The notes under the pieces: model-generated
The model's input: only the letters and a program-made list of their open reading frames with translations
The model's database searches: none
What the model was told of the DNA's origin: nothing
Made by a program: the position numbers and the translations under genes
Shown: piece after piece, positions 1-64,000 of the stretch
How positions within the stretch are numbered: the first letter of the stretch is position 1
How the letters are laid out: each line of letters opens with the position of its first letter
Assembly (NCBI GenBank): GCA_016930275.1
Contig: JAFGHA010000096.1
Span: 1-64,000 of the forward strand
Length of the DNA: 64,000 nucleotides
Reading direction: 5' to 3'
Origin: Chitinispirillaceae bacterium
Lineage (GTDB): Bacteria > Fibrobacterota > Chitinivibrionia > Chitinivibrionales > Chitinispirillaceae

Positions 1-197
1 CTTGGGTTATAAGTGGAATTCTCTTTGCTTTATATCACACTTTTCAAATCTGGTTGTTACCAACTCTGATTATTGCAACATGTTCAATGGCTTATATTAC
101 ACAACGAACTAAATCAATCATACCTTCATTAACTGTTCATTTTGTAGTAAATTTTTTACTTGGAGGGATGGGTGTTATTATGGTTATCTCAAAATAG
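1..197 (+). CDS. CPBP-family intramembrane metalloprotease, C-terminal end only
   Basis: Reading frame 3 is open from the window edge to a TAG at 195-197. It encodes about 64 residues of a hydrophobic protein. The fragment contains 'LFALYHTF' and, near the end, 'HFVVNFL'. These correspond to the FxxxH and HxxxN/D motifs that form the metal-binding part of CPBP (CAAX protease/bacteriocin-processing, Abi) membrane proteases. The two glutamate motifs expected upstream lie outside the window. Family members cleave membrane-embedded or prenylated peptides, or act in bacteriocin immunity; the substrate cannot be told here. The fragment is clearly more AT-rich than everything after position 600, which hints at a different origin. 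Confidence 0.7.
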   Translation, partial: WVISGILFALYHTFQIWLLPTLIIATCSMAYITQRTKSIIPSLTVHFVVNFLLGGMGVIMVISK

Positions 198-667
198 GAT
201 ATGTCAAATTAGCATAAAGTTTGTAGGTGTATTAAGTACTTCGCTCGCAAAGCCTCGCTTGGCCTTCGGCAAATTATTTCGGCTCGCTACGCCGATCGCT
301 TCGCGAACAGTTTGTTCCGCTTTAGGCTCCACAAACTTCCGGCTGAGCGGTCGTAATAACTTTACATACTGGAAAAACGTTGTTTGCAATTGCAAACTGG
401 CCTAAAACAAAGAAAAAGACGTGCGCGAAGACAATAAATCAGGAAAATTGACTTAAGCGATCATAAAGCATTCATTACGTTGTGAATATGCCGACCGTTA
501 CCTGTCATGAACGAAAATCCGATTCGAGTGAAAATATGGTACAGTTTTAAAATATGGTCCGGTTATCTGCAATTAAATCAATAAACCGCTTTCACATTGA
601 AAAAATTCTATATATTTAGGGGTAGACCTCCGAACCGGATTCTCTTCCGCATCACCAGGAGTCGCCC
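198..667. other. Palindrome-rich AT-rich intergenic region
   Basis: No convincing gene is present. The stretch holds several inverted repeats: AAGTTTGT at 217-224 with ACAAACTT at 331-338, TTTAGGC at 321-327 with GCCTAAA at 400-406, and the perfect 16-bp palindrome GTTTGCAATTGCAAAC at 382-397. Between 240 and 310 the sequence is full of short CGCTCGC/GCGAGC-like self-complementary pieces. The layout recalls a mobile repeat or a cassette recombination site, but no clear attC consensus or integrase was seen. The last part must carry the promoter of the next gene; TATATT at 611-616 is a possible -10. Confidence 0.5.
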
Positions 668-2866
668 ATGAATAAAGCAACGGTTAACCGGCTGCTCATC
701 ACCATGATATCTGTATTCCTGATTGCCTCCCTTGCTGGCGCTGAATGGGAGCAGACAAACGGACCGTTTTTCGGCTGGGTCAGTTCCCTTACTGAATGCG
801 GATCCTATATTTTCGCGGGAACTCACAACGGTCAGGTATTTCGATCGGCGGACAAGGGGACGACCTGGAAAAATGTCAGTGCCGGACTTCCTTCAAAAAT
901 GGAAATAAGTAAGCTGGCAACCGACTCTCAGACCGTCTATGCGGTAGCAATTGACATCGGACTCTTTGCTTCCAGGGATTACGGTGAGCATTGGACCGCC
1001 CTCGATCTGGCCACCAATCTTCGCCTCGGCAGCATCGCATTCGGGAAGGGAATCATTTTCGTCGGATCCGGCTACTGGATGGAACAGGGCATTTATTGTT
1101 CAACAAACGGCGGAGTGGACTGGGCGAGGTGCAACAGTGGTCTTAAGCAGACCGACATCACCTCCCTGGCGGTTTCCGGGGAAACCGTATTCGCCGGTAC
1201 TGCCGACAGCGGCATGTTTCGTTCAAATATTGATTCACTAAGATGGCGTGCAGTCAATAATGGCCTTCCGGTAGATACGTCCTGGGAAATAATCCTGGAT
1301 ACTATAGGAGAAAACCCCGATACCGTTACAGTAAAAGCTGACACCATCCGGCATACCCGTATAAGCACGATTACCGATATCGAGGTAGCCGGTACGACAA
1401 TCTATATCGCCACCTGGTCGAAAGGCGTATTCAAGTCCACCGATAACGGCGAAAACTGGACCTATGTCGGTACCGGCCAGAGACCGCCGAATCTGAGTGC
1501 CTGCTGTGTCAATGGTAACACCATTTTCGCGGGCGCATACCGTCTCACTGGAGACGGCCAGGAGTGGGAAGCAATGGATATAAACGGGAGCAGTGGTAAC
1601 ACCTTTGACATTCTGGTGAGCGACGAGGCTGTTTTTGCCGGAACATGGAAAGGGATATGTCGTTCCACCGATAATGGAGAGACATGGGCTGCAATCAATA
1701 ATGGTTTTGCCAACACTACGGTCACTTCATTGCTGCTCAGAGGCGATGCGGTCTTTGCGGCAACGGGGGAGATCGGCTACGGAGTCTTCGTTTCCCGTAA
1801 CCACGGTGAAACGTGGATGGCGTCAAATAACGGTCTCACCACGAACGGTATCGTTGAGATACACTCAATGGTAATGAGCGGAGCTACTATTTTTGCCACG
1901 ACAAACACCGGCCCCCTTGCGTATTCACTGGATGAAGGAAAAAACTGGTCACGGGCAAAGATGGATCCGTTTCCGACTACCGACCTGACATGTCTTGTGC
2001 TGATTGACACGATGATTATCGCCGGTTCCATGAGCAAGGGTTTCGCCATTTCCACGGATACGGGTAGTACCTGGACAGTGTCCGGTTCGGGCCAGGGTTC
2101 GATCAGCTCGATAAATTCGATGGTGGCAAAGGACGGTATCATTTTAGGTGCCACGACCTGGAGTGGGATGGTCCGCTCCACGGATACGGGAAAAACCTGG
2201 ACGTACGTCAAAGAAGGGCTCACCGATGACAAGCTCAATACCCTTGCGCTTCATAACGGAATTTTCTTTGCTGGAAGCAGCGATTCCGGTGTTTTCTGTT
2301 CTAATGACGACGGAGCTACCTGGACGCCAGCCAACAATGGCATGACGAAACGACGCGTTCGTTCTTTCGCGACGAATAACAGTACACTTCTTGCGGGTTG
2401 CGACGGCGGAGGCGTATTTATTTCGCTGGACGACGGCATGCATTGGCATGAGGCGGGTACCGGGCTTATGAATAACAACATTACGTCTCTGGTGTTCAAT
2501 GAGAGTACGGTCTATGCCGGAACGGAAAATCGCAGCGTATGGCGCAGGCCGCTTTCGGAGCTGATGGATGCTGCCGGAGTGAAAAGCGGACGTATAAACA
2601 GTCGTCATCGGGAAGCGATCGTTACGGTCATCCACAACCCGGGACAACCTCTTTCGATAGGGATCAGGCTTTACCGGAACGACAAGGTGTTGATCAATCT
2701 GTACGACCTTGCCGGACGAATGGTGGCATCACTCGTCGAGAAAGATCTGCCTGCAGGTAACCATCATTTTTTCTGGAATGCCGGACTAACGTCTACCGGC
2801 TGCTATCTGGTTGAAGCGCGCGCGGGAAAGACTGTTCTTATGAAAAGCATTCCCGTTTTCCGGTGA
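668..2866 (+). CDS. Secreted BNR-repeat beta-propeller protein with T9SS-like C-terminal domain
   Basis: A 732-residue exported protein. Residues 1-25 form a signal peptide ending at 'SLAGA'. The body consists of about twelve sialidase/BNR-type units of the form 'S.D.G.TW...N.GL' (for example 'RSTDNGETWAAINNG'), which fold as beta-propeller blades, as in Ycf48- or VPS10-like proteins. No sialidase active site could be recognised, so binding or scaffolding is more likely than catalysis. The last 80 residues contain 'LINLYDLAGRMVASLV' and 'GCYLVEARAG', the FlgD-like/T9SS type A sorting signature shared by other secreted proteins in this window. The start is supported by AGGAG seven bases upstream. 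The ligand is unknown. Confidence 0.8.
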   Translation: MNKATVNRLLITMISVFLIASLAGAEWEQTNGPFFGWVSSLTECGSYIFAGTHNGQVFRSADKGTTWKNVSAGLPSKMEISKLATDSQTVYAVAIDIGLFASRDYGEHWTALDLATNLRLGSIAFGKGIIFVGSGYWMEQGIYCSTNGGVDWARCNSGLKQTDITSLAVSGETVFAGTADSGMFRSNIDSLRWRAVNNGLPVDTSWEIILDTIGENPDTVTVKADTIRHTRISTITDIEVAGTTIYIATWSKGVFKSTDNGENWTYVGTGQRPPNLSACCVNGNTIFAGAYRLTGDGQEWEAMDINGSSGNTFDILVSDEAVFAGTWKGICRSTDNGETWAAINNGFANTTVTSLLLRGDAVFAATGEIGYGVFVSRNHGETWMASNNGLTTNGIVEIHSMVMSGATIFATTNTGPLAYSLDEGKNWSRAKMDPFPTTDLTCLVLIDTMIIAGSMSKGFAISTDTGSTWTVSGSGQGSISSINSMVAKDGIILGATTWSGMVRSTDTGKTWTYVKEGLTDDKLNTLALHNGIFFAGSSDSGVFCSNDDGATWTPANNGMTKRRVRSFATNNSTLLAGCDGGGVFISLDDGMHWHEAGTGLMNNNITSLVFNESTVYAGTENRSVWRRPLSELMDAAGVKSGRINSRHREAIVTVIHNPGQPLSIGIRLYRNDKVLINLYDLAGRMVASLVEKDLPAGNHHFFWNAGLTSTGCYLVEARAGKTVLMKSIPVFR

Positions 2867-3050
2867 TTTTCCGGAAAAAATACAATGAAGAATTGGGACC
2901 GGCAACGTATTGCCATTGTGAAGACTGCCGCAGAACAAGCGGCGGGGCTTGACGAAGAACAGACTGTTCTACACCGACGAATGCAGTTCGCACCATACAC
3001 AAAATATGATTCCACGCTGTTTACGACAATAACAACAGGAAACATATGCT

Positions 3051-3140
3051 ATGAAAAACCGGTTTATATTTTGTCTAATCATTTTCCCGTCAATAATTAC
3101 GGGTGAAGTATCTAAAAAAATATTTTACTTCGGTTTATGA
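3051..3140 (+). CDS. 29-codon ORF resembling a bare signal peptide
   Basis: A short ORF begins 'MKNRFIFCLIIF' and ends 29 codons later at TGA. It has a positively charged start and a hydrophobic core, followed by 'ITGEV', so it looks like a complete Sec signal peptide with almost no mature protein. An AGGAAAC sequence sits about eight bases before the ATG. It may be a tiny secreted or membrane peptide, or the 5' remnant of a gene whose body has been lost. A longer overlapping frame at 2885-3106 lacks these properties and was not annotated. Confidence 0.3.
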   Translation: MKNRFIFCLIIFPSIITGEVSKKIFYFGL

Positions 3141-3242
3141 AGCGGGAATCGTTTTTCCGTTCGAACCTTGTGAATGAATTAATTATTATATTATGAAGAA
3201 CCCCGGCAGTATGGATGTTTTTCAAACGAGGGAGAGTATATA

Positions 3243-3842
3243 ATGTTCAAATTGCTCAAATGCTGCGCATTCACCACCTCGCTGAATATGCAGTTGTTTC
3301 TGATTGCATCTCTACCGATTTCTCCGGCGAATTCCTCCACGGTAACAGACACAGCGGATTCTGCGGGTGAAATAATTATCAGTGAAAACGGTGTCGGTCC
3401 GATAACCGGACAAACGGCGTTTGAAAAGAAGGAAATCGAACGACTCTTCCCGCAATACACCGTCGATAAAGTCATACGCTCGACTGAAGGGGAGGAATTT
3501 CCGGCATTGCAGGTTGCCGAAAACGGAGAAATCCTGCTCGTTATAAATCCGGATTACACGGAAGCATCCATTTTCAGTATTGAAGTACGGAGTTCCAGGA
3601 TAAGGAACAGTACGGGCCCGGGAATCGGGTTTACGTATTCCACTGTCATCAAGGACAGCCTGGTATCGTGTTGCACCGCCAGCAGTGAAGAATATTCCGG
3701 TTACGTCATTTGCCGGGATTCCCGGTCAAAACATATTCACTACCTCTTTTCCGGTGAATACAATGGGCCGGATGGTGAGCTTCCTCCACCGGATATTTTA
3801 AAAGACTGGAAGATAAAAGAAATTATCTGGAAACCACGATAA
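3243..3842 (+). CDS. DUF1131 family protein (YfeY-like)
   Basis: A 199-residue probably exported protein. From about residue 48 it follows the pattern of the enterobacterial RpoE-regulated lipoprotein YfeY (DUF1131). Both share 'GVG.(I/L)T', a central 'VIN.D...(A/G)(S/T)I..I.V', a conserved cysteine region, and a C-terminal 'HI.Y.FSGE..GP.G..P....LK(D/N)WK...IIW'. The first 35 residues are hydrophobic and could be a signal sequence, but no proper lipobox is visible, unlike YfeY. The start has GAGGGAG upstream. The molecular function of DUF1131 is not known. A hairpin terminator follows, so the gene appears to be transcribed alone. Confidence 0.75.
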   Translation: MFKLLKCCAFTTSLNMQLFLIASLPISPANSSTVTDTADSAGEIIISENGVGPITGQTAFEKKEIERLFPQYTVDKVIRSTEGEEFPALQVAENGEILLVINPDYTEASIFSIEVRSSRIRNSTGPGIGFTYSTVIKDSLVSCCTASSEEYSGYVICRDSRSKHIHYLFSGEYNGPDGELPPPDILKDWKIKEIIWKPR

Positions 3843-3850
3843 TTTCCTTG

Positions 3851-3870
3851 AAACGTGGAACGTTTTTTTT
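3851..3870 (+). terminator. Rho-independent terminator
   Basis: Six-base-pair stem AAACGT/ACGTTT around a GGA loop, followed directly by a T run. It lies 10 bases after the stop of the DUF1131 gene and faces the convergent GH8 gene. Confidence 0.7.
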
Positions 3871-3905
3871 AAAATGTACTGTCCGGTTGCGGGGCGGGGG
3901 AGAGG

Positions 3906-6137
3906 TTATCTACCGACTACCATCCGATCGCTCGACGTTCCTTCCGGTGTATGCAGTCGGATGATGTAACTCCCGCCGGAAAGTGCTTCCCTAACGGTCG
4001 ATGAGGGAACTTCGTAGCTTCCCGCCTGGTGATTTCCGTTCACCAGTGTTCGAACCAGACGCCCGGTGAGATCGTACAGGGAGAGTGATACCTGGCCCGT
4101 GCGGCTGACGGTGTACCCGATGATGCCGGAGGAACCGACACTGAGATTGTCGAGCAGGACGGCACCCCGATGCAATGAGCGAGGACAGATGGCAACCGGA
4201 ATGTAATAACCGAGCAGATGAATTTCGTCGAGCCAGAGTTCTCCCGTGGAACCGCTCTGCGCCTGTGTCTGCCACTGGATTTTCGTGACGACTGAAAGGT
4301 CGAGATTCGCCGGTTTGGTAACCCATTTGGGCTGCTGAAAATCATCCCAGGTAATGTTTACTTCCTTCCACGAGGTACTCGGTTTGAGGAAATAGCTGTA
4401 ACTTGCACCGGATTCCGTTACCGCTTCCGATTCGATCTTGACGGCGCAGGAGGTGTCGCCGAAGGTTCCCTTGTAGTAGAACAGCAAGCCGGTGGATTCA
4501 CTGATATCAAGCGCGCTACTGTTGGATTTCATCATGAAACCGATTCCCACGTAGGGATTGCCTGAAAAACTTCCCTTGTCGAGTTTCCAGGTGATCTTCG
4601 CCGCTTTTTCCGACTGGTAGCCGCCGTCGGTCATGGTGAATGCGGTTTTGCTGCCGGTAAGCGGAGTGATGGTCGATCTGCCGCCGCTCGCGCTGTCGTT
4701 GTAAGTGTACCAGCTTGATTTCAGGCCCGTTTTCGCGTTACCGTCTTCACCGTCGTCAATGAGATCCTGTGCCCCCTGATCCTTGAACGTGGCGATGATG
4801 TTCAGGTCGCCGATCATGGTCAATTCGGTGGTGGCTGCGGACGCATCGATGTCGCCGCCCCAGCTCACGAAGTTGTATTTTGACGGATCGGAAGAAGTGG
4901 CGGTGATGGTCACCTTGTCGCCGATCGCGTAGGTGCTGCCGGATGGTGTTGCTGTTACCGTTCCGGCACCTTCGGGAGAAACGGACACGGTCAGTTTCGC
5001 GGTGGTTTTCGGTTGAATGGTCGAAAGATCGGGCATGTTGCCGGAGAGCAGCAGCATGGTGAGCAGTTCGAGGCACTCATTGTAGTAGTTGTCGTCGCTG
5101 CCGCCGAAAGAACGCAGGCGGGTGTACCCGTCATTTACCCAGGTCTGGTGGCTCGCTTCGACCATTCCCGCAACGACCAGCGGGCCGAGAAACGTGGGGA
5201 TATTGTCGTTGTTCCCTCCGGCGGCGGTATTGATCGATCCGTCGAGATTGTAGATCTGGCCGATCTGTCCCGGGGAATTTCCGGTTTTCGTCTTGAACCA
5301 GTTGACGATTTTGGAACAGCAGGTCTTCGCATCCGCGTGACCATACCAGACATATGCCCAGCCGAGACGCCAGGGAGTACGCGCCGCATCGAATCCGTAA
5401 CACTGGGTGCAGTTGCCGACACCGCCGCTGCTCCAGTTGGGCCACATACCGGTCGATCCGTTCTGACTGCCTTTCAGCGATGAATAAGAGCCGGATTGTA
5501 TGTCGCTCCATCCGCCACTCGGGTCCACTGTCTGAAATATCTGGGTGGCCACCGTGCTCATGTACGAGGGGTTGATCGCGTTCCACTGATCACCGCCGTC
5601 GAGTACGTTACCGGAAACGTCCCCCGACTTGATCGCGCTCATCATCGATTTGGCACCGGTAAGATACTTTTCATCACCCCACTGATAGTAAGCGAGAGCG
5701 AGTGCCAGTGCCGCGTCGATATCGCCGTCGGTTGCCGATCCGCTTTCGACGACAGAGTTGAAACCGTTTATTTTCCAGTGCATGAGTGAACCACTACTGG
5801 GATATTTTTTCCAGTAGTTCCAGAGCTTGTCGAATTTCGCCTGCGTGTTGTTGGTCGCATTGTCCATGTAGACCATGATGAGCATGCCGTAGCCGATGCC
5901 TTCGCTTACGGTCTGGGTGGGAGTATCGAATTTGATTCTCGCGAGGTCTCCCGATTCTTCGTAATACCCTTGGAGCCAGATGTCGTACACATCCTGCACA
6001 TGTTTGAAACTGATACCTGTCGGAAGGATGCCGTTGGCGTAGGTTCTCTGCTGCGGGAAGGGAAATTTGGCGGCCGCGAACAATGGTAAACACGTTAGCA
6101 GCACAAGAAGTGCGAATCCGGCGTTTTTTCTGAGCAT
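3906..6137 (-). CDS. Secreted glycoside hydrolase family 8 endoglucanase, multidomain
   Basis: A 743-residue secreted enzyme expected to hydrolyse beta-1,4-linked glucans (cellulose, lichenan or chitosan-type substrates; GH8 inverts the anomeric configuration). Residues 1-23 are a signal peptide. The GH8 (alpha/alpha)6 barrel spans about 25-375. It shows the catalytic acid in 'VSEGIGYGM' (Glu79), the conserved aspartates of 'ATDGDID' (Asp137) and the base region 'YGFDAARTPWR' (Asp250). Residues about 385-450 resemble a bacterial InlB/flg_new repeat. Residues 455-655 look like a CBM11/CIA30-type carbohydrate-binding sandwich. The last 75 residues carry the T9SS-like 'LSLYDLTGRLV' domain. GGAGG lies five bases before the ATG. 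It is a tandem paralogue of the next enzyme. Confidence 0.93.
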   Translation of the reverse strand: MLRKNAGFALLVLLTCLPLFAAAKFPFPQQRTYANGILPTGISFKHVQDVYDIWLQGYYEESGDLARIKFDTPTQTVSEGIGYGMLIMVYMDNATNNTQAKFDKLWNYWKKYPSSGSLMHWKINGFNSVVESGSATDGDIDAALALALAYYQWGDEKYLTGAKSMMSAIKSGDVSGNVLDGGDQWNAINPSYMSTVATQIFQTVDPSGGWSDIQSGSYSSLKGSQNGSTGMWPNWSSGGVGNCTQCYGFDAARTPWRLGWAYVWYGHADAKTCCSKIVNWFKTKTGNSPGQIGQIYNLDGSINTAAGGNNDNIPTFLGPLVVAGMVEASHQTWVNDGYTRLRSFGGSDDNYYNECLELLTMLLLSGNMPDLSTIQPKTTAKLTVSVSPEGAGTVTATPSGSTYAIGDKVTITATSSDPSKYNFVSWGGDIDASAATTELTMIGDLNIIATFKDQGAQDLIDDGEDGNAKTGLKSSWYTYNDSASGGRSTITPLTGSKTAFTMTDGGYQSEKAAKITWKLDKGSFSGNPYVGIGFMMKSNSSALDISESTGLLFYYKGTFGDTSCAVKIESEAVTESGASYSYFLKPSTSWKEVNITWDDFQQPKWVTKPANLDLSVVTKIQWQTQAQSGSTGELWLDEIHLLGYYIPVAICPRSLHRGAVLLDNLSVGSSGIIGYTVSRTGQVSLSLYDLTGRLVRTLVNGNHQAGSYEVPSSTVREALSGGSYIIRLHTPEGTSSDRMVVGR

Positions 6138-6368
6138 TATTCCTCCTGAGGGGATTTTACCCGTTCGATGACTTGCACAGTTATGTCTGATCTGATGTAT
6201 CAGGCAATTCCGGTTGTGAGGCGTCTATCCGGAGAGGAGATCGACCGTCTTGCCGCAACGGATTCGTGCGGATAGGGCAGACGATTGCCGAAACCCATAC
6301 CTGATACTATAAAAAGTGGGATAATAGGTGACAATGGTTCGTAGGTGTACATGAAAAATCATGGAAAC

Positions 6369-6410
6369 CCCTGTTTCTCTTCCCCTGCATGCAGAGGAAG
6401 AGAAACAGGG
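6369..6410 (-). terminator. Strong hairpin after the second GH8 gene
   Basis: A 15-bp perfect stem (6369-6383 with 6396-6410) capped by a CTGCATGCAG palindrome begins eight bases after the stop codon of the upstream minus-strand GH8 gene. Only a short T stretch follows on the minus strand. It may terminate transcription or protect the mRNA 3' end while allowing some read-through to the next GH8 gene. Confidence 0.6.
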
Positions 6411-6417
6411 TGTGTTG

Positions 6418-8673
6418 TTACCGGCTGATCACCAGTGTCCGGGTTCTGGTGGCACCATTGGATCTCATCGCGACGATGTAACTGTTACCGGCGAGTGTAC
6501 GGTTAGCGAGATCGAAGTGTGCGGTGTGGCTGCCCGCTGCCGCAATGGCGTTGACCGCCGTCGCGACAAGGCGACCGGTGAGATCGTACAATGCGACACT
6601 GACCGGTTGTCGACGGTCGAGCGCATAGTTGACGGTTATACCGGTTCCCGACTGTACACAGTCGAATGCTCTGTCTCCTCTGCCGCGTGCCACCAGCTGA
6701 CGGGGGCAGTGCGTCTTCACCGGTACATCGAATCCTACCAGGTGAATATCGTCGAGCCATATCTCACCCGATTCACCGCTGGCTCCCTGTATCTGCCACT
6801 GAATTTTTGGGACTTTGGTAAGGTCGAGATCGACCGCTTCGGCCCATTTCGGCTGGAGAAATTCATCCCAGGTGATGGTGATTTCCTTCCAGCTCGTGCT
6901 TCCCGGCAGAGTATAGCTGTAACTCGCTCCCGGTTCGGTCACCGATTCGCTTTCACACTTGATGGCGCAGGTATCACCCTGGCCAAACGTTCCCTTGTAG
7001 GCGAAACTGATACCGGTTGATGTGTGTATGTCAAGAGAACTACCGTCTTTCTTCATTTGAAATCCTACACCGATGAAGGGGTCGTACTCGAACCCGCCTT
7101 TATCAAGCGTGTAGGTTACCTTTACCGCGTAGTCGGAATTGTAGCCACCGCTGGTCATGGTCATGAACTTCACGCCTTCTTCCGTCTCCGGCGTAACGGT
7201 GGAGGCGCCGTCATCGGCCACATCGGTATAGGTAAACCACTCGGTACCCATACGCGTGAGGCCGTCCTGATCTTCGCAGTCATCGAGCAGGTCGCCGCCG
7301 CTCGCATCCTTGAAGGAGGCGGTGATCGACATATCGTAATTGACTTTGATGGACGTCGTCGCCTGGGTGCCCTCGTAATCACCGCTCCATCCGATGAAAT
7401 TGTACCGGGACGGGTCGGAACTGGTGGCGGTAAGGGTAACCTGCTCACCGATGGTGTAGCTGGTTTTCTGCGGAGAAACCGTCACGCTTCCACCGCTCTG
7501 CGGCATGACATTGATGGTGAGTGTGGCGGAGGTTTTGGGCGTCGCGGTGGTCAGATTGGGCATGTTGCCGCTTAAAAGCAGCATCGAAAGCAGTTCCAGG
7601 CATTCGTTGTAGTAGTTGTCGTCGCTGCCGCCGAACGCCCGCAGACGGGTGTATCCTTTATTGAGCCAATCCTGGTAGCCGGAACTGACCATACCGGCAA
7701 CCGTGAGCGGACCGAGATAGGTGGGGATGTTGTCTTCGCTGCCGCCGGCGCCGGTATTGATGGTTCCGTCGAGATTATACATCTGACCGATTTTCGAAGG
7801 ATCGTTACCGGTGGTGCTTTTTGCCCAGTTGAGGATTTTACTGCATCGCGATAGTGCTCCGTCGTGGTTGAACCAGACGTAGGCCCAGCCGAGACGCCAC
7901 GGGGTTCTGCAGGCGTCAAATCCGTACAGCGTCGGATTGCTGCCGGTACCGCCGCCGGGAGTTCCGCTTGCGGAACACCAGTTGGGCCAGAGTCCGGTGC
8001 TCGCATTCTGACTGTTCTGGAGGAGCGTGTAGCACGCATTCTGAACCGCGCTCCAGCGGGTGCCGTCCACCTGCTGAAAAAGCTGAGTCGCCACCATACT
8101 CATGTATGACGGATTGATTTCTCCCCACTGATCGCCCCCTTTGAGCAGATTGTTGGCCACTTCGAAGGAATAGATTTTTCCGATGAGTGATTTGGCTTCT
8201 GTAAGGTAACTGCCGCCCCACTGTTTATCGGCCATGATGAGTGCCACCGCGACATCGAGTTCCGCGTCGGTTGCCGCACCGCTTCCGGGAGTATTCGAGG
8301 TGAATCCCTGAACTTTCCAGTTCATCAGACCGTTGCCGTCAAGATGGCTTTTGTAGTAATTCCACAACTTGTCGAATTTCCCCTGGGTATTGTTGTCCGC
8401 ATTGTCCATGAACACCATGATGAGCATGCCGTATCCGATACCCTCACTGACGGTGTTCTCCGGTTCATCGAATTTGATCCGGGCCTGACTTCCCGATTCC
8501 TCGTAGTATCCTTTGAGCCAGATATCATACACCGACTGTACGTGACGGGGGCTTACGCCCGCCGGCATGATGCCGTACTGATATTTCGCCTGCTGTGGAA
8601 AGGGAAATTTCGGTGCCGAAAAGGCGGTTGAAAAAGCCAATAGAAGTGTGAGTATTCCGGCAAACTGTTTCAC
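6418..8673 (-). CDS. Secreted glycoside hydrolase family 8 endoglucanase, multidomain (paralogue)
   Basis: A 751-residue paralogue of the neighbouring GH8 enzyme with the same architecture: signal peptide (1-20), GH8 barrel (about 22-380), bacterial repeat, CBM11/CIA30-like module and a T9SS-like tail containing 'VALYDLTGRLVATAV'. The start chosen is GTG at 8673. It places GGAGG seven bases upstream and yields a clean signal peptide, while the in-frame ATG at 8820 would add 49 charged residues. Catalytic positions are Glu77 in 'VSEGIGYGM', Asp136 and Asp253 in 'YGFDACRTPWR'. The middle motif is 'ATDAELD' instead of the paralogue's 'ATDGDID', so substrate preference may differ. Blocks such as 'FGGSDDNYYNECLELL' are identical in both, consistent with gene duplication. 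Confidence 0.93.
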   Translation of the reverse strand: MKQFAGILTLLLAFSTAFSAPKFPFPQQAKYQYGIMPAGVSPRHVQSVYDIWLKGYYEESGSQARIKFDEPENTVSEGIGYGMLIMVFMDNADNNTQGKFDKLWNYYKSHLDGNGLMNWKVQGFTSNTPGSGAATDAELDVAVALIMADKQWGGSYLTEAKSLIGKIYSFEVANNLLKGGDQWGEINPSYMSMVATQLFQQVDGTRWSAVQNACYTLLQNSQNASTGLWPNWCSASGTPGGGTGSNPTLYGFDACRTPWRLGWAYVWFNHDGALSRCSKILNWAKSTTGNDPSKIGQMYNLDGTINTGAGGSEDNIPTYLGPLTVAGMVSSGYQDWLNKGYTRLRAFGGSDDNYYNECLELLSMLLLSGNMPNLTTATPKTSATLTINVMPQSGGSVTVSPQKTSYTIGEQVTLTATSSDPSRYNFIGWSGDYEGTQATTSIKVNYDMSITASFKDASGGDLLDDCEDQDGLTRMGTEWFTYTDVADDGASTVTPETEEGVKFMTMTSGGYNSDYAVKVTYTLDKGGFEYDPFIGVGFQMKKDGSSLDIHTSTGISFAYKGTFGQGDTCAIKCESESVTEPGASYSYTLPGSTSWKEITITWDEFLQPKWAEAVDLDLTKVPKIQWQIQGASGESGEIWLDDIHLVGFDVPVKTHCPRQLVARGRGDRAFDCVQSGTGITVNYALDRRQPVSVALYDLTGRLVATAVNAIAAAGSHTAHFDLANRTLAGNSYIVAMRSNGATRTRTLVISR

Positions 8674-8847
8674 GGTGGATCCTCCGTATGGTGGTAGTTG
8701 AATAAGATTTGTTTTCGATTCTTCTGATTTAAAGTGGTATCTGCGGCAGCGTAGGGGGAATTTATCATGGATCAGCGTATAACCTACCCTGGTAAGGTTG
8801 CTGTAACAGTGTCGGAACACCGCCGCCGGATAATTATATTGAGTGGG

Positions 8848-8888
8848 AAAAGCGGCGGAAACGGTTCGGGATCCGAATCACCGCTTTT
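8848..8888 (-). terminator. Probable terminator overlapping the macroglobulin stop codon
   Basis: On the minus strand AAAAGCGG (8888-8881) pairs with CCGCTTTT (8855-8848), enclosing an inner TTCGG/CCGAA hairpin. The stop codon lies within the structure. The descending arm ends in a short T run. Confidence 0.5.
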
Positions 8889-11800
8889 GTACTTTAACCC
8901 GGACTCCTTCCGACTGACTGGTGAATTCAGGAGCATACATGCACTGAATCGTGGTGATACCGTTCGAAAAATCACCCGCATGCGCGACCGACAGAGGGTA
9001 TTCGAAAACGTAGGTCCCTTTTCCGAGTGCCGGGAAGAAGAAGTTGGTTGCCGCATCTCTGGTACTCTCGTAATAACCGAGTCCGTCCTGCCACCGGTAA
9101 CCGGAAAACACGTTTCGCGGCTCGAAACCCGACGCGCGCATATCCTTCATGTGTACATACTCCATATCGCGATCAACCCGCAGTTCGATACGCACCGTCA
9201 GCTGATCTCCCGGTTTGAGCACGGCTTTCCCGGTAACGGGGGTGAGCCTGGGGCCGGTATCGCCGTTTTTACGCAGGTACAGTTTTTTATCGATACGCAG
9301 CGGGGTCGAAGCGTGCTGTATCTTATCGAGTTGTTCGAAATACTGCCAGTAGACCGCTCCCCACGAAACAGTGTTCCGGTCCGTCGTGACGGAAACGCTG
9401 CCCATATCCGGAGTGATCCGGTCGGCGGTCCATGCCGTTTTGAAATAGCCGGTTCCCGCTTCGGTGGAGAGTTCCTTCTGCTTTTGCGGGTTGACGGAAA
9501 ATTTTCCCAGTCTGATGGTGACCTCCGGCTGTTTTTCGAGCTGGTCGGTGCCGCGGAGCAGCAGTGCGTAACAGGCTTCCGCGGTCGCCCGGGTGGTGCG
9601 CCAGTTCTGCGTCTGCTTGCTTTTAAGGAGCCAGGTTTTGCACTCCTCCACCGCTATGGTATCGTGTGCCACTTCCTCGAATGCCTCGATCATGAGCGAC
9701 TGCATTTCAATCGGCGCCTCGTACCACCACCATGAATGTCCCTCGTACATTTCCTTCCAGTACATGCCGGTTTCCTCATTGACGAGAGCATTTTCTTTAA
9801 GAGAGCGGATGATGGTTTCCGGGAGTTTGGTCGCACCGCCGCGGTGCTGAGCGAGAGCGATCATTCCCTGCATATACCGTCTTTTTTTTGTCCAGTACCG
9901 TCTGGCCTGTCCGTCAAAGTAGTCGAACGCCTTTTTGCAGCCGGTTGCGATGTCGGTATTTCCGAAAAAACTCCTCATGTACAGATACTGGATATGAATT
10001 TCCGAGAGGTGGTCGTTCTCCGGATCGAAATGCTGCATGATATACCGGTAGTCATCTCTGATTTCCTCGTCAAGATAACGCAACGCCGATCGCAGCATGG
10101 CGGCTAGTCGCTCATCCTTTTCACCGTGAATCACCCCGAGATGCTCGAGGCGGCCCAGACCCGTAACAATGTACTGGGTGATATACCGGTCGGCGGAAGA
10201 ACCTTCGAACCAGGGCCACGCGCCTTCGGGAAGCTGCATTTTCCGGAGCCGTCGGAGTGCGCGTTCGGTGCCGTCGGCCATGGTGTTGAGATCGAAGAGC
10301 AGGGCTATGCGTTGTTTGCGCTCCGATTCGTTTTTCCCGTCAAGGAGCCAGGGGGTCTCCTCGAGCGCGAGCGCCTTGAGTTCACTGTTCTTTTCGAGGT
10401 TGGAAAGCAGTGCGTCGGGGCTTCGCGTTTTCCACTGAGCGAACACCGCCTTGATGCGCGGTGAGGAGTTGACAATGTGCGATGCGAGACTGTTCGCGTA
10501 CAGCCGGCTGAAAAGCTGTTCCGCGCATTCGTACGGGTATTCGATGAGGTAGGGGAGCGCCTGCACCGCATACCAGACCGGATTGGTGGTGAATTCGAGG
10601 GTGAGCCGGTGGTTGCGCAGGGTGGTTGATCCGCCGTTGTTCGAAACGAGATTCTGCAGCGTGAACTTCTTTGTTCCCTTTTTCCGTATGGAAAGAGGCA
10701 GCGTTTCGGTGACAAGCATGCGGTTGGTAAGCACCGGGAGCATCTGTTCTTCTCCGTCGCTGAACGTGCCCGCTTTCGCGACGACTCTGAAGGTAACCGC
10801 TCCGATTCCCTCGGGTACCGAAAGATCCCATGAAAGCGGAGCGCTTTTCCCTTTTTCCACATTGAACTTCCGCTGTGCGGTCCGGTTGGCGAACGCTGAA
10901 TCCACCGGTTGCATGGTTGCGGCATCGAAAAGAAACAGCTGCGCCGTTCCATTGAGCTTCTTACCGGAGAGATTGGATACTTTCGCGGTAAAGGTAATCC
11001 GGTCGTTTTCGCGGAAAAAACGGGGGGGGTGCGGAACGATCATCAGATCTTTACGGGTGATGAGACTGCCGGTCAGCTGTCCGTACCGCAGATCTTTCGT
11101 GTGGGCGAATCCCAGCATGTTCCATTTCGTGAGTGCCTCGGGTATCCGGAAATTGATTACCACGTCACCGCTGTCGTTGGTGGTGAGTGTCGGGAAGAAA
11201 AAGGCGGTTTCGTTCAGATTGGTGCGCGCGACGACCTTCGTGAGATCGGGTTCGGTTTTACCGGTCGCAGCAGGCGGTGCAGGAGGTGGTGCTGCCGGTG
11301 CCTGACTTGGTGATTCATTGTCTGAGGTATTCCCTTCCATTTTCATTACCTTGGCGCGGCGTACCGGTGCTTTAGAGGGAGCCGGACTGCTCTTCAATTC
11401 ATACGACATCCTTTCAATTCCGTCATAATTAACGCCTCCGTAGCCTCCCCGGCCTCCCTGGAATCCGTAACCGAACCATTTCAGCATCGGATAATATCGG
11501 GTACGCGGAACAAAACGGGTATTCCAGTCATGTTCGCACCTCTGGGAGTGGCCGACGGAAAACCCGTTGTCGGAACCCCAGCTCTGTCCGGCGCTGTACA
11601 TCGGATAAATACTGAATGTCCATCCGTGCGGGGTGAATGCGTCAAGTGAGGCGTCATAAAGAGCCGCGACCATTTCAGCGGCGACCTTGTCGCCGTTTTT
11701 CCCCGTGACTTTGAGTCGCCACTGTTCCTTTTCACCGGGAGTGAGTTTATCGCGGAAGGTTTCGAATGAAAGGGCAAGTTCCTTGTTGGTCCATGGTACC

Positions 11801-14800
11801 GAAACCGTGGCGCTGTGCAGGTAGACACGGTTATCGTGCATGAATGCGACGTGCAGTGAGAATCCTCCGCGATGCTGTTCTTCTATGGGCAGTTCGATAA
11901 GTTTCTGTCCGTTATCGATCTCCAGCGATGCGGTTCTGACAATTTTACGTTTGTGTTCGATTTCATACAGCACCGTAACGTTTTCATATCCCGATCCGAC
12001 GAGAAATCGGGCGGTGGAACCGGGTTCTCCGGCATCCCTGACGGGCACAAAAAAATCAGCCTGCGGAAAGGGCAGTTTTTCTCCCTTTTCGGAATAGAGC
12101 GTGAAGTATCGCCGGGTAACAATTTTTCTGCCGTCGCGGTCGGTGGTACGTCCCTCGGCCACGTAAACGCCGGGGGGCCATCCGGCGCTTTTCGAAGGAG
12201 TGATGGTCGAGTCCTTCGGGGTGGAGAATCCCGTTTTGAAAACCTGTTTTCCCCGTTTCCAGGTGGTGATGTCATTTTCATTTCCGTAAAGATCACCGGG
12301 GAAACGTTCGCGATAGTCCGTTTCGGTCATGAGTGCGGTATCCGGACGTTCCCAGAGCCTGGAACGGTATACTGTCGCCGGTGGCTTGAGCCGGTGGATC
12401 GAGATCTCACCGGTTGCCGGTACGAATGTGCCGTTGGTGTTGGCTGAGGAAAGAGACAGTTCGAGCGGGTTTCCGGTGGCTGCTTCCCGGGGAATGTTCA
12501 AGTCAAGGTGCATCGAAGAATAACTTACCCTGACCGAGCCGGTTGCCGATTGTGTTTCTCCGGTAATGTCGGTAACGTCAACGGTAACGGTATAGGTAAA
12601 AACCGGATCGTCACTCCGGGGTATCGAACGGTCGGCCAGCGCGATAAAATCGATACAGAAGCCGCCGGTATCATCGGTGGCGACGGAACCGTTGCCGATT
12701 TCCATCGTACTTTCCCGGCGCGGCGGCTGCCATCGATACCACCAGTACTGCGGAAACCGGGCCTCACGGACGATACGGAACTGTACTTGTGCATCGCCGA
12801 TCGCCTGTCCGGAATAGGCGGTCGCTCTGCCGGAGATCCGGATTGAATCACCCAGTCTGCTGACTCCTTTGTAGGCGTTGACCGTTACCGAAAATTTCGG
12901 GCGTTTGTATTCCTCAACCGCTACATACTGCGTTCCTTCACCGTTGGAGATATGCATCTGACCGTTGAGTACTCCCGTCGGTGCGGTGAACGATCCGTGA
13001 ACCGAACCGTAGGCGTTCGAGGAAAGGTCGAGATGAGCGACTTCCTGGCCATTGACATCATACAATCTGACGGTGGTTTTGCGTCCTGCGGCGATTTCAC
13101 TTTTTTCACCGTCGGTGGAGAGCATGATTCCCTTGAAATAGATGGTCTGGCCCGGCCGGTATATCGCCCGGTCGGTAAAGAAGAAGGTCCGATGCTGCAT
13201 CTTTTTTGAAGGAGTTCCGTAGCGGTACAGGTAGAACCGGCGATCGGAATCGAAACGGTCGTTTCCGGAGGTGCAGACGATCGAAATATTCCGCTGCTTT
13301 CCTTTTTTCGGAGGAATGAGCACCCGCCCCCGCGCATCGGATATCCAGGCACCTGCAGTGACATCGTGGTAGGTGCGGGTTTTCCGGCTGTATTCCTGCG
13401 TATACCCTGTTACCTTTACTCCCGGCAGTGGCGTGCCTGTCCGGCGGTCGAGCAGGCGGAATTCCTGTTCCCCGCTCGGAAGCGTCCGGGTGATATAGCC
13501 GAGACGGGTAACCTGAACTGCTCCCCAGACGACTGCATTGTCGCTGCAGGAGAACTTCGGGCTGGTGGAACAGAGAATGATGTAATGACCGAGCGGGAGC
13601 TTTTCCTGTGCGATTTCCAGGGAGTACGACCGGTAATCACCCCTGTCCGGCAATGCGGTACTCCATTCCCTTGTCGGCACGACGGCGGCAAGCGCCGAGG
13701 CGACACTGTCGTTGCGGACGTTGGAGACCAGAGTACGCCACCGGGCGGCGTCGAACGGCACCTGTCGCCAGTATACTTTAGTCAGGTTGCGGCAGGTGAG
13801 GAGTATGTTGAACGGTTTGTCGGGAAGAACGGTATTCGCTACCGTCAAGTCAAGCCGTTTTTCACGGATCCGGTCGGCAAGTGCCTTGCAGCGATCCGCA
13901 CCGTACGTGTCCGGAAATGTCCGGATGGCTTTATCGCACAGTGCGATTGCATCACGGCCCAGCCATCGGGCGGGGTCGTCGGGGTTCCGCAGCGTGCTCT
14001 GTGACTGCGCGTAAAGATGCTCGGCGATCCTGGCGGTGACCTCGGCTGATGCGGGGTATCGGGATAGCTTTTTCTGAAGATACCGTAGCGCGGCGAGGTA
14101 GAGCGAATCGCGGTTTTCCAGTACCGATCGCTCTTTCACGAAATCGAGCCGTTTGAGATCCGCGGCGATCAGTGCGGTCGGATCGGCATCTTTCGCATGA
14201 AACGCGATACATTCCCCGAGCAGGCGTAATGCCCGGTATTTCAACGAGGAAGTATCGCGGGTGGTAATCTTCAACCGGACAAACGCCTCGTACGGTTTGA
14301 AATAATCGGAACGGTCAATGGTGAATTCAAGCGCGGGACGGGTCAGTTCGTTATCGTCAATCGAAAAAAAGTCGATAGCCCGGTGAAGGAGCAGATCGTA
14401 GAGGGTGGGACAGCGGGATACATCGTTTCGGTGTTCGATGATGGTTTCACCGAACTCCGTCAGGCTGACGGATTTGAGTGCGGCGGCATTCCCCAGTGAT
14501 TGCAGGTACGCATCGGTCGTATGTTCCATAATGGTACGCAGATCCCAGGTGCGCATATCCTCCGGAGTCGGGGCGGTGGTCTGCGTACGGTCAAGGAACC
14601 TCCAGAGATTGTTCCGGTAATAGTGCAGGTAACACTCGCCGAGCATCGAGTACAGAATCGAACGTACCGGCGGTGGTGTTCCGCTGATCGATTGTTTCAG
14701 GAGATCGATTGATTTGACAAGTGCGTCTTCCTCCTTGAACGATCCGAGTCGCATCAGGTAGATGAGCGCCTTGACCGTCTGCTCACCGTCACCGGCCGCT

Positions 14801-15009
14801 TTCACCGATTTCAGCAGTACGTTCACCGAATCGGTCGCCGTTGCGGTAAGCCGCATATCGATGAGGGAATCGATGAGGTACCATTGCCTTTTGTAGCGCG
14901 CATCCGCTGCGAAGGTAGGGTGTGTCGCACAAACGACGATAATGAGCACGAGTACCAGATGAATGAAAGGGTACCGGTGAATGCTTCTGAAACGTGACGA
15001 TGCTTTCAT
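8878..15009 (-). CDS. Bacterial alpha-2-macroglobulin family protein with thioester motif
   Basis: A 2043-residue exported protein. A long signal sequence (about 1-34, ending 'PTFAA') has no lipobox, so it is probably periplasmic or surface-exposed rather than a lipoprotein. An MG2-type segment 'DRAIYRPGQTIYFKG' lies near residue 618. A Gly/Tyr stretch and an Ala/Pro-rich linker fall near 1180-1250, about where the bait region would be. An A2M/MG7 domain ('TRKDLMIVPHPPRF') follows, and then the thioester motif 'CAEQ' with Cys1495 and Gln1498, before an alpha/alpha-toroid TED domain. The intact CxEQ suggests covalent trapping of attacking proteases, as in enterobacterial YfhM. The usual partner gene pbpC is not adjacent. 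The neighbours are a secreted M6 protease and the GH8 enzymes. Confidence 0.9.
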   Translation of the reverse strand: MKASSRFRSIHRYPFIHLVLVLIIVVCATHPTFAADARYKRQWYLIDSLIDMRLTATATDSVNVLLKSVKAAGDGEQTVKALIYLMRLGSFKEEDALVKSIDLLKQSISGTPPPVRSILYSMLGECYLHYYRNNLWRFLDRTQTTAPTPEDMRTWDLRTIMEHTTDAYLQSLGNAAALKSVSLTEFGETIIEHRNDVSRCPTLYDLLLHRAIDFFSIDDNELTRPALEFTIDRSDYFKPYEAFVRLKITTRDTSSLKYRALRLLGECIAFHAKDADPTALIAADLKRLDFVKERSVLENRDSLYLAALRYLQKKLSRYPASAEVTARIAEHLYAQSQSTLRNPDDPARWLGRDAIALCDKAIRTFPDTYGADRCKALADRIREKRLDLTVANTVLPDKPFNILLTCRNLTKVYWRQVPFDAARWRTLVSNVRNDSVASALAAVVPTREWSTALPDRGDYRSYSLEIAQEKLPLGHYIILCSTSPKFSCSDNAVVWGAVQVTRLGYITRTLPSGEQEFRLLDRRTGTPLPGVKVTGYTQEYSRKTRTYHDVTAGAWISDARGRVLIPPKKGKQRNISIVCTSGNDRFDSDRRFYLYRYGTPSKKMQHRTFFFTDRAIYRPGQTIYFKGIMLSTDGEKSEIAAGRKTTVRLYDVNGQEVAHLDLSSNAYGSVHGSFTAPTGVLNGQMHISNGEGTQYVAVEEYKRPKFSVTVNAYKGVSRLGDSIRISGRATAYSGQAIGDAQVQFRIVREARFPQYWWYRWQPPRRESTMEIGNGSVATDDTGGFCIDFIALADRSIPRSDDPVFTYTVTVDVTDITGETQSATGSVRVSYSSMHLDLNIPREAATGNPLELSLSSANTNGTFVPATGEISIHRLKPPATVYRSRLWERPDTALMTETDYRERFPGDLYGNENDITTWKRGKQVFKTGFSTPKDSTITPSKSAGWPPGVYVAEGRTTDRDGRKIVTRRYFTLYSEKGEKLPFPQADFFVPVRDAGEPGSTARFLVGSGYENVTVLYEIEHKRKIVRTASLEIDNGQKLIELPIEEQHRGGFSLHVAFMHDNRVYLHSATVSVPWTNKELALSFETFRDKLTPGEKEQWRLKVTGKNGDKVAAEMVAALYDASLDAFTPHGWTFSIYPMYSAGQSWGSDNGFSVGHSQRCEHDWNTRFVPRTRYYPMLKWFGYGFQGGRGGYGGVNYDGIERMSYELKSSPAPSKAPVRRAKVMKMEGNTSDNESPSQAPAAPPPAPPAATGKTEPDLTKVVARTNLNETAFFFPTLTTNDSGDVVINFRIPEALTKWNMLGFAHTKDLRYGQLTGSLITRKDLMIVPHPPRFFRENDRITFTAKVSNLSGKKLNGTAQLFLFDAATMQPVDSAFANRTAQRKFNVEKGKSAPLSWDLSVPEGIGAVTFRVVAKAGTFSDGEEQMLPVLTNRMLVTETLPLSIRKKGTKKFTLQNLVSNNGGSTTLRNHRLTLEFTTNPVWYAVQALPYLIEYPYECAEQLFSRLYANSLASHIVNSSPRIKAVFAQWKTRSPDALLSNLEKNSELKALALEETPWLLDGKNESERKQRIALLFDLNTMADGTERALRRLRKMQLPEGAWPWFEGSSADRYITQYIVTGLGRLEHLGVIHGEKDERLAAMLRSALRYLDEEIRDDYRYIMQHFDPENDHLSEIHIQYLYMRSFFGNTDIATGCKKAFDYFDGQARRYWTKKRRYMQGMIALAQHRGGATKLPETIIRSLKENALVNEETGMYWKEMYEGHSWWWYEAPIEMQSLMIEAFEEVAHDTIAVEECKTWLLKSKQTQNWRTTRATAEACYALLLRGTDQLEKQPEVTIRLGKFSVNPQKQKELSTEAGTGYFKTAWTADRITPDMGSVSVTTDRNTVSWGAVYWQYFEQLDKIQHASTPLRIDKKLYLRKNGDTGPRLTPVTGKAVLKPGDQLTVRIELRVDRDMEYVHMKDMRASGFEPRNVFSGYRWQDGLGYYESTRDAATNFFFPALGKGTYVFEYPLSVAHAGDFSNGITTIQCMYAPEFTSQSEGVRVKVQKR

Positions 15010-15557
15010 GTGATGATCCTTGAGGGAACGATGACGATACCGGTGAAGCGGTTTCCGTAATGAAAACGTTACACCGGTGTTGTTCTACTGTCGGTGATTC
15101 ATGATCCGGTATCTTCGGAAAATTTGATAATAATTTTGATAATAATATAGTATCAAGGGAGATCCCTGGAAAGTGATGGACGCATATTCGTAAATATCAG
15201 GCATATAGTATCCAGGATTCATCCCGCCGGGCGGGATGAATGAGAAAAGGGAGCAACTCATTTCGCTGGTCGCACTAAAGGGAACATGCCGATCCTGCGG
15301 ATCTCAATTTATCACATTGACTTTGTACTATAAATATTGCGTACCGGCGGCACTCAAATGTCTTCAAGGCCGATCGGGTCGAAATGGCTATGGCAAATGG
15401 TATAAATAAAACGTCTGAGTCCCGCAGGAGCGTCACGTTTCCACATTATCCCGCAGGGCAGGAGCCGGGGTGACGGTAGGTCATCTATGATGAAAAAAAG
15501 CGCCCATGCGAACACGGACGCGACTTCGTCAATCGGTGTCATACTGCACTGAGGGTG
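15010..15557. other. Intergenic region between M6 protease and macroglobulin
   Basis: No gene was recognised in these 548 bases. A near-perfect palindrome at 15217-15241 (ATTCATCCCGCC facing GGCGGGATGAAT) could be a terminator-like hairpin for either strand, though no T run follows. An AT-rich block at 15120-15160 has TTGATA- and TATTAT-like elements on the minus strand and is the best place for the macroglobulin promoter. Confidence 0.4.
15217..15241. repeat. Perfect inverted repeat hairpin
   Basis: Twelve-base arms with a single central base, so the usable stem is about 10-11 pairs. It is GC-rich in the middle and lacks a following T run. It lies about 320 bases beyond the M6 protease stop, so it may be a 3' structure of that transcript or a protein-binding palindrome. 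Confidence 0.5.
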
Positions 15558-18500
15558 CTAACGTACGCCGATTTTGGCGGAGAACATCTCCCGGCTTCCG
15601 CCGGCATGTTTCACGACCAGTCGGGCGATACAGGTACCTTTTGTCAAAGCACTGCCGTTGCCGTTCTGCGGTGACCAGGTGAACTGCACCGGTTTGCGGG
15701 TGAGTGCGTTTACCCGGGAGAAGTCAACCGGTTGTGCGGCTATGCGGTCGCCGACACGGTTGTAAATCGAGAGTTCTCCCGATTGTTCATCCCCTCTGGG
15801 GTGGTATTCAAAATGGAGCAGTTCGCCGGACCGGACCGGGTTCGGCGCGGCAATGAAACGCGGTGCCGGGGATTCCTGCTCGAATCGCTTTCGGGTCGCC
15901 ACTACCTTCGATGGTGCGGTAACCGTGATCACGCAGGGAACAAGCACCGGGGAAGGTTTCGACGGGTCGTTGTGATAGACGATCAGTGTATCGGTATAGA
16001 TACCGGCAACAACGGTACTTGCGTCGAGCGTAAGGGTGAGATTGGAACTGGTGCCGCCGATCGTCGTTGCTTTATGCGGTGTCGCCGAGATCAACGGAGG
16101 GGTCGGCGGGAGCTGCTGCGATTCGTTGCGTGCTTTGAACGTTGCCGTTTCGGAACATATCCAGTCACTGGCGGAATTGTGGTTGGCAACACCGTTGCGC
16201 TGAACGGATGCACAAAGCGGTACACCGTTCCCCGACCAGGTGGTGCCGTCCGGCGGCAGAATCGGGATGCCCGATGTTTTGACAAAGTCGACTCCCCGTC
16301 CCATGGCGTCGAGAAGTGTCACCGCGACCTGCAGTGAATCGGAGTACTGCCAGACGGCGTTGATGCCCATGTATTTCGAATTGGCGGTTGAGTCATTCGA
16401 CTGATCGACGATCGTATAGGTCGATCCGCTTTTAAGAACGAACCCTTCGGGGAAGGTGAACGTTCCCGAGCTCGATTTGTTGTCGTCCCACACGATCTGC
16501 CACCCCGAAAGATCCATGTCGGGACCGGCGTTAAGCAGTTCAATGCCGTCGGGAGCGGTGGCATCGGCTCCCAGCCACAGTTCGTTGATGAGTATTTTGT
16601 CAAGCTGTCCCTTCGTGGTGGCGGTGAGGGTGAGATCGCCGGTTCCGCTGTTGGTGACCGCAAAGGGTTGCTGCTGCGTGGTGCCGCTGTCGATGGTGAC
16701 CGCCAGCTGATTCGTCAGGATCGTCATCGCCGGTTTTTTTCTGATGGAGAACATGCCCGACTGTGCGGTCGGGTTGGCGTCGGTATCCGCCAGTTTGACG
16801 ACACATGAGTCGCTTTCCACTACCGGGACGATCCAGATGAGGGCGGTATCGGTCGGTGGCAGGGTGGTACCGATTGGAGTGAAAGATTTTCCTCCGTTGG
16901 TGCTGAACGATGCTGCGATTCCCGACAGGGTTACTCCCTGTGAACGCCAGGTGATTTTCGTCGTATCTCCTGCAAAAAATACGGCACCCGCTTCGGGGGT
17001 TACCACACGTAGCGCGCCTTTGAGCCCAAAAACCACTCTCAGCGTATGATCTGCAGTAATAGCGCTTATGTTGATGGTGTCGGAGAGTACCGCTACTGCA
17101 TCGTCAATGGTGACGGCATCGATCTGATACCCGCTGTCGGGAATGGCGACAAAGCGCAGGTTCGCTCCGGTTGGCACCGAGATCTTGCCTGATGGATTGA
17201 GCACACCGTTTTCACCGCACGAGGCAGTTATGGTGTATACTGTCGTGGCGATTTCACCGATGCTGAAACTCATGGTATCATCGACATCGCTCATATTAAA
17301 GATTTTAAGGCCGGAATTCGATCCATTCCACCAGTGGGCATCGGGACCGGTATTGTCGTCAAAACGATCGGCGTATCCGGCTCGGAACAGATCGCCTCTT
17401 CGCCCGCTGTTGCGGTTTCCTTCCAGTTCGAAAAGATTATCCGCCTGTTCGAGCGAAACAAGATAATGCTGATTGGCGGTACGTTGTTCATCATCGTTCG
17501 ATCCGTCCTGATCGACATGCCAGATCAGGAATCCCGTATCCGGCAGTGTGGCGTAACGGCCTGACTTGCGACGTGCCTCGATATAGAAACGTTCGCGGTC
17601 ATTTGACGGATGACGATAAACAAACGAGTTGTTCGTGTTGTCCGGCAGCTGAGTGAGTACGGTGCCCTGCAGCATATCGGTAATATCCGTTACCACATCC
17701 CAGCCGCTGTAATCACGCAGGTAACAGCAGGGGGGAACCGGATTGGTGGTACCGGTATTGCACATGAGGCAGAACACGCCGACTCCCCCCGATTCACCAC
17801 CGTAATCATACAGATCGGGCCAGCTGAACAGCATGTGGCCGTTTTCGTGGCAGAAGGTTCCCAGGCGCAATTGCGTACCGATATTGGTCATCTGGTAGAC
17901 TGAGGCGTATGCGTCACCACCGACTGCGACATTGTTCATTCTTCCCTGGTGCGGCCATAGTCCCTGCGACCATCCCTGGGTTGGACTGCCGGCATAAAGC
18001 ACATTGATCGCCTGGACCGTTTTGCGTGTGCTGCCGAATGATGATGAACTGATAGTTGAAAGTGTCGAAAAATCGAATCCGTCATTCTGCAGCCAGGCAA
18101 GCGCCTCTTTGATCAGTTCCTGTGCGCGGGTCCCGAATGATGCAGAGCGGCTGTCGTAGTAGGTTTTCGGATTTTTCGCCCGGTAATACCCAACAACAAT
18201 ATTCTGATAATCCACCTTGCCGCCGGACACATCCAGATAGAAGTCACGTACCGAACCGTTGTTACGGAAACCGGTATAGTCGAGTTTGTTCACGAAATCC
18301 CTGATTGAATCAATGGCGATACTACCGGTTTCATCAGAAAAATCTATCAGAATGGTTAAACCGGTAAGTTCCCCGGTTACCGGTCTGTTCCGTTCCAGCG
18401 AGGAGGTGGCAGGTGGGGCTGCCGCTGTTGCCGCTGATGGTGCGGATTGAATTCCGTTTTCCTCAGAGGTGGCTTCCTCGCCCAGCAGCTGTTTTCGAAT

Positions 18501-18866
18501 GGTACGATGTCTGGCAAGCCGGGCGTTTCGGGAAATCCGGACATGCTGGTTAAGGTTGCCGGTCGAAGTACCGATCGCTTTCTGTAATCCGGTAGCCGGC
18601 TGGTATAATCGATCGGTTGGAACAAGTTCGGAGGAGTCGGCGGAGAGTTCCGCATAACAGATCCAACCGGTTTCATTGTTCCTTATTAAAGTATATCCAT
18701 CAGGGGATTCAACCCGTTGATAGAATTCATCACCCCAGACGATTACAGGAACTTTTGAACCGTCCGGTTGTTCAAGTTCAAATGATTCCCCATAGTAGGG
18801 TGCAGAAAATGTGTAAGTTGTCAAGCTTAGGCATAACATTGTTAAAGCGATTAACCTTCGGTTCAT
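15558..18866 (-). CDS. Secreted M6-family metalloprotease with lamin-tail and T9SS-like C-terminal domains
   Basis: A 1102-residue secreted zinc protease. Residues 1-21 are a signal peptide and residues to about 150 a likely propeptide. The catalytic domain holds 'CHENGHMLFSWPDLYD', the HExxHxxGxxD-like zinc site of immune-inhibitor-A (M6) enzymes, with His340, Glu341 and His344. After about residue 560 come a bacterial InlB-like repeat, a lamin-tail-like domain ('ILINELWLG...DGIELLN', about 740-870) and a C-terminal region with 'PNPVRSGELLHFEY', resembling the FlgD/T9SS tail of its neighbours. GGAGGGAG precedes the ATG. It probably digests extracellular protein. Having a macroglobulin protease trap as the next gene downstream suggests self-protection, which is inference. 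Confidence 0.88.
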   Translation of the reverse strand: MNRRLIALTMLCLSLTTYTFSAPYYGESFELEQPDGSKVPVIVWGDEFYQRVESPDGYTLIRNNETGWICYAELSADSSELVPTDRLYQPATGLQKAIGTSTGNLNQHVRISRNARLARHRTIRKQLLGEEATSEENGIQSAPSAATAAAPPATSSLERNRPVTGELTGLTILIDFSDETGSIAIDSIRDFVNKLDYTGFRNNGSVRDFYLDVSGGKVDYQNIVVGYYRAKNPKTYYDSRSASFGTRAQELIKEALAWLQNDGFDFSTLSTISSSSFGSTRKTVQAINVLYAGSPTQGWSQGLWPHQGRMNNVAVGGDAYASVYQMTNIGTQLRLGTFCHENGHMLFSWPDLYDYGGESGGVGVFCLMCNTGTTNPVPPCCYLRDYSGWDVVTDITDMLQGTVLTQLPDNTNNSFVYRHPSNDRERFYIEARRKSGRYATLPDTGFLIWHVDQDGSNDDEQRTANQHYLVSLEQADNLFELEGNRNSGRRGDLFRAGYADRFDDNTGPDAHWWNGSNSGLKIFNMSDVDDTMSFSIGEIATTVYTITASCGENGVLNPSGKISVPTGANLRFVAIPDSGYQIDAVTIDDAVAVLSDTINISAITADHTLRVVFGLKGALRVVTPEAGAVFFAGDTTKITWRSQGVTLSGIAASFSTNGGKSFTPIGTTLPPTDTALIWIVPVVESDSCVVKLADTDANPTAQSGMFSIRKKPAMTILTNQLAVTIDSGTTQQQPFAVTNSGTGDLTLTATTKGQLDKILINELWLGADATAPDGIELLNAGPDMDLSGWQIVWDDNKSSSGTFTFPEGFVLKSGSTYTIVDQSNDSTANSKYMGINAVWQYSDSLQVAVTLLDAMGRGVDFVKTSGIPILPPDGTTWSGNGVPLCASVQRNGVANHNSASDWICSETATFKARNESQQLPPTPPLISATPHKATTIGGTSSNLTLTLDASTVVAGIYTDTLIVYHNDPSKPSPVLVPCVITVTAPSKVVATRKRFEQESPAPRFIAAPNPVRSGELLHFEYHPRGDEQSGELSIYNRVGDRIAAQPVDFSRVNALTRKPVQFTWSPQNGNGSALTKGTCIARLVVKHAGGSREMFSAKIGVR

Positions 18867-19191
18867 CCCATCTCCCTCCGTAATGATACTTTATTAATTC
18901 TGATCTCCATGCCCAAAAATGCCCATAAAAATAATATATATAGAATTTTATCGGTAATTGAGTTATTTATGCACGATTGAATTATTTGCCGTTGATATGG
19001 TTTTCAACGCGGTAGAACAGGTCATGGAAAAAAAATTAAGCAATAAATTCATCTTGTCGTTGAACCTGCATGATAATACTTTTAAATTGGTACAAAAATG
19101 AACCGCTTTTTCATTTGGGCCGTTTTTGTGATTAATTAATTGTTCTTCCTTTTACGGTGTACTATTTTTGAAACCCGGAAGGAAAAAGGTC
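18867..19191. other. Divergent promoter region
   Basis: An AT-rich gap between the minus-strand protease and the plus-strand activator gene, which must hold both promoters. No sigma-54 GG-N10-GC site and no clear operator was found in it. GGAAGG at 19177-19182 is the ribosome site of the activator gene. Confidence 0.4.
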
Positions 19192-20754
19192 ATGCAAAGT
19201 GAAAGTATCCAGCAGCAACTCAGTTTCAATGGTCTGACGGTCCTGTATCAGGTTGCCCATCTTCTCGCTTCGGGTAAGGAGCTTGAAGAGACCATGATGG
19301 AGATTCTGGGGATACTGGAGGAGCTGGCCGGTATGAAACGCGGTATGATCGCGATACTCAGTCCGGACAATAACGAGGTTGCGATCGATGTCGCACGGGG
19401 GCTTTCCGAAGATGAGATTCGTAAGGGAAAGTACCGTCCGGGAGAAGGTATTACGGGTAAGGTCGTTGCCACAGGAAGACCCATCGCGGTTCCGTCGCTC
19501 AACGAGGAACCACAGTTTCTCGATAAAACCGGTGCCCGGAAAAATATCCAGATTTCAAGTCTGGCGTTTCTCTGTGTACCGGTGAAAACGGGTACCTCCG
19601 TTATCGGGGCTCTCTCCGCTGACCGGGTAGCGGTTGAAGATGCGGTGACCCTCGATGGTGAGTTACGGTTTCTTGAAGCTGTTGCTGATCTTATCGCTCA
19701 GACCGTGGATGTGCGCAGGCAGCAGTACAACCGTATCCATTCTCTTGAGCAGGAAAATCTCGAACTCAGAAAAAATCTTGAAAACCGCGGGAAACCCGAT
19801 CAGATGATCGGCAACAGTTCCTCCATGCGCAATGTATACCGCCAGATCGCCCAGGTCGCTCCTTCGAGTACTAGTGTACTGATCCGTGGTGAGACCGGTA
19901 CCGGCAAGGAGTTAGTGGCACGGGCCATCCATCAGAAGAGTATGGTTGCAGCCGGACCGTTCATTCCGGTCAACTGTGCGGCACTTCCCGAGTCGCTGCT
20001 CGAAAGTGAGCTTTTCGGCCATGAGAAGGGATCGTTTACCGGAGCAACTTCGAAACGGATCGGTCGTTTCGAAGCGGCCGACAATGGCACACTTTTTCTC
20101 GACGAGATCGGCGAGATGTCACCGGGTGCCCAGAGTCGTCTCCTGCGCGCAATTCAGGAAAAAGAATTCCAGAGGGTAGGGGGGAACGATTCGATCCGGG
20201 TGAATGTGCGGCTCATCTGCGCCACCAACCGGAATCTCGAAGTTGATGTGCGGGAAGGCCGGTTCAGGGAAGACCTCTACTATCGCATTAACGTTTTCAC
20301 CATTATCCTGCCGCCGTTGCGCGAGCGTGGCGCCGACGTACTCATGCTGGCGGATTACTTCGTCAAGAAATACTCACAGCTGCATTACAAAAAGGTCGAA
20401 CGGATCTCGACACCGGCTATCGACATGCTCAGTGCCTACCACTGGCCGGGCAACGTGCGGGAACTCGAAAACGTGATCGAACGGTCGACGCTCGTTACTA
20501 ACGGCAACGTGCTCGAGGGACACGATCTGCCGCCCACCATACAGCTCAAGGAACCGATTCTCAAGGGTAAACGCAACGACTCTTTCGAGAACATGGTCGC
20601 CGCCTACGAGAAGGAACTTATCGTCGATGCCCTCAAGGATACCGAAGGGAACCAGAGCGAAGCCGCCCGGCTGCTCGGTACCACGAAACGGATTATCCAG
20701 TACAAGATCGATAAGCTCGGGATCGATTTTAAACGGTATCGCAAGCAGGTGTGA
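19192..20754 (+). CDS. Sigma-54-dependent transcriptional activator (GAF-AAA+-Fis, NifA-like)
   Basis: A 520-residue enhancer-binding protein. The GAF sensor domain covers about 25-180, followed by a short coiled linker. The AAA+ domain shows Walker A 'GETGTGKE', the sigma-54 contact loop 'GSFTGA' (a GAFTGA variant), Walker B '[10 protein letters not shown]' and the 'GNVREL' motif. The end is a Fis-type helix-turn-helix containing '[11 protein letters not shown]' and '[10 protein letters not shown]'. The ATG at 19192, nine bases after GGAAGG, was preferred over the TTG at 19168. There is no receiver domain, so control comes through the GAF ligand or a partner, as in NifA/FhlA. A consensus sigma-54 promoter lies 416 bases downstream, before flgB, making this the obvious candidate activator of the flagellar operon. 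Confidence 0.9.
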
Positions 20755-21169
20755 TTGTACCTTTAATTGAGAGGGCTATTTCCGCCGTTCTATATTCACT
20801 CTTTACCCCGGTTTGACTCCTCCTCCGCAGTACTGCCGCTGATGTTGTATTCGGTAGGTCATGAATGAGCATGCCACCATATAAATACTATTAATTATTC
20901 ACGCAAGCACAGCCATTTATTGATTGCTTCTCCCTGTCTCCCTGTCTCCCCGTCACTCTGTCACTAGTCCCCAACCTCTCCCAGCAAAATTTTCCCTCCA
21001 CACGGCAAAAAAATCCGCCCGCTTATCGGCAGAAAATTCCTTCGGCTTGAGTAAAATCGTGATTTTTTTAAATGGTGGTATCGATTTAATTGCATAATTT
21101 AATAAAAATCAAACAGTTGTAGAATTATACCGGCTGGAGGGTCTCTTTAGGGGAGCGGCTATAGGTTGA
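20755..21169. other. Intergenic region upstream of the flagellar operon
   Basis: No gene was recognised. It contains a five-unit octamer repeat (20929-20968) and an AT-rich segment at 21060-21110. If the operon is activated by an enhancer-binding protein, its binding sites should be here, but no clear dyad was identified. Confidence 0.4.
20929..20968. repeat. Degenerate 8-bp tandem repeat
   Basis: Two exact units of TCTCCCTG are followed by TCTCCCCG, TCACTCTG and TCACTAGT. This pyrimidine-rich simple repeat is untranslated and has no known role. Confidence 0.5.
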
Positions 21170-21185
21170 TGGCATCCCGATTGCT
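21170..21185 (+). promoter_or_regulatory. Sigma-54 promoter of the flgB operon
   Basis: TGGCAT-CCCGA-TTGCT matches the -24/-12 consensus TGGCAC-N5-TTGCW with the invariant GG and GC ten bases apart. The start site would be near 21195, giving a leader of about 44 bases before flgB. The sigma-54 activator gene is directly upstream. Confidence 0.75.
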
Positions 21186-21238
21186 TACTTCAAAAAGGTA
21201 TTTAAGCGGATTAATTATCAGGTTCATTGGAGAATACG

Positions 21239-21661
21239 ATGCTTGAGAAAATACTGCTCAATAAAACCAATCTACCGGTACTTACCCGGGCGATGGATGC
21301 CGCCATGCTCCGCAGCCGGACGATTGCCAACAACATCGCCAATGTGACCACACCCGGATATCGACGGGTTGAGGTTTCGTTTGAAGAGGAGCTTCGCACG
21401 GCGCTCGACCGGACACGGCTTAAGGGGTCGAAAACCTCTGAACAGCACCTCGATCTCGGTCGGAAAAATCTTTCGGATGTGAATGCCGAGGCGTATCATC
21501 CGTACGATCCGACCCAGCCGAGCGGTGTTAATAACGTTGATATCGATATGGAAATGGCGAATCTTGCCGAGACGCAGATCATGTACAACTACGCGGTTAA
21601 ATTCGGACAGGGTGTATTCAAAAAGATCAATGCGGCAATTCTGGCGAAGCCGATACAATAA
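21239..21661 (+). CDS. flgB: Flagellar basal-body rod protein FlgB
   Basis: A 140-residue rod protein of the flagellar basal body, exported by the flagellar type III apparatus. The N-terminal helix contains 'RTIANNIANVTTPGYRR', the rod/hook family signature, and the C-terminal part 'VDIDMEMANLAETQIMYN' matches the FlgB/FlgC end. The ATG at 21239 follows TTGGAG; a TTG four codons earlier is less likely. It is the first gene of an operon read from the sigma-54 promoter at 21170, and flgC begins 16 bases after its stop. Confidence 0.95.
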   Translation: MLEKILLNKTNLPVLTRAMDAAMLRSRTIANNIANVTTPGYRRVEVSFEEELRTALDRTRLKGSKTSEQHLDLGRKNLSDVNAEAYHPYDPTQPSGVNNVDIDMEMANLAETQIMYNYAVKFGQGVFKKINAAILAKPIQ

Positions 21662-21677
21662 TTGAAGGAGTTACAGT

Positions 21678-22184
21678 ATGCCGATGGCGGGTATTTTTTC
21701 GGGGCTTGAGATCAGTGCTTCAGGGATGCGGGCACAGCGTATCAGGCAGAATGCGATTTCATCGAATCTCGCCAATGCCGAAACCAGTCGTACCGCTGAT
21801 GGTGGTCCGTACCGGCGGCAGTTTGTGGTCTTTACCGCCGACAGCGACCGGCGGGATGTCAGACTACTCAATAAAGTACGGGCTCTGGGGGGCACGCAAA
21901 CCGAGAACGGCCACCTTCCCATTCCACCGGCGAATTTTCCACGTGACGAGCGTTTTTTCGGCAATGGTGTTTCAGTCGCTGAAATTCGTGAAGATTCCCG
22001 ACCGCCGAAAATGGTATACGATCCGGTACATCCCGATGCCGACGAGAATGGGTATGTCGCCATGCCGAATGTGAACATTATCGAAGAGATGACCGATATG
22101 ATCGCGGCTACCCGTGCTTACGAAGCGAACGTGACCGCTTTCAATGCAACCAAAAGCATGGCAATGCAGGCACTACAACTTTAG
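21678..22184 (+). CDS. flgC: Flagellar basal-body rod protein FlgC
   Basis: A 168-residue rod protein, slightly longer than the usual 130-150. It has 'RIRQNAISSNLANAETSRT' at the N terminus and the family C terminus 'VNIIEEMTDMIAATRAYEAN'. The middle carries the typical 'VYDPVHPDADENGYV' segment. AAGGAG precedes the ATG. It assembles with FlgB, FlgF, FlgG and FliE into the proximal rod. Confidence 0.96.
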   Translation: MPMAGIFSGLEISASGMRAQRIRQNAISSNLANAETSRTADGGPYRRQFVVFTADSDRRDVRLLNKVRALGGTQTENGHLPIPPANFPRDERFFGNGVSVAEIREDSRPPKMVYDPVHPDADENGYVAMPNVNIIEEMTDMIAATRAYEANVTAFNATKSMAMQALQL

Positions 22185-22195
22185 GAGCGATAATC

Positions 22196-22462
22196 ATGCA
22201 GCCAGGTGGAATCAGCAGTCAGGATCAATGGGCACGGTTCATGCAACTTTCCAATGCGGCGCGGTTGCGTAATCAGGGACTGGAAACTGCAGCAAGGGGG
22301 GTGGAACGTCCGGTCAAAACGCGATCACAACAACCTCTACAGGGTTCAGGAGTACCATCCCTGCCGTTGCGCCCGGGAGCGATGGTGAGTCGTTCATATG
22401 CGCCGGTACAGACAGCGACACCGGTACGGATTCTCGGCGGAGCATTTGACGCATATGCGTAA
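22196..22462 (+). CDS. Small uncharacterised protein in the flagellar operon
   Basis: An 88-residue protein between flgC and fliE, starting 11 bases after the flgC stop with its own TAGGAG site. It has no signal peptide or membrane segment. The N-terminal third is glutamine- and alanine-rich and probably helical, the middle is basic and proline-rich, and the C terminus reads 'VRILGGAFDAYA'. I do not recognise the family. Its position between rod gene and rod-MS-ring adaptor gene suggests a rod-assembly or export accessory role, which is inference. Confidence 0.65.
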   Translation: MQPGGISSQDQWARFMQLSNAARLRNQGLETAARGVERPVKTRSQQPLQGSGVPSLPLRPGAMVSRSYAPVQTATPVRILGGAFDAYA

Positions 22463-22517
22463 GTATGATACACTTGAGACAACTTATACGGTAGCTGTTT
22501 ATAAAAGGATGTAACCC

Positions 22518-22820
22518 ATGAATGAGATAAACTCAATAGGTCCGGTCAGGCAGAACGGGGCACCCGAAAAAGTATCGGCACAACAGCCACAGAAGAGTGG
22601 TCCGTCGTTCAAGGATACCCTGCAGGGGTTTCTCAGCGATGTCAATACGATGCAGGTGAAAGCCGATGAGTCGATTGAAAAAATGGCCGCCGGAGAGATC
22701 ACCGATGTTCATCAGGTGATGTCAACGGTGGAAGAAGCGAACACCGCTTTCAACATGATGATGGAGATTCGCAACAAGGTCATGGATGCCTATCAGGAAG
22801 TGATGCGGATACGGTTGTAA
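22518..22820 (+). CDS. fliE: Flagellar hook-basal body protein FliE
   Basis: A 100-residue protein that joins the MS ring to the rod. It shows the FliE pattern: a disordered N terminus, 'SFKDTLQGFLSDVN', 'AAGEITDVHQVMSTVEEA' and 'RNKVMDAYQEVMRI' at the end. AAAGGATG precedes the ATG. Confidence 0.96.
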   Translation: MNEINSIGPVRQNGAPEKVSAQQPQKSGPSFKDTLQGFLSDVNTMQVKADESIEKMAAGEITDVHQVMSTVEEANTAFNMMMEIRNKVMDAYQEVMRIRL

Positions 22821-22912
22821 CCATCGGCGCGGGGAAAAGGCGGGGCGGCGTGCATGCTCCGACGGGGAAGCTGTTCCGGCGCACGGTCAGATAAGTTTAC
22901 AAGGGAGTAGGA

Positions 22913-24457
22913 ATGTCCGAGTTTTTCAAGCAGGTTCTCACCCAGCTTGCCGCGATATGGCAGCGGCTTTCCCTGCAGCAGAAAATTGTAACCACCTCAC
23001 TGGTCGCCTTCACCGTGCTCGGTATGACCGGACTGATCATCTGGTCGCAGAAAACCATCAGTAAAGACAACGGATTTAAAACACTCTATACCAACCTTGA
23101 AGTTGATGAGGCTGCGGCAGTAACCGAGGAACTGCAGAAGGCCGGGTATAAATACGAACTTCAGAATGACGGCAGATCGATTGCCGTTGAAACGAAACAG
23201 CTGTATGAAATACGTATGGCGATGGCCCGTCAGGGACTGCCTCGGCAAACCGGTATCGGTTACGAACTCTTCGATAAAACCAACCTCGGGATGACCGATT
23301 ATGTCATGAAACTCAACTCCCGCCGGGCACTGGAGGGAGAACTGCAGAGGACCATCGAAGGACTTGACGAGGTCAAGAGCGCCCGGGTGCATATCGTTAT
23401 TCCCGAACCCACCATATTTCTTGACAATCAAAAGGATGCGAAGGCCTCGGTGGTGCTCAAATGCGCCACGGGACGTGAAATCTCGAAGGAGCAGATCCGG
23501 GGAATCTCGTACCTGGTCTCATCGAGTGTCGACGGGCTCAAGCCGGAACATATTTCCATCGTGGATTATGCCGGCCGGCTGCTCTCCGATCCGTTCGGCG
23601 GCGATGAGACCGCGCTCGCCGGTTCCCGCAATATGGAGCTGCAGCAGAATGCCGAACAATACCTCGAAAATAAAGCGAATCAGATGCTGACCAATGTGCT
23701 CGGGCCGTCGAAAGCATTTGTCAAAATAGCCTGCGATCTCGATTTCGACCGGGTGGAGAAGTCGCTGGAGCAGTACGATCCGGAAAGCAAGACCGTACGT
23801 TCGGAGGAACGGATCGACGAGAACAAGAAAAACGCTCCCGACGGTGACAAACAGCACGAACGGTCACTCACGAATTATGAAATCGACAAGACGGTACAGC
23901 ATGTGATCGCCGAGGTGGGTAATATCAAACGGCTGACCATTTCAGTGGCACTCGATGGTCGGTACGAGAAAGGTGACGACGGCAAGCTGGAGTATAGGGA
24001 GCGTACGCCCGAAGAGGTTCAGAACATCGAGGATATCATTAAAAATGCCGTCGGATACGATCTCGCACGGGGTGATCAGATCACGGTGTCGAGTGTCAAA
24101 TTCGACAATGAGTTTCTGCGGCGGGAACAGCTTGATATGCACAATCAGGAACGGATCGAATTCTGGATGTCGATCGCAAAGTATGTACTCGGATTTCTCA
24201 TCGCGGTACTCTTTATCCTCTTCCTGCGGTCGCTTGCCCGTACCGTCGCCGAGGCGATGAACCCGCCCATGCCGGCGCTTGAACAGCTTGGTCTCGAAGA
24301 ACCGGTGATCGAGGAGGTCCCCGAAGATATGCGGCGCAGTTCTGAAATCCTCGAACGGGTTGAGATGCTTACCCGTGAAGAACCTGTCAATATCGCTCTC
24401 ATTATAAAACAGTGGCTGGGCGAATCAAAGGGAGCGGCAGCAAAGACGAAGAAATAA
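22913..24457 (+). CDS. fliF: Flagellar MS-ring protein FliF
   Basis: A 514-residue inner-membrane ring protein. A transmembrane helix lies near residues 27-48, followed by the YscJ/FliF secretory fold with 'MARQGLPRQTGIGYELFD' and 'VKSARVHIVIPEP'. The second membrane helix is near 415-437. The C-terminal FliG-binding tail reads 'EEPVNIALIIKQWL'. GGGAG and AGGA lie just before the ATG. A 125-base gap with a small hairpin separates it from fliG. Confidence 0.97.
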   Translation: MSEFFKQVLTQLAAIWQRLSLQQKIVTTSLVAFTVLGMTGLIIWSQKTISKDNGFKTLYTNLEVDEAAAVTEELQKAGYKYELQNDGRSIAVETKQLYEIRMAMARQGLPRQTGIGYELFDKTNLGMTDYVMKLNSRRALEGELQRTIEGLDEVKSARVHIVIPEPTIFLDNQKDAKASVVLKCATGREISKEQIRGISYLVSSSVDGLKPEHISIVDYAGRLLSDPFGGDETALAGSRNMELQQNAEQYLENKANQMLTNVLGPSKAFVKIACDLDFDRVEKSLEQYDPESKTVRSEERIDENKKNAPDGDKQHERSLTNYEIDKTVQHVIAEVGNIKRLTISVALDGRYEKGDDGKLEYRERTPEEVQNIEDIIKNAVGYDLARGDQITVSSVKFDNEFLRREQLDMHNQERIEFWMSIAKYVLGFLIAVLFILFLRSLARTVAEAMNPPMPALEQLGLEEPVIEEVPEDMRRSSEILERVEMLTREEPVNIALIIKQWLGESKGAAAKTKK

Positions 24458-24465
24458 CACCGGTA

Positions 24466-24485
24466 GTCACCGGACTGCCGGTGAC
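24466..24485. other. Intercistronic hairpin between fliF and fliG
   Basis: A perfect 8-bp stem GTCACCGG/CCGGTGAC around ACTG, nine bases after the fliF stop, without a T run. It may mark mRNA processing or stabilise the upstream message. Confidence 0.4.
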
Positions 24486-24582
24486 GTCTGTTCACGATAG
24501 ACCCGGACCGGCATATTTTCTGCCGGGAAAAGGAAACGGTCTCCAGGGACGGAAACAGAAAACAGAGCGAGGATGAGCTTTC

Positions 24583-25686
24583 ATGGCGGTTATCAACAAA
24601 AAAAAGACTGAAGATAAATCCGGAGGTTTCTACAAGGAGAATTACGACGCCAAAAAGGCGGCGGAAAAGAAACGGGTTGATGTATCAGGACTCTCCGGTC
24701 CGATGAAAGCGGCGATCGTCATGGTCGCCCTCGGTCCCGAAGCCTCTTCTCAGATATTCAAGAACCTCGAGGAAGGCGAAGTCGAGCGTCTTTCCACGGA
24801 AATCGCCAGGCTTGACAATGTATCCAATGAGATCCGCGAGGCGGTACTCGAGGAATTTCATACCATCGCGATCGCCCATCAGTATGTGTCGCAGGGCGGC
24901 ATCGATTACGCCCGTGAGATTCTCGAAAGCGCACTCGGGCCCCGCAAGGCGAAAGAGATTCTCGAGAAAGTACAGCAGACCATCAGAACCACCGGATTCA
25001 ATCTTCTCGAGAACGTCGATCCGAAGCAGCTGGTCAATTTCATTCAGAAGGAGCATCCCCAGACAATCGCGTTACTGCTTGCGCATATGGAACCGAAAAA
25101 CGCCGCTCCGGTTATTTCTTCACTGCCGCAGGAACTCCAGGTGGATGTGACCACACGGATCGCGACCATGGAGAGTATTTCCCCCGACACACTCGACCAG
25201 GTGGAAGAGGTGCTGGTGAGCCAGATCAAGTCGCTCTTCGGTGGTGATGTTTCGGAAATCGGCGGTATCAAGGCGGTTGCCGAAATGCTCAACTGTGTCG
25301 ATCGCGGGGCCGAAAAGAACATCCTCGGTAATCTCGAACGCGAAAATCCGGAACTTGCAACCGAGATCAAGAACCTCATGTTTGTCTTCGAGGATGTATT
25401 ACTTCTTGACGATCGGTCAATGCAGCGGGTGCTCAAGGAGGTTGATACAAAGGATCTGTCGATCGCGCTCAAGGGCGCTTCCGAGGAGCTGCAGGAGAAG
25501 TTCTTCCGCAATATGTCGGTACGTGCCGCGGAGATGATCCGGGAAGAGATGGAGTACATGGGACCGATCCGTCTCAAGGATGTGGAGGAAGTACAGCAGC
25601 GTATCGTCGATGTCATCCGTCGACTCGAAGAGGAAGGTGAGATCATCATTTCCGGGCGCGGAGGCGAAGAGGATATTATTGTATAG
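24583..25686 (+). CDS. fliG: Flagellar motor switch protein FliG
   Basis: A 367-residue rotor protein. It contains the 'GPEASSQIFKNL' N-terminal FliF-binding region, the 'KEHPQTIALLLAHM' middle-domain EHPQR-type motif, and the C-terminal torque helix preceded by 'MFVFEDVLLLDDRS'. The N terminus is extended by about 30 Lys/Glu-rich residues compared with typical FliG (about 335). It couples stator force to rotation and switching. Confidence 0.97.
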   Translation: MAVINKKKTEDKSGGFYKENYDAKKAAEKKRVDVSGLSGPMKAAIVMVALGPEASSQIFKNLEEGEVERLSTEIARLDNVSNEIREAVLEEFHTIAIAHQYVSQGGIDYAREILESALGPRKAKEILEKVQQTIRTTGFNLLENVDPKQLVNFIQKEHPQTIALLLAHMEPKNAAPVISSLPQELQVDVTTRIATMESISPDTLDQVEEVLVSQIKSLFGGDVSEIGGIKAVAEMLNCVDRGAEKNILGNLERENPELATEIKNLMFVFEDVLLLDDRSMQRVLKEVDTKDLSIALKGASEELQEKFFRNMSVRAAEMIREEMEYMGPIRLKDVEEVQQRIVDVIRRLEEEGEIIISGRGGEEDIIV

Positions 25687-25958
25687 TGCCGGACAGCAAA
25701 TGACATGAAGAAGTATCTGAACGAAACTATTGTTGCTGTCGTTTTATTAAACGTTTTGTCAGGCGGTGAATCTTGAATGCCGGCTTCGGGGTCGATATCG
25801 GAATCGGTATGGAAAACGTCCGGAAGTAAAGACGATCCTGATTCCGACCCCGATATACCAGCACATTGCAGTGAGGTGAATTAACGGGGAAAATTTGAAA
25901 TCACAGGATATTATTCCAAAATGTTTCCGGATCATCCGGTTAAGCCGGAAGGCAGTGT
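25687..25958. other. Structured intergenic gap between fliG and fliH
   Basis: No gene was seen in 272 bases. TCGGGGTC (25786-25793) and GGAATC (25800-25805) pair in register with GATTCC (25840-25845) and GACCCCGA (25846-25853). This gives a 14-bp stem with a six-base bulge and a loop of about 34 bases. It may be an mRNA structure that tunes expression of the export-ATPase genes. Confidence 0.45.
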
Positions 25959-26861
25959 ATGTCGGTATCTGAAATTCCTCCCGAAAATGTTTCCAGCCTC
26001 ATTGAACAGGTACTCAAGGCAAAAGACCCCGCAACGGTCGGGCTCAAGAAAATTCTGCGTCGTAAAGAGGAGGAGCGGAACGACCATCCGCTCCGCTCGG
26101 TAGCACTTGAAGAATTTTCGGTACCGGGGAAAGCCTCGAAAAAACTGACCGATGATGAACGGCTGATTCTCGATCTTGAAAAGAAAGTCGCCGACCTGCA
26201 GGTCGCACTCAAACAGCAGAAAAAGGCTGCCGCCGCTGCCATTCAGGAGGCGTATGCCAAAGGCAGGCGGGAAGGCGAGGATAAAGGGCGTGCAGAAGCG
26301 GTTGCCGCGACCACCGAGACCTGCGAGAAGAAAATTGACGAACTGCAGCAACGGATAGGAGATCTGCTATCCGGTTTTGAAGTCGCGAAACGCGAGGCGG
26401 TGCTCAATGCCGAGCACCTGCTGTTGCGGCTTTGTCTCGCGGTTTCCGGCAAGGTCATCGGCCGGGAAGTCGCTACGGATCCCGAGCTGATCCTCGGGGT
26501 GATAAAATATTCGCTTGCGTATATAGGTCATCGGGAAAAAATGACCTTGCGGGTCGCGCCCGATGATCTTGAAACTGTTTCACAGCGCAAAGATTTCTGG
26601 CTTCCGGTCGGGGAACGACTCGAAGATTTATCGATCGTGACCGATGAGCGTATCGATCGGGGCGGTTGCATTATCGAATCGAATTCCGGTCTGGTTGACG
26701 CGCGAATGGGAGTGCAGTTCAGTGAACTTTCGGATATCGTCGAGAAAACATGGAAGGACACCGTGTCTGCCGCCGGAAGTACTGTTGCGGGTACTCCGGT
26801 TGAACCGCTGCCGGAATCTCCGTCACTCGAAGACCCGCCGCCCGTTCAAACTGCAGACTGA
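25959..26861 (+). CDS. fliH: Flagellar assembly protein FliH
   Basis: A 300-residue peripheral stator of the flagellar export ATPase. The central part (about 70-150) is a long charged coiled coil with 'AIQEAYAKGRREGEDKGR'. The C-terminal half is the FliH/V-ATPase E-subunit fold with 'VSGKVIGREVATDPELI' and 'IVTDERIDRGGCIIESNSG'. A proline-rich tail follows. The ATG has GGAAGG seven bases upstream. The next gene, fliI, is its binding partner. Confidence 0.9.
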   Translation: MSVSEIPPENVSSLIEQVLKAKDPATVGLKKILRRKEEERNDHPLRSVALEEFSVPGKASKKLTDDERLILDLEKKVADLQVALKQQKKAAAAAIQEAYAKGRREGEDKGRAEAVAATTETCEKKIDELQQRIGDLLSGFEVAKREAVLNAEHLLLRLCLAVSGKVIGREVATDPELILGVIKYSLAYIGHREKMTLRVAPDDLETVSQRKDFWLPVGERLEDLSIVTDERIDRGGCIIESNSGLVDARMGVQFSELSDIVEKTWKDTVSAAGSTVAGTPVEPLPESPSLEDPPPVQTAD

Positions 26862-26872
26862 AAGCGTTACCT

Positions 26873-28237
26873 ATGCAATGGAATGACAGAAACAAATCGG
26901 TAACGGAGTGCTGGAATTTTACTCTTGATTCCTATTTCAATACGGTTGCCAGGGCAGAACCGGTGCGGGTTCACGGAAAGATCACCGAGGTGATCGGGTT
27001 ACTTATCGAATCAACCGGACCTTCCGCTTCGGTAGGCGACGTCTGCAGCATCGAACAGAACGGTGAAGTGGTCGGTACTGCCGAAGTGGTCGGATTCAAA
27101 CAGGATCGCACCCTGCTCATGCCGCTCGGGCGGGTGGAGGGAATTCATCCGGGACTTACCGTCGTGGGAACCAAACGGCCGCTGTCGGTACGGGTGGGTC
27201 CGGAACTGCTCGGGAGAGTAATCGACGGTACCGGTATTCCGATTGACGGACAAGGAGCGGTAACCGCATCGCAACTTCGGTCGATCGCTTCCGCCATTCC
27301 GAATCCGCTGCACCGGAAAAGAATTACGGAACCCCTTGAAACCGGTATCAAGGCGATTGACGGAATGATCACGGTCGGTAAAGGACAACGAATGGGGATT
27401 TTCGCCGGCAGCGGCGTGGGAAAAAGCGTGTTGCTCGGCATGATGGCTCGGCACTGTGCTTCACATGTCAACGTGATCGCGCTTATCGGTGAACGTGGTC
27501 GTGAAGTGAGGGAGTTTATCGAACGGGATCTCGGCGAAGAGGGACTCGCCCGATCGGTGGTGGTGGTCGCCACGTCAGACCAGCCGGCGCTTATCAGGAT
27601 CAAAGGCGCAATGATCGCCGCGACGATCGCGGAATATTTCAGGGATCAGGGTATGGATGTGCTTTTTCTGGTTGACTCGATCACCCGTCTCGCTACCGCG
27701 CAGCGGGAAGTGGGGCTCGCTATCGGTGAACCACCGGCCACCAAGGGATACACGCCGTCGGTGTTTTCGATGCTCCCGCAGTTTCTCGAGCGGGCGGGGA
27801 CGTCCGATTGCGGATCAATTACCGGCCTTTTCACCGTACTTGTCGAAGGAGACGATATGGATGAACCGGTTGCAGACGCTACACGGAGCATACTTGACGG
27901 GCATATCGTTCTTTCGCGCCGGCTTGCGCACCGCAATCAGTTTCCCGCCATTGACACGCTTGAAAGCGTATCGCGCTGTATGCCCGATGTGATTGCCGGT
28001 GATCATCTGCAGCGGGTGACCCGACTCAAGGAACTCATGGCGACGTACCGGGAACATGAGGACCTCATCCAGATCGGGGCCTATGCCGCCGGCAGCAACG
28101 AAGAGGTGGATAAATCGATTAAAATCGATCCGTCTGTACGACGGTTTCTCCGGCAGACCCGCGAGGAATCATTCTCCTTCGAGGAGACCGCCGATCTGCT
28201 CAGGCAGCTTACTGAAGGTGCGGGCGACAGTTCATGA
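26873..28237 (+). CDS. fliI: Flagellar export ATPase FliI
   Basis: A 454-residue F1-ATPase beta-like hexameric ATPase that energises flagellar protein export. Walker A is 'GIFAGSGVGKS', Walker B lies in 'VLFLVDSITRLA', and the family stretch 'AIGEPPATKGYTPSVF' is intact. It starts 11 bases after the fliH stop with a weak ribosome site and overlaps fliJ by four bases, so the two are translationally coupled. Confidence 0.97.
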   Translation: MQWNDRNKSVTECWNFTLDSYFNTVARAEPVRVHGKITEVIGLLIESTGPSASVGDVCSIEQNGEVVGTAEVVGFKQDRTLLMPLGRVEGIHPGLTVVGTKRPLSVRVGPELLGRVIDGTGIPIDGQGAVTASQLRSIASAIPNPLHRKRITEPLETGIKAIDGMITVGKGQRMGIFAGSGVGKSVLLGMMARHCASHVNVIALIGERGREVREFIERDLGEEGLARSVVVVATSDQPALIRIKGAMIAATIAEYFRDQGMDVLFLVDSITRLATAQREVGLAIGEPPATKGYTPSVFSMLPQFLERAGTSDCGSITGLFTVLVEGDDMDEPVADATRSILDGHIVLSRRLAHRNQFPAIDTLESVSRCMPDVIAGDHLQRVTRLKELMATYREHEDLIQIGAYAAGSNEEVDKSIKIDPSVRRFLRQTREESFSFEETADLLRQLTEGAGDSS

Positions 28238-28677
28238 AACGGTTCGTGTTCAAACTCGGTGCACTGCTCGAACTGCGCAAACAGCATGAAGAAAACATCA
28301 AACTCCTGCTTGCCGAAAAAAACAGGGAGATCATTGCGGCGACCGGAGATCTCAACCGGTATTATGAGGAACTGAAGGAACTGCAGTCTTCCGAAAAAAC
28401 GCGGCGTGCCGGACAGGAACCGGTACAGTTGCTCCGGTACAGTGTCGCTTACCGGTATAAACTGAAATCCGATATACTGCGCACGGGACGATGGGTGCAG
28501 GACCTTCAGGCCGAAGCCTCGGGTATTCAGAAAAAACTGCTCGACGCCACGAAAGCGCGACGGGCACTTGAAATAATCCGTGACCGCCAGTTTGATGTCT
28601 GGAAAAAGGAGTACCGACGCAAGGAGCAGAATTTCATCGATGATGTGGCGCAACAGAAATATATCGCCTCCCACTGA
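28234..28677 (+). CDS. fliJ: Flagellar export chaperone FliJ
   Basis: A 147-residue coiled-coil protein rich in Lys, Glu, Gln and Arg, starting 'MKRFVFKLGALLELRKQHEEN', which matches the FliJ N-terminal pattern. It acts as the central stalk of the FliH-FliI complex. The ATGA overlap with fliI and its position last among the flagellar genes support the call. Confidence 0.88.
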   Translation: MKRFVFKLGALLELRKQHEENIKLLLAEKNREIIAATGDLNRYYEELKELQSSEKTRRAGQEPVQLLRYSVAYRYKLKSDILRTGRWVQDLQAEASGIQKKLLDATKARRALEIIRDRQFDVWKKEYRRKEQNFIDDVAQQKYIASH

Positions 28678-31600
28678 ACGGTGGCGGCCGGCAGTCCCGC
28701 CGTACGGGTATGGATTGCTGGTGTGGGTATTCATTGTGACCGGCGCATGGGCCGGTTCGTCCACCCGTACTCTTTTCCCGCTTACCGGTGATGGCGTCGC
28801 CGATTCAAATATGGTCGCGACTGCCGGGGGTATCGGACTGGCGGTGGAGCGTGAAGCCACGATCAAGCTTCTAGGCGATTCCTTTCCAGCGTTTCCGTCA
28901 CCGTCGGTCTATTCCGATGTCAATACCGCGGCATTGGATTCGTTCTCCTTTTTCTGTGTCGATCCTTCCTTGCGCCGGGTAGTGGCGCAGGGGGTACGGT
29001 TGCAGCCAGACGGGATCGCGGTTATGGGGACGGCCGGGAAATTCTGTGATATCAATCCGGTTCCCAGCAACAGTTATCTTCACGTCGACAAGGGAGCGAA
29101 CGGCTGGTGCGCATCGTACGTCCAGAGTACCTCCGGAGCCAAACGGTACCTGCGGCTTTCCACGGGGTCGACCTACCTCAATGTCGATTCGGCGGTCACC
29201 CAGGGATGGCTGTTTCCGTCGCAGTGCACCTTCGCCGGCGATACTTTCCTTGTTGTCAATAGTGATGATATGGATACCGTCTGGCTCCGGAAAGTCTATG
29301 CCCGAGGTACGACCATTCAAGTCGCGACGAAGACGGTTGTTTCCACCGGAACTGATAATCACATGAACTGTTCGGTAGCGGTGGATGAAAATGGAATACT
29401 GCTTGTCGCATGGATCGTCGGAGGGCCGGTGACCAGCAAATTCCTGCACTACCGTTTTTTTAACGCGGACTTAACTCCTGGACCGGCGGACAGTCTTGCG
29501 CAACCGGTAAGTGAAACCTCCACTTTTTACAATTATGATGATGTATCGCTTGTGTCGTACGGTCCGGGGCGTTTCGCGCTGGTTTCATGGGACCAGAACG
29601 GTGTGCTTCTGAATCAGTTGCAGCTTGTCGGCAATGCGGTCCAGAAGACAACGACCCGGGTGATCAGTGGTACGGGATTCAAATTCTGCGCGACGGCAAC
29701 CAATACCAGACATCTGCTGGTTGCGACCTGGGGCGATCTGGACGGAAACGGTACCTCCGCTATCGAGGGAATTATATACAAGTTGACCAACTTTAATCTG
29801 GGAGAACCCGATACCATTTCATTTTCGGCTTCATCGGTTCCCATTCTGGTGCAGAGTGATTCAACGTTCAGCAGTGCACTCAATGCCGCAGTCGATGACT
29901 CCGGTACGTTCGCTCTCACCTGGCGAAACGGTGAAAAGGTCGGCGGGAGTATCTGGTCACATCGTTCGATTCGTTTCCGACAGGGGTTTTATACCTCTCC
30001 GGTTGATTCGCTGACCACCGGAGGTGATTCGATCTGGTTTGAACCGGCAGCGGTGACTTTGAGCAGTACCTCGTCGTGGTATACCGTGGATTCACTGCGT
30101 ACCGGAGCGACGGCAGCTTCCTGCAATACCGCTCCGTGGGTATCCTTTTCCGATGCGAATGTACTCGATGCTTCCCGGACCACCGATCGCTATTATCAGT
30201 ACCGTATTGCACTGGTCAGGACGACGGGCGGAATCATCGATTCACTCACCACGCCGAACCTCTCGGCTGTTACCGTGCCATGGAATCTTCAGCCGGCAAT
30301 CGACGGAATCGATTCCGTAAAAACGGGTGGTACCACCCGGACAAGTGTGGCATTCGGCGATACCGTTACGCTTCTTTCCCGCAATGATTCAGCACGGATC
30401 AGTCTGCGTGCGCATGACCGGGATAACGGTGAAACGGTGACGATCGCACTGTCGCAACCGTCCACTCCCGCCGATCGTGTTCTCACCGGTGGACCCGACT
30501 TCAGCACGGATCTGACCGTATTGCCGATTGACGTTTCGGACACGGTCGTTCACTGTTCACTGACCATCCATGATGATGATTCATGGGAGGGGGTCTCTCA
30601 TGTCATGTACCTGAAAAGCCGCAACAGCGTTCCGGAGTTGCGAGTGCGGATGCTCTTACATAATGGCAGTGAGAACGATACAATTGATTGCACCGGTGAT
30701 ACCGCGATCATGGTGGAGGCTGAAGATACCGTTGAAGTGTTCTATGCGGTATTCGACAGCAATGATGCCGGTGCCGTACGCGGATATATTGAATTTGACG
30801 ACGGCTCATCACGCGTGCGTCTGGACAGTGCAACCATGATGGAACCATCGGTATTCACCATGCGGGCGGATACCGCAGCACCTTCCGACACCATGCGATT
30901 TTACGCCATCGCGACCGATCCCGATACAACCGTATTCCTGCGGTTTGGAATTATGGTGAACCATCCGCCACGGATACGGATGGTGGTTTCCGGTGATGAT
31001 ACTCTTGATAACGGAGATACGTTGAATGTGGTGCTTGACGATACGACGGCGATCGTAATTACCGTTGATGATACGGATCTGGCTTTCGGTGATACGGTAT
31101 TCTGCCGGACCGATCTGGTCGGCATTCCCGATTCGGTGCGAAGCGATAATGCGTTGTGTACTCTTCATATCGTGCCTGATGACGATGACACCGTGGTGCG
31201 AATTGTGGTTGCCGATCGGAACAATCGAACCGAGAGCCTGACGGTGTATCTCGCTTTTCCATGGTATGCCACCGATTCCGTTATGAATCCGGGATATGCC
31301 GTCGAGAAACAGCGCTGTGCGGAAGGTATATCACTAATCGCGGGAAGCTCCGTCGGAGCGGCGGTTACCGTTCCGCTGCTCAATACCGGACGCAACAGGT
31401 TGTATCTCAACGGGCTGACTGTTGCCGGGAAACATCCGTCGTGGCTAACACTTATTATAAGCGGACCCGATACGTCGTTTACTCCCGATATCTCGGAAGA
31501 ATCGTTTGAAATGCCGCTGGCGCTTGAGACGGGAGATACCGCCCGATTACTGCTGCAGTTTGATGCTTCGGGGTGCATCGGCGACACGGTGGAGTGTGTC

Positions 31601-33229
31601 CGTGTGGTACTGTTCACTGACGATCCGCGTCACCGTACCGATACTTTCACGGTCTGCCTGGAGTATAATGACCTTCCACGTATCGTGTCGGTCAATCCAT
31701 ATTTCATCGCGGACCGACCCTACCGTCGGACGGCGAAGAAAGCCGCGTATGTATTTCCGCCGCACGCCGCGGTCGCGATCGTATTTTCCGAACCGATGGA
31801 CAGCGCGACTGCAGTTGAAGGCCTCACCCTGTACAGCGCCCTTGATAGACGGGCAACCACCCGTATAACGCCGATTCCCCTTGAATACGAGTGGCTGCAG
31901 GGGCATACGACACTTCATCTGATTCCTCATTACGCCGATCCAAGTCCGGCATTCGGTGTGCTTCCTCCCGAAGGATTGTTCATTCCCACCGATTCTCTGA
32001 TGCTGATACTGTCAAGCAATATGCTCGACCGGGCAACGACGCCGTCGGGGCCTAATGCACTGGACGTCGATCAGGACAACCGGCGGGATACCGGAGAAGA
32101 CACCGCATTCGGAATGCGGGTTGATCGCATCGATTTTACCGTTGCCGATATTACGCCGTTACCGGGTGATTCCGCGGTTGCGCGACAACCGGAGATCATT
32201 CTCACCTTCTCCTCGCCGATATATGCTGCCTCCGTTGACACGTCCCATCGTGGCAACCGTTCATTGCAGGTCACATCGATGTATGCGGCGGGTGACACGC
32301 TCGCGTTCCGGTCGGTCACGGTTGACGGTACCCGTGTCGTTTTTACCGGCGCATCGGAACTCTTTTACCGAGATTCACTTTCCTGCAACTACAGCAGTCG
32401 CTGGATTCTCGATCGTATGGGATTCGCCACCGACAATAACGGCGACGGGATTGACGCGACACTGTTCGATTCCATCTCTCATGAGGATGATCTGCAGTGG
32501 GGATACCGCATTAAAACGCTTTCGGTGAGTTCCGTCACTCCCGACAGCGGTTCGGTAACCAATGAGGTAAGCCCCCTCGTGACTATCCATTTTGATGACC
32601 GGTTGCCCCCGGGGGTGTTTGATACCGATACGTCAAAAGGAAACAGAAGTTTCAGAATCGGATCCGAACGAACGGGATGGTCATCGTTCACCCGCATACG
32701 GATTGCGGAGGACAGCATGAGTGTCAGTCTGCTGCCGCGGATTACCTTTTTCAGTAATGACAGTGTGTTCTGCAGGTTCAACGGGTTCTCTTCCGCTTTC
32801 AGATATTCGCGATCGTCAAACCTTCCCGATACCACGGGGCCGGTATTCAGTGCCTACTCATGGTCGTTTGAATCGGGAGAAATCGGTTTTTACACCTATC
32901 CCAATCCCTATAAACCGGGAGTGAATCCCCGCCACTGCTCCGACCGCGGGCCCTGCGGAATCTGGTTCAAAAACCTCCATACGCTCGGCAACAATCTGAG
33001 TGAAGTGGCCATCGCCGTTTTCAGCCAGACGGCGCATCCGGTGTTTGACAGCAGAAAATCAGGGCGTCGTATTCGTTTCGGTACCGGTGCCGGCGAGGAA
33101 CTGCCGCAATGGTTGTGGAATACCAGGAACAACCGGGGGGAGCCTGTCGCTACGGGGCTCTACCTGTATGCCGTTTACGATAGCGGTGGCAAAGTACTGC
33201 AGCGGGGGAAACTGATCATTGTCAGATGA
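28640..33229 (+). CDS. Giant exported surface protein with Ig-like domains and FlgD/T9SS-like C terminus
   Basis: A protein of about 1529 residues. The ATG at 28640 lies inside fliJ. It was chosen because it gives a basic N terminus followed by the hydrophobic segment 'YGLLVWVFIVTGAWAG', with AAGGAG 13 bases upstream; a GTG at 28580 is possible. The N-terminal half (to about residue 600) looks beta-rich, possibly a propeller. Later regions contain Asp/Thr-rich repeats and at least three SbsA/Big_5-type units such as 'AIVFSEPMDSATAVEG' and 'EIILTFSSPIYAASV'. The end, with 'YPNPYKPGVNP' and 'GLYLYAVYDSGGKV', is the FlgD-like sorting domain. The function is unknown. The overlap with fliJ implies co-transcription with flagellar genes. 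Confidence 0.8.
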   Translation: MMWRNRNISPPTERWRPAVPPYGYGLLVWVFIVTGAWAGSSTRTLFPLTGDGVADSNMVATAGGIGLAVEREATIKLLGDSFPAFPSPSVYSDVNTAALDSFSFFCVDPSLRRVVAQGVRLQPDGIAVMGTAGKFCDINPVPSNSYLHVDKGANGWCASYVQSTSGAKRYLRLSTGSTYLNVDSAVTQGWLFPSQCTFAGDTFLVVNSDDMDTVWLRKVYARGTTIQVATKTVVSTGTDNHMNCSVAVDENGILLVAWIVGGPVTSKFLHYRFFNADLTPGPADSLAQPVSETSTFYNYDDVSLVSYGPGRFALVSWDQNGVLLNQLQLVGNAVQKTTTRVISGTGFKFCATATNTRHLLVATWGDLDGNGTSAIEGIIYKLTNFNLGEPDTISFSASSVPILVQSDSTFSSALNAAVDDSGTFALTWRNGEKVGGSIWSHRSIRFRQGFYTSPVDSLTTGGDSIWFEPAAVTLSSTSSWYTVDSLRTGATAASCNTAPWVSFSDANVLDASRTTDRYYQYRIALVRTTGGIIDSLTTPNLSAVTVPWNLQPAIDGIDSVKTGGTTRTSVAFGDTVTLLSRNDSARISLRAHDRDNGETVTIALSQPSTPADRVLTGGPDFSTDLTVLPIDVSDTVVHCSLTIHDDDSWEGVSHVMYLKSRNSVPELRVRMLLHNGSENDTIDCTGDTAIMVEAEDTVEVFYAVFDSNDAGAVRGYIEFDDGSSRVRLDSATMMEPSVFTMRADTAAPSDTMRFYAIATDPDTTVFLRFGIMVNHPPRIRMVVSGDDTLDNGDTLNVVLDDTTAIVITVDDTDLAFGDTVFCRTDLVGIPDSVRSDNALCTLHIVPDDDDTVVRIVVADRNNRTESLTVYLAFPWYATDSVMNPGYAVEKQRCAEGISLIAGSSVGAAVTVPLLNTGRNRLYLNGLTVAGKHPSWLTLIISGPDTSFTPDISEESFEMPLALETGDTARLLLQFDASGCIGDTVECVRVVLFTDDPRHRTDTFTVCLEYNDLPRIVSVNPYFIADRPYRRTAKKAAYVFPPHAAVAIVFSEPMDSATAVEGLTLYSALDRRATTRITPIPLEYEWLQGHTTLHLIPHYADPSPAFGVLPPEGLFIPTDSLMLILSSNMLDRATTPSGPNALDVDQDNRRDTGEDTAFGMRVDRIDFTVADITPLPGDSAVARQPEIILTFSSPIYAASVDTSHRGNRSLQVTSMYAAGDTLAFRSVTVDGTRVVFTGASELFYRDSLSCNYSSRWILDRMGFATDNNGDGIDATLFDSISHEDDLQWGYRIKTLSVSSVTPDSGSVTNEVSPLVTIHFDDRLPPGVFDTDTSKGNRSFRIGSERTGWSSFTRIRIAEDSMSVSLLPRITFFSNDSVFCRFNGFSSAFRYSRSSNLPDTTGPVFSAYSWSFESGEIGFYTYPNPYKPGVNPRHCSDRGPCGIWFKNLHTLGNNLSEVAIAVFSQTAHPVFDSRKSGRRIRFGTGAGEELPQWLWNTRNNRGEPVATGLYLYAVYDSGGKVLQRGKLIIVR

Positions 33230-33272
33230 GTAATAGCAACGAGCGGACGCCGGGTATTCGAAAAAAAAATGA

Positions 33273-34208
33273 TTATCTGCGACTGTGAAGATCGCGATCG
33301 CTCCAGGCGAATTCACAGGAGGCCGGCACCGGATCGGACTGATCGATTCCCCGCTTGATGGCGATCACTTCGTCGATATTGTCAAGGAAAAGATCGACAA
33401 TGTCGGGGTCAAAATGTCTGCCCCGTTCATTCCTGATGATTTCACAGGATATATCGATCGGGTAGGGGTTTTTATAGGGACGGCGGGAAGTGAGTGCATC
33501 GAAGGTATCGGTGAGCGCCACGATACGGGCGGGAAGCGGTATTTCTTCTCCCGCGAGACCGTTCGGGTATCCGTTGCCGTTCCAGTGCTCATGATGGGAA
33601 AGGGCGATCGTCTGTGCGGTCTGCAGTACTGTTCCCCGCGCGTTTTCGAGAATCACCGCTCCGATGGTCGTGTGTGACTTGACGATGGAAAATTCATCGT
33701 CATCAAGTTTGCCGTTTTTAAGAATGATACTGTCGGGGATACCGATTTTACCCACATCGTGCATCGGAGCCGCATAGGAAATGTTGTCGATTTCCTGCCG
33801 GCTGAGACCTATTTTGCACGCGAGCATGGTGCAGTATCCGCTCATGCGGGATATGTGATTGCCGGTGTCCTTGTCCTTGTATTCCGATGCGAGTACGAGT
33901 CGGAATATCGTGTCACGATAGGCATCCTGCAATTCATTGTGCGCCAGTCGCAGGTCAGTGAAGGTCGTGCGAAGATCGGATGCATATTTGACAAGTTGTC
34001 CATTGGTACTGGCGAGTTCGCGCCGCTGTTTTTTCGAATGCTGAAACAGATGACTCAGTTCCCGGGCGTAGGTTTTGGACTGGGTCTGGGCTATTTCCAG
34101 TTCGGGTTCAAGTGAGCGGGTGTGTTCAACTTCCTTGAGAAAGAGTTCATGCCAGTAGGTGACATCGGCATCGTCGGAAGCATCGGCGGACCGATCGGGG
34201 ACGATCAT
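33273..34208 (-). CDS. HD-GYP domain phosphodiesterase, probably cyclic-di-GMP specific
   Basis: A 311-residue cytoplasmic protein. The N-terminal 110 residues form a coiled coil without a sensor domain. The C-terminal HD-GYP domain shows 'MHDVGKIGIPD', 'HHEHWNGNGYPNGL' and 'ARIVALTDTFDALTS', giving a full set of metal ligands. HD-GYP enzymes hydrolyse c-di-GMP to GMP. The start is ATG 34208, whose first bases form an ATGA overlap with the stop of the upstream response regulator; an earlier in-frame start would run through that gene. The two proteins probably work as separate output and receiver of one pathway. Confidence 0.9.
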   Translation of the reverse strand: MIVPDRSADASDDADVTYWHELFLKEVEHTRSLEPELEIAQTQSKTYARELSHLFQHSKKQRRELASTNGQLVKYASDLRTTFTDLRLAHNELQDAYRDTIFRLVLASEYKDKDTGNHISRMSGYCTMLACKIGLSRQEIDNISYAAPMHDVGKIGIPDSIILKNGKLDDDEFSIVKSHTTIGAVILENARGTVLQTAQTIALSHHEHWNGNGYPNGLAGEEIPLPARIVALTDTFDALTSRRPYKNPYPIDISCEIIRNERGRHFDPDIVDLFLDNIDEVIAIKRGIDQSDPVPASCEFAWSDRDLHSRR

Positions 34209-34576
34209 ACGGTGATTCCCAGGATGCTTTCCACTTTGGCGATGAGGTCGAGGGGACTGAACGGTTTGGACAGTACATCCGTCGCGCCGGCCGCCAATCC
34301 GTCTTTTCTGCGGTCGACTCGTGATCCTGTAAGTATGATTATCTGGCATGCTGCGGTTGCTGGAGAATTTTTAATCTGGCGGGTCGCTTCAATACCATCA
34401 ACGGTACCCGGCATGGAAATATCCATGATGATAAGATCGGGAATCCATTTTTTTGCCATTTCAACGGCCTTTGATCCACTCGATGCCTCGTAAACGGTAA
34501 ATTCTCCGATATCGAGCGTTGTTGCAACAAGTTGCCGTATTTCTTTGCAGTCATCTACGATGAGTACTTTTTTCAT
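34205..34576 (-). CDS. Single-domain response regulator (CheY-like receiver)
   Basis: A 123-residue stand-alone receiver domain. The acidic pocket is Asp8/Asp9, the phosphorylated residue is Asp52 in 'LIIMDISMPG', the threonine lies in 'IILTGS', and the lysine in 'VLSKPFSP'. There is no output domain. Its ATGA overlap with the HD-GYP gene suggests that it controls that enzyme in trans; in many bacteria the two domains are one polypeptide. The histidine kinase is not in the window. Confidence 0.93.
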   Translation of the reverse strand: MKKVLIVDDCKEIRQLVATTLDIGEFTVYEASSGSKAVEMAKKWIPDLIIMDISMPGTVDGIEATRQIKNSPATAACQIIILTGSRVDRRKDGLAAGATDVLSKPFSPLDLIAKVESILGITV

Positions 34577-35171
34577 AGACTACAATGCCGTTTCCCGTCG
34601 TTGTGCTCTCTGCTTCCCCGTGAAGATGACGTCGGGTGAGGGTAAATACTTTACGGATTTAAAATTCGTCCGTATCTAGTGTATCACCTGAGGGTACATT
34701 TTTCAAGCATTATTCCGATATCAGACAACTGTCAAAGACGGGTTTTGATAGGTGTAATCAACCCGGTTCTCTCTAACTTATGGTTCTATAATGAGTTCGC
34801 ATCGGGTGTTCCAAAAGAGGAGGTCACTTGGTGATTTCCACCGTTTTTCAGGATTTCGGGGAAAGAGTGGGTGGTCTGAGCATTTGAAATGTATTTTTTA
34901 CACCAACTTTGGTTACGGAACTTGATAATTTTTATTTTGCAGTCCCTGAAAACAACTGCGGGACCATTTCGGACGTTTTTTTTGCAGGAATTCGCCTGGT
35001 AGTAGAGTCATATTTCCTCCTGAATGGTTGCCGGGTGCGTCCATATGCCGGATGCGTCATGTGAAATATCTGAACCAGTCACGTATCAGATCATGTCGGG
35101 TTGCAGGAATTCACCCTGGGCGAAGCACGGGAAATTCCTGTCTTGAATGAACGATTATTTTCGGGAGTACC
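34577..35171. other. 595-base intergenic region
   Basis: No supported gene. The motif TTGCAGGAATTC followed by CGCCTGG or ACCCTGGG appears twice, near 34982 and 35102. A GTG with a strong GAGGAGGT site at 34816-34823 opens an 18-codon frame (34831-34887), too short to accept. The left part must hold the promoter of the response-regulator pair and the right part that of the HAD gene. Confidence 0.35.
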
Positions 35172-36131
35172 ATGTCAGAACTTGCTGAATTTGCCGGAAC
35201 ATTGCACGAGTCCTTGTGCACGGAATCCGGTCGTGTCCTGGAGCCGGTGAAATATCCGTCGACCGGCGAACGTCTTTACGAGGTACGTGCGGTTATCTGT
35301 GATGTTTATGGTACGCTGATTGATTACTGGCGTGATGAATTCGATGATCCTCAGAGAAAAGTGGCTGCGCTACACCGTTCTTTCAAGGCTGTGGCGGAGA
35401 AGTTCGGAATGACTGATGCACTTCTGTCAGCAAGTGCCGACGATCCTCCCGAGAAAACACTGTGTGATTTTTATCACGGCCTCATTACGCTCAAGCATGA
35501 GCAGGCCTCCCGCAAGGGAATTGCCTATCCGGAAATCATCATAGAACAAATCTGGGAACTTATCATCAGAATCCTCGAGCGGCACGGCTATTTCGGTGGC
35601 GATCAGGCTCAGATACGCGAAGCAGCGCGAAGAATCGCCTGGTTTTACAATGGCCATTCACTTGGTCGGGCGCTCTATCCCGAAGTAACCGACACCATTG
35701 CCGCACTTAAAAAGGATGGGGTCGTCTTCGGGCTCCTCTCGAACGCCCAGTTTTATACTCCTGTTGATCTGACACTGCTGATCCGGGAGCAGAGTGGTGG
35801 CCGGTTTGATGATTTTTTTGAGCTTTTTGAGGTTGATCTGACGTTTTTTTCTTATGAATATCAGGTTGCCAAACCGGATCGGCTCCTTTTCCGGAAACTT
35901 TATGATGCATTGTACGAATATCAGATACTTCCATCACAGACCGTATTTGTCGGTAATGATCTTGCGATCGATATCGCCCCGGCACAGCAGGCGGGTATGA
36001 AGACCGCCCTCTTTACCGGCGATCGCCGGAGCACGTTTTTGCATGATCTCGGAGGTGCGGTGGTTCCTGATATCACCTTTTCAGGATGGGCCGAATTGAC
36101 GGATAAACTCTCATTTCATTCGGAGGGATAA
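35172..36131 (+). CDS. HAD-superfamily hydrolase
   Basis: A 319-residue cytoplasmic phosphatase-like protein. Motif I is 'VICDVYGTLID', with the nucleophile Asp and a Tyr at +2, as in haloacid dehalogenase-type members. Motif II is 'FGLLSN', motif III 'VAKPDRLLF' and motif IV 'FVGNDLAIDI'. The insert between motifs I and II is long and helical, a C1-type cap. About 35 extra residues precede the domain. The substrate cannot be predicted. Its stop overlaps the start of the TPR gene (TAATG), so the pair is translationally coupled. Confidence 0.85.
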   Translation: MSELAEFAGTLHESLCTESGRVLEPVKYPSTGERLYEVRAVICDVYGTLIDYWRDEFDDPQRKVAALHRSFKAVAEKFGMTDALLSASADDPPEKTLCDFYHGLITLKHEQASRKGIAYPEIIIEQIWELIIRILERHGYFGGDQAQIREAARRIAWFYNGHSLGRALYPEVTDTIAALKKDGVVFGLLSNAQFYTPVDLTLLIREQSGGRFDDFFELFEVDLTFFSYEYQVAKPDRLLFRKLYDALYEYQILPSQTVFVGNDLAIDIAPAQQAGMKTALFTGDRRSTFLHDLGGAVVPDITFSGWAELTDKLSFHSEG

Positions 36132-39100
36132 TGATCAGACGGGTAGGGGTACTGGGACTGCTGACGATGGTGGTGCTCCCGTTGTATGCGGCGGAACTTG
36201 AATTCGAGTTTGACATCAACGATGAGAACGGGCTTCCCGCCGCACTTTCCAAGATGGTGGGCGAGGCCTACGAATGCAACAAACGGGGACTCGATGCACT
36301 GGAGAAAAAGCAGTACGATGCCGCACTTACAGCTTTCGGCGAGGCTCTGGAACTGCTTCCCGAATACAGCGATGCTGAGAACAACCGCGGTGTCGCCTAT
36401 TTCCGGCGCGGTAATATCGCCGATGCACAGAAAATCTGGGAAGCGCTCGCGGCACGGGATCCGAAATATGCGGTGGCAAGTTATAACCTCGGTCTCATCT
36501 ATCTTCACGAACGGCAATTCGAAGCGGCGCTGCGCCTGTTCGACCGGGCATTGAAAGCGAACGGGCGGTTTGTCGAGGCTCTCGTTCGGCGGGGAACCGT
36601 TTATCTTGAGATGGGGCGACGCGAGAAAGGCGTTGAAAATCTGAAAAAAGCGTATAAAATAGCTCCGACCCATTCGGATGCCTGGAGTTTTTACGCCTAC
36701 AGTCTTATCGCTTCGGGTGATACCGCAGAGGCGGAAAAAATACTGAAAAAAAACGTGAAGGATTCCCGTGCACTACGGATGCTCGGTAACCTCGAAAGCA
36801 CCCGTAACAATAACGCCAGTGCGGCCGATTATTTTTCCGAAGCAGTGGCGAAAGGTGCCGATCCGTCGATACTGGTGGATCTTGCCGCATCTCAGGCGGA
36901 ATCAGGAAAGTGTAACGAGGCGCTCGCAACACTTAAACAGTATTTCTCCCGTGACCGGAGTCCTTCGGCGGATGCGTTTCTCGCTGGCGGTATCGCCGCG
37001 AAAGAATGCGGGAAACTTGATCTGGCCCGCACGTACTTCGAGGATGGAGCTCGGAAGTTTCCCAATGATCCGATTCTCTCCTACAATCTCGGACAGATCT
37101 ATTTTCACCAGAAAAAGTTCGATCTTGCCGAGACCACGTGGGAAGGACTTTCCGACTCGCTGCAGGATCCGTCACTCCTCTATTTACGGGCACTTGCCGC
37201 CCGGAAAAAAGGCGGCCTGAAAACGGCGAAAGAACTGATCGAACGGGCGCTCGCGATGGACAACCGGGCGGAGTTCCATGATTTTCTCGGTGTTATTCAC
37301 CATCAGCTCGGGGACGACGCGAATGCCGAAGCAGAATTCCGCAAGGCGCTGGCGATCAACAGTGAATTGCGTAGTGCCCAGCTCAACCTCGCGCTGCTCT
37401 CCCGTAAGGGTGAGGATCTGGGTTCGGCAACCACCGCGCTGGAACGGCAGCTTGCAGCATGTAAAGGCGAAGAGTGTTCGGCACTCTCCTTTCAACTGGC
37501 GGTGCTCTACTACCATCGTAAAATGACGACCAAGGCGATTGAAGTGCTTTCGGCGGTGAAGGAAGATGATCGTGACGAACGGATTTACCGGCATCTGGCA
37601 CTGTTTTACCGTGAGCTGCAGGAGTGGGACAAGGCGATCGCATCGCTCGAAAACGCGGCAAAAAAACTGGTACTTGAACCGCAGACCGAATATGAACTCG
37701 CCGAGTCGTATCTGCTTGCCGGTTATCATTCCAAGGCGGTCGAACGGTTTCAGAAACTTATTCCCCGATGGAATGAGAATCCCTGGCGTCTGTACTATCA
37801 GATGGGCTATGCCTGGCTGGAGCAGAACAATCTTGGCGAAGCGCAGAAATGTTTCGAGCGCAGTATAAAAAGTAAATCAAAGAACGTTGCCGCCCGCGGG
37901 TTGCTGGCGTTCGTGCTCAACCGCAAGGGAAATGTAACCGAGGCGCGTACCCTCTGGGAGAAAAACCTCAACGATGATCCCGACAACCCGACACTCAGGA
38001 TCAATATGGGACTCTCGCTTGAACGGGATAAACGGTATGCGGAAGCGCTCGATTATTACAAAAAAGCGGCTCAACTCGCTCCGGAGAACAAGGAAGTACA
38101 GATAAATATCGGAAACGCCTATTCGGGAATGGGACGTTATACCGATGCGATAAGTGCGTATTCCCGTGCACTCGACACACCGAAACGAAACCTGGCGGCC
38201 TATAATATCCTGATCGTTGCGGTAAAGAAAAAAGACAAGGATCGTGCCGGAAGGATGCTCGGTATTCTCGAGAAAGAGTTTTCGTCGTCACCCTTTACAA
38301 AACGGGCAATTGCCGAGATGGCGCTCTGGAACGGTGATACCACGAAAGCGCAGAAAACGCTGGAAACCCTGAGTGACAAGGAAGAGGCCGACTGGCTTGC
38401 GCTTGCGAGAATCTATGCAGGACGCCGGATGGTAAAAAAGGCTGTGACGTGTCTGCAGAAAGTGCCGGATAATGATTCCTGGAAGAGCGAGATTGCCGGA
38501 GTCAGAGCACAGATAGCCTTTGCTGAGGGACATTTTGACAGGGCGATGAAACTGATGCGTGATGGCGGGGACACGACCTTTGCGGCACAATATAACCTCG
38601 CTCTCATCGCCTATCAGGCCAGGCAGTTCGGACCGGCACTCGAAATGGCGAAACGTCTCAGCCGCAGCGCTTCGGGGGCCGACCGGATCGACGTCTGCCG
38701 TATCGCCGGAAACGCGGCGTTTTCCCTTAAAAAATGGGACGAGGCGCGGCAATGGTATCTCCAGCTCTCCAGTACCGATGGCGGGAATGCGATTGTCCAG
38801 TACAATCTGGCTGTCGCCTTCTACAATCTGAACAACATCGATGATGCCTGGAAATATTACCAGCGGGCGCAGAAAATCGACTCCTCCATCCGGAACAAGG
38901 ATATCGAACTGCGGTATCGTCAGAAAAAAGGTGCAGCTGCAGTTGATTCAATTTCGGTACTCGACAGTACCGATGCCTGGTACAACAGGGCGGTAGAACT
39001 GCAGCAGCAGGGGAGTGACAGTGCCGCCGAAAAACTCTACAAGAAGGTGCTCAGGAAAGATGCCGCTTACAGTCTGGCATGGAACAATCTTGGTGCCATT

Positions 39101-39361
39101 TACGGCAGACGGGGAGATATAGACAATGCGGAGAATGCGTATTTCAAGGCGATCGAAAAACGACATGATGTTCCGGAAACATACGCCAACCTCATCAATC
39201 TTTATATAGAACTCGAGGAGTTCTCAAAGGCGAGAAAGTGGACCATCAAGGGGGTCGGTCATAATCCGGAGAGTGAAGTGCTTGCCGGTATGCGGGAGAA
39301 AATCGAGACCGCTGAAGAAGCCATGAAACAGCGCAAGGCGCAGGAAAATGCGGAGAAGTAG
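36131..39361 (+). CDS. Exported tetratricopeptide-repeat protein
   Basis: A 1076-residue protein with a signal peptide (about 1-20, ending 'PLYAA'), followed almost entirely by TPR units. Typical examples are 'AEAEFRKALAINSELRSAQLNLALL' shortened as A-E-x-x-F-x-K-A-L and 'AWNNLGAIYGRRGD'. Roughly two dozen helix pairs can be counted by eye. The end is a charged Glu/Lys/Gln tail. Such periplasmic TPR solenoids act as scaffolds for envelope or secretion complexes. No enzymatic domain is visible. It is coupled to the HAD hydrolase by a one-base overlap. Confidence 0.88.
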   Translation: MIRRVGVLGLLTMVVLPLYAAELEFEFDINDENGLPAALSKMVGEAYECNKRGLDALEKKQYDAALTAFGEALELLPEYSDAENNRGVAYFRRGNIADAQKIWEALAARDPKYAVASYNLGLIYLHERQFEAALRLFDRALKANGRFVEALVRRGTVYLEMGRREKGVENLKKAYKIAPTHSDAWSFYAYSLIASGDTAEAEKILKKNVKDSRALRMLGNLESTRNNNASAADYFSEAVAKGADPSILVDLAASQAESGKCNEALATLKQYFSRDRSPSADAFLAGGIAAKECGKLDLARTYFEDGARKFPNDPILSYNLGQIYFHQKKFDLAETTWEGLSDSLQDPSLLYLRALAARKKGGLKTAKELIERALAMDNRAEFHDFLGVIHHQLGDDANAEAEFRKALAINSELRSAQLNLALLSRKGEDLGSATTALERQLAACKGEECSALSFQLAVLYYHRKMTTKAIEVLSAVKEDDRDERIYRHLALFYRELQEWDKAIASLENAAKKLVLEPQTEYELAESYLLAGYHSKAVERFQKLIPRWNENPWRLYYQMGYAWLEQNNLGEAQKCFERSIKSKSKNVAARGLLAFVLNRKGNVTEARTLWEKNLNDDPDNPTLRINMGLSLERDKRYAEALDYYKKAAQLAPENKEVQINIGNAYSGMGRYTDAISAYSRALDTPKRNLAAYNILIVAVKKKDKDRAGRMLGILEKEFSSSPFTKRAIAEMALWNGDTTKAQKTLETLSDKEEADWLALARIYAGRRMVKKAVTCLQKVPDNDSWKSEIAGVRAQIAFAEGHFDRAMKLMRDGGDTTFAAQYNLALIAYQARQFGPALEMAKRLSRSASGADRIDVCRIAGNAAFSLKKWDEARQWYLQLSSTDGGNAIVQYNLAVAFYNLNNIDDAWKYYQRAQKIDSSIRNKDIELRYRQKKGAAAVDSISVLDSTDAWYNRAVELQQQGSDSAAEKLYKKVLRKDAAYSLAWNNLGAIYGRRGDIDNAENAYFKAIEKRHDVPETYANLINLYIELEEFSKARKWTIKGVGHNPESEVLAGMREKIETAEEAMKQRKAQENAEK

Positions 39362-39437
39362 TCTGATCTCCCTCTCCCGATCAGAACTACTCTCGTTTTA
39401 TCCAGATATGATATCTGAAACAGTATCGAGGTGTGCC

Positions 39438-40595
39438 TTAATACGCACCACTTGTGGTCAATAGAGATATCGGTGTCATAAATACCAGTTTCAGATCAAG
39501 TAAAAAAGATCGTTTCCTGATGTAATTGATGTCCATACGTACCATATTATCGAAATCCGTCCTGCTGCGGCCGTACACCTGCCAGGTTCCCGTTATACCC
39601 GGTTTCACCTTCATCACTCTGTGTGTGTGCCACCGGTTGTACGCTTCAACCTCATATGCTATAGGGGGGCGTGGTCCGACTACCGACATGTCACCAAGAA
39701 GAACATTGATGAATTGTGGCAGTTCATCGATACTGGTTTTTCTGATGAACCTTCCAATTTTTGTGATACGGGGATCATTGGTCATTTTATGCACTTTTTC
39801 TCCGTTTGCAGATGCAGCAACGTTTTTTCCACTGATGAAATCCGCAACGAACTGCCGGTGTATGGATATATCACAACCGGTATGCATCGATCGAAATTTG
39901 AAAATTCTGAAGGGGCGCCCTTTCAGACCGACACGTTCCTGAATGTAAAAAACAGGCCCTTTTGAAGTGAGTTTGATAAGAAGGCCGACCACAAGAAAAA
40001 GCGGTGACATAACAATTAGTACCAGGAGAGAAAAGCAGATATCGAAACTTCTCTTCATCGTAGCATATGTTTTCTGCCGGATTCGTTCCCCGGATGAATA
40101 GAGACTCTCTGACAGATTGTCGGATGGAAGATTTATATCTGCATCGGTATGCGGACGCGGAAACTGCATATATACAATCGACGCCAGGGACCGTTGCTGT
40201 ACAGAAAGAAGCGGATGCAGATTTTGTCTCATTCTGTTCGCGAAGAAATCGCCGTTCTGAGTGGCGTCCGCATAAATCACTCCGTACACCTTGGTTTTTT
40301 TATACCAGCCCAGTACATCGGTCTGGCGGACTGAATGGGTAAGAGCATCGTGCAGCTCTTGTACATTGATGGTTTGCAGATTTTTAAGAAGCGGTTCGAT
40401 ATCGATGAGGAGAAGAATGAAATGATTTCCGGTACGTTCCGATCTGCTGCATTCCCGGAAGAAATACTCACGGAACATTTCTTCTGAAAGAAAACGCTTA
40501 TCCGATGTTTCGGATAGTGATGAGTAATAAAGGTCAATCGGGCATTCAGGGCGGGTACGCGAGAATTTCAGATTTAATTTTGGTGTTCCTATCAT
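39438..40595 (-). CDS. Undecaprenyl-phosphate sugar phosphotransferase with GGDEF-like N-terminal domain
   Basis: A 385-residue protein. The C-terminal half (about 185-385) is a bacterial sugar transferase of the WcaJ/PglC type. It has one membrane helix ('FDICFSLLVLIVMSPLFLV'), then 'GPVFYIQERVGLKGRPF', 'FKFRSM', 'TSIDELPQFINVLLGDMS', 'VGPRPP' and 'VKPGITGTWQV'. It would start polymer synthesis by putting a sugar phosphate on undecaprenyl phosphate. Instead of the usual CoA-binding or multi-helix front, residues 30-150 look like a degenerate nucleotidyl-cyclase fold: 'RSERTGNHFILLLIDIEP' and 'VRQTDVLGWY' resemble the GGDEF helix and strand, without GGDEF itself. The ATG at 40595 follows GGGAGG. 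A sigma-54 promoter lies 56 bases upstream. Confidence 0.88.
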   Translation of the reverse strand: MIGTPKLNLKFSRTRPECPIDLYYSSLSETSDKRFLSEEMFREYFFRECSRSERTGNHFILLLIDIEPLLKNLQTINVQELHDALTHSVRQTDVLGWYKKTKVYGVIYADATQNGDFFANRMRQNLHPLLSVQQRSLASIVYMQFPRPHTDADINLPSDNLSESLYSSGERIRQKTYATMKRSFDICFSLLVLIVMSPLFLVVGLLIKLTSKGPVFYIQERVGLKGRPFRIFKFRSMHTGCDISIHRQFVADFISGKNVAASANGEKVHKMTNDPRITKIGRFIRKTSIDELPQFINVLLGDMSVVGPRPPIAYEVEAYNRWHTHRVMKVKPGITGTWQVYGRSRTDFDNMVRMDINYIRKRSFLLDLKLVFMTPISLLTTSGAY

Positions 40596-40650
40596 AGTTT
40601 CCTCCCGTAAGGGTAATGATGATGTGTTCAAATTTTATTCATCTTGTAAT

Positions 40651-40666
40651 GGCAAGTGGTGTGCCA
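40651..40666 (-). promoter_or_regulatory. Sigma-54 promoter of the sugar transferase gene
   Basis: On the minus strand the sequence reads TGGCAC-ACCAC-TTGCC, an exact match to the -24 half and nearly exact to the -12 half (TTGCA/T) of the sigma-54 consensus, with correct GG-N10-GC spacing. The start site would be near 40640, leaving a 45-base leader with the GGGAGG ribosome site. Confidence 0.82.
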
Positions 40667-40717
40667 AATTTCAGTGAAAATGAAAACTGCCGATTTTTAC
40701 AGAATTTCAGTGAAAAT
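40667..40717. repeat. 15-bp direct repeat next to the -24 element
   Basis: AATTTCAGTGAAAAT occurs at 40667-40681 and again at 40703-40717, a 36-base period (a little over three helical turns), directly abutting the promoter. Each copy is partly palindromic (TTTCAGTGAAA). It may bind a co-regulator or a DNA-bending protein. Confidence 0.6.
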
Positions 40718-40768
40718 CCAACAATAGTGGATCAATAACGTTGTTCTTCGAGAGGGTAATCAATTATA

Positions 40769-40784
40769 GTCGCAAAAATGCGAC
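40769..40784. promoter_or_regulatory. Palindromic upstream activator site 1
   Basis: GTCGCAAAAATGCGAC, a dyad of GTCGCA and TGCGAC with four bases between, about 105 bases upstream of the -24 element of the sugar transferase promoter. The same palindrome occurs twice more in this gap. Its distance and symmetry fit an enhancer-binding-protein site. Confidence 0.65.
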
Positions 40785-40929
40785 ACTGCCGATTTCTCAC
40801 TGATTCAGGGCATTTCAGGGGATATAAACGAACCTGATTAGGCAATTTTATTACAGAAAACGGATAGAGACATTGAATGGGAATTGTATCTCTAATAAAT
40901 TCAATGTTATATGATACTCATTGGTCAGA

Positions 40930-40974
40930 GTCGCAAAAATGCGACACAAAATACCGCTGTCGCATTTTTGCGAC
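40930..40974. promoter_or_regulatory. Paired palindromic upstream activator sites 2 and 3
   Basis: Two further GTCGCA-N4-TGCGAC palindromes, at 40930-40945 (A-rich centre) and 40959-40974 (T-rich centre), have centres 29 bases apart and opposite orientation. They lie about 265-310 bases upstream of the sugar transferase -24 box. Because the copies are reverse complements, the whole 45-base block could also form a long hairpin. Confidence 0.65.
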
Positions 40975-40984
40975 TGTTGTTTTG

Positions 40985-41117
40985 TTTCGAATTAGTATCT
41001 CCTCAAAGTGGTTGGTTACTTGTTTCAATAGTATAAAATCGGATGGGCGTTTCGGGTAGAGAGGTAAAAACTGAAGTACGGCGGGTATGGTTCCGTTATC
41101 CCGCCAGCAGTTCTCCG
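40985..41117. other. Remainder of the regulatory gap
   Basis: No gene is seen between the activator sites and the UPF0178 stop. On the minus strand this is the 3' side of the UPF0178 gene; no T-rich hairpin was found. Confidence 0.3.
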
Positions 41118-41582
41118 TTACGAATGTTTCTCCTCCTGTTGAATCGCACAAATAATCCGGTCGAGTTGCTGCAGGAACCGGGAACGATCACGTTTGTTGA
41201 AGGGGGGAGGACCGCCGGTAATGGTACCGGCACTGCGAAGGTCAGTCATGAGGTTTCTCATGGCGAGTGCTCCTCCGATATTGTCTTCGGTGAATTCTTT
41301 CCCTGTGGGACTGAGTACCCGGGCACCGGCTTTCACACAGCGGTCGGTAAGAGGAATGTCTGCGGTGATAACGATATCGGACTGCTGAACCCTTTCCGCG
41401 ATCCAGTTGTCCGCCTCATCAAGTCCATCACCCACAACGGTGAGTTTCAGCCATGGATAATACGGCACCCGCATAGGAGCGTTCGCGACGAGCGTAACGG
41501 AGAGTATGTATCGCTGTGCAACCCGGTACACCTCCTGCTTCACCGGACATGCATCCGCATCAATGTATAAATGCAATGCCAT
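41118..41582 (-). CDS. UPF0178 family protein (YaiI/YqxD-like)
   Basis: A 154-residue cytoplasmic protein of the DUF188/UPF0178 family. It has the family N terminus 'LYIDADACPVKQEVYRVA', the central 'VGDGLDEADNWIAERV' and 'SDIVITADIPLTDRC', and a C-terminal 'GGPPPFNKRDRSRF'. The conserved aspartates resemble a PIN/NYN-type nuclease pocket, so an RNase activity is plausible but unproven. The gene appears monocistronic. Confidence 0.92.
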   Translation of the reverse strand: MALHLYIDADACPVKQEVYRVAQRYILSVTLVANAPMRVPYYPWLKLTVVGDGLDEADNWIAERVQQSDIVITADIPLTDRCVKAGARVLSPTGKEFTEDNIGGALAMRNLMTDLRSAGTITGGPPPFNKRDRSRFLQQLDRIICAIQQEEKHS

Positions 41583-41683
41583 TACTCATCATTTACAAAG
41601 AGAAATTCCGGAGACCCTTCGTGTATCCATCACCTTTTCGGAAAGCGGAAGCTGGATCGGGAATATTTTCATCCACGATAAAA

Positions 41684-41713
41684 ATCAGGTTTCCACTTTC
41701 GCGGAAACCTGAT
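41684..41713 (-). terminator. Rho-independent terminator of the cold-shock gene
   Basis: An 11-bp stem ATCAGGTTTCC/GGAAACCTGAT around an 8-base loop. On the minus strand it is followed by a TTTTT run, 55 bases after the cold-shock stop codon. Confidence 0.85.
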
Positions 41714-41768
41714 CGTGTTTTGAGTCGACTTCAATTGATGAGTCGACCAATAGCAACGGGAAACGTTG

Positions 41769-41972
41769 TTATTGCGCTCTGACGTTTTTCGCACAGGGAC
41801 CTTTCTGGCCCTGGCCTACCTCGAATTCAACTTTCTGGCCTTCATCAAGCGATGCGTAACCGTTGGCCTGGATATCCGAGTGGTGGACAAAAAGATCTTT
41901 CCCGCCGTCATCCGGAGCGATGAATCCAAACCCTTTAGCTGAATTGAACCATTTTACTGTACCCGTACTCAT
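41769..41972 (-). CDS. Cold-shock domain protein
   Basis: A 67-residue single OB-fold nucleic-acid chaperone. RNP1 is 'KGFGFI', RNP2 is 'DLFVHHS', and the start '[15 protein letters not shown]' is the classic CspA-family sequence. AAGGAAACG precedes the ATG. It binds RNA and single-stranded DNA. The AT-rich 150-base stretch upstream may include a long untranslated leader of the kind used for thermal control in this family. Confidence 0.97.
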
Positions 41973-42391
41973 ACGTGCGTTTCCTTTTTTTAAAGTGTAA
42001 AAATAAATGTATGATTTGCAGCACCATACTGCGTGAGTTCTTTTTATGTACTATGGAAGTTGTTTTCTGGAAGGTTTACCGGTAGGTTTAATATTCTTCT
42101 TTTTAGTTATATGTAATTGAATATATATGACGGCACAGCAACTATCCTAATTTGTGATGATCTATGGCAATCAATTCGGCAGAAATGATGGAGACGGTAG
42201 GGGGGACTTCATAGGTTGTATCCAGAATAACGGCGTTCGGAGCGTTATCTGAGTTGACCGGAGCCGTATTGAACGCTGTAGATGGGAATACCGCTGAATC
42301 CAATTGATAACTTGCTGTTTCAAATGTAGTATTTGAAATTCGGAGGAGTTCCAACCTGTTGATACGATTACAAGTCTGTCGTGGAGGAACC
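41973..42391. other. Divergent promoter region (cold-shock protein / HDOD)
   Basis: No gene was accepted. The left half is AT-rich and must carry the cold-shock promoter and leader; the right half leads into the HDOD gene, with GGAGG just before its ATG. Overlapping minus-strand frames here lack ribosome sites and run into the HDOD gene. Confidence 0.35.
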
Positions 42392-43246
42392 ATGCCATAC
42401 ACGCTCGAAGATGTTACCCGGCTCATCGAAGAAAATATGCCTTCGCTCTCACCGACGGCATCGAAAGTCATCAAACTCGCCAATAATATCAATACGCCAC
42501 CGGCGGAGCTTACCCAGGTCATCAAGCTCGACCCGGTACTGTCCGCAAAAGTACTCAAACTGGTCAATTCATCCTACTTTTCCCTCAGCAATCAGATTGT
42601 CTCACTTGAAAAAGCGGTTATTCTTCTGGGATTGAATACCATCAAAAATCTGGCACTCAGCGCAGCAGTGCTGGCCCAGATGGAGAGCGGAAAGGCGCAC
42701 AAGGATTTCGACAGCGAGGCATTCTGGAAGCACTCTCTGGCGGTCGGAGTCACGGCGAAACTGATCGCACAGAAGCGGGGCGTTGAAAAGAAGGTGATCG
42801 AAGACTATTTCATTTCCGGTCTACTGCATGACCTCGGGGTCCTGGCGGAATTCAGTGTTTTTCCGGAAACCGTCGACCGACTTCTGCTTGCTGTTGAAAG
42901 TGTCAATCTGTACGATGCCGAAGATCTGATCCTTGACGGTCTGACGCATTGTTCGATAGGCCATGTTCTGGCGCAGCGCTGGGCGCTCTCGGAGGAACTC
43001 AGTAATGTGCTGCTGCAGCATCATACACCATGGGATTTCGACAAACCCTCCGAGCTGGTACTTACCGTATATATCGCCAATATCATCTGTAAAAAACACG
43101 GTATCGGACTCATTATGGGAGTACCCCCGTTTGAACCGGATGAACGGGCATTTACATCACTGAGTATTACACCATCGGTCGAAAACGAGATCCTCGAGGT
43201 CATCGAGGCGGAGATAACCAAAGCAATGGAGTTTCTGAAAGTATGA
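42392..43246 (+). CDS. HDOD-domain signalling protein
   Basis: A 284-residue protein consisting almost wholly of an HDOD domain, an HD-related regulatory fold. It has 'LPSLSPTASKVIKLANN'-type start residues, 'KLDPVLSAKVLKLVNSSYFS' and 'SLEKAVILLGLNTIKNLAL', followed by 'GLLHDLGVLAEF' and 'LLQHHTPWDF'. The ATG at 42392 has GGAGGAACC upstream; the in-frame ATG at 42359 has none. HDOD proteins take part in c-di-GMP, virulence or stress regulation, usually as non-catalytic adaptors. It overlaps the metallo-hydrolase gene by four bases. Confidence 0.9.
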   Translation: MPYTLEDVTRLIEENMPSLSPTASKVIKLANNINTPPAELTQVIKLDPVLSAKVLKLVNSSYFSLSNQIVSLEKAVILLGLNTIKNLALSAAVLAQMESGKAHKDFDSEAFWKHSLAVGVTAKLIAQKRGVEKKVIEDYFISGLLHDLGVLAEFSVFPETVDRLLLAVESVNLYDAEDLILDGLTHCSIGHVLAQRWALSEELSNVLLQHHTPWDFDKPSELVLTVYIANIICKKHGIGLIMGVPPFEPDERAFTSLSITPSVENEILEVIEAEITKAMEFLKV

Positions 43247-44142
43247 AGATCCGTTACTGGGGCACCAGAGGCTCGATCCCGACACCCGGGAAAGACACCA
43301 TCGTTTATGGCGGCAATACCGCCTGCCTGTCGGTTGAAATAGGGGAGTCAATTCTTATCTTTGATGCGGGAACCGGAATTCGGGTGTGCGGCAATGACCT
43401 CATGTCACGGGGGAAGAAAATTACCACCTCGTTGTTCATCTCGCATACCCACTGGGATCATATTCAGGGTTTCCCCTTTTTTATTCCGGCGTATGTTCCC
43501 GGGAACCGTCTGACACTCTACGGACCGCCGTCGGATATTCAGGATCAGGGTCTGAAACAGATCATGGAGTTTCAGACGAAGTACGAGTTTTTTCCGATCA
43601 GTCTTGCGCAACTGGGCGCGGATATTCAATATGTCAACTGCAAGGAAGGAAAGATCGATACCGGTGAGTTCGAAATGTATACCTGCCGGATTAACCACCC
43701 GATCGCCTGTCTGGCGTACAAATTGGTTCACGACGGGAAAGTGTTCATTTACGGGGGCGATCACGAACCGTATCGCAACATCTATCGTGACGGCTCCGGC
43801 GGGGAAGGGATGGACGAGGATTTTCTGGAGGAACTCGACCGGAACGCGGAGGAACAGAACGCCAAGATAATTGACTTTTGTAAAAATGCCGACCTGGTAT
43901 CGTGGGACGGACAGTATACCGAAGAGGAGTATCAGTCAAAAATAGGGTGGGGGCACAGTTCCCATGAGGCCGATATCGAACTTGCCCGCAAAGCATCGAT
44001 AAAGCATATGATTATCACCCATCACGAACCGATGAATTCGGATGAAAAACTCGCCGTTATCGAGGAGAAAGTCCGCGCCCGGACAGCTGGTGGTTCCTGC
44101 AGATTCGATTTCGCGAAAGAGGGTATGGTCGTGGAGTTGTGA
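43243..44142 (+). CDS. Metallo-beta-lactamase-fold hydrolase
   Basis: A 299-residue cytoplasmic enzyme that begins 'MKIRYWGTRGSIPTPG', typical of the RNase Z/PhnP-like MBL branch. The metal site is 'SHTHWDHIQGFPFF', with further ligands in 'INHPIAC', 'IYGGDHEPY' and 'MIITHHEP'. About 60 residues between the last two motifs include 'GGEGMDEDFLEELDR'. Members of this group cleave phosphodiesters, including cyclic nucleotides; the substrate is not clear here. The ATGA overlap with the HDOD gene points to one signalling unit. Confidence 0.88.
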   Translation: MKIRYWGTRGSIPTPGKDTIVYGGNTACLSVEIGESILIFDAGTGIRVCGNDLMSRGKKITTSLFISHTHWDHIQGFPFFIPAYVPGNRLTLYGPPSDIQDQGLKQIMEFQTKYEFFPISLAQLGADIQYVNCKEGKIDTGEFEMYTCRINHPIACLAYKLVHDGKVFIYGGDHEPYRNIYRDGSGGEGMDEDFLEELDRNAEEQNAKIIDFCKNADLVSWDGQYTEEEYQSKIGWGHSSHEADIELARKASIKHMIITHHEPMNSDEKLAVIEEKVRARTAGGSCRFDFAKEGMVVEL

Positions 44143-44252
44143 AAGTTACTTTCACCGTTGTCCGAATATAATAAAAATATTGACATGTTAAAACTTTGTA
44201 TCGTTTCGGGGCATACCCTGATGCCTTTCATCTTCACCCGCGTTTAAATCCT

Positions 44253-47200
44253 TCACTTGATTATCTCAATCGAATACGTTCTGCTCAGCTCACTCATTTC
44301 TTCACCGCGCACCGCGACAGCCCGGTAATAGCGTGTTTTGCCGATATCTTCGGGATTGTCAAAACTGTGATAGATATAATCTTCGTTCACATTTTTGATC
44401 AGTGTGTCCGATGCGGTGGTGACATCGTCTTCCCAGGACCAGTAGATGTAAATAACTTCGGCATAAGATGACGATGCCGACAGTCTGACCGAGGTGTTCC
44501 AGATCATTATGCCTAATGTCGGTGGCGTCAGCCCGCCGCTTGTTCCCGATTTCACGGATGAAGGTTCGCTTTCCTCACTGTCTTTCGAATAGGTAACCCG
44601 GTACCAGTAGCTCTTGTTCGGTGTCAAATTCTCGTGGCTGTAGAACGTGTCAACGGTCGATTCGGCATGGATTGTTCCCGCACCGAACGACGTATCCGAC
44701 CAGTAGAGCGTGTAGGAGTCAGCACCGTTAACACCATCCCAGGAAATCATGTTTCCCTTGTAGATACGGGCAATCCTGAGATTTTCGGGGCCGGTCCAGC
44801 CGCGTGTGGTGAGGGTCAACATTTCCGACGGTGTACTTTCGTCGTCTCCCCGGACGGCGGTGATCGAGACGTGGTAATCCTGTACCGGTTCCAAATTTTC
44901 AAGATTGAATGTTGTATCGTCGACGGTTTCGGTTGAAACTGGCCCGACATCATGGGTGGTATCGGACCATGACACCATGTATGATTCCGCAAACGGGACA
45001 CTGTTCCATGTGAGAGAAAGTGCGCGATAAGCGGTACTGCCGACGGGGTCCGGAGGGACCAGCCCTCCGGTAGTTGCCTCAACTGTTCCTGAAAGATCGC
45101 TCTCATACGAACCTTTTACTGATGATACTTTAAAATAATACGTCGTCAGCGGATCGAGATCGTTAAAATCGAAGATGGCTTCTGTTGCACTGCTTTTCGT
45201 CGAGGAGGTGTTTACCTCCTCATCGGTTGACCGGTACACCGTGTAGGATTCAGCATACTGCGCCGCATTCCAACTGATATGGACAGAGCGGTACCCGCTT
45301 TCGATCTGCAGCGAACCGGGTGGAAGCAGCTTGTACGTAACCGTGCTTTTCACTGCGGAGAGCGCACTCTCGTCCGATCTGTTCACGCTGGATACGGCAT
45401 ACCAGTATTTTGTTGCGGGGGAGAGATCGCCGTGAATGAAGCTCGTATCGTCACTTGAAAAATGAGACGAGGATGTGGTAACGTCTTCCGTCTCCGACCA
45501 GTAGACTATATACGATTCCGCACTGGTAACGGGTTTCCACGACAGAACCACCGAGTTGACATCCCCTCGCAGGGTGAACGACGGAGGGCGCAGGGCGGTA
45601 ACGGCGGTACCGCGCGTCCTGCTCAGTTCGCTTTCGTAGTCGCCGTCAACCGATGCCACCCGATAATAGTACGTCTCGCCGATGGTCAGATCGGAATGGA
45701 TGAAAGGAGCGCTGTCAACGGTGATTTTTTCCGACGCGTCGGTGACGCTGTCGTTATTCGCCCAATACACGTTATAGCTGTCGGCACCTTCGGCGCTTTT
45801 CCAGGTGACGGTGATATCCCGGTATTCTTTCTGCAAAGCGAGTGAGTCGGGCGGCATGAGATCGAGGGTGTTTAACGTACGCATATCCGAAAAGTCACCT
45901 TCAAACTCGCCGTCCACCACCGAAAGACAGCACCGGTAGTTATGATCAATTTGCAGATCCTTTAACGTGTAGGGAAGAGTGATCCCTTCAACCACTTCGG
46001 CGGTTCGGCTCCAATACTCCGGACCAAGCGAACTCCAGCCTGAATCCGACCAGTACAGGTTAAAGGTAACGGGATTTGTACCCGGTAGTTCATACGTGCT
46101 GTCGATATCGACCGTTATCTCTTTATACCCGGCGGTGAGCCGCAGTCCTTCGGGAGCGGCAAGCCCTCCGGCAGTAATGCCGAGTTCGTTCGAACATTCA
46201 CTTGTGTCGCTTCCTTTTACCGCCTGCACCCTGTAATAATAAAATTTCTGAGGGATGAGATCGGAATGAGTGAATGTCGTGTCGGTGCCGACATCAACCG
46301 CAAGGGTTGGATTTTCGACGTTTGCGGAGTCATCCCAGTACAGGATATAGGAGTCGGCGTAGTCCACCGGATGCCAGGCGATAATCAATTCGCGGTATTC
46401 CCGGCTCTCCCTGAACGGTCTTCCCGGTTGCTGCAGGCCCACCGGGGATGCGGTAACACTGCGTGAGCTGCTCCTGCCGTCGAGGTTGACCGATACGATG
46501 TAGTAACGGTATTCCTCTTTCGGAGAAAGATTGCTGTGGGTGAACGGACTGCGCACATTGGTGAAGGTTTCCGTTTCGTCGGTCCCGGATGAACTGCAGG
46601 TAAGATCATAGGAGAGTGCATTGCTGACCGACGACCAGCTCAGGACGATTGATTCGTATTTCGGGGTCGCCTCAAGCTGCTCGGGCGGTTTCAGTGTCTG
46701 CGGTGTACCGGACGTCTCCTTTGACAGCTGTCCTTCACCCTCGTCGTTGGCCGCGGATACCCTGATGAAATAGGTCGTCCCGTTTTCGAGATTGGCGAAG
46801 TGGAGGTAGTTGTCGAGGCATTTCTCTCTGCTGCAGTTTTTATCGATTCCCGGGGAGGTTGCCCAGTAGAGGTAGTAGGAGGTTGCCGACGCTTCCGGCG
46901 CCCAGCTGACGGTCAACATCGTATTGCGTTCCTGGATTCTCACATTGGTCGGGAATTCCGGCAGACCACTCAACTTGCGGGGATACCCTCTGGCCAGGAC
47001 GGACAGTTCGCCCTCGCGCCCATCATCATCCACCAGCGCGACACGGTAGAAGTAAGTCGTATCGTTCGATAAACCGGTATGGACATAGGGATTTTCGTGA
47101 ACCGTGATCGATTTCGCCTCTTCTTTCGCGAAACTGGAATCGTGGGACCAGTAAACGTTGCAGTTCACCGGATCGGAAAAATCTTCCCAGAAGAGCACCA

Positions 47201-47672
47201 CCTTTTTATCCCCGCCGCTGGCGTACAGCATGAGAATCTTGTGTGACTGAATGACTGGAAAGGTGGTTACTTTCAATTCGTCGGAGAGTTCGATCACTTT
47301 CGAACCCTCAACGATCGCCACACGGTAGTAGTAGCTTTTTTCGCTTTCCAGTCCGTCGTGTAGGTAGGGAGAGGTGACGTTCCGTATCGCGTTATCGCTT
47401 GTGGAAACACCCGGTTCCTCCGACCAGTATAGTACATAATCGAGTGAGTCGTCATCATTCCATGAAATCGATATGTAACTGTTGCTCACACCGTAATGCA
47501 ACTCCAGGGAACCATTTCCCTGGGGAATAGTGTCATCGGGATTCATCGGGTCATCGGTACCGGTCGGTGATCCTTTGCTGCAGAGCAGCAGGGATAGTAC
47601 CGCCGTCATTGCAGTCATAATGACCACCAGTCTCCATAATCCTCTCAGGTTCCATCCGAGGCTGTTTGTCAT
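44253..47672 (-). CDS. Exported protein of twelve fibronectin type III repeats
   Basis: A 1139-residue protein. The N terminus is a signal sequence ending 'LSLLLCSKGS'. This may be a lipoprotein site, although leucine just before cysteine is atypical. A short Asp/Pro/Thr linker follows, and then about twelve fibronectin III modules of roughly 85-90 residues. Each has 'PxxL....Y..I.(L/V)SW', 'ADSYNVYWAN'-like strands and a 'TYYYRV(A/S)S' strand. No catalytic domain or T9SS-like tail is present; the protein ends in the last module. Probable roles are adhesion or a surface spacer. The high similarity among modules suggests recent repeat expansion. Confidence 0.88.
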   Translation of the reverse strand: MTNSLGWNLRGLWRLVVIMTAMTAVLSLLLCSKGSPTGTDDPMNPDDTIPQGNGSLELHYGVSNSYISISWNDDDSLDYVLYWSEEPGVSTSDNAIRNVTSPYLHDGLESEKSYYYRVAIVEGSKVIELSDELKVTTFPVIQSHKILMLYASGGDKKVVLFWEDFSDPVNCNVYWSHDSSFAKEEAKSITVHENPYVHTGLSNDTTYFYRVALVDDDGREGELSVLARGYPRKLSGLPEFPTNVRIQERNTMLTVSWAPEASATSYYLYWATSPGIDKNCSREKCLDNYLHFANLENGTTYFIRVSAANDEGEGQLSKETSGTPQTLKPPEQLEATPKYESIVLSWSSVSNALSYDLTCSSSGTDETETFTNVRSPFTHSNLSPKEEYRYYIVSVNLDGRSSSRSVTASPVGLQQPGRPFRESREYRELIIAWHPVDYADSYILYWDDSANVENPTLAVDVGTDTTFTHSDLIPQKFYYYRVQAVKGSDTSECSNELGITAGGLAAPEGLRLTAGYKEITVDIDSTYELPGTNPVTFNLYWSDSGWSSLGPEYWSRTAEVVEGITLPYTLKDLQIDHNYRCCLSVVDGEFEGDFSDMRTLNTLDLMPPDSLALQKEYRDITVTWKSAEGADSYNVYWANNDSVTDASEKITVDSAPFIHSDLTIGETYYYRVASVDGDYESELSRTRGTAVTALRPPSFTLRGDVNSVVLSWKPVTSAESYIVYWSETEDVTTSSSHFSSDDTSFIHGDLSPATKYWYAVSSVNRSDESALSAVKSTVTYKLLPPGSLQIESGYRSVHISWNAAQYAESYTVYRSTDEEVNTSSTKSSATEAIFDFNDLDPLTTYYFKVSSVKGSYESDLSGTVEATTGGLVPPDPVGSTAYRALSLTWNSVPFAESYMVSWSDTTHDVGPVSTETVDDTTFNLENLEPVQDYHVSITAVRGDDESTPSEMLTLTTRGWTGPENLRIARIYKGNMISWDGVNGADSYTLYWSDTSFGAGTIHAESTVDTFYSHENLTPNKSYWYRVTYSKDSEESEPSSVKSGTSGGLTPPTLGIMIWNTSVRLSASSSYAEVIYIYWSWEDDVTTASDTLIKNVNEDYIYHSFDNPEDIGKTRYYRAVAVRGEEMSELSRTYSIEIIK

Positions 47673-48168
47673 GGTACATATCCTTCGATTGAGTCGTCTG
47701 TCGCGATGATGGTCTATCTGCAGAAAAGGAGATTGTCTTTTATAGTATATATTTTTCAGGATTATTATTTAAGAGGAAATGTTGTGAGAATGGAAATAAG
47801 CAGGATTCATAAGTCAGAATGATGGATAATTACCAATGAAGAATGGGGGTATTAACTGGGGGACGGGGAGAATTTTTTACCGTTGAAATCTGAAGACGAG
47901 AATGATTGGACTGAACCAGAGTAAAAATTCATTTACTTCCACCGTACGCGGGGGAGCAATACACTGAGGTTCAAAGCGGGATGCCAAAGATGAAAGAGAG
48001 TGTTCATACAATCTGCCATTATGTACGGAAAATTCTTTAAGAATTACACGGCCCGTTTTTTGTTTTCAGGATTATCAGGGTTATTTTTCATATATTGATT
48101 TTTTAGAAGTGAAAACATTCCAAAGAGGGAACAACCGTACGTTAACAACGGGTGGACAGAAGAACATT
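47673..48168. other. Divergent intergenic region
   Basis: Nearly 500 bases between the fibronectin III gene and GH30 without a supported gene. The right part is AT-rich with a TATATTG-like -10 candidate near 48090. A possible upstream GTG start of the GH30 gene at 48109 was not used. Confidence 0.35.
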
Positions 48169-50004
48169 ATGAAATTATTATCATTTCCCGTTCTGTTTTC
48201 CGTGATTCTCAATGTCACGGGAGCGGATATCGAACTGACTGTCCAAACGGATGAGGTTTACCAGACCATCTGCCATTTCGGTTCCTCGGCGGCGTTCGAT
48301 CTCAACGAGATTACCGATTCCTGGAGTGATGAGGGAAAAGAACGGCTTGCCGAATCGATTTTCAGCCGCGAGGTCGATTCCTCGGGAAATCCGAAAGGGC
48401 TCGGACTTTCCAGTTTTCGCATCGAAATCGGCGCCGGTTCACGCGAACAGGGCAGCAGCAGCCGGATCGGCATCGAAAGCCGGCGAGCTCCGTGTCCGCT
48501 GCAGGAAGACGGATCGTACGACTGGAGCGAAATGGAAGCCGAAACGTACTGGGTTGATAAAGCATATGAATACGGCGTTGCAGCGGTTTTCGGGTATTCA
48601 AATTCACCTCCGGTCTATTTCACCAAAAATGGTCTTGCGTGCAGAACGCAGGAGGTGCCTTCTGCGAACATCAAAGATGACTGCTATGATGATTTCGCTG
48701 AATTCCTTGCGCAGGTCGCTTTGTATTACGCCGGAAGAAATACGCCGCTCCATTTCATCAGCCCGGTAAATGAGCCGCAATGGGACTGGTTCTGCGAAAA
48801 CCAGGAAGGGAGCAGGTGGAACAATGACGAGATACGGGATCTGGTGATCGCCATTGACACGATTTTCAAAGCGCATCGACTTGCCACGAAAATCACCATT
48901 ACCGAAGGCGGTTCAATCGACCGGATCTATGGATTTGAAGGGGATCCGACCGGTGATCAACTCAGATTCTGGGAACCCGGGAGTCAGTTGTATGTCGGTG
49001 ACCGTGAAGTGCTTGCTCCGTATGTGGCGGGACACGGCTACTGGACGGAAGATACGGATCGGAGGCTCGTTGAGACCAGGCGGACTATGCGTGATCGGAT
49101 CCTGGAAACCGATGGGAACCTTGAGTGGTGGCAGTCCGAGTACAGTTTTCTTGGTGACGGCTACCTTGACGGAAAGAGCAGCCTTCAACCGGTGGATTAC
49201 GGTCTGTTTCTGGCGAAAGTGATTCATCATGATTTAACGCTCGGGAACGCTTCCGGATGGCAGTACTGGGAAACCTTCGGCAGGCGGGGTACCAGTCTCC
49301 GGTACATGCTCGTGCGGGTATCGGGAGAGGAATGCACGCCGGAAAAAACCGGTTGGGCACTTTGTCACTACAGTTTTTTCATCAGGCCGGGGATGAAACG
49401 TATCGGCATCTCCCGCTCGGACAATGCCGCACCGCTGGAAACGGTTGACGGTATTCTTCCTTCCGCTTATATAAATGAAGCAACCGGCGATCTGGTAGTG
49501 GTAGTGGTCAACTATGAGGAAAACGATAACACCGTGCATTTCACCTTCCCCGGCGCTTCAGCGCCGGTCCGGTTGACTCCCTATTTGACCACTGCTTCCG
49601 AATCGGTGAATATGTCACATCAGGAAGAAGTGGCAACCGATGAAGATATCACTCTTCCCGGTCGATCCATTACGACTTTTGTTGCAAACGAAACAGTGCG
49701 TGCGAATGAAAAGTACGGGGCTTTTCGGGAGAAAACATCCGGGTTTTCCGGCCAATTTACCCTGCAGCTCGAGGGGAATCGTCTGTTGGTATCTTCGGGT
49801 AAGGGGGGGGCTTTGATCCGCGGCGTCAGGATTGAAATGGTGGATGTCAAAGGAAGGGTTCAGGCACAAGCTGCAGTAACCGGAACGTCATCGGCTGAAT
49901 GGCTGGAATTGCCTCCGCTTTCACGTGGCGTTTATTATTTGAAAATAAACGATGCTAATCATACTTTTCTTAAGAAAGTTTTATTCACGGGTATACATTA
50001 TTGA
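48169..50004 (+). CDS. Secreted glycoside hydrolase family 30 enzyme with T9SS-like tail
   Basis: A 611-residue secreted retaining glycosidase. The signal peptide 'MKLLSFPVLFSVILNVTGA' sets the start at 48169; the upstream GTG at 48109 would put 20 polar residues before it. The clan-A (beta/alpha)8 barrel shows the acid/base in 'SPVNEPQWDW' (Glu202) and the nucleophile in 'WWQSEYSFLGD' (Glu324), followed by the side beta-domain typical of GH30. Family activities include glucuronoxylanase, beta-1,6-galactanase and glucosylceramidase; the subfamily cannot be fixed by eye. The last 80 residues resemble the shared sorting domain ('VDVKGRVQAQ...GVYYLKI'). Confidence 0.85.
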   Translation: MKLLSFPVLFSVILNVTGADIELTVQTDEVYQTICHFGSSAAFDLNEITDSWSDEGKERLAESIFSREVDSSGNPKGLGLSSFRIEIGAGSREQGSSSRIGIESRRAPCPLQEDGSYDWSEMEAETYWVDKAYEYGVAAVFGYSNSPPVYFTKNGLACRTQEVPSANIKDDCYDDFAEFLAQVALYYAGRNTPLHFISPVNEPQWDWFCENQEGSRWNNDEIRDLVIAIDTIFKAHRLATKITITEGGSIDRIYGFEGDPTGDQLRFWEPGSQLYVGDREVLAPYVAGHGYWTEDTDRRLVETRRTMRDRILETDGNLEWWQSEYSFLGDGYLDGKSSLQPVDYGLFLAKVIHHDLTLGNASGWQYWETFGRRGTSLRYMLVRVSGEECTPEKTGWALCHYSFFIRPGMKRIGISRSDNAAPLETVDGILPSAYINEATGDLVVVVVNYEENDNTVHFTFPGASAPVRLTPYLTTASESVNMSHQEEVATDEDITLPGRSITTFVANETVRANEKYGAFREKTSGFSGQFTLQLEGNRLLVSSGKGGALIRGVRIEMVDVKGRVQAQAAVTGTSSAEWLELPPLSRGVYYLKINDANHTFLKKVLFTGIHY

Positions 50005-50091
50005 CCGCATTGCAGACTGCTTAGTTTATCACACAAAAAAAATATCCGGTCGTGACGAACCGGTGGACGCGACGGTAAAAAGGACAACGAT

Positions 50092-51159
50092 TTGACGACA
50101 AGTAGACATGCTGTTATCGGCTACGATGAATGGTTCCGGAAAAATGGTGCTCCCTTTTTAACCGACGGTTTTTCTCCGGCCAGGGTGATCGAGGTTAACA
50201 GGGGAAGCTATCTGATTGCGGACGGGAACCATGAGATGCCGGCGGAACTTTCCGGAAAATTGATGTTCACGACCGAGGAGAAAACGGATTTTCCGACCGT
50301 GGGTGACTGGGTGGCCGTACAGACCATTGACAACAATTCATTGGCGATCATTCATACCGTTTTGCCCCGGAAGACCTTCCTGAAACGCAAGGAACCGGGA
50401 AAGAATATCGCATTCCAGCCTATCGCCGCGAACATCGATTGCGGGATGGTGGTACAGTCAGCGGATTCGTTCAGCGGGAACCGGCTGGATCGGTATCTTG
50501 TCATGCTCAACGAGTGCAGAATCGAGCCGTTGGTGCTTATCAATAAAACGGATCTTCTGGATGCTCCGGAAATGGATGAGTTACGGGAAAAAACAGGAAA
50601 ACTGAACAATCGTTGTCTTTTTGTCAGTTCACTCACCGAAGGGGGAATCGATCCGTTGACCGATATACTTGAAGCGGGTACCACCTATTGTCTTCTGGGG
50701 CCTTCGGGGGTCGGTAAAACTTCGCTGCTCAACAGGTTGCTCGGGGAAAATCTGTTCCGGGTGAACGAGGTACGGGAGAAAGACGGCAGAGGGAAACACA
50801 CCACGGTCAGACGGCAGCTTGTCTGTCTGCCGTCCGGCGCCATTTTTATTGATACTCCGGGAATGAGGGAAATAGGGAATTTTGATGTTTCAGCAGGCAT
50901 TGAGGAAACATTCGAAGAAATTTATTCACATGGTTCGAAATGCCGCTTCAGAGATTGTACTCACACTCATGAAGAGGGGTGTGCCATTCGCGCCGCCGTT
51001 GAACAGGGCGAGATTGATGCCGGGCGATACCAGAACTACCTTAAAATACGAAAAGAAACTGCGTATTATGATATGTCGTTTCAGGAACGGCGGAGAAAGG
51101 ACAGAACATTCGGAAAAATGATTAAAAATTACAAACGGACGAAACCTGGGCATGATTGA
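50092..51159 (+). CDS. rsgA: Ribosome small-subunit biogenesis GTPase RsgA
   Basis: A 355-residue circularly permuted GTPase that matures the 30S subunit. An N-terminal OB fold (about 30-110) is followed by permuted G motifs: G4 'LINKTDLL', G1 'LLGPSGVGKTSLLN' and G3 'DTPGMREIG'. Next comes the zinc knuckle 'CRFRDCTHTHEEGC' and a helical tail. Translation seems to start at TTG 50092, eight bases after AAGGA. The N terminus is about 30 residues longer than E. coli-type OB-fold starts, as in the YloQ-related YjeQ subgroup. It has no functional link to its neighbours. Confidence 0.94.
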   Translation: MTTSRHAVIGYDEWFRKNGAPFLTDGFSPARVIEVNRGSYLIADGNHEMPAELSGKLMFTTEEKTDFPTVGDWVAVQTIDNNSLAIIHTVLPRKTFLKRKEPGKNIAFQPIAANIDCGMVVQSADSFSGNRLDRYLVMLNECRIEPLVLINKTDLLDAPEMDELREKTGKLNNRCLFVSSLTEGGIDPLTDILEAGTTYCLLGPSGVGKTSLLNRLLGENLFRVNEVREKDGRGKHTTVRRQLVCLPSGAIFIDTPGMREIGNFDVSAGIEETFEEIYSHGSKCRFRDCTHTHEEGCAIRAAVEQGEIDAGRYQNYLKIRKETAYYDMSFQERRRKDRTFGKMIKNYKRTKPGHD

Positions 51160-51454
51160 ATTCGGGTGAGATACTTGTAAGATCGGTAAAGAAAATGAAT
51201 AACAGGCATAAAAATACCCTACGGAGAGAGTAGTAAAAACACGTCCGAATTTTTCTCCGGAACCGGAACGGGCCTTGGAAAACGAACGAAAGGATACCGT
51301 AAGTACTTTTAATCTGCCGTTGATTAAAATTATGCATCAACGGGGTATCGAGCAGCTTGAAATAATCGAAGATAGAGCGTTCAAATCCCGCGAGTCGCAG
51401 TATCGGAGAAAACAGTGCACTGATTGGCAGATGAGTAAACGACCACAGCTGGAA

Positions 51455-52177
51455 TCACTTCTTTTCAAGTACCACCAGAAATCTGAAGGCAAGAAACCTT
51501 CCCGGAAATTCAAAACGGCGTTCAATTGCCGAGAAAAATTTCGCAGCCTGCAGAGGAATGATCTGCGGGTGTCCGAATCCACCGCTGAGCGGATAAACAA
51601 GCGAGGGCAGATGACGGTGGATGATTTTATCGAATTCCGGGAACCGGGATTGAAATCTTTCGTAATCCTTTTCAAACAGCATCGTTGCCACCGCCTGGTT
51701 GGCATCGAACGGCAGTTTCCCCTCTTTTGACGTTTCATGATCGAGCGGGTTCCGATGAAAATCAACCGGTTCCTCGTGCAGAAAATGATAGAACGGCCAG
51801 GACAGTGGTGAGATGTAGGGCTCGAGAAGAATGATGCGTCCGCCGCTTCTGAGAACTCTGGAAGCTTCTTTGAAAAATTGATTCACTTTCCCGATATGGT
51901 GGAGTCCATCGACCATAACGATATTTGCCAGTGAATCGGCTTTGAATGGGAGTACTTCCGCATTGATGACGGCATCCATCCATGGAAGGTATATCACATC
52001 TGAAGAAAAAAGTCCGGGTGTAAACTCTTTGAGATTTCCCGTTCCACCGCATAGCTCGATGGTAGTTCCCCCGGTAAGTAAAACAGTTATTTCTTGGTAC
52101 CACTGTTGATAAATAAAGCGAATGAGCGGCTTTTTGTCCCAGATTTTCCGGTGTTTCAGGAGTATTTCCAATGACAT
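51455..52177 (-). CDS. Class I SAM-dependent methyltransferase
   Basis: A 240-residue cytoplasmic methyltransferase of the Methyltransf_11 type. Motif I reads 'TIELCGGTGNLKEF', with the acid of motif II possibly in 'VIYLPWMDAV'. Later come 'IVMVDGLHHIG' and 'EASRVLRSGGRIILLEPY'. The C-terminal third, 'SGGFGHPQIIPLQAAKFF', ending in an aromatic hydrophobic stretch, is typical of methyltransferases in cell-surface glycan clusters. It is divergent from the glycosyltransferase genes that follow, so a lipid-linked sugar substrate is plausible. Confidence 0.8.
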   Translation of the reverse strand: MSLEILLKHRKIWDKKPLIRFIYQQWYQEITVLLTGGTTIELCGGTGNLKEFTPGLFSSDVIYLPWMDAVINAEVLPFKADSLANIVMVDGLHHIGKVNQFFKEASRVLRSGGRIILLEPYISPLSWPFYHFLHEEPVDFHRNPLDHETSKEGKLPFDANQAVATMLFEKDYERFQSRFPEFDKIIHRHLPSLVYPLSGGFGHPQIIPLQAAKFFSAIERRFEFPGRFLAFRFLVVLEKK

Positions 52178-52344
52178 TCAATTTACCTTGATCAGGGTAC
52201 GTTCATCTAATGTATATACCACGGGAAAATAATATGCAAGGAAACCCGCGATAATCCGATATGCTAAAAGAGTGGACGTGTTGATTATAGGATTGTATCA
52301 TCAGAAACGATTGCAGAAAATCCGATACATCACAAGGTAAGAAA

Positions 52345-54330
52345 TTGAATTATCAGGAGATAACATCGTATCATCCCAGTACCCGTTTCCTGGCGGCAAT
52401 CCGCTCACTCTATGAGAAATGCAAATTGTTTCGGGAGGTGAATCCGATAAAAAAGTATCGGAACTACCTTGTTACGGGCATTGTATTCACCATAGGAATG
52501 GTGCTATCGTATCCGCACCTGTCATTGCATGCCGTCAGGCGATTTTTACCGTTTATGATGCTGGCGGTAATTATTGTTGAAACATTTTCCATAACCCGAT
52601 CGAAAGTATTCTCTTCTGTCGCAGGTATGCTCCGGTTTCCCGCATATCGCGGTAATCCGGAATATAAAAATATTTTTCTGCTGTATTTTTCGATATTCAT
52701 AAGCTGCATGATGCTGTTTGATTACTGGTTTCATTTTTCAAACAACTATTACACCATCGGCGGTCGGGTTCCCTTCAGCGATGCAATGGGTTATCTGTAC
52801 GGGGCACGCTGTCTCATCGAACATGGTTCCATTGACGTATGGGCGGCACGACGTCCTCTGGCTTCGTGTTTTTATGCAGTGCTCCTGAAATTCACCGGCG
52901 GCAATATCCAGATAACAATGTTCATCGTGAGTCTCCTGTTCGCGGTTTCCGTGTATCGCGTCGGAAAAGCAGTCCTGGAATCATTCGGATTTTCCGCAGC
53001 ATTTCTCTGCACGCTCTTTCTTTCCTATTTCCAGTTTCAGCTGATTGCGGCTCCGATGACGGAGAACGTCGGACTGATTTTCGCCAATTTGTCATGCGCG
53101 ATTCTCTGGAAGAGTGTTGTCCGGCGGTCCCTGAAACACTTTATTGCAGGTCTGTTCATTTTCAGTCTGGCGCTTACTATTCGTTCCGGGGCACTGTTCG
53201 CCATACCTCTGATGGCCCTTTTCGGAGGTATCACCTTCGGCAAAGCAAAAAAAACTGTTGTTAAAGTAGCGGTTCTCTGTTTATTTGCCGGAGGAGTTCC
53301 ATTTATTCTGAATAGTATAATTGCGCACGCCATTGCACCGGAGGAGCCATGGATGCTTAACGGAAATCTGAGCTATACGCTGTACGGGCTGGTAAAAGGT
53401 GATAAAGAATGGCAATACATTACTGTTGAACATCCTGAACTCTTTGATGGAACTCTTTCAGACGGTGAAATTTCAAAGCATATTTACCGGTATGCCTTCA
53501 GTGAATTCAAGGAACATCCGCAGGTGATGTTTCTTGCGCTGGCGAAGATTTACTACCGTGCTGCAAAGACCTTTTTCGGTATCTGCATGCCGTTCGGTTT
53601 TGTCGTAAGTTCGCTGGCATTTATGGTTCCATGGATGGTTGCATTACTGAGCCCCTTGATATTCGGAATGAAACGGCCTGAGATGAAAGGCCTTCTCTTT
53701 TTGATGGTTGTTGCGGCCGGTGTCTGGTTGTCGTGGCCGGTGCTGAAATCCGCCGGTCATCGGGCGCTGGCGATCACGGTTCCTTTTACCTGTTTCATGA
53801 TTGCGGTCGGATGCGGAATTCTGATAACCTGTCTGAAAAGTCGCGGAGGCTGTTTCCGGGATACGCTGCCACCGGTAATCCCAATCGGTAAGTTCGAACT
53901 CCGTGCCTCAATGGTACTTGTCTTCATACTCCTCACCGGTCCGTTCTTTCTTAAAATGAGCTGTCCGAAAAATACCTGTCGCACCATGAAATCCGGCGTC
54001 GATTCCACGACGCTGTTTTTCAGAATTACCAGGGGTTCATCAATCGTTATCTCCCCTGATGATATTGCTGCGGATGCACGCTCCGTGCCGATTTCTCAGT
54101 ATCTCCAGGCGGCGAAAATACGCGCTGATGAACCGGAGTTCAGTATGGTGAAACCGGGGGATTGTCTGTACAGTGCAGTATATAATCTTGCCGATCCGGG
54201 TCGGCCGTGCCATTATCTCTGTATCGATCAGGATGTTGAGCGGTTCGCCGGCAGTATAGCTACCTGTACTGTTCGGAAAAAAGGCAACTTATGGTTCGGA
54301 ACAAATGTAACCATTATCGAAAAGAAATAG
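52345..54330 (+). CDS. Polytopic membrane protein, probable GT-C glycosyltransferase
   Basis: A 661-residue integral membrane protein with about a dozen hydrophobic helices between residues 45 and 540, and a soluble C-terminal tail of about 110 residues. The first large loop contains 'GGRVPFSDAMGYLYGARCL', with an acidic residue and following helix placed like the catalytic Asp loop of GT39/GT83 enzymes that use polyprenyl-phosphate sugars. No motif proves the family. It starts the pair with the methyltransferase-GT2 gene three bases downstream, whose product could make the lipid-linked sugar donor. Confidence 0.6.
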   Translation: MNYQEITSYHPSTRFLAAIRSLYEKCKLFREVNPIKKYRNYLVTGIVFTIGMVLSYPHLSLHAVRRFLPFMMLAVIIVETFSITRSKVFSSVAGMLRFPAYRGNPEYKNIFLLYFSIFISCMMLFDYWFHFSNNYYTIGGRVPFSDAMGYLYGARCLIEHGSIDVWAARRPLASCFYAVLLKFTGGNIQITMFIVSLLFAVSVYRVGKAVLESFGFSAAFLCTLFLSYFQFQLIAAPMTENVGLIFANLSCAILWKSVVRRSLKHFIAGLFIFSLALTIRSGALFAIPLMALFGGITFGKAKKTVVKVAVLCLFAGGVPFILNSIIAHAIAPEEPWMLNGNLSYTLYGLVKGDKEWQYITVEHPELFDGTLSDGEISKHIYRYAFSEFKEHPQVMFLALAKIYYRAAKTFFGICMPFGFVVSSLAFMVPWMVALLSPLIFGMKRPEMKGLLFLMVVAAGVWLSWPVLKSAGHRALAITVPFTCFMIAVGCGILITCLKSRGGCFRDTLPPVIPIGKFELRASMVLVFILLTGPFFLKMSCPKNTCRTMKSGVDSTTLFFRITRGSSIVISPDDIAADARSVPISQYLQAAKIRADEPEFSMVKPGDCLYSAVYNLADPGRPCHYLCIDQDVERFAGSIATCTVRKKGNLWFGTNVTIIEKK

Positions 54331-54333
54331 CCT

Positions 54334-55764
54334 ATGTCGGTAAATACCCTTTCAGTTAAAGCAAAAATCCAGCAACGCTCCAATAAAATCGCGACAATCC
54401 GTGATGTCAGGTTCCAGGCCAACCGGTATTATCACCAGGAGGTTATCCGCATGCTGCGGTTTTATATTCCCGAGGACAGTACTGTGCTCGAGATCGGTTG
54501 TGGAACCGGTGATATGCTGAACGCCCTGCGGCCTCGTCTGGGTATTGGTATTGATATCGGAGAGAAGATGGTCGCCCTGGCCCGGAAGAAATACCCGCAT
54601 CTTCTCTTCTCGTGTATGGACGCGGAAATGCCGGGGATTCGCGGTTCGTTTGAATATGTCGTTCTTGTCGACACGATAGGTTTTTTAGACGATATTCAGA
54701 AGACTATCGGAAGGTTAAGGTCGATTGTCACACCGCAAACCAGACTCATTATCGTGTTCCACAACTTTCTCTGGCAACCCGTATTGCAGTTCGCCGAAAT
54801 GATGCGAACGAAAATCGCATGGAAAGTACGGCTCAATTGGATTGATACCGGCGATATGGTGAACCTGCTGCGGCTTGAAGGGTTCGACAGCGTTGTTACC
54901 GCCAAGAGTATTCTTCTTCCGGTTGAAGTGCCCGCGATAGCATCGGTAGTCAATTCATACATCGCCTCGATCCCGGGGCTTCATCGCTGCTGTCTTTCGA
55001 ATGTCATTGTAGCACGACGGTGCCCTTCCGTGTTGCGTGATGCATCGGTGAGTGTGATTATTCCGGCACGTAATGAGGCCGGCAACATAGAAGCGGCGGT
55101 AGAAAGAATACCGCAGATGGGCTCACATACTGAAATACTGTTTGTCGAAGGTCATTCAACCGATGCGACCATAAATGAGCTGGAACGGGTGGTGCACAAA
55201 TACCAGGCGGAAAAAGATGTGAAATTCTGTATCCAGAAAGGTACAGGGAAGGCGGATGCCGTACGGGAAGGGTTCAACCGGGCAACCGGAGATATCTTGA
55301 TGATACTCGATGCCGATCTGACAGTAGCGCCTGAAGACCTGCCGAAATTCCATGAAGCGATCGTCAGCGGTCAGGGTGAGTTTATCAACGGTTCACGACT
55401 GGTGTATCCACTTGATAAAGGTTCAATGCAATTGTTGAATATTTTCGGAAATAAATTCTTTTCACTGGCGTTCTCGTGGATTCTGGGACAGCGCATTAAA
55501 GACACGCTTTGCGGAACAAAAGTGCTGCTTCGGGAAAACTGGAAAAAAATCGAAAGAAACAGGGCGTACTTCGGTGACTTCGATCCTTTCGGTGACTTTG
55601 ATCTTATTTTCGGGGCGGCCAAACTGGGGTTGAAAATAGTTGAAGTGCCGGTACGGTATCATGCACGTCACTATGGGGTTACCAATATCTCCCGGTTTAG
55701 CCATGGGTGGCTCCTCTTCAAAATGCTGGCAATCGCTTTACGAAAAATTAAGTTCGCCAGGTGA
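54334..55764 (+). CDS. Bifunctional methyltransferase-glycosyltransferase 2 fusion
   Basis: A 476-residue two-domain protein. Residues 20-220 form a class I SAM methyltransferase, with motif I 'VLEIGCGTGDMLNAL' and 'GIGIDIGEKMV'. Residues 235-476 form a GT-A family 2 transferase of the polyprenyl-phosphate mannosyl/glucosyl type: 'VSVIIPARNEAGNIEAAV', 'EILFVEGHSTD', 'GKADAVREGF', the DxD-type 'MILDADLTV' and 'DTLCGTKVLLR'. It would transfer a sugar to a polyprenyl phosphate while a linked domain methylates a related substrate. The start lies three bases after the membrane-protein stop, so the two are co-translated. Confidence 0.87.
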   Translation: MSVNTLSVKAKIQQRSNKIATIRDVRFQANRYYHQEVIRMLRFYIPEDSTVLEIGCGTGDMLNALRPRLGIGIDIGEKMVALARKKYPHLLFSCMDAEMPGIRGSFEYVVLVDTIGFLDDIQKTIGRLRSIVTPQTRLIIVFHNFLWQPVLQFAEMMRTKIAWKVRLNWIDTGDMVNLLRLEGFDSVVTAKSILLPVEVPAIASVVNSYIASIPGLHRCCLSNVIVARRCPSVLRDASVSVIIPARNEAGNIEAAVERIPQMGSHTEILFVEGHSTDATINELERVVHKYQAEKDVKFCIQKGTGKADAVREGFNRATGDILMILDADLTVAPEDLPKFHEAIVSGQGEFINGSRLVYPLDKGSMQLLNIFGNKFFSLAFSWILGQRIKDTLCGTKVLLRENWKKIERNRAYFGDFDPFGDFDLIFGAAKLGLKIVEVPVRYHARHYGVTNISRFSHGWLLFKMLAIALRKIKFAR

Positions 55765-56090
55765 CCGTCGATCGGTCGACCGGATAACGATCCGATTCTA
55801 TCGATCGGTATGAAACGGTACGGTTCCGCCTGATTTTTCCCGCAACAGTTGCACCACCGGGAGGTGCTGATTTAGATTATTTATGCGTCATCCGTTTTGC
55901 TGAAGGATCAGTTATTCCGTGAGTTGTATTGTTGATTGAAATCAATGGATCGGATACGGGTATCCGGCTATTCCTGTTGAACTTCGATTGCAAGTTGCAG
56001 GTATATGCGTTGCAGTAGGGCCATGCCGTTCCGGTATAACCATCTGTTGTCGTCACCGGAAGTCACCGGTAAATAACCAGAAGTGAGGTC
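55765..56090. other. Intergenic region before the NfeD/flotillin genes
   Basis: A 326-base gap with no gene recognised. Short self-complementary CGATCGGTCGACCG-type sequence lies at its left edge (55768-55790), without a T run. Confidence 0.35.
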
Positions 56091-56819
56091 ATGATGTTTC
56101 CTGCACCCCTAAGGCGTTTTTATCTTTTTCCGCTCTATCTCTTTCTATCGGTTTCGGGCATTCTTGCGGCTTCGGAAATGCCGACGAATGTTGTAACCGG
56201 GTGGAATGCATTATCGGGATTCGAGAAAATGTTCTGGTTCCTGGCGATTCCCGCGACCCTGCTGTTTCTGATAATGAGCGTCATGACGTTTACCGGACTG
56301 GGCGGGGAGAATCTCGACGGAAGTGACGGTGGAGCGGATGCCGGAGGTGATGCAGGGGTTGATCATGGGGACATTTCTCATGATACGGCGCATGACGGAG
56401 GATCGTTTGCCGATGCGTTTCACCTTTTCACGGTTCGTAATTTCATCGTTTTTTTCATGATGTTCGGATGGTCGGGTATCGCAATGGTCAAGTCTTCCGC
56501 ACCGCCCGTCGCGAGTATCCTCGTTGCCGCCCTGATCGGGCTGGTGATGATGTTTGTCGTATCGTTTCTATTCTATCTGGTATCACGACTTGCACACAGC
56601 GGTACTATCGCCACCGGGGCCGCCGTCGGTGCGACCGGAACGGTCTACCTTACCATACCGAAAAACCGCTCGGGTTCGGGAAAAGTGACGGCGGTGGTCG
56701 GTGGTGCGAAAGTGGAATTCAAGGCGATGACCGACGGGGAGGAACTCGTCACCGGTGAGAGTATAAAAGTTATGGAACTGATCGGCGGCGACGTACTTCT
56801 GGTCGAGAAATTGCAATGA
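56091..56819 (+). CDS. NfeD-like/YuaF-type membrane protein
   Basis: A 242-residue inner-membrane protein. An N-terminal hydrophobic segment (signal or first helix) is followed by a helix at about 45-65. A Gly/Asp/His-rich linker ('GGADAGGDAGVDHGDISHD') and two further helices ('FIVFFMMFGWSGIAM', 'ILVAALIGLVMMFVVSFLF') come next, and then a C-terminal OB-fold of about 75 residues ('GATGTVYLTIP', 'ESIKVMELIGGDVLLVEKL'). This arrangement matches the NfeD-family partner normally encoded beside flotillins. It lies 141 bases upstream of the flotillin and presumably stabilises it. Confidence 0.82.
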   Translation: MMFPAPLRRFYLFPLYLFLSVSGILAASEMPTNVVTGWNALSGFEKMFWFLAIPATLLFLIMSVMTFTGLGGENLDGSDGGADAGGDAGVDHGDISHDTAHDGGSFADAFHLFTVRNFIVFFMMFGWSGIAMVKSSAPPVASILVAALIGLVMMFVVSFLFYLVSRLAHSGTIATGAAVGATGTVYLTIPKNRSGSGKVTAVVGGAKVEFKAMTDGEELVTGESIKVMELIGGDVLLVEKLQ

Positions 56820-56960
56820 TACCGGTACGGGGGACCGCATGGTCGCTCTTTGCGCATGAGGGCAAGCCGAAGAATTCTTTCCGGAAATTCCGCCGTTTTA
56901 TATTGAGTCAATATCACGAATAGATAACAGCTGTGCGGTATAACAAGAAAGGGGCTGTCA

Positions 56961-58370
56961 ATGGAGTCTTCACAAATGTGGCTTATCGTCATCAGTGCTG
57001 CGGTTGCCGTGGTGTTCGTCTTTTCGATCGCGATACTTTCGCGCTACAAACGGTGTCCGTCGGATAAGATTCTCGTTATTTACGGAAAGGTCGGAAAAGG
57101 TTCATCTAAATGTATTCACGGTGGCGCCGCTTTTATCTGGCCGGTCATACAAAGCTATGAATATCTCTCACTCCGGCCGATTCAGATCGATGTACCCCTG
57201 CAGAATGCCTTGAGCAAGCAGAATATCCGTGTCGATGTACCGTCGAATTTCACCGTCGGTATTTCGACGCGCCCCGAAGTGATGGTCGCCGCGGCGGAAC
57301 GTCTGCTCGGTCTCGAAACGAAAGAGATCGAAACCATCGCCAAGGAGATCATATTCGGACAGCTTCGTCTGTGCGTTGCCACGATGGACATCGAGGATAT
57401 CAATGCCGACCGTGACAAGTTCCTTGACAATATCTCGAAAAATGTCGAGGGTGAACTCGAAAAAATCGGTCTGCGTCTCATCAACGTCAATGTCACTGAT
57501 ATCCGTGACGAGTCGGGTTATATTGAATCTCTAGGAAAGAAAGCTGCTTCCGAGGCGATCAACACCGCAAAGAAGGATGTGGCCGAAAAAGATCGTGACG
57601 GAGCAATCGGTGAGTCCCGGGCACAGCAGGAACAACGTATTCAGGTGGCCGATGCGAATGCGAAAGCCGTTGAGGGTGAGAATGAAGCTAAAATCATGGT
57701 TGCGAACTCGGACGCGAACCGGCGGGAACGGGAAGCCGAGGCGACCAAACGTGCCGTGGCAGCGGAGAAGGTTCAGTCCGCCAAAGCACTGGAGGAATCC
57801 TACCGTGCTGAGCAGGAGGCGGAAATCGCCCGTGCCACACGGGAGAAAGCAACGCAGGAGGCGGATATCATCGTCAGGGCCGAGATAGAAAAACGGAAGG
57901 TGGAAATCGATGCCGAAGCGGTCGCTGAAAAGAAACGTCGGGAGGCAAAGGGTGAGGCGGACGGAATTTATTATAAAATGGAAGCTCAGGCACGTGGTAT
58001 ACAGGAGATACTTTCCAAACAGGCTGACGGTTTCGGTAAAATCGTTGCGGCGACGGCAGGCAGACCGTCTGAAGCAGCGATGATGATGATCGTCGACAAA
58101 CTGCCGGATATCGTCAAGACACAGGTGGAAGCGATCAGGAATATCAAGATCGACAAGGTGATCGTGTGGGACTCAATGGGGGGGAAAGACGGGAAACCGG
58201 CTACCGCGAATTTTCTATCCGGTATGATGGGAAGTGTGCCGCCGCTTCAGGAACTCTTCAAAATGGCGGGACTGGACCTGCCGGCGTATTTGGGGAAACC
58301 GGCAGAGGAAACGAAAACAACCGGTGCCGCGGGAAAAACTCCGGAAGGGAATACCGCAGTCGACTCGTGA
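56961..58370 (+). CDS. Flotillin-like membrane scaffold protein (FloT/YuaG type)
   Basis: A 469-residue protein that organises membrane microdomains. It has one N-terminal membrane helix (about 6-28), a PHB/SPFH domain (to about 200) with 'HGGAAFIWPVIQSYEYLSL', a long Ala/Glu-rich coiled coil (about 205-355) and a C-terminal 'PPLQELFKMAGLDLP' region typical of YuaG. AAAGGGG precedes the ATG. A palindrome ATATTGA-G-TCAATAT (56900-56914) in the leader may be an operator. Confidence 0.93.
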   Translation: MESSQMWLIVISAAVAVVFVFSIAILSRYKRCPSDKILVIYGKVGKGSSKCIHGGAAFIWPVIQSYEYLSLRPIQIDVPLQNALSKQNIRVDVPSNFTVGISTRPEVMVAAAERLLGLETKEIETIAKEIIFGQLRLCVATMDIEDINADRDKFLDNISKNVEGELEKIGLRLINVNVTDIRDESGYIESLGKKAASEAINTAKKDVAEKDRDGAIGESRAQQEQRIQVADANAKAVEGENEAKIMVANSDANRREREAEATKRAVAAEKVQSAKALEESYRAEQEAEIARATREKATQEADIIVRAEIEKRKVEIDAEAVAEKKRREAKGEADGIYYKMEAQARGIQEILSKQADGFGKIVAATAGRPSEAAMMMIVDKLPDIVKTQVEAIRNIKIDKVIVWDSMGGKDGKPATANFLSGMMGSVPPLQELFKMAGLDLPAYLGKPAEETKTTGAAGKTPEGNTAVDS

Positions 58371-58371
58371 T

Positions 58372-58902
58372 GGAGCAAAAGTCGCCTGCCTCACCGCACC
58401 GTTATCCGGAAACGCTGATCCGGATGAGTTCAAACGGGTTCAGAAGCCGCTTGTTGAATTGATTAAAAGCAAGGCTGATGTGAGTATCCTTACGCCCTCA
58501 GAAATGATACGGGAGGTTACGGCGAAAAATCATCGGATGGACTATGCGTTCCTCGCACGGAAATATCATCTGGAGACCGGGAACAATCCCGGAACGCCGG
58601 GGTTCGTGAAAACGATGACGGGGACGGGACACGAGAAAAAGAAGGACCTGTTTACAATTGCAGATTTTCTGCTGCTGGATATAAAAGGAGGGGTGGTTGT
58701 ATTTCATGCCAGATTGCATGAAAAAAGATCCGTCTGGGGCATGGAAGATACACCGGCGGATTTCTCACTGCTTCCTCAGGCGGTGAAAGAGCAGATAATA
58801 CAGGAAAAAACTGATAGAAAAATTGACCGGAATGTGAAAGCCCTATCAATTCGTCTGGAACGGAAAATGGCTGCGTATCTTGGAATTGCAATTGCTCCGT
58901 AA
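58372..58902 (+). pseudogene. CsgG/LpoB-like ORF without a visible start, downstream of flotillin
   Basis: An open frame continues from inside the flotillin gene in another phase to a stop at 58902. From about 58375 it looks like real protein: 'AKVACLTAPLSG', 'ADVSILTPSEMI', 'YAFLARKYHLETG', 'FTIADFLLLDIKGG' and 'FHARLHEKRSVWGM'. The strand order resembles the periplasmic CsgG/LpoB-type fold, which is tentative. No ATG, GTG or TTG with a ribosome site exists before this homologous-looking start, and no signal peptide is present. Either a deletion has joined its body to the flotillin end, or a frameshift reads it as a flotillin extension. The first usable starts would be a TTG or GTG within the domain. 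Confidence 0.45.
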
Positions 58903-59180
58903 TGAATTGTATCCCGATGAGCTATCTGCTTTATGTTTACTATTCAACCCTTTTTCAATGCTGTAAAAGGTGTTTCCAATGGACTGCAGACGTGCGGGAG
59001 TAACCACTTTCCGGCAGGTCTATCCGCAGAAAATACTGTTCTTGTTGGATGTAAGTCGTTAATTTATATCAGGAAAACATCTGTGGTTCCACATCGTTCC
59101 CCCTTTGTTCCGGATTGCGGTCCACTTCTGTTCCCGTCTTTACCGTTTTTTGATATATTATTTGGTATATTATATAAATT
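58903..59180. other. Promoter region of the TIGR02147 gene
   Basis: A non-coding gap that becomes strongly AT-rich over its last 35 bases, with TATATT at 59166-59171 directly before the start codon and no ribosome site. Confidence 0.4.
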
Positions 59181-60032
59181 ATGCAGCCAATCTATGAATT
59201 CATCGATTACCGAAAATTTCTGGCAGCCTTTTACGAGTATAAAAAAGCGAATTCCAGCTATTTCTCCTACCGCTATTTTTCACAGAAAATAGGTATTAAC
59301 TCCCCATCATTCCTTAAACACGTCATTGACGGCAAACGGAACCTCACCACGCAAATGATTGAACGGTTCTGTGGCGCACTCGACCTGTCAATCCGTGAGG
59401 CACGGTATTTCAGAAATCTGGTATTGTTCAATCAGGCGAAAACATCCGGTGAGAAGCAGGAGCACTATGCGGTTCTCAGGCAGATGGCCGGAATCGTGAA
59501 AGAGGCCGTTATCGGCGCCGATCAATACGATTATTTCGCAAAATGGTATACCCCCGTCATAAGGGAACTCATTACCCTGAATAATTTCAAGGATGATTTC
59601 AAAAAAATTGCGGGTATCCTCAAACCACCGATCCGGCCCTCCGAGGTAAAGGCTGCGGTCGCTCTGCTGCAGCGGCTTAAACTGGTTGAACGGACCGAGC
59701 AGGGGGGATTCCGGCAGACCGAGAAAGCAATTGTCGTTGACGGTTCCGTTACCTCACTGGCGATCAGATCATTTACCAGGGCAATGCTTGATCTTCAGAA
59801 AACGGCAATTGATTTGGTCGATCGCGAAGAGCGGCATATTTCCGGAATAACCATGGGGATTTCCCCGGAGGCATTCGATGTTCTCGCCGCTGAAATCGAG
59901 GCGTTTAAAGACCGGGTCAAGATCATCGTCAACCGAGATATCGCCGGAAGCAAAATATATCAGCTGAATATCGGTCTGTTTCCGGTAAGTGAGGATATCA
60001 GGTCGGAGACGGGGAAGGGAGGGGCACAATGA
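59181..60032 (+). CDS. TIGR02147 family protein (DUF4423)
   Basis: A 283-residue cytoplasmic protein of a family that is heavily expanded in Fibrobacterota. The start 'IYEFIDYRKFLAAFYEYKK' is characteristic. It is followed by a helix-turn-helix-like part ('YFSQKIGINSPSFLKHVID', 'MIERFCGALDLS') and the DUF4423 domain ('KWYTPVIRELI', 'PPIRPSEVKAAVALLQRL'). It is probably a DNA-binding regulator. The ATG has no ribosome site, and a TATATT box lies ten bases before it, so a leaderless message is possible. Its last four bases overlap the lipoprotein gene that follows, so the two are coupled. Confidence 0.85.
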   Translation: MQPIYEFIDYRKFLAAFYEYKKANSSYFSYRYFSQKIGINSPSFLKHVIDGKRNLTTQMIERFCGALDLSIREARYFRNLVLFNQAKTSGEKQEHYAVLRQMAGIVKEAVIGADQYDYFAKWYTPVIRELITLNNFKDDFKKIAGILKPPIRPSEVKAAVALLQRLKLVERTEQGGFRQTEKAIVVDGSVTSLAIRSFTRAMLDLQKTAIDLVDREERHISGITMGISPEAFDVLAAEIEAFKDRVKIIVNRDIAGSKIYQLNIGLFPVSEDIRSETGKGGAQ

Positions 60033-61702
60033 AGATGGTGAATTGTGCGATTCTCGGTATCGTTGCAGCGCTTCTTACCCGTTGCAGCATCGCACCCACG
60101 GCAGGAGGAACGACCGATACGGGAAATGCACGGGTCAGTGCGGCTATTTATAATTCTGAAGGCGGGCCGGCAGCCGGTGCTGCCGTTGTTATCTGCCCGG
60201 CTGATTATACTTCGCCGCTCGGGAATGATTCAACGGAAATACGTGAACAATATATCAGGACACTCGTTACCGACGATGAGGGATGTTTCAGAATCGATAC
60301 CATCGCGGCAGGCGATTATTCGATTGAAGTGAACGATGAAACCACTCAGGCGGTTTTGCTGCTTTTAACCGTCCCGGATACCGGCAGCGGTACGATTGAA
60401 ATGGCGGATACCCTGCAGCGGTATGCCGTGGTAGAGGGCGATGCCGGCCGTATTTCCGATTCAACGATTCAACGGTACTGCGTAGTGTATGGTCTTGATC
60501 GACTGGTACCGGTGGATCGGGAGGGAGACTTCAGACTGGACAATCTTCCTGAAGGTGACTTTCATCTGAGTATCGTTGCGGAAGATACCGATTGGGAACC
60601 GGTTGAATTCGACAGTGTTTCCGCCCAAAGCAGCGATACGGTTACGGTTGCGGTACCGGATCCGGTATTCAGTACCAGAGTATTGTTGAATACTTCCTCT
60701 GAAGGTGCCGGCATCTCCGATGATGTCTACGGATTTCCCGTACTCATTCGTCTGACAGAAGATAATTTTCCGTTCAGTGAAGCTTCCCGAGAGGGTGATG
60801 ATATCCGTTTCATGAAACCGGACAGTACTCCGCTTCCCTTCACGATTGAAAGCTGGGACAGCGCCGGCGGCAGTGCCCTGATCTGGGTTGGAATCGATAC
60901 CATTCGTGGTGATGATTCCACGCAATATTTCCAGATGCTCTGGGGAAAGACTTCCGGGGTCGCCATCGATGGTAATTATACGGTATTCGATACTGCCGAC
61001 GGGATGATCGCCGGATATCATCTGGATGGGACGCTGGAAGATATGACGGTAAACGGTTTTGATGGTATCGACAGCGGTTCGATAAACGTTGCCGACGGTA
61101 TTATCGGAAATGCGCGGTCATTCAACGGAAGTTCACAGTTTTTCAGTATCAGCGACCTGCCCGACCGCCCGAAGTGTTCCTTCTCTGTCTGGCTCCGTCC
61201 GCGAAAGACCTTCAATGCCCAGTCATCACCGACCCAGGGAATATGGGGTAAATACGTCTCCGATTCAATTGATTACAGCGTGAGTCTGCGTAGTACCGAT
61301 TATTACACCGGCCTCGATACGAATGTGTACGGTACGCTCATCACCAAAATGGAATATGCCGATACCGGTATGTATCTATCAAGCACAACCACGCCTTTTA
61401 CCGCCGGTGTCTGGTATCATTTGGTATGGGTATGGGATGAAGGTTCCGGCAGCCGGCTCTACGTCAACGGTGTTCTTGAAGACGAGAATGCTGAATGCGT
61501 AGGGGTATATGGTAATGTGTCAGAGAAGATCGGCTGCTGCCGGTACGATACGAAAAATATTCCCTACGGACCGACTCTGTATTTCAACGGAACCCTCGAT
61601 GAAATCCGTTTCGAACGCACCTGCCGTTCTGCGGCCTGGGTAAGGTTGTGTTACGTGAATCAGCGGAAGGAGGGGGGGCTGGTTTCCGTTGAGAAACCGT
61701 AG
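60029..61702 (+). CDS. DUF2341/LamG surface lipoprotein
   Basis: A 557-residue exported protein. The hydrophobic N terminus leads to 'LLTRCSIAPTAGGTTDTGN', a probable lipid-attachment cysteine, although Arg at -1 is unusual. A carboxypeptidase-regulatory-like beta domain (about 35-110) and a second small beta domain follow. Next is a DUF2341 region (about 225-310, 'YGFPVLIRLTEDNFPF') and a C-terminal LamG/concanavalin-A-like lectin fold (about 325-557, 'AGYHLDGTLEDMTVNG', 'WYHLVWVWDEGSGSRLYVNG'). It probably binds carbohydrate at the cell surface. It is coupled by ATGA to the TIGR02147 regulator. Confidence 0.85.
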   Translation: MKMVNCAILGIVAALLTRCSIAPTAGGTTDTGNARVSAAIYNSEGGPAAGAAVVICPADYTSPLGNDSTEIREQYIRTLVTDDEGCFRIDTIAAGDYSIEVNDETTQAVLLLLTVPDTGSGTIEMADTLQRYAVVEGDAGRISDSTIQRYCVVYGLDRLVPVDREGDFRLDNLPEGDFHLSIVAEDTDWEPVEFDSVSAQSSDTVTVAVPDPVFSTRVLLNTSSEGAGISDDVYGFPVLIRLTEDNFPFSEASREGDDIRFMKPDSTPLPFTIESWDSAGGSALIWVGIDTIRGDDSTQYFQMLWGKTSGVAIDGNYTVFDTADGMIAGYHLDGTLEDMTVNGFDGIDSGSINVADGIIGNARSFNGSSQFFSISDLPDRPKCSFSVWLRPRKTFNAQSSPTQGIWGKYVSDSIDYSVSLRSTDYYTGLDTNVYGTLITKMEYADTGMYLSSTTTPFTAGVWYHLVWVWDEGSGSRLYVNGVLEDENAECVGVYGNVSEKIGCCRYDTKNIPYGPTLYFNGTLDEIRFERTCRSAAWVRLCYVNQRKEGGLVSVEKP

Positions 61703-62062
61703 ACTGAAGGCGAAAACGATTATTACGCGTAAGGACGTTCAATTGAACGTTCCTGTATCCTGTTAAAAACATAATCTGTCAAACAATATCCCACTACCAA
61801 CAGTTATTGCACTATCCTTCCGATAAAGGGGGAGGAGAATGTATACAGAAGCTTGCTTTTAATTTGAGCACATTCCTTACAATCTCATTATATTATTAAC
61901 GGTCGGTTGCCTGAATTTCCGTTTTGACGGAATCGTTTTCTATCGGGAGTTTATTCGGTTAAGCAGCAGCAACCGCCCGCGCAAAGCAATGTTTAAACCG
62001 CATTTTTAAGTGGGAACAGAGCAGGTGGCTCTGACAGTTTACTTCAGACAAGGGGGGTATAT
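61703..62062. other. Intergenic region before the xylanase gene
   Basis: No gene was recognised in 360 bases. It contains the 16-bp perfect palindrome ACGTTCAATTGAACGT (61735-61750) 33 bases after the preceding stop, and an AT-rich segment near 61860-61900 suitable for a promoter. AGGGGGG lies just before the xylanase ATG. Confidence 0.4.
61735..61750. repeat. 16-bp perfect palindrome
   Basis: ACGTTCAATTGAACGT, extendable by GG/CC with one mismatch. There is no T run, so it may be an operator rather than a terminator. Confidence 0.5.
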
Positions 62063-62944
62063 ATGTATTTCAAACGCATTACCGCATTTCTGCTGGTTTT
62101 CCTTTTTATCCCGGTGTGTGCGCAATGGGGATCGCAATATAATGTCGGGGATGTCATCAGCAATAACGCATCCGGTACACAGGGCGACTATCATGTAGAG
62201 TACTGGAAGGACGGCGGAAGCGGAACCATGACCCTCAAAGAGGGATGCAACTTCAGTTGCCAGTGGGGTCAGGTCAACAATATCCTGTTCCGCAAAGGAG
62301 TACGACCGGGATCACGAGACGAAATCATTGTCTATGAAGCCGATTACAAGCCGCAGGGTAATTCCTATCTGAGTATCTACGGCTGGTTCGAGAATCCTCT
62401 TGTGGAATACTACATCATCGAGAGCTGGGGTTCATGGAAACCGCCGAACGACAAAACGGTGAGGAAGACTTTCCAGAGTGACGGCGGGGAGTATACCGTT
62501 CATTCGAATTCGCGAACCGGCGCTTCCATTAAAGGCAATACGACATTTCAGCAGTACTGGAGCGTAAGGAAAGAGAAACGTACCAGCGGGACCATCACCT
62601 GCGCCAACCACTTCAAGGCGTGGCAGGACGCGGGTCTGTCGATAGGAACCTTCTACGAAGTATCGTTCAATGTCGAGGCGTATCAATCTCCCGGAGGACA
62701 GGCGGATGTCGTCGTGACAATAGGTACCGACATCACGGATGTCGCCGCCGGATTCGGTTCCGAAAGACCCGAAGCGATCCTCAGGCCGCTCAACAGTTAT
62801 ACTCCGGCCACCTTTTACAATGCACTTGGACAGAAGATGACCGGAACGGCCGGACGAGTCACTTTTCAGGGTCAACATTCAGTACTGCTGAATCCGGAGA
62901 ATCGTGCAAGCGGTGTATTCTTTTCAATCCCTGAAGGCAGGTGA
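62063..62944 (+). CDS. Secreted GH11 endo-1,4-beta-xylanase
   Basis: A 293-residue secreted xylanase that cleaves internal bonds of xylan with retention. The signal peptide is about 1-20 ('FIPVCA'). The GH11 beta-jelly roll covers about 30-220: 'YHVEYWKDGGSGTMTL', 'YEADYKPQGNSYLSIYGW', the nucleophile in 'NPLVEYYIIESWG' (Glu115), 'GTTTFQQYWSVR'-like sequence and the acid/base in 'FNVEAYQSPGG' (Glu205). The remaining 60-70 residues, with 'FYNALGQKMTGTAG', look like a reduced form of the shared C-terminal sorting domain. A terminator follows, so it is probably transcribed alone. Confidence 0.96.
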   Translation: MYFKRITAFLLVFLFIPVCAQWGSQYNVGDVISNNASGTQGDYHVEYWKDGGSGTMTLKEGCNFSCQWGQVNNILFRKGVRPGSRDEIIVYEADYKPQGNSYLSIYGWFENPLVEYYIIESWGSWKPPNDKTVRKTFQSDGGEYTVHSNSRTGASIKGNTTFQQYWSVRKEKRTSGTITCANHFKAWQDAGLSIGTFYEVSFNVEAYQSPGGQADVVVTIGTDITDVAAGFGSERPEAILRPLNSYTPATFYNALGQKMTGTAGRVTFQGQHSVLLNPENRASGVFFSIPEGR

Positions 62945-62994
62945 TGGGAAGTGTTTAGCTGCTTCTGAGTCGGTCGTTTATTTCGAATAAATCA

Positions 62995-63030
62995 AACCAC
63001 CCCGTGCAATGTTCACCGGGTGGTTTTTTG
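62995..63030 (+). terminator. Rho-independent terminator of the xylanase gene
   Basis: AACCACCCCGTG pairs with CACCGGGTGGTT (one mismatch) around a short loop and is followed by TTTT. It lies 50 bases after the xylanase stop. Confidence 0.88.
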
Positions 63031-63272
63031 TTATTATTGCAGCAATTATTGACCCTTAAAAACAGAAGGCACATCGTCACTCCAGCGACCGCGAAACAGC
63101 GGCGCAAGCCGCCGACCCGGAGATAAGTACATTATGACATTTCTCTGCTATTGTAATTGATCCCGGCCCTGGTCCGACAGGGAATTTCCAACCACCGCCG
63201 GGATGACAGCACTGAAACATGTCATTGAAATGAATGTGCCTGTATTAATAAAATGTCTTGGTTTCCATAGCC

Positions 63273-63378
63273 GTCCGGTCCGGGAGAAGTATCCTCCGGC
63301 AGCCCTACCGATTTGAGATTATCGGAAAACTATCTTGATACGGGCCCCCAGCCTCCGGATACTACTCCCGGACCGGAC
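63273..63378. repeat. Long imperfect inverted repeat with internal hairpin
   Basis: The arms 63273-63294 and 63357-63378 match at 21 of 22 positions (GTCCGGTCCGGGAG then AGTATCC). The roughly 60-base loop contains its own CCGAT/ATCGG hairpin. It is on the 3' side of the minus-strand gene at 63427 and may be a large termination structure, a structured RNA or a non-autonomous mobile element. Bases 63031-63272 to its left hold no recognisable gene. Confidence 0.55.
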
Positions 63379-63426
63379 TAACAGTGAGGGATAACTGCAG
63401 CGCATCCTTCGCAACTGATACAATTC

Positions 63427-64000
63427 TCAGTCGGATGATCCGGTGACGATCCTTTGACTGTAGGAGATACCGCCGGCAGTTATCCGGACAATACATGCCG
63501 ATGCGGTAATATCGTCAAGCGGAAACCTGTTTTGCGGTGTTTTTCCGCTCAGTTGATATTCCGCAAGCATCGCACCGTTGAGATTGAAAAGGCATACGGC
63601 TACAGGGCCACTTGAAGCGGGTATTCCCGCAATGGTGAGCACGTTTCCGGAAAGAGCTATCCGGACAGGAGTGCCGGCGGAATTATTTCCATATCGCTTT
63701 CCGGCCGACGTTGCCCCCGATGAGAGGAGAACATCGCCACTGTCGGGTACTGCCTGGAACATGACATACTGTTTTCCGTTGACGGTGACAATCGTATCCT
63801 CGACCGGTGTGGCATTCTGGGTAACAACCGCCTTGGTCCAGCCATCGGGAAGCGGACGACGGAAGGTCAGAGGATAGTTGTAAATCGAGTCGGGAAGATT
63901 ATCGGTAACTGAAACCGTGATGCTCTGGTTATCGGATGATTTCACGGTGAGTGAAACCGCATCGCGCTCCTTGATATAACGGGCAACGTTACCGAAGGTT
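63427..64000 (-). CDS. C-terminal part of a secreted enzyme, probably polysaccharide deacetylase, with T9SS-like tail
   Basis: The frame is open from the window's right edge to the stop at 63427, about 190 residues. It begins 'TFGNVARYIKERDAV' and continues with 'DNLPDSIYNYPLTFRRPLPDGW'. I associate this combination with the end of polysaccharide deacetylases (carbohydrate esterases) of cellulolytic bacteria, from memory only. The final 80 residues ('VCLFNLNGAMLAEYQLSG', 'ACIVRITAGG') are the sorting-type domain shared by the hydrolases in this window. The catalytic part lies outside. A GTG inside the frame at 63945 is not the true start. Confidence 0.5.
   Translation of the reverse strand, partial: TFGNVARYIKERDAVSLTVKSSDNQSITVSVTDNLPDSIYNYPLTFRRPLPDGWTKAVVTQNATPVEDTIVTVNGKQYVMFQAVPDSGDVLLSSGATSAGKRYGNNSAGTPVRIALSGNVLTIAGIPASSGPVAVCLFNLNGAMLAEYQLSGKTPQNRFPLDDITASACIVRITAGGISYSQRIVTGSSD

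Follow-up and report, generated by a model that had tools for sequence, protein, structure and literature searches.

The window examined here, a 64,000-nucleotide stretch of contig JAFGHA010000096.1 from the metagenome-assembled genome of an uncultured Chitinispirillaceae bacterium (phylum Fibrobacterota), encodes on its minus strand a 385-aa initiating sugar transferase (39438 to 40595), an assignment drawn from Pfam, TIGRFAM, and our alignment A3. Its C-terminal half matches Bac_transf (PF02397) at 223 bits; against TIGR03025 it reaches 286.8 bits, below the cut-off of 295.55, in a match that begins at model position 181. In this family the N-terminal ~170 aa resemble GGDEF without the active-site motif (A3: ERKRSERS..PF.L.L.DI...REIDIKGWYKK..IGIIYTE) and look like a degenerate GGDEF domain; the Pfam GGDEF model gave a weak match (E 0.04) in just 1 of 12 members.

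Upstream of this gene, at 40651 to 40666 on the minus strand, lies a sigma-54-type -24/-12 promoter, TGGCAC-ACCAC-TTGCC, assigned by direct reading, consensus score, and comparison with related promoters. A previous sequence-only reading had reported this element, and it holds up: all 11 of the 11 scored consensus positions are matched, and GG-N10-GC, in the form TGGCAC...TTGCW, is present exactly. From the -24/-12 geometry, transcription is predicted to start about 12 nt past the -12 C, at 40641 (minus). Given the ATG at 40595, preceded by a ribosome-binding site, GGAGG, at 40601 to 40605 (minus), the predicted 5′ untranslated region would therefore be about 46 nt. The 15-bp direct repeat that had been noted next to the promoter is also there, AATTTCAGTGAAAAT, with a first copy adjoining the -24 box (40667 to 40681) and a second at 40703 to 40717; it was not found when looked for beside the other promoters of the set described below. 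An 11-mer, ACTGCCGATTT, occurs twice in the window, near the 15-bp repeat (40686) and directly after the first palindrome (40785). No strict IHF consensus was found between the palindromes and the promoter.

Farther upstream are three copies of GTCGCA-N4-TGCGAC, to which we assign no strand. The proximal one (palindrome 1, GTCGCAAAAATGCGAC) is at 40769 to 40784; the other two form a distal pair, 29 bp apart, at 40930 to 40945 (palindrome 2, again GTCGCAAAAATGCGAC) and 40959 to 40974 (palindrome 3, GTCGCATTTTTGCGAC). All three rest on direct reading and on shuffles, the first also on the genome count and the distal two on a search for pairs. Whole-window shuffles gave an expectation of 0.01 copies, and none of 100 shuffles reached three, so that the three copies previously described are confirmed. 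One of them had been called inverted; since the arms are a perfect palindrome, this applies to the AAAA/TTTT spacer alone.

Sigma-54 promoters need enhancer-binding proteins at palindromic sites 80 to 300 bases upstream. The window had been said to show exactly this layout, and a promoter with upstream sites is indeed what it has. The palindrome centres, however, are at about -136, -297, and -326 relative to the predicted start at ~40641, which puts the distal pair at or slightly past the limit, and more remote from the start than the pairs at the other loci.

One could instead take the palindromes for operators of a sigma-70 promoter. A sigma-70-like TCGGCA-18-TATAAT at 40792 to 40763 overlaps palindrome 1, with its -10-like TATAAT abutting the site. 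Such matches are nonetheless no commoner than chance (5 found versus 5.5 expected in shuffles), and what the other loci show at a defined distance is a sigma-54-like element. We consider this explanation highly improbable.

The palindrome in the genome and the phylum

Across the 5.9 Mb of the genome (316 contigs), GTCGCA-N4-TGCGAC occurs 14 times, versus 0 for a reversed-pattern control and about 1 expected by scaling of the window shuffle value. Thirteen of the 14 copies are intergenic, spread over eight loci, and in 12 the spacer is AAAA or TTTT. The copy on contig C7 lies in a coding region and has an unrelated spacer, as chance would give. Allowing up to three mismatches added just three real-looking sites, all beside known ones (C24:8995, C176:1727, and C176:1865); the total was otherwise equal to the control level. 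A two-mismatch site on C37 was dropped, as it falls in a coding region. Among 168 genomes of the phylum, the palindrome is enriched in this genus only (14, 8, and 14 copies); related genera and families have a few. A full-text literature search for the site word returned noise only.

The sites are mostly paired, 29 bp from centre to centre, or else 20 or 30 bp; the difference between the 20-bp and the 29- to 30-bp spacing is about one helical turn. The genomes of the genus have 4, 4, and 5 pairs at 29 bp (up to three mismatches), versus 0 in controls. Outside it, three further genera of this family have one or two and genome G035 has one, and the same search elsewhere in the phylum, including Fibrobacteraceae, found none.

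Most sites have a TTGGCAY-N5-TTGN element 50 to 180 bp away toward the gene, and beyond it come a ribosome site and a start codon. The simpler pattern TGGCA-N6-TTG is found near the sites at 14 of 23 loci, compared with 0.6% of positions drawn at random from this DNA. Of the nine loci without it, one has its site in coding sequence and two are at contig ends; most of the others have, by eye, a variant -24/-12 box, such as TGGAAC or CGGCAT at -24. In a set of 29 promoters, chosen partly by pattern, the unselected positions following TGGCA are Y in all 29 and then R in 26, matching the sigma-54 consensus. Twelve of these promoters have the C of the -12 GC; the other 17 lack it, keeping TTG with A or T as the next base. 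The genome has one rpoN (a single PF04552 match), with an intact RpoN box, ARRTVAKYRE.

It had been suggested that the same word may mark a regulon elsewhere in the genome, unless it proved to be a generic repeat scattered without linkage to sigma-54 promoters. The genome scan supports the suggestion, with 13 of 14 copies outside genes and most beside sigma-54-like promoters. The rarity of the copies, their linkage to promoters, and the same layout at the same genes in relatives thus argue for a regulon rather than a scattered repeat. Each palindrome has a 6-bp stem and an A/T loop, and at some loci T-rich DNA comes next, which could also suggest a bidirectional intrinsic terminator or a dispersed repeat; one terminator-like match begins at 40959. 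Yet the palindromes lack a consistent T-run, and several pairs lie between divergent genes (L016, L020, and L021), where no terminator is needed. They are rare, with 14 copies, and stand beside promoters in positions conserved across genera. This genomic context makes the terminator or repeat explanation extremely improbable, and we reject it.

The same word also appears in Rhizobiaceae and related bacteria, where two or three copies stand exactly 23 bp apart (L089, L104, L113, L122, L124, L125, L130, and L132), mostly with no sigma-54-like element nearby. This is apparently a different use of the word.

Genes downstream of the sites

Recurrence of the layout at orthologous genes was computed for several families. 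At the transferase homologs of G035 and G036, half-degenerate sites are paired at a spacing of 30 bp, with a -24/-12 element about 94 to 123 bp further; most other homologs are without the pair and -24/-12 layout. A CsgG/LpoB-like protein (PF03783, PF13036) has a site and promoter in G000 (this genome), G034, G035, G036, G037, and G039, spanning six genera and four families. Twenty-five further CsgG/LpoB-like homolog loci, many of them paralogs, were examined; 24 are without the layout, the exception being the G000 gene itself.

A family of 180-aa proteins (alignments A1 and A2) occurs in 14 of the 40 genomes from the order, and all 14 carry the candidate activator P0001 described below. It has no Pfam match; member-wise Pfam scans and a PDB profile search gave nothing significant, and single-sequence structure prediction reached a pLDDT of 37. 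A sigma-54-like element lies upstream of the gene in 12 of the 13 cases with enough upstream DNA and is weak in G018. In nine genomes the gene has paired sites 29 to 32 bp apart, some of them degenerate, such as GTCGTTCTATTGCAAA/GTCGTGATATTGCAAC in G031.

The targets also include lipoprotein orthologs (L021, L041, and L052) and two families of ~250-aa proteins, one at L022, L039, L044, and L045 and the other at L046 and L050. The gene behind the promoter on C134 (L018:1002-1304) resembles the L046 family but is interrupted by an in-frame stop about 63 codons in. Same-genus relatives carry tandem arrays of 20- to 21-bp repeats, differing in their units, immediately upstream of enhancer sites, in most cases those of the ~250-aa gene families (L042:2701-3046, L043:70-144, L044:3083-3202, L045:2765-3000, L046:3113-3376, and L050:1-120); several contigs end at such arrays.

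Finally, fliD lies downstream of one promoter (L019), but behind a terminator-like hairpin, GGGGATCGGACGCTTCACCCGGTCCCCGTTTTTTTT, that stands between the enhancer and sigma-54 promoter and the gene (L019:1848-2013). It is possibly a regulon member; the hairpin could mean that a short sigma-54-dependent RNA is made. The single match of an Rfam search of three loci fell far short of the gathering score, and there was none for this hairpin. Control of exopolysaccharide or glycan production, as the sequence-only reading proposed, agrees with the place of the transferase in the regulon, but the set is broader, taking in the CsgG/LpoB-like protein, the lipoprotein, uncharacterised families, and possibly fliD.

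A candidate activator

The genome encodes about 25 enhancer-binding proteins. In a scan of species genomes for adjacent palindrome pairs, four loci outside Fibrobacterota, in Desulfobulbaceae and Hydrogenedentes (L090, L100, L101, and L112), had the pair beside an NtrC-type enhancer-binding protein and/or Mrp/FeMo-cluster-like (orp) genes, and the enhancer-binding proteins read at these pairs have the recognition helix HKSTLFRK. The proteins of G000 closest to this type are P0001 (contig C168, HKATLFRK) and P0002 (C270, HRSTLFRK), both with GAFTDA and about 52% identical over the AAA+ and helix-turn-helix (HTH) domains. In two Clostridia metagenome-assembled genomes (L092 and L116), the same palindrome pair stands beside a -24/-12 element and an enhancer-binding protein whose helix is HRSVIYRK; at L092 the genes that follow are metabolic.

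P0001 (C168:16915-19533, minus) has four PAS domains, an AAA+ domain with GAFTDA (PF00158, 221.5 bits), and a Fis-type HTH, LGIHKATLFRK (PF02954, 32.6 bits), and is thus of the NtrC type. In G000 it is unlinked to any palindrome site, and it is not beside orp genes, its neighbours being an MltG-like gene and others. In G035 and G036, its ortholog is about 5 kb from the site-bearing 180-aa gene. Of the 40 genomes from the order, 19 have an ortholog; two or three of these assignments rest on partial or divergent matches. The palindrome is present in 11 of the 19 P0001-bearing genomes versus 1 of the 21 others (P = 0.0003), and for P0001 and the 180-aa family the figures are 14/14 versus 0/21 (Fisher P = 5e-7), P values that are optimistic, since the genomes are related and not independent. 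The exact palindrome is missing in eight P0001-bearing genomes, although at the 180-aa gene four of them (G030, G031, G037, and G038) carry a degenerate pair or a single site. The one palindrome of G002, which is without P0001, lies inside an open reading frame.

The regulon might be real and yet be served by another of the ~25 enhancer-binding proteins, likeliest a P0002-type paralog or the activator encoded at 19192 to 20754 in the window. P0002 is a paralog of P0001 with a very similar helix (LGIHRSTLFRK), and in other phyla it is orp-type enhancer-binding proteins that adjoin GTCGCA palindromes. P0002 itself adjoins orp (Mrp/FeMo-cluster-like) genes. However, the P0002-type genes of G000, G022, and G039 have GTTGCA-N4-TGCAAC beside them, not GTCGCA, which leaves P0001 for GTCGCA, and the 180-aa target occurs solely in the company of P0001. 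The 19192 to 20754 protein, singled out earlier for testing, is not favoured: it has a GAF domain and a recognition helix unrelated to the HKSTLFRK type. An activator other than P0001 therefore seems unlikely to us. The dedicated NtrC-family regulator that had been postulated, and not seen nearby, can now be proposed from comparative genomics, on another contig; P0001 is the best candidate for this role.

We thus read the region as the promoter and enhancer of a gene that belongs to a sigma-54 regulon, whose activator is most likely P0001, a reading to which we would give a probability of about 0.83 on the present comparisons. The co-occurrence with P0001 was computed, as were the sites and promoters; binding, activation, the PAS-sensed signal, and the glycan output we infer. 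We imagine that sigma-54 RNA polymerase would sit on TGGCAC-N5-TTGCC, not able to open the promoter alone, and that a dedicated enhancer-binding protein would bind as dimers to the GTCGCA-N4-TGCGAC palindromes. A spacing of two or three helical turns between two sites may help assembly of the active oligomer, which would loop to the promoter so that transferase transcription starts; the enzyme would then begin a surface glycan or exopolysaccharide. The same activator would switch on about seven other promoters, for the CsgG/LpoB-like protein, the lipoprotein, the 180-aa family, and the ~250-aa families. P0001, in this role, would act at a distance in response to a signal sensed by its PAS domains.

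Relation to known systems

DVU2106 of Desulfovibrio vulgaris is a characterised activator of the orp (orange protein complex) operons, with palindromic sites at -88 and -131 upstream of -24/-12 promoters (PMC3897727, PMC4641369); it is a one-component sigma-54 activator with GAFTDA (PMC4641369). P0001 is like it in being one-component, in GAFTDA, and in the palindromic sites proposed for it upstream of -24/-12 elements; for the sites, the likeness is one of layout. Homologous Mrp/FeMo-cluster-like genes adjoin P0002, whereas P0001 differs in its four PAS domains, its location away from orp genes, and its association with surface/glycan genes and uncharacterised ones. P0001 is a paralog of DVU2106-type orp-operon activators.

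The PrsK/PrsR system of PEP-CTERM/exosortase bacteria likewise combines sigma-54 promoters, an upstream motif, and an NtrC-like regulator with surface- or exopolysaccharide-associated genes, and in Aquincola the prsK-prsR genes have an associated sugar transferase gene (PMC1569441, PMC9850573). The PrsR enhancer motif, though, ends in TTTACA (PMC1569441), unlike GTCGCA-N4-TGCGAC, and in P0001 PAS domains replace the receiver. Against the PrsR model TIGR02915, P0001 scores 312.8 bits, below the cut-off of 502.6. Motif and score together rule out a PrsR/PEP-CTERM regulon. In D. vulgaris, sigma-54 is linked to the cell exterior, exopolysaccharide, and flagella (PMC4641369); this link is shared, but phylum and activators differ. 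Fibrobacterota are absent from the sigma-54 regulon survey of PMC12316311. Sigma-54, an NtrC-type activator, and paired enhancers are parts of known kinds; as far as could be checked, the set of regulator, sites, and targets is not described in the literature found and is new for the phylum.

One can envision, tentatively and at slightly less than even odds, that duplication of an orp-type (DVU2106-like) activator within the Chitinispirillaceae lineage and its order gave a copy that, with added PAS sensors, was recruited to run a regulon of surface-glycan and "orphan" proteins. This copy would have kept GTCGCA-N4-TGCGAC while the orp-type paralogs of the clade are on GTTGCA-N4-TGCAAC, and many of its promoters would tolerate loss of the -12 C. 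If so, the 180-aa family, found only in P0001 genomes, would be the core output of the pathway. P0001 and P0002, with GTCGCA and GTTGCA, respectively, also amount to a natural experiment on specificity change in the Fis-type recognition helices of enhancer-binding proteins. Our findings provide a testable set of regulator, sites, and targets for a phylum in which gene regulation has received little study, and they predict control of a glycan-initiating enzyme together with several surface or uncharacterised families, the 180-aa family among them.
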